A stretch of 12,176 bases of DNA from JBDRCC01 sp043822065 [NCBI: archaeon]. Its GTDB lineage: Archaea > Undinarchaeota > CAZHTU01. Below the pieces are notes generated by a model that was not told the DNA's origin, did no database searches, and was given only the letters and a program-made list of their open reading frames with translations. Location: the NCBI GenBank assembly GCA_043822065.1, contig JBDRCC010000015.1, forward strand, positions 1 through 12,176, in the 5' to 3' direction. A program made the translations under genes and the position numbers. Below, one piece after another: positions 1 to 12,176 of this stretch (positions are counted from its first letter, which is position 1; each line of letters starts with the position of its first letter).

Positions 1-786
1 TACAGGGACTGCATCCGCATGGTGGTGGACAAGAACATGAACGAGGCTGGGATGCGGGACTATGCCTCGCCAAGCGAGCTTGCTTTTGTGTCGCCTGGCT
101 CGGATACGGACACCATTGGCGACCCCGACATGAACACGAAAAGATATATCCTTGACGGGCTGCATACAAGCTCGATTTACACAGTGTGCACGGAGGGGAC
201 TGGGAGCCCGAGCTACTGCGACATAGACATCGAGCTTGGGAGGGATGTCGGAAGAGTGGACGGGTCTGAGGTCATCGGCGGCATAAAGCTCATACAGGTT
301 GACGTGTCAGGGAGCTCGGCGGCAAAGATGTACGTTTATGTGAAGCCCAAGGGCAATTTGTGGAGCGAGGCAACCCTGGTTTATAGCGCTGCCAGCGCCA
401 CGGACGGAATCCACAAGGCAGACCTTGGCGACGGAAGTGTGGTGGGGAGCATACGGATACACGCTGAGTTCGCAGGCGCTGCTGCGGGCGAACAGCTGAA
501 AGTAGTAGAAGTGGACGCCTACAAGGACGCGTACCAGTATTATACCTGCGCAGGGGTGGCCACGTCTGATGACACCCAAAGCGCGCTCTATTCTGTTAAA
601 TCCCCCTTCCTGTCCGCGTATGGAGAGGGGAATTTTGTGATGGTGCTCGCCACAAGGGAAAACAAAGGGCTTCTCGCGGTGGGCAACGGCGCCATCCCTA
701 TAGACAGCCTGATAACGGCAGTCCCGGTCTTCAACAAGATGAACCCGAGCGACCCGATAATAGTCAAAATGGGGGTACGGACGTGA
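1..786 (+). CDS. Probable secreted or surface protein, 5' end outside window
   Basis: The reading frame is open from base 1 to the TGA at 784-786, so the true start lies upstream; the first ATG at 19 is probably internal. I do not recognise the family. The visible roughly 260 residues are rich in Gly, Ser, Thr, Val and Asp, with alternating hydrophobic stretches typical of extracellular beta-sandwich domains, for example the run around KMYVYVKPKGNLW and the one around IRIHAEF. There are few Cys and no transmembrane segment in the visible part. The stop overlaps the GTG start of the next gene by 4 bp (GTGA), so the two are very likely co-translated and may form one cell-surface system. The surface location is inferred from composition and from the neighbour. 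Confidence 0.6.
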   Translation, partial: YRDCIRMVVDKNMNEAGMRDYASPSELAFVSPGSDTDTIGDPDMNTKRYILDGLHTSSIYTVCTEGTGSPSYCDIDIELGRDVGRVDGSEVIGGIKLIQVDVSGSSAAKMYVYVKPKGNLWSEATLVYSAASATDGIHKADLGDGSVVGSIRIHAEFAGAAAGEQLKVVEVDAYKDAYQYYTCAGVATSDDTQSALYSVKSPFLSAYGEGNFVMVLATRENKGLLAVGNGAIPIDSLITAVPVFNKMNPSDPIIVKMGVRT

Positions 787-1877
787 GGCGCGGAGACGTC
801 GAGGTCTACAACCTCATACTCGTGATAGTCGTGATAATGGCTGCAGGCATGCTCTTCAAGTCATCTGCAACCCGCCAGGTCGAGTTTTTCAGCTTCTTCG
901 TCACCGACGAGTCAGTCGTGCAGATGTCGAGCATCGCGGCTGTGGACGTTGTGTACCTTCAGGACGCCTTCGACAAGTCTGTTGAGCTTGCTGAGGCCAA
1001 GATATCGGCAGGCGCCCCGTCGAACAAATTCTGCTGCTATGCTAACACCTATATGAACCTTGCGATAAAAGGGCGCGGGATGGAGAACCTGATGAACTGC
1101 GTGCCTGTAAGCGGAGCCCAGTCCAAATGCCTTTACACTACGGGGAAAGGAGTCACAGTGTCCGGGACCACAGCCAATTACTGCGATGGGACTGTAACCT
1201 GCACATATGAGGCGTATGACCGGGCGGCGATACTCCAGGATATAAAGCTTTATTCTGGGACAACGCTGGCACCTGCCTGCCCATATACTGAGTGCGACAC
1301 TGATGGGGACGGGTGCCTGGACAAGAACGAGGACTATGCTGACTATGACGATGACTATGTGCCGTCGATAATCGACTCCTGCCCTAAAGGTACCTGCATG
1401 GGAGGGGGGTACTTCTGCAACGAGACTACCTGCAGACCGCAGTCCTGCGGGCAGAGTGAGAAGAAATCCCCTGACTGCAGCGGATCCATACCGACATGCG
1501 TGGATCAGTGCGGCATCACCTCGATGCCCGGCGGGGCTGACAACGACGGGGACGGCTTCCATATCCAGGGGAACCTGGATTCTGACAAGGACTGCTTTGA
1601 CCTTGACTGCGGGGCGGACACGAACCGCGACGGCATAGTTGACATATGCCTTAACGGTGACCGGGATGGAGACGGAATTATAGATGGGGTTGACACCGAC
1701 GTGGATGGGGATAATGTGTTTAATGATTACGATAATTGCCCGTATACCTCAAACGCTGACCAGCTGGACACTGACAGCGACGGCAGAGGTAATGTTTGCG
1801 ACAACTGCCCTGCGGTCGCCAACGCAGACCAGGCGGATGCTGATGCAGACGGAGTCGGGGACGCGTGCGAGGTATAA
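783..1877 (+). CDS. Membrane-anchored protein with thrombospondin type 3-like calcium-binding repeats
   Basis: This is a 364-residue protein starting at GTG 783 inside the previous stop (GTGA overlap). Residues about 9-27 form one hydrophobic segment preceded by MRRGD, which could be a signal anchor or a class III (pilin-type) signal; I cannot tell which. Residues about 30-165 are a Cys-containing region I do not recognise. From about 170 to the end run acidic DxDxDG repeats with NCP or DxCP cysteines (CDTDGDG, DNDGDG, DRDGDG, DTDSDG, DADADG), the pattern of thrombospondin type 3 repeats, which bind Ca2+ and act as rigid extracellular stalks. The protein ends abruptly at the last repeat (DACEV). 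Proteins of this type often continue into a Pro-rich linker, and such a stretch follows in frame after the TAA. Confidence 0.8.
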   Translation: MRRGDVEVYNLILVIVVIMAAGMLFKSSATRQVEFFSFFVTDESVVQMSSIAAVDVVYLQDAFDKSVELAEAKISAGAPSNKFCCYANTYMNLAIKGRGMENLMNCVPVSGAQSKCLYTTGKGVTVSGTTANYCDGTVTCTYEAYDRAAILQDIKLYSGTTLAPACPYTECDTDGDGCLDKNEDYADYDDDYVPSIIDSCPKGTCMGGGYFCNETTCRPQSCGQSEKKSPDCSGSIPTCVDQCGITSMPGGADNDGDGFHIQGNLDSDKDCFDLDCGADTNRDGIVDICLNGDRDGDGIIDGVDTDVDGDNVFNDYDNCPYTSNADQLDTDSDGRGNVCDNCPAVANADQADADADGVGDACEV

Positions 1878-1973
1878 CCTCCGGCGGCGCCTCCGCCACC
1901 CCCAGGTTACGCCGTGGGTCCAGCGGTCACACCCAAATGGCGGAGAGATGGATCGCAGCCTTTTGCTTGGTAG
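1878..1973 (+). other. In-frame proline-rich extension after the stop of the TSP3-repeat gene
   Basis: Directly after the TAA at 1875-1877 the same frame stays open for 31 codons to a TAG at 1971-1973. It begins PPAAPPPPPGYAVGPAV. A Pro-rich linker right after the last DGVGDAC-type repeat is what such surface proteins commonly carry, so this may be the lost tail of the gene (recent nonsense mutation), a readthrough extension, or a base-call error. The next gene's TATA box follows immediately. Confidence 0.4.
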
Positions 1974-1981
1974 CTGTAATA

Positions 1982-1989
1982 TTTATAAT
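1982..1989 (+). promoter_or_regulatory. TATA box for the SPFH-SpoIIM-MinD operon
   Basis: TTTATAAT lies in an AT-rich patch with its centre about 26-27 nt before the ATG at 2012. That is the archaeal TATA-to-start distance, so the transcript probably begins at or next to the start codon (leaderless). No Shine-Dalgarno sequence is seen before 2012, which fits. Confidence 0.6.
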
Positions 1990-2011
1990 GTAGTTGTACC
2001 ATAGTTACAGC

Positions 2012-2779
2012 ATGCCGGCAGGATATGTTGTAGTACTAGCTTTCGTAATCGCGCTTCTGGCGGTTGCGTTCAAGATAAAGGACTATCTAGTAGAGTTCAA
2101 GGAGTACGAAAGGGCGGTGGTCTTCCGCTTCGGCAGGTTCAACCGGGTAGCCGGCCCGGGATGGGTCCTCATCCTGCCAGTCATCGAGAAGTACACCAAA
2201 TACGACCTCAGGACGCACACAGTCGACGTCCCGCCCCAGATGGTAATCACCAAGGACGGCATCGAGCTGAGGATTGACGCAGTTGTTTATATCCGTGTCA
2301 TAGACCCGAAGAAGGCGGAATTGTTCGTTGAGGAGGACTACAGGTTTGCGGTCGAGGAGTTCATCAAGGGCAAGATAAGGAACATAATAGGCAGGATGGA
2401 GCTGAGCGACGTCTACGGCAGGATAACCGACCTGAACGAAATTCTCTGCGAGTCCGCAAGGAACATCTCCCAAAACTGGGGTGTCGAAATCGAGGACGTG
2501 GAGCTCCAGGGGGTTCAGCCGCCGGCTGACGTCGTCGACGCCCTGAAGGCGCAAGAGATTGCCGAGAGGCAGAAGCTCGCGGCGATAGAGCGGGCTGAGG
2601 CGCTCAAGATAAAGATTGACGCAATACAGAAGTCTGCGGGGCAGCTGAATGACAAGGCGCTCGCATACCTTTACATGCAGAGCCTTGAGAAGATTGCCGC
2701 TGGGCCTGCGAACAAGATAATATTCCCGCTTGAGTTCACAAAGCTCGCCGAGAGGCTGGTGTCTGGGAAAAAGGATTAA
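2012..2779 (+). CDS. SPFH/stomatin-like membrane protein (slipin family)
   Basis: This is a 255-residue stomatin/prohibitin-homology protein. Residues about 4-20 form an N-terminal hydrophobic anchor. The SPFH domain follows, with the family signatures ERAVVFRFGRF, GPGWVLILPVIE, DVPPQMVITKDGI and DAVVYIRV. A charged coiled-coil rich in Ala, Glu and Lys covers about residues 175-215 (from ALKAQEIAERQKLAAIERAE), and the C-terminal part (ALAYLYMQSLEKIA) is also typical. Such proteins oligomerise on the inner membrane face and scaffold membrane microdomains or guide proteases. I chose ATG 2012 over an in-frame TTG at 1994 because of the TATA spacing and because the anchor follows directly. It is followed after 1 nt by the SpoIIM-like gene. 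The usual NfeD partner is not adjacent. Confidence 0.88.
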   Translation: MPAGYVVVLAFVIALLAVAFKIKDYLVEFKEYERAVVFRFGRFNRVAGPGWVLILPVIEKYTKYDLRTHTVDVPPQMVITKDGIELRIDAVVYIRVIDPKKAELFVEEDYRFAVEEFIKGKIRNIIGRMELSDVYGRITDLNEILCESARNISQNWGVEIEDVELQGVQPPADVVDALKAQEIAERQKLAAIERAEALKIKIDAIQKSAGQLNDKALAYLYMQSLEKIAAGPANKIIFPLEFTKLAERLVSGKKD

Positions 2780-2780
2780 G

Positions 2781-3815
2781 ATGGTATTTGAGAGCGTGCT
2801 TAGCCCTGAAACGGCGGAGAACAAGCCATATGACGCATTCATCCTGAGCTTCCTGCTTTCTACAATATCGATAATGCTGGCGTTCATCGTCTTCACCCCG
2901 TACATTGTGGTGAACACGGTGCTTTCAGCCTACACTATTTTTTTCATCGGGATCGTGCTGTTCATCGTCGAGGGGAAGCGGTCCTTTTCAAAGACGCTTT
3001 TCACGCTCACCCTGCTGGCGGTAGTCACGATAATATTCATAACAAACATACAGGGCAAGATACTCGCCCTCGACTATTCAGCATACGCGACATCGGTCTC
3101 GCTTTCGATGATATTCTTCACCTCGCTCGGGCTTGCGCCGCTCATGGTGAGGCTGCTCCAGGTAGAGGAGCGCAGGGACATTGAAGATCTTGAGGATACT
3201 TTCCTTGAGAGGCATTACCACGTGCTCCTGGCTTACGCCGCGCTGTTTGTTGGCGCAGTTTTCGCGTATTCGCTCTGGTTCACGATACTGCCGGAGTCGC
3301 TTGTGGAGACGATATTCAGCGAGCAGCTGAGCACGATAAGGTGGGTGTCCGGGCTGAGGATGGGCCTTACGGCGCAGGTAATCGGCGGGCAGAGCTTTGG
3401 GCTGATACTTAACAACAACCTGAAGATACTCGCAGTCTCGGCGCTGATGTCGTTTGCGCTTGGCTCGGGTGCGATATTCATACTCACCTGGAACGCGTCA
3501 GTGATAGCCGTCGCGATAGGCGACACCGCAAGGACCTTCATCTCGTATTATGCAGGGATGGGGCACTTCGCAGGGGTGGCCGCTTACTTCCATGCCCTCC
3601 CGATTTCGCTTTCGAGGCTGCTTTTCCACGGGAGCATAGAGATACTAGCCTACTTCATTGGAGGGCTCGCGGGCGGAATTCTGTCGGTGGCGGCGATCGC
3701 CCACGAGGGCGCAGCGATATGGCTTGTGATAAAGGATGCGACAAAGCTGCTTGCCTTTTCGGTTTTCCTGATAGTGGTTGCCGCAGCCATTGAGGCGGCG
3801 ATGATAGGGGTATGA
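2781..3815 (+). CDS. SpoIIM (DUF95) family integral membrane protein
   Basis: This is a 344-residue polytopic membrane protein. ATG 2781 lies 1 nt after the SPFH stop; upstream in-frame codons would run back into that gene. Hydrophobic segments are at about 20-62, 72-90, 101-126, 148-170, 205-235, 238-248, 286-306 and 322-342. The C-terminal half carries the SpoIIM pattern: SFGLILNNNLKILAV (205-219), ALGSGAIFILTWNASVIAVAIG (226-247) and HGSIEILAYFIGGLAGG (283-299). The cytoplasmic linker around 127-147 is highly charged. SpoIIM takes part in peptidoglycan remodelling in sporulating bacteria; archaea lack both spores and that wall, so its archaeal job is unknown. A membrane-organising or transport-like role with its SPFH and MinD neighbours is inference. 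The TGA overlaps the minD ATG (ATGA). Confidence 0.82.
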   Translation: MVFESVLSPETAENKPYDAFILSFLLSTISIMLAFIVFTPYIVVNTVLSAYTIFFIGIVLFIVEGKRSFSKTLFTLTLLAVVTIIFITNIQGKILALDYSAYATSVSLSMIFFTSLGLAPLMVRLLQVEERRDIEDLEDTFLERHYHVLLAYAALFVGAVFAYSLWFTILPESLVETIFSEQLSTIRWVSGLRMGLTAQVIGGQSFGLILNNNLKILAVSALMSFALGSGAIFILTWNASVIAVAIGDTARTFISYYAGMGHFAGVAAYFHALPISLSRLLFHGSIEILAYFIGGLAGGILSVAAIAHEGAAIWLVIKDATKLLAFSVFLIVVAAAIEAAMIGV

Positions 3816-4591
3816 CGAGGATAATAGGCATAACAAGCGGAAAGGGAGGCGTGGGGAAGACGACCACGACTGTGAACCTTGCAACCGCGCTGACCGCGCT
3901 CGACAAGAGCGTGATAATTGTCGACGCGAACCTGACCACCCCGAACATAGGGCTCCACTTGGGGATGCCGCTGTCCGGAGTTACGCTTCACGACGTCCTC
4001 GACGGGGATGCGTTCATAACCGAAGCCATAACGATACACCCCTCGACGGGAGTCAGGGTCGTGCCCGCCGGCCTGAACATAGACAACCTCAACAGGCTCA
4101 ACTACAACATGCTCGGGAGCACCATATTCGACCTGCTCGGATACGCGGACTTCATCCTTGTGGACTGCCCGGCCGGGCTTGACGTCGGCTCCCAGAAGGT
4201 AATACAGGCGTGCGAAGAGGTGCTGATAGTCACGAACCCCGAACTGCCCGCAGTCACGGACGCGCTCAAGGCGAAAAAGTTCGCCGAGACGAACGCGCAT
4301 GTCCTCGGCATAGTCCTGAACAAGGTGCGGCACGTCAAAAGCGAGATGACCGTGTCCGAAATAGAGCAGATTATCGAATCGCCCGTTGCAGTCATCGTGC
4401 CGCACGATGACAGGGTCCAGGAGTCAATATCAAAGAAAGTCCCCCTGCTTGAGCTTGCGCCGAACAGCCCGGCAAGCAAGGAGTGGAGGCGGCTTGCCCG
4501 CCTGATAGAGGGCTTAGAGTTTGAGGATGTCCTGCCGTCCGACATCGGCGGGATGAAACGGTTCTTTGCAAAGCTGTTCAGAAGGGGATAG
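3812..4591 (+). CDS. minD: MinD/ParA-type ATPase with C-terminal membrane-targeting helix
   Basis: This is a 259-residue SIMIBI-class P-loop ATPase. It has the deviant Walker A GKGGVGKTT at residues 10-18 with the signature Lys11, an A' motif VDANLTTPN (37-45) and a switch II/Walker B motif LVDCPAG (116-122). The C-terminus MKRFFAKLFRRG (248-259) is a basic amphipathic helix like the membrane-targeting sequence of MinD, so ATP-driven dimerisation and reversible membrane binding are expected. No MinE or FtsZ gene is nearby. Archaeal MinD homologues are known to position surface machines such as archaella and chemosensory arrays, so placement of a membrane structure is more likely here than classical division-site selection. 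Start and stop are tightly packed: ATGA overlap upstream, and the TAG touches the pheT stop. Confidence 0.87.
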   Translation: MTRIIGITSGKGGVGKTTTTVNLATALTALDKSVIIVDANLTTPNIGLHLGMPLSGVTLHDVLDGDAFITEAITIHPSTGVRVVPAGLNIDNLNRLNYNMLGSTIFDLLGYADFILVDCPAGLDVGSQKVIQACEEVLIVTNPELPAVTDALKAKKFAETNAHVLGIVLNKVRHVKSEMTVSEIEQIIESPVAVIVPHDDRVQESISKKVPLLELAPNSPASKEWRRLARLIEGLEFEDVLPSDIGGMKRFFAKLFRRG

Positions 4592-6196
4592 TCAGTAAGC
4601 CAGCTCAAAAACGGCGACTGGGTATTCTATTCCAAGATTGTCAAGCACCTGCGGGTGTATCTCGCCGATTTTTCCATACATGTTTCCGGCTTTTATCTCA
4701 GCCACCCTCCCTGGGATGTAGGACTGGTCGTCCGCCGGGCTTATGGAGGAAATTTCCATGCCAAGCTCGTGCGCAAGGGACTCGGCGTAGGCGCGGATTG
4801 ACGTATAGCTTGCAAACTCCGAGGCGCACACCGCGGCAACCGCGCGCTTTGGCATTTCTTCTCCGAGGGACGCATAGCCAACCTCGAAGAACATCTGAGG
4901 CAGCTCGTAGCGGGAGTTTGTCTTGACTACTTCAAGGAGGTGCGGCAGGATGCTGCTCCTGAACTGGGTGAAGTCCGAAGTCCTCGGGTTTGAGATTACG
5001 ACCTCCGGCGCCTCGGGCTTTAGCATGCGCTGGAACTGCTTATCAGGATTCGACAGGTAAAAGGAGAAGCATTCGTAAAACCCAAATCCGGTCATGATTT
5101 CCCTAATCTTCGCGTTGAGCAGGCTTTCATCGGTCTGCCTGCCTGTTGTCGCAGTGTCTGAAATCTGCGGCTGGAAGCTTGCGTAGCCGTAGGCGATTGC
5201 AATCTCCTCGACCAAGTCCATGGGATGGAGGATGTCGGTCCTGTACGGCGGGATTTCAACGGATACCACTTTTGAGCCTGACGCGCCGAAGCGCATTTTC
5301 CTGAGCAGGCGGGAGATTTCTGCGCCTGTCAGCTCTATTCCAAGGAGGCTGTTGCAGTATGCCGGGTCAAGCCCCATCTTTCTTGTCTGCAGGAACGGCG
5401 TATATTCCTTTCCGACCTTGACGGACTCCACCTTGAATCCCCTGTCGAGGAATGATGCGCAGTAGATGTTAAGCGCCTGGTGCGCGGCACGCAGGTCCCA
5501 GCTGTCGATGTCCAAGAAGATTGTCTTAGTATCCTCCGTAACCTTCGAGTCCTCTGAGTTCACTATCGGCGGGAAGGAAAGGATGGTTCCCTTGCTGTCG
5601 ATTATTATCGGGTACTTCCTGTACGGCTTCAGCAGGTCAGCAAACTGCTGGCCCTTTGGGTGCTCCGCGAGAATCTCGCTTAGCGTCATTTTTCCCGACA
5701 TCCCAAGCGGGACAAAGGAGATTGAATCCGGGTCGACCGCCATGTACCTGAACGGCGGCTTTACCTTGTCCAAGTCGTGGAAGCCGCTCGCTAGCTTCTT
5801 CCTCCGCCTGCCCATGGTGTCGTTTATCTTCTCCTGGAACTGCATCATTGAAGCGACGACAGGGTCGGTGAGCTTGACATTTCGTATAACTGCGGCAAGG
5901 AAATGCGGGCGCACGTCCTTGACTGACTTGTCGACGGTGACCTCGACGTTTCCTTTTGGAATCTTGTACTGGACCGGGCCGGTTTCTACGTTCAGGAAAC
6001 CGGCAACCGCCCTTGCAAACCCCTCTATGGACAGCATGTCCGGGCGGTTTGGGAATATCTCAACAGTCAGGAGGTCCGGGGTCAGGTGCTCCACAGGAGT
6101 GCCTAAAAGTGGAAGAACGTCCTGGATGTCCTTGTCGGTCAGCTTCTTCCCGACCAGCTTTTCAAGGTCCTTCCTGCCGTACTCAAGGACTGCCAT
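4592..6196 (-). CDS. pheT: Phenylalanyl-tRNA synthetase beta subunit (archaeal/eukaryotic type)
   Basis: This is a 534-residue PheRS beta chain of the short archaeal/eukaryotic form. The N-terminal part has VEIFPNRPDMLSIEGFARA (46-64). The B3/4 editing-type domain carries GRRRKKLASGFHDLDKVKPP (about 129-148) and FPPIVNSEDSKV, the B5 region follows (about 255-345), and the C-terminal part is the non-catalytic class II core fold with ISNPRTSDFTQFRSSILPHLLE. With PheS it charges tRNA-Phe with phenylalanine in the cytoplasm and clears mischarged tyrosine. The pheS gene is not in the window. ATG 6196 has a TATA box 28 nt upstream, so the transcript is probably leaderless. The TGA at 4592-4594 touches the minD stop with no space for a terminator, so the two transcripts should overlap. 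Confidence 0.96.
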   Translation of the reverse strand: MAVLEYGRKDLEKLVGKKLTDKDIQDVLPLLGTPVEHLTPDLLTVEIFPNRPDMLSIEGFARAVAGFLNVETGPVQYKIPKGNVEVTVDKSVKDVRPHFLAAVIRNVKLTDPVVASMMQFQEKINDTMGRRRKKLASGFHDLDKVKPPFRYMAVDPDSISFVPLGMSGKMTLSEILAEHPKGQQFADLLKPYRKYPIIIDSKGTILSFPPIVNSEDSKVTEDTKTIFLDIDSWDLRAAHQALNIYCASFLDRGFKVESVKVGKEYTPFLQTRKMGLDPAYCNSLLGIELTGAEISRLLRKMRFGASGSKVVSVEIPPYRTDILHPMDLVEEIAIAYGYASFQPQISDTATTGRQTDESLLNAKIREIMTGFGFYECFSFYLSNPDKQFQRMLKPEAPEVVISNPRTSDFTQFRSSILPHLLEVVKTNSRYELPQMFFEVGYASLGEEMPKRAVAAVCASEFASYTSIRAYAESLAHELGMEISSISPADDQSYIPGRVAEIKAGNMYGKIGEIHPQVLDNLGIEYPVAVFELAY

Positions 6197-6202
6197 AGGA
6201 AG

Positions 6203-6210
6203 TTATATGT
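6203..6210 (+). promoter_or_regulatory. TATA box for the 61-residue membrane protein gene
   Basis: TTATATGT has its centre about 28 nt before the ATG at 6234, and no ribosome-binding site precedes that ATG, so a leaderless transcript is likely. It lies inside the 37-bp gap to pheT, interleaved with the pheT promoter. Confidence 0.5.
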
Positions 6211-6218
6211 AATACCTG

Positions 6219-6230
6219 TTTTTATATTAT
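6219..6230 (-). promoter_or_regulatory. TATA box for pheT
   Basis: Read on the minus strand this is ATAATATAAAAA, centred about 28 nt before the pheT ATG at 6196. The distance fits leaderless transcription. It is back to back with the promoter of the plus-strand gene, so the two may exclude or co-regulate each other. Confidence 0.55.
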
Positions 6231-6233
6231 GTC

Positions 6234-6419
6234 ATGAAAAAGGAGCTGGAAGCATACGTATCCGGCAGCATGGTAATGCTGGTCTGGCAGGTAATCCTGC
6301 TGAAGATTTTCGGCATCGGCTGGACAGTAACAGGCACGATCGCGGTTGCGTCAGCCCTCCTCTTTTTCATAGTCTCGGTCCTGATTTTCGAGAGCAGGGA
6401 GCTGAAAGGCGGGGTTTAG
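6234..6419 (+). CDS. Small two-helix membrane protein, unknown function
   Basis: This is a 61-residue protein I do not recognise. It starts with a short charged head (MKKELEAY) followed by two hydrophobic segments at about 12-28 and 31-53 and a short charged tail (ESRELKGGV). The head and tail should lie on the same, probably cytoplasmic, side. The start is supported by a well-placed TATA box and by the codon bias matching its neighbours. The cdc48 promoter follows its stop within 20 nt, so it has its own transcription unit. Confidence 0.6.
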   Translation: MKKELEAYVSGSMVMLVWQVILLKIFGIGWTVTGTIAVASALLFFIVSVLIFESRELKGGV

Positions 6420-6432
6420 GCACGGCAGGGAA

Positions 6433-6441
6433 AAATATAAA
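6433..6441 (+). promoter_or_regulatory. TATA box for cdc48
   Basis: AAATATAAA is preceded by an A-rich and purine-rich stretch that could serve as the TFB recognition element. Its centre is about 30 nt from the ATG at 6468, giving a leader of only a few bases. Confidence 0.6.
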
Positions 6442-6467
6442 TTAGGGTATAGGATTAAACGAAAAGG

Positions 6468-9143
6468 ATGGCAGACGACAAAGAAAACCCAACGATTGAG
6501 CTGAGGGTAGCCAAGGCAATGCCCGAGGATGCGGAGCGGGGCATAGTCAGGATAGACTCAAAGGCGACGAAGATGGTAGGCGTCGCGGTGGGGGACATAG
6601 TCGAGATAATCGGTGGAAGGACAACGGCCGCGATAGTCGAAAGGGCTTACCCAAGCGATGTTGGCCTTGGCGTCATAAGGATGGACGGGCTCATAAGGAA
6701 GAACGCGGAGACGGGCATAGGGGAAAGTGTCAAGGTCAAGAAAGCGGAAATCTTTGAAGCGAAAAAGGTGGTAATCGCACCGACACAGGAGCTCGGCGGG
6801 CAGCTAGTCGTCCAGGGGATTGAGCGGCTGCTTATCGGACGGCCTTTTGTCAAAGGGGACATACTCGCACCCATACAGAGGCGCGGCGGGGGCATAGACA
6901 TAAACAGCCTCTTCAGCGAGTCGTTCGGGCTGCCCATATTCGGCGGCGGAATTGGCGGAATAAAATTCGTAGTTGCAAGCACCCAGCCGAAGGGCGTGGT
7001 AATAGTCACTGACGTGACTGAGATTGAGGTCAGCCAGCAGGCTGCGGTTATAAAAGATGAGAAGCTCCCTGACGTAACTTACGAGGACATTGGCGGGCTG
7101 AGGGATGAGATAAAGAAAGTCCGCGAGATGATAGAGATACCACTCAAGCACCCAGAGGTATTCGAGAGGCTCGGCGTCGAGCCGCCGAAAGGCGTGCTTT
7201 TGTACGGCCCGCCTGGAACAGGAAAGACGCTTCTTGCGAAGGCGGTTGCAAACGAGACTAATGCCAACTTTATCCTCATAAATGGCCCGGAAATAATGTC
7301 GAAGTTCTACGGCGAGTCGGAGAAGCAGATAAGGGACATATTCGACAATGCGCAGAAGAATGCGCCGAGCATAATATTCATCGATGAGCTGGACTCAATC
7401 GCCCCGAAGAGGGAGGAGGTAACCGGTGAGGTCGAGAGGCGGGTTGTCGCCCAGCTGCTTTCCCTGATGGACGGCCTCCAAGCGAGGGGGCGGGTAATAG
7501 TCATAGGCGCGACGAACAGGCCGGAGGCGCTCGACGTTGCACTCAGGAGACCGGGGAGGTTTGACAGGGAGATAGAGATTGGCGTGCCAGACCGCGACGA
7601 CAGGAAAGAGGTTCTCCAGATACACACGAGGAGGATGCCGCTTGGTTGGGAACAAATCAAGACGTATGTAGCGCCATATCTATTAGAACTGCAAAAAATT
7701 TCGAGAATCGATGATAATACAATACATATCAGCGCTAAGATTGGCATTGACACAGATGGGTCTATGAAAATGCCAGGGGGAGATCTATTCTTTTATGCTA
7801 AAGATTTGAACGAAAAGTATTCTGCCATTGATAAGTATTCTACAACGGTTCCTAAGGAGGGTATATTAGAAGTGGGTAAATCAAAAAAACTCCCCCACGA
7901 GGACTATATTCGATTTAAAAATTCCCAGTTCACAGATGGAGAAACGTATGCAATCGACTATTGGATTAAAGCTAAACGCGGGGCGTCTATTATATTTGGT
8001 TGGGGCACTACATCTAGCTCGACCACGATAAGTATCGGTAATGAGATTGACCTCGACGCCCTTGCGGACATAACCTATGGGTATGTTGGTGCAGATCTGG
8101 CAGCGCTCACGAAAGAAGCCGCGATGGCGACGCTGAGACGGGTTATGGAGAAGGGCGAGTTCAAGCTCGACGAGAAGGGGGGAGCGATACCGCCGGAGAC
8201 CCTGAAGAAGCTAATAGTCGAAAAGAAGGACTTTGACGAAGGAAGGCGGCTTGTCGAGCCGTCAGCCATGAGGGAGGTCCTGTTCAGGAAGCCAACCACT
8301 ACCTGGGATGACATCGGTGGATTGGAAGAGGTCAAGGCCCAGCTCAAGGAGACTGTGGAATGGCCACTCGAGGATCCGGAGTCGTTCAAGAGGCTCGGGA
8401 TAAAGCCGCCGAAGGGCGTCCTGCTGTTCGGGCCGCCGGGGACGGGAAAGACGCTCCTTGCGAAGGCTGTCGCGAACGAAAGCGACGCAAACTTCATTTC
8501 AGTGAAAGGGCCTGAGCTCATCTCAAAGTGGGTAGGCGAGTCCGAGAAGCACGTCAGGCAGATATTCAAGAAGGCGCGGCAGGTTGCGCCCACGATAATA
8601 TTCTTCGACGAGCTGGACTCAATCGCCCCGAAGCGCGGCTCGGAGATTGGGGTTAAGGTCGGAGAGAGGATAGTCGACCAGCTGCTGACAGAGATGGACG
8701 GCATGGAGGAGCTTGAGGGAGTCATAGTCATAGGCGCGACAAACCGCCCGGACATAATAGACCCTGGGCTGCTGAGGCCGGGACGGTTTGACAGGCACAT
8801 ACTGACGCCAGTCCCGGACAAAGCTGGAAGGCTCAAGATATTTGAGGTGCACACCAAGAACATGCCGCTCGACAAGTCAGTCGGCCTGAAAAAGCTCGCG
8901 GATATGACTGACGGGTACGTCGGCGCTGACATTGAGGCGCTGTGCCGCGAGGCTGCGATGAACGCGTTAAGGATTGACAAGAAGGCAAACAAGGTCGACA
9001 TGAACGACTTTGAGGTCGCATTCACCCATGTCAACCCGACGATGACAGAGGGGATGAAGCACAATTATGAGGGCATACTTAAGGACTTCACGACCCGGGC
9101 AAGCATCAAACTAGATAAGGATGTAACCAGGTACTTAGGATAA
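6468..9143 (+). CDS. cdc48: Cdc48/p97/VAT-type AAA+ ATPase with a 131-residue insertion in the D1 ring
   Basis: This is an 891-residue double-ring unfoldase. The N domain covers about 1-190. D1 has Walker A GPPGTGKT (247-254), Walker B FIDELD (304-309), sensor 1 ATN (348-350) and arginine fingers in [10 protein letters not shown] (R361, R364). D2 has Walker A (655-662), Walker B FFDELD (712-717), ATNRPD and LRPGRFDR. All catalytic residues are present in both rings. The hexamer threads substrates through its pore and feeds them to the proteasome. Without residues 394-524 the protein would be 760 residues, close to the usual archaeal length. The insertion sits between the D1 large subdomain and its helical lid. 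The C-terminus ends [11 protein letters not shown]. The same last ten residues and stop are encoded again 121 bp downstream with different codons. The final eleven codons are unusually AT-rich for this gene. Confidence 0.96.
7647..8039 (+). other. In-frame foreign insertion in cdc48 (131 codons)
   Basis: Counted directly, 153 of 393 bases are G or C (39%), against 116 of 180 (64%) in flanking gene sequence. The block contains no stop in the gene's frame and uses codons rare in the rest of the gene. Removing residues 394-524 joins MPLG to [12 protein letters not shown], which aligns without a gap to [16 protein letters not shown] of D2; the block is therefore a precise insertion. Gly codons GGT sit at both edges (7644-7646 and 8037-8039), so a 3-bp duplication or microhomology is possible. 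The peptide has no Cys, no intein ends, and alternates hydrophobic and polar residues as beta strands do. The stretch [18 protein letters not shown] followed by DYWIKAK resembles by eye a LamG/concanavalin-like jelly roll, but this is weak. I do not recognise the family. Confidence 0.8.
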
Positions 9144-9148
9144 TTCTT
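9111..9148 (+). repeat. cdc48 3'-end repeat, copy 1 (in use)
   Basis: This copy encodes the actual last ten residues [10 protein letters not shown] and the TAA stop of cdc48, plus TTCTT. It matches copy 2 (9232-9269) at 29 of 38 positions. All nine differences are silent at the protein level, including TAA versus TGA. Its codons are A/T-ending (CTA, GAT, TTA, GGA), unlike the G/C-ending codons of most of the gene. Confidence 0.85.
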
Positions 9149-9164
9149 TTGGTCGAGCTTTCCG

Positions 9165-9184
9165 CGAAAAGCTTAAGCTTTTCG
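9165..9184. repeat. Perfect 20-bp palindrome between the two cdc48 ends
   Basis: CGAAAAGCTTAAGCTTTTCG equals its own reverse complement. An alternative hairpin uses the AGCTTT at 9157-9162 with AAAGCT inside the palindrome. It lies 22 nt after the cdc48 stop, so it could contribute to transcript ending, but no T-tract follows. It sits in the spacer at one seam of the duplicated segment. Confidence 0.85.
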
Positions 9185-9190
9185 GAGCCC

Positions 9191-9209
9191 CAAAGAACAA
9201 GGTTCTTTG
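9191..9209. repeat. Perfect 8-bp stem, 3-nt loop hairpin
   Basis: CAAAGAAC and GTTCTTTG flank the loop AAG. It follows the 20-bp palindrome by 6 nt in the same spacer. The two together make an 83-nt spacer (9149-9231) dominated by hairpins. No coding signal is seen in it. Confidence 0.75.
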
Positions 9210-9231
9210 CGGTCTTTCGAAGAAAAGGTCG

Positions 9232-9269
9232 CTGGACAAGGACGTAACTAGATACCTCGGCTGATTCTT
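9232..9269 (+). repeat. cdc48: cdc48 3'-end repeat, copy 2 (orphan C-terminus)
   Basis: This repeats [10 protein letters not shown] plus a TGA stop (9262-9264) and TTCTT without the rest of cdc48. G/C-ending codons (CTG, GAC, CTC, GGC) match the main body of cdc48 better than copy 1 does. Homology to copy 1 stops sharply at 9232; the bases before it resemble nothing upstream in cdc48. It ends beside the stop of the convergent small gene, as a native gene end would. It is best read as a remnant of a cdc48 allele. Confidence 0.8.
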
Positions 9270-9552
9270 AGAAGAAATACACCATCAGGACGTAGAGCGC
9301 CAGCATTGCCGCGAGCACAATAGACATCGAGGTGACGGCGCGCATTATCGGCTCAACACCCTCAGGTGATGCAAGGATTAGGAGCATAAGGGAAAGAGTG
9401 ATGCCAAGCGCTATTCCGGAGACAAACTCCTGCGAAAGCTGGAGGATGCCCTCGCCGGTGTTGAAGTTGAACTGGAAGTATGCGACACTGACGGCAACCG
9501 CTATCAGGACTACTATGATTGCGCCGGTCTTTGCGTTTAGCTCGATTAGCAT
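9268..9552 (-). CDS. Small three-helix membrane protein, unknown function
   Basis: This is a 94-residue protein I do not recognise. Hydrophobic segments are at about 11-28, 45-61 and 74-92. The loop between the first two (QFNFNTGEGILQLSQE) is polar, and a short charged turn SPEGVEP lies before the third. The ATG at 9552 has a strong GGAGGT nine bases upstream. It is the last gene of the minus-strand run behind map. A second, diverged copy of its start overlaps the map stop 71 bp upstream, and its stop lies 3 nt from an orphan cdc48 C-terminus, so the gene appears to sit on a replaced segment. Confidence 0.65.
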   Translation of the reverse strand: MLIELNAKTGAIIVVLIAVAVSVAYFQFNFNTGEGILQLSQEFVSGIALGITLSLMLLILASPEGVEPIMRAVTSMSIVLAAMLALYVLMVYFF

Positions 9553-9567
9553 ATCCTGCCTACCTCC
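9530..9567 (-). repeat. map-end / small-gene-start repeat, copy B (in use for the small gene)
   Basis: On the minus strand this holds GGAGGT, then ATATGCTAA, then the start codons MLIELNAK. The core 9530-9555 matches copy A (9601-9626) at 23 of 26 positions. Read in the other frame it ends KPEVGRIC-stop, a one-codon-longer version of the real map end KPEVTIC-stop. It therefore preserves both overlapping genes of the original junction. Confidence 0.8.
9562..9567 (-). promoter_or_regulatory. Shine-Dalgarno site of the small three-helix gene
   Basis: GGAGGT on the minus strand, nine bases before the ATG at 9552. It supports that start and is stronger than most sites in the window, where starts are leaderless or coupled by overlap. 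Confidence 0.65.
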
Positions 9568-9576
9568 GGTTTTTGC

Positions 9577-9601
9577 ATCAGCTTTTTTTGAAAAAGCTGA
9601 T
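9577..9601. repeat. Perfect 11-bp stem hairpin between the two junction copies
   Basis: ATCAGCTTTTT and AAAAAGCTGAT flank the loop TTG. Its right arm shares its last base with the first base of copy A, so it marks the seam. It shares the AGCTTTT/AAAAGCT arms with the palindrome near the cdc48 end. Confidence 0.8.
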
Positions 9602-9634
9602 TTGCGTTTACCTCAATCAGCATATCGTTACCTC
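9601..9634 (-). repeat. map-end / small-gene-start repeat, copy A (in use for map)
   Basis: On the minus strand it holds the real end of map (PEVTIC-stop) overlapping a start MLIEVNA, with GAGGT upstream. Relative to copy B the start codons differ by two silent changes and one Val/Leu change. The gene that would follow is lost after seven or eight codons. Confidence 0.8.
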
Positions 9635-10528
9635 AGGCTTGTCCTTCACAATCACGGTGTGCTCTGACTGCGAAACGACGCCCCTTTCCTTCTCTATTAA
9701 TATTGGGTACGAGTATAAAGCTTTTGCTTGGGTGAGCTGGTTAAGGGCGAGGTACTGGGTTAGCGGAGGGAGCTTAAGCCACCTGCTTGCAAAGGGAAGC
9801 TTATGGTAGCGCTCCTTCGCCAGCTTCAGTATCGTCTTTGCCTCGCGCATCCTGACCGGCTTGTCCGCGAGATAGCTGAATATCATTGACTCCGGTGCGT
9901 CCTTTATCATCCCCACGCCGTCAGTCGCGAACGGCTCGATTGCTATGACCATGCCCTCTTCGAGGACGAAGCTTCCGGACGGAACGTTGGGGATGTTTAC
10001 CCCGCCGTGAACCTTGTACTGGTCTAGGGTGTGGCCGGAGAGGTTCGAGACCGGCTTGAACCCGAAGGATTGTATTGTCTCCTGTATTTTTGCGCCGATG
10101 TCCTTGACGCAGGTTCCCGGAACGCACATCTTTGTCGCCTCGGCAAGCGCCTTTTCTGACGCCTTTATCAGGCCGGCGTGCTTCCCTGAAAAGTCAAGGC
10201 TGAACGCAGTGTCTGCGATGTAGCCATCTATGTGGGCGCCGATGTCGACCTTGAGCAGGTTTTCGCCGACGGTTAGCCTGTCGTTTGTTACAGGAGTGTA
10301 GTGGGCCGCAACCTCGTTGATGCCCAGGTTTATTGGGAAGGCAATCCCGGCGCCAAGGTCGCGAATCATCTTCTCGCCGTCGTTTGCTATGTCAAGCAGC
10401 CGTGAGTCTGCGGTAATCGTCTTCTTCAGGTGGTCGACAACCTTCTTTGCAATCCTGCCGGCGTCCCTATACTTCGTAAAGTTGGTCGGTTCGCCTTGCT
10501 GTCTCTTTCCAGTCGAATTTTCCTGCAT
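9617..10528 (-). CDS. map: Methionine aminopeptidase, type II
   Basis: This is a 303-residue pita-bread-fold metalloprotease that removes the initiator Met in the cytoplasm. All five metal ligands are visible: D95 and D106 (in KVDIGAHIDGYIADTAFS), H166 (SGHTLDQYKVHGG), E198 (AIEPFATDG) and E289 (SEHTVIV). Their spacing matches archaeal type II enzymes, as does the insert of about 60 residues between H166 and E289. H76 in NEVAAHYTP is the usual substrate-side His. ATG 10528 is preceded by GGAAAGG, and no nearer start exists before the conserved KYRDAGRIA. This gives a 17-residue extra N-terminus that overlaps the glycosyltransferase gene by 62 bp. The C-terminus PEVTIC overlaps a start codon of the (disrupted) small gene. 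Confidence 0.95.
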   Translation of the reverse strand: MQENSTGKRQQGEPTNFTKYRDAGRIAKKVVDHLKKTITADSRLLDIANDGEKMIRDLGAGIAFPINLGINEVAAHYTPVTNDRLTVGENLLKVDIGAHIDGYIADTAFSLDFSGKHAGLIKASEKALAEATKMCVPGTCVKDIGAKIQETIQSFGFKPVSNLSGHTLDQYKVHGGVNIPNVPSGSFVLEEGMVIAIEPFATDGVGMIKDAPESMIFSYLADKPVRMREAKTILKLAKERYHKLPFASRWLKLPPLTQYLALNQLTQAKALYSYPILIEKERGVVSQSEHTVIVKDKPEVTIC

Positions 10529-11423
10529 ATTGCACGCCTTTCCTTGACAATTGCCCCTTTAGCTTGGGATCCTTTAGTAGTTTTTCTATCTGCGAGCGGA
10601 ACTCCTGCGGGGAGTCTGCAAACAATGCCCTTCCATCAGCAAGCTCCTTCGCCGCGCCCCTGGGGCGGCAGATTACGGGCAGGCCGCACGCCATCGCCTC
10701 TAAAATCGTGAGCCCGAAGCCCTCCCATTCCGAGGTCGAGATGAGGCAGTCTGCAGATTTCATATAGCTGTAAACCTGTTCAGGCGGAAGGGCTCCAAGC
10801 TTTATGCCGCCGAGCCGGCTTGCAAGCGGACCGCCCCCTATTATGTAGAAGTTGCAGTCCGGTGAGATTATATCCTGCAGGAAGCTGACCTTTTCCCTGA
10901 CAAGATTACCGACAAAGAGGACCGCCGGCATGCGTATCCGTATCGGCTTTGCCTTTCGGATTTCCGCTGCGTCGATGCCGTTCGGGATTACTTTGGCATG
11001 TAGCCCCCATTTTTTGAGCTCGTCCGCCAGGAACTGGCTGACCGCAATCACTTTTGCGCGCCTGCAGACTATTTTTTTGAGCTGGTTGAGCAGGCTGGCT
11101 TTCATGACGTCTGAGCCGTGGACTGTCAAAACGAGCTTTTTTCCTGTGAAGGCTGAGAGAAGCATTCCCAGAAAGCCGGCGGGGAGGATGAAATGGGCGT
11201 GTATTATGTCCGGCTTTTCCTTCCGGATGCAGTAAAGCCCGTAAAAAAAGCCGGCGATGGCGAATGACAGAGCGCGCAGGACTGGAATGTTTATTATGGG
11301 AACTGTATAGTCGCCGTCGGAGGCGTATGTAAAGGTAATAACATGGTTTTTTGAATATTTCTTAAGGTAGTGGACATGCCTTGCTATTCCCCCTGACAGC
11401 TTTCCTATTAGAAGAACTTTCAT
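10467..11423 (-). CDS. Glycosyltransferase family 4 (GT-B fold)
   Basis: This is a 318-residue retaining glycosyltransferase of the GT4 type. The N-terminal Rossmann half has the glycine loop GGIARHV (11-17), IIHAHF (73-78) and VHGSD (101-105). The C-terminal nucleotide-sugar half has VIPNGID (145-151), FVGNLVREK and the catalytic E-x7-E in EGFGLTILE (E234, E242) followed by AMACGLPVI. Substrates cannot be predicted; surface glycan, N-glycan or glycolipid synthesis is typical in archaea. At 318 residues it is shorter than most GT4 enzymes but has both halves. The ATG at 11423 overlaps the upstream stop (ATGA), so it is coupled to the TM protein gene before it. No ribosome site is seen. Confidence 0.88.
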   Translation of the reverse strand: MKVLLIGKLSGGIARHVHYLKKYSKNHVITFTYASDGDYTVPIINIPVLRALSFAIAGFFYGLYCIRKEKPDIIHAHFILPAGFLGMLLSAFTGKKLVLTVHGSDVMKASLLNQLKKIVCRRAKVIAVSQFLADELKKWGLHAKVIPNGIDAAEIRKAKPIRIRMPAVLFVGNLVREKVSFLQDIISPDCNFYIIGGGPLASRLGGIKLGALPPEQVYSYMKSADCLISTSEWEGFGLTILEAMACGLPVICRPRGAAKELADGRALFADSPQEFRSQIEKLLKDPKLKGQLSRKGVQYAGKFDWKETARRTDQLYEV

Positions 11424-12040
11424 GTTCTAAGCTTGAGGTTGTACAGCTCGGTAAACAGCTTTAGCCCGAGCTGGCAGGCTGCGGCGTCCAAGCCCTTCTG
11501 GTCGGCGCCCACGACGCGGTACTGGCCGTTTGCGGCACGGGTAACTTCCGTGGCATCGCCAAACTCGAGGCTTATTATCGGCACAGTTGGCGTGCCGTCA
11601 GAGAGGGAGACAACAACCGCCTTTCCGTCGCCGGTGCTGGAATAGGCAACGGTAGTAGGTATCCGTGAATAGGAGGTTATCCTGACAAGCTCGTAGACGG
11701 TAAGGCCGTACTCCATCGGGCCCACCGGGTCAAACATGACTATTGCCCTGTTGGCTTTGGACAGCTCTTTCACAATTTGCCCGTCTATTGGGACGCCGAC
11801 GCAGTCCGAGACAACCGACCTGAACCTGAACTGCTGGCCGTTCACCACAACGAAGTCCGAGTCTATCGGCTGTGCCGGGCTGTGGAAGATTAGAAACAGA
11901 GTAACTGCGAAGAACGCGAGTATGAATATCACGACGAATATGCTCCCCATCGACAGGTGGAGGATTCTTTCAGGCTTTTTGCCTTCTGCAGGGGGCGTAT
12001 GAGGCTGGGTTTTCCTTGCTTTTGGTTTTTTCTTGGGCAT
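11420..12040 (-). CDS. Single-pass membrane protein with external domain, unknown function
   Basis: This is a 206-residue protein I do not recognise. A Lys/Pro-rich cytoplasmic head (MPKKKPKARK, residues 1-29) is followed by one transmembrane helix at about 31-53 and an outside domain of about 150 residues with two Cys (DCVGVPID and AACQLG) that could pair. The external part alternates short strands and ends with a helix (AAACQLGLKLFTELYNL). The basic N-terminus fits an N-in, C-out orientation. It is first in the minus-strand operon and coupled by an ATGA overlap to the GT4 glycosyltransferase. Confidence 0.7.
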   Translation of the reverse strand: MPKKKPKARKTQPHTPPAEGKKPERILHLSMGSIFVVIFILAFFAVTLFLIFHSPAQPIDSDFVVVNGQQFRFRSVVSDCVGVPIDGQIVKELSKANRAIVMFDPVGPMEYGLTVYELVRITSYSRIPTTVAYSSTGDGKAVVVSLSDGTPTVPIISLEFGDATEVTRAANGQYRVVGADQKGLDAAACQLGLKLFTELYNLKLRT

Positions 12041-12061
12041 GGTGGGAAAAAGGATTTTGAG

Positions 12062-12070
12062 GTTAAATAG
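12062..12070 (-). promoter_or_regulatory. Probable TATA box of the TM protein-GT4-map operon
   Basis: On the minus strand this reads CTATTTAAC, centred about 26 nt before the ATG at 12040. It follows a terminator-like hairpin for the gene further right, so a new transcription unit is expected here. Confidence 0.4.
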
Positions 12071-12105
12071 GTTTAGCTCCCGCTCATGATTTTAAAAAAA
12101 GTAAG

Positions 12106-12131
12106 AAAGAAGGGGGCGAACCCCCTTCTTT
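12106..12131 (-). terminator. Hairpin terminator of the gene at the right edge
   Basis: A perfect 11-bp stem (AAAGAAGGGGG with CCCCCTTCTTT) around the loop CGAA (plus-strand sense). On the minus strand it is followed by CTTACTTTTTTT, and it lies 12 nt after the TAA of the edge gene. A run of T after the stem is also how archaeal termination is signalled. Confidence 0.65.
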
Positions 12132-12142
12132 TAGTCTAAAAT

Positions 12143-12176
12143 TTATACCAGAGTCGGCGCGCTGCCAGCTGCCTTG
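12143..12176 (-). CDS. C-terminal end of a gene that continues beyond the window
   Basis: Only about eleven codons are visible on the minus strand, ending KAAGSAPTLV and a TAA (12143-12145). The hairpin and T-tract directly after the stop support a real gene end. Nothing can be said about its product. Confidence 0.4.
   Translation of the reverse strand, partial: KAAGSAPTLV

What the first reader, a model, noticed from the sequence alone, without database searches (positions are those of the whole stretch)
7647..8039. Precise 131-residue foreign insertion in the D1 ring of an intact Cdc48
Deleting residues 394-524 gives an exact, ungapped alignment of D1 ([16 protein letters not shown]) with D2 ([16 protein letters not shown]), so the block was placed exactly between two codons. 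Its G+C is 39% (153/393) in a gene that is about 64% G+C immediately around it, and it contains no stop in frame. It would project from the loop between the large ATPase subdomain and the helical lid of all six subunits, next to the D1 subunit interface. All catalytic residues of both rings are kept, so the gene looks functional. A new substrate-binding or partner-binding domain on an essential unfoldase, or a mobile in-frame coding element, are both possible. Part of it ([18 protein letters not shown] then DYWIKAK) looks by eye like the LamG jelly-roll pattern of phage or surface proteins.
Basis: partly seen in the sequence, partly recalled or inferred. Interest (0 to 1): 0.85.

Follow-up and report, generated by a model that had tools for sequence, protein, structure and literature searches.

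The report
Foreign-looking insert in archaeal Cdc48
An archaeal gene for the essential protein-unfolding machine Cdc48 carries an extra in-frame 131-residue block of alien DNA composition, at a loop where many other archaea have gained different, helix-type additions, so the spot looks like a natural place for bolting on new parts.

Summary
Window 7647-8039 is a 393-bp, stop-free, in-frame insert in an otherwise intact cdc48 (6468-9143). Cutting it out leaves [16 protein letters not shown], ungapped against insert-free relatives. Its GC3 is 0.374; the 2058 other 131-codon windows measured are all at least 0.588. Its ends are ambiguous by 3 bp.

Inserts of 40 or more residues sit there in 26 of 86 archaeal rows, needing 15 gains or losses (12 forced), and in 6 of 30 loci fetched without using the insert. 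The other 31 inserts examined fall into 8 sequence groups. This one matches none of them and is the least helix-prone and most beta-prone of the 32.

Foreign origin is likely but unproven: no donor was found, and some shared inserts at the site are also GC3-poor. LamG is only hinted at, and if real the domain is cut short. Best reading: a real, loss-free, in-frame capture of a beta-rich coding fragment at a permissive loop, making a peripheral ring decoration of untested function. Without reads an assembly artefact is not excluded.

The parts
6468..9143 (+). cdc48 (VAT/p97-type double-ring AAA unfoldase), 891 codons plus stop, insert included
   Evidence: Pfam CDC48_N, CDC48_2, two AAA and two AAA_lid_3 stretches; best solved relative is the VCP-like ATPase 5g4f, 790.8 bits
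6468..7646 (+). Host part 5' of the insert: N domain and D1 large subdomain, ending ...[10 protein letters not shown]
   Evidence: G+C 0.558, GC3 0.682; alignment to 5g4f runs to residue 396, within 3 residues of the junction
7644..7646 (+). GGT, left copy of the 3-bp repeat at the two junctions
   Evidence: Slide ambiguity of 3 bp
7647..8039 (+). The 131-codon insert (equally 7644-8036), alien codon usage, beta-prone
   Evidence: beta-only single-sequence model, pLDDT 66.7
7899..8039 (+). Insert residues 85-131 ([11 protein letters not shown]...TISIG), weak LamG- or CBM-like stretch
   Evidence: Weak LamG-profile match at residues 85-124; CBM_4_9 E 0.036, below cut-off
8037..8039 (+). GGT, right copy of the 3-bp repeat
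8040..9143 (+). Host part 3' of the insert: D1 lid ([19 protein letters not shown]...) and D2 ring
   Evidence: G+C 0.561, GC3 0.728; alignment to 5g4f resumes at residue 529

Best explanation
In one archaeal lineage related to UBA543, about 390 bp of coding DNA of alien composition was captured in frame, without loss of host codons, in the loop between the D1 large subdomain and its helical lid of an intact Cdc48. The gene keeps its frame and its ring motifs, so it probably makes a working hexamer with up to six extra beta-rich modules at the base of the D1 lids. The loop tolerates this because it is a recurrent expansion point of archaeal Cdc48. By analogy with the coiled-coil middle domain inserted in the small subdomain of ClpB AAA-1, the module may dock a partner or tune the ring; a nearly neutral passenger is about as likely. 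Shown: the insert, its frame and composition, the empty site in kin, and other inserts at the same loop. Inferred: the capture event, expression, folding and any function.
For: Ungapped empty site in kin. GC3 0.374 against at least 0.588 in 2058 comparison windows, and a synonymous-codon score of -0.40 against a minimum of +0.06 in 210 comparison windows (the reference codon table was made from those same genes). The four rows grouped with the window in the tree at 99% SH-aLRT (L023, L086, L087, L091) have no insert, nor does the fragmentary L092 (HSPs meet at the site). Recurrence at the loop: 26 of 86 rows, 15 changes, at least 12 forced; 6 of 30 loci fetched with an insert-free query; 11 of 50 genomes with 73 or more extra residues between residue 392 and D2. 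The inserts start at insert-free residues 392-401 of about 760, so a random in-frame insertion would fall there 1 to 2% of the time (my arithmetic, made after the fact). D1 up to the junction is modelled at pLDDT 77-93 after its first ten residues.
Against: No donor and no second copy in anything searched. Other inserts at the loop are also GC3-poor against their own gene: L004 -0.23, L012 -0.22, L066 -0.22, L085 -0.26, window -0.33. One insert group shared by diverged genomes (L004, L005, L064, L080, L134) is negative in all five, so low GC3 can persist. The closest kin are only about 69% identical over 720 columns, so the event need not be recent. Inside D1 the insert is modelled at pLDDT of about 29-52 per block. 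No reads are available.
Confidence: 0.58

Rival explanations
1. An old lineage-specific lid domain, inherited vertically in a branch not sampled here, which is AT-rich because codon use in lid inserts is relaxed, not because it came from elsewhere recently.
For: Long branch of the window row (0.51). Several other inserts at the loop have GC3 lower than their gene by 0.2 or more, including members of a group shared by diverged genomes.
Against: The window has the largest deficit of the 26 rows (-0.33) and falls far below every other gene piece measured around it, where the lowest whole-piece GC3 is 0.611. None of the five relatives with the site readable has it. It is beta-prone, unlike the other 31.
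Confidence: 0.22
2. Assembly or library artefact: a fragment of another organism's coding DNA joined into the contig.
For: No homologue anywhere searched; alien composition; no reads and no second genome with the block; the window's own genome is not held.
Against: Both flanks are kept to the codon and the frame is kept. Only 3 bp are shared at the ends, too few for an ordinary short-read k-mer misjoin (recalled knowledge). It falls in a loop where other archaea carry inserts.
Confidence: 0.15
3. A mobile in-frame coding element (like the palindromic elements in Rickettsia proteins) that spreads between genes.
For: In-frame, stop-free, no loss of host codons; a 3-bp repeat at the ends could be a target duplication.
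Against: Single copy in the window; 0 of 6 genomes of the nearest group match. Only weak internal inverted repeats, 20 nt at 75% and 15 nt at 80% complementarity. The 3-bp repeat arises by chance in 4.7% of trials.
Confidence: 0.03
4. A removable element: an intein, or an archaeal mRNA intron cut at a bulge-helix-bulge.
For: Exact restoration of the ancestral sequence on removal.
Against: The block starts with W (or G) and is followed by N (or G), so the intein ends C/S ... N + C/S/T are missing (intein rule recalled). Pfam finds no family in it. No bulge-helix-bulge at the four equivalent cuts; one candidate nearby (7636-8034) against 0.32 expected by chance, and it would not restore the ancestral site.
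Confidence: 0.02

Closest known systems
Other lid-loop inserts of archaeal Cdc48 (e.g. L004, L014, L064, L085, L088-L090, L134)
   Same: Same protein, same loop (insert-free residues 392-401), 54-211 residues, in frame
   Different: No sequence match to the window's insert. Helix-former fraction 0.45-0.63 against 0.33 here, beta-former fraction 0.11-0.29 against 0.35. GC3 deficit smaller (26 rows)
ClpB/Hsp104 middle domain
   Same: A foreign-to-the-fold domain inserted in the small subdomain region of the first AAA+ ring, facing the outside (PMC4023160, passages seen)
   Different: The middle domain is a long coiled coil; this block is beta-prone. The exact strand position was not compared; this is analogy, not kinship
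VAT / VCP-like ATPase of archaea (5g4f, 5vc7)
   Same: Same N-D1-D2 protein; the alignment covers both flanks of the insert
   Different: The alignment stops at residue 396 and resumes at 529; the structure has no such block
Laminin_G_3 (PF13385) domains of DPANN surface proteins
   Same: Residues 85-124 of the insert align weakly with the start of the domain; the family is common in the neighbouring phylum, 45 of 60 genomes
   Different: Below any accepted cut-off; only about the first third of the domain would be present

Membership tests
Cdc48/VAT/p97 | CDC48_N, CDC48_2 and two AAA modules with lids | tested here: met
   All over their Pfam cut-offs; 790.8 bits to VAT
Cdc48/VAT/p97 | Walker A and B, sensor and arginine-finger motifs in both rings | tested here: met
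   [30 protein letters not shown] and RPGRFDR read in both rings and aligned with VAT; the motif meanings are recalled
Laminin_G_3 | Match over the curated cut-off | tested here: not met
   No Pfam family at E up to 10 for the insert; home-made profile 7.1-9.0 bits, 6th of 5002
Laminin_G_3 | Complete beta-sandwich domain of about 150 residues | tested here: inconclusive
   Aligned part covers profile positions 4-47 of about 157 and ends near the insert's end; the beta model has no clear match
Intein | N-terminal C/S and C-terminal N followed by C/S/T | tested here: not met
   Insert runs W...IG then N, or G...SI then G
Archaeal BHB intron | Bulge-helix-bulge at the cuts that restore the gene | tested here: not met
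   None at the four equivalent cuts; one chance-level candidate nearby
Palindromic in-frame element | Palindromic ends | tested here: not met
   Only weak internal inverted repeats
Palindromic in-frame element | Several copies in the genome | not testable with these tools
   Own genome not held; single copy in the 12-kb window
ClpB middle-domain-like insert | Coiled coil in the small subdomain of the first ring | tested here: not met
   Beta-prone composition and all-beta model; only the general place is alike

The most novel reading that the evidence does not exclude
A truncated piece of a foreign surface-type beta-sandwich protein (LamG- or CBM-like) was captured in frame into an essential unfoldase and is being turned into a new ring domain. 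It would be the beta-type case among otherwise helical inserts at a loop of archaeal Cdc48 that works as a natural domain-insertion hotspot.
Probability: 0.3. Interest if true: 0.65.

Novelty: new variant of a known kind. Interest (0 to 1): 0.47.

Why it matters
Domain insertion into a working, essential hexamer is a basic route of protein innovation that is rarely caught with its codon scar still visible. Here one loop of archaeal Cdc48 seems to have taken up unrelated blocks again and again, so the question of why this loop, and what the blocks do, can be tested with insert-free and insert-bearing sister proteins (for example L085 against L093). It may also show how DPANN and other archaea without known Cdc48 cofactors could build adaptors into the ring itself; that last point is inference.

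Tried and rejected
Searches for kin of the insert. Viral contigs: three 8-mer scans, with 8, 277 and 39 pattern matches and none confirmed. Species genomes: 56 pattern matches, none confirmed. Phage records: 7 at E 5-10, at most 31% identity. Plasmids: none. PHROGs: one at E 0.33. PDB sequences: one at E 1.4. Archaeal genomes: 0 of 6, 5 of 279 at E up to 0.01, about what chance gives, 0 of 29, 0 of 115. These answers carry no positive control, as the tool itself says.

LamG. The one hit that lies in a 1702-aa surface-type ORF (L096, 43% over residues 85-131) is a LamG domain by eye and scores 107 bits on the home-made profile, to which it itself belonged. In one search the insert ranked first above 1000 shuffles (9.8 bits, best shuffle 9.4), but that profile held one wrongly extracted row (L125). 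With L125 removed it ranked 6th of 5002, with or without L096. Three of the 30 LamG loci (L108, L113, L122) were not used. Pfam instead offers CBM_4_9 at E 0.036 for the last 51 residues, below its cut-off. Left as a hint.

Fold. The single-sequence model is all beta (pLDDT 66.7, pTM 0.62). Foldseek top rows are clathrin adaptor mu domains with TM 0.4 and rmsd near 12; the viral library gives none at E 0.001 or better; VIA-align rows are tied near Z 8 among sandwich folds, 30 of 999 at Z 8 or more. This shows a common arrangement, not a family. A LamG row is not among those listed, which excludes nothing. Within D1 the insert is not confidently folded.

Literature. Listings of five searches (10, 4, 12, 12 and 4 papers shown) name no paper on inserts at this loop by title or abstract start. 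Passages of PMC5070193 (no occurrence of insertion), PMC5559722 and PMC4023160 were seen; no paper was read whole. Absence from print is not claimed beyond these searches.

Full report
WHAT IS THERE. The window holds an archaeal gene row: a thrombospondin-3-repeat protein, a Band-7 protein, a SpoIIM-type membrane protein, a MinD/ParA-type ATPase, phenylalanyl-tRNA synthetase beta (minus strand), cdc48, a small membrane ORF, an M24 peptidase and a glycosyltransferase. The cdc48 ORF 6468-9143 is intact and has the N domain, two AAA rings and lids; its best solved relative is the archaeal VCP-like ATPase 5g4f. The alignment to that protein stops at residue 396 and resumes at 529.

THE INSERT. Residues 394-524 (7647-8039) are extra. 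Insert-free relatives read MPLEPDVDLDEWADVT (L086), MPLEKDVNLDKWADVS (L023/L081) and MPLESKVNLDKLADIT (L087) where the window, without the block, reads [16 protein letters not shown]. So no host codon seems to be lost or doubled, apart from GGT, which stands at both ends and leaves the cut free by one codon. The block has G+C 0.389 and GC3 0.374; 2058 sliding windows of equal length from 10 of 11 other gene pieces lie at 0.588 or above. Its synonymous-codon score is -0.40 against at least +0.06 in 210 windows of the reference genes. A segmentation blind to the alignment puts the low-G+C stretch at 7651-7976, with the claimed ends inside the 2-lnL ranges taken one by one. One of 20,000 base shuffles keeps the frame open, so the block is coding sequence read in its own frame.

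RELATIVES. The whole genome is not held. The nearest row in the tree is L086 (69% over 720 columns), and the window groups with L086, L023, L087 and L091 at 99% SH-aLRT; none of these four has an insert. L092, a fragment, also shows the site empty; the sixth genome of that group has no comparable match (G006, best E 2.2e-6). These relatives are not close, so the event is bracketed only loosely.

THE LOOP IS A RECURRENT INSERTION SITE. Among 86 Cdc48 rows (94 extracted, less four short ones and four repeats of the same genomes), 26 including the window have 40 or more extra residues at this loop, and the tree needs 15 changes, 12 of them forced by starred branches. The tree is a quick one with SH-aLRT only, and 80 of the loci came from a search with the insert-bearing protein, so their share is biased. 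A second sample avoids that: in 60 genomes drawn from the phylum of G002 and searched with the first 393 residues only, 6 of the 30 loci fetched have 40 or more extra residues there, and 11 of the 50 genomes with both rows listed have 73 or more extra residues between residue 392 and D2 (in one of the 11, G103, D1 and D2 lie in different open frames). The other 10 genomes were not measurable: 4 without a listed D2 row, 5 with D1 broken earlier, 1 without a D1 match. Sister pairs with and without inserts occur, for example L085 and L093, L051 and L047, L053 and L038, L001 and L018. The matching loop of D2 is also expanded in several rows.

HOW THIS INSERT DIFFERS. The 32 inserts extracted form nine groups by BLASTP at E below 1e-4, the window alone in one; grouping of coiled-coil-like sequences may be partly by composition. 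The window's insert has the lowest helix-former fraction (0.33; others 0.45-0.63) and the highest beta-former fraction (0.35; others 0.11-0.29). Its model from a single sequence is all beta. It has the largest GC3 deficit against its own gene (-0.33), but L085 (-0.26), L004 (-0.23), L012 and L066 (-0.22) are not far, and the group L004, L005, L064, L080, L134 is negative in all five members. Low GC3 is therefore evidence for, not proof of, recent foreign origin.

WHAT THE BLOCK MIGHT BE. No family, donor or second copy was found. The last third resembles the start of LamG domains weakly, or a CBM_4_9 domain weakly. If either is right, the insert ends inside the domain, which would fit a captured fragment better than a complete transplanted domain.

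MECHANISM. Shown: an in-frame block, intact rings, an empty site in kin, a loop that takes inserts. Inferred: translation as part of Cdc48, a ring with six decorations at the base of the D1 lids, tolerance because the loop lies outside the ATPase core. [quoted passage not shown] Cofactors of p97 bind the N domain at the side of the hexamer towards the N-D1 interface in the ADP form (PMC5559722, passage); whether the loop faces that side was not measured here. Docking or regulation by the block is a guess; a neutral passenger is as likely.

ARTEFACT. Against an artefact stand the exact site, the kept frame, the mere 3 bp of shared ends and the fall into a loop that other archaea use. The frame is partly a selection effect, since the finding was noticed because the gene is intact; the place is not, and by my arithmetic has a chance of 1-2%. 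Reads would settle it.

VERDICT. The wider point, a recurrent insertion loop in archaeal Cdc48 with one beta-type, alien-composition case, is what deserves attention.

Noticed in passing
L061, L051, L028 (Cdc48 ORFs of 1256, 1447 and 1359 aa): Intein-like inserts of 461-498 residues that start with S or C and end in HN before S, in D1 (L061) or D2 (L028, L051); L028 and L051 also have a lid-loop insert.
   Followed up: no
L006-L009, L013, L017, L024-L026, L028, L045, L079: The equivalent loop of D2 (insert-free residues about 670-677) is also expanded, by 26-68 residues, so both rings have a permissive loop.
   Followed up: partly
G081, G100, G110, G112, G118: D1 match ends at residue 285-314 in frames of 1249-2573 aa: probably inteins in the D1 core.
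   Followed up: no
L057, L071: Two Cdc48 genes in tandem in the same locus.
   Followed up: no
window 783-1877: Protein with thrombospondin type 3 repeats, upstream of the Band-7 and SpoIIM-type genes.
   Followed up: no
window 9617-10528: M24 peptidase gene downstream of cdc48; in several DPANN loci (e.g. L010, L030, L076) a homologue also lies beside cdc48, a possibly conserved neighbourhood.
   Followed up: no
G103:C5:35644-37975: D1 and D2 of Cdc48 lie in different open frames (564 and 347 aa) about 580 bp apart: a frame break or a sequencing error near the same loop.
   Followed up: no
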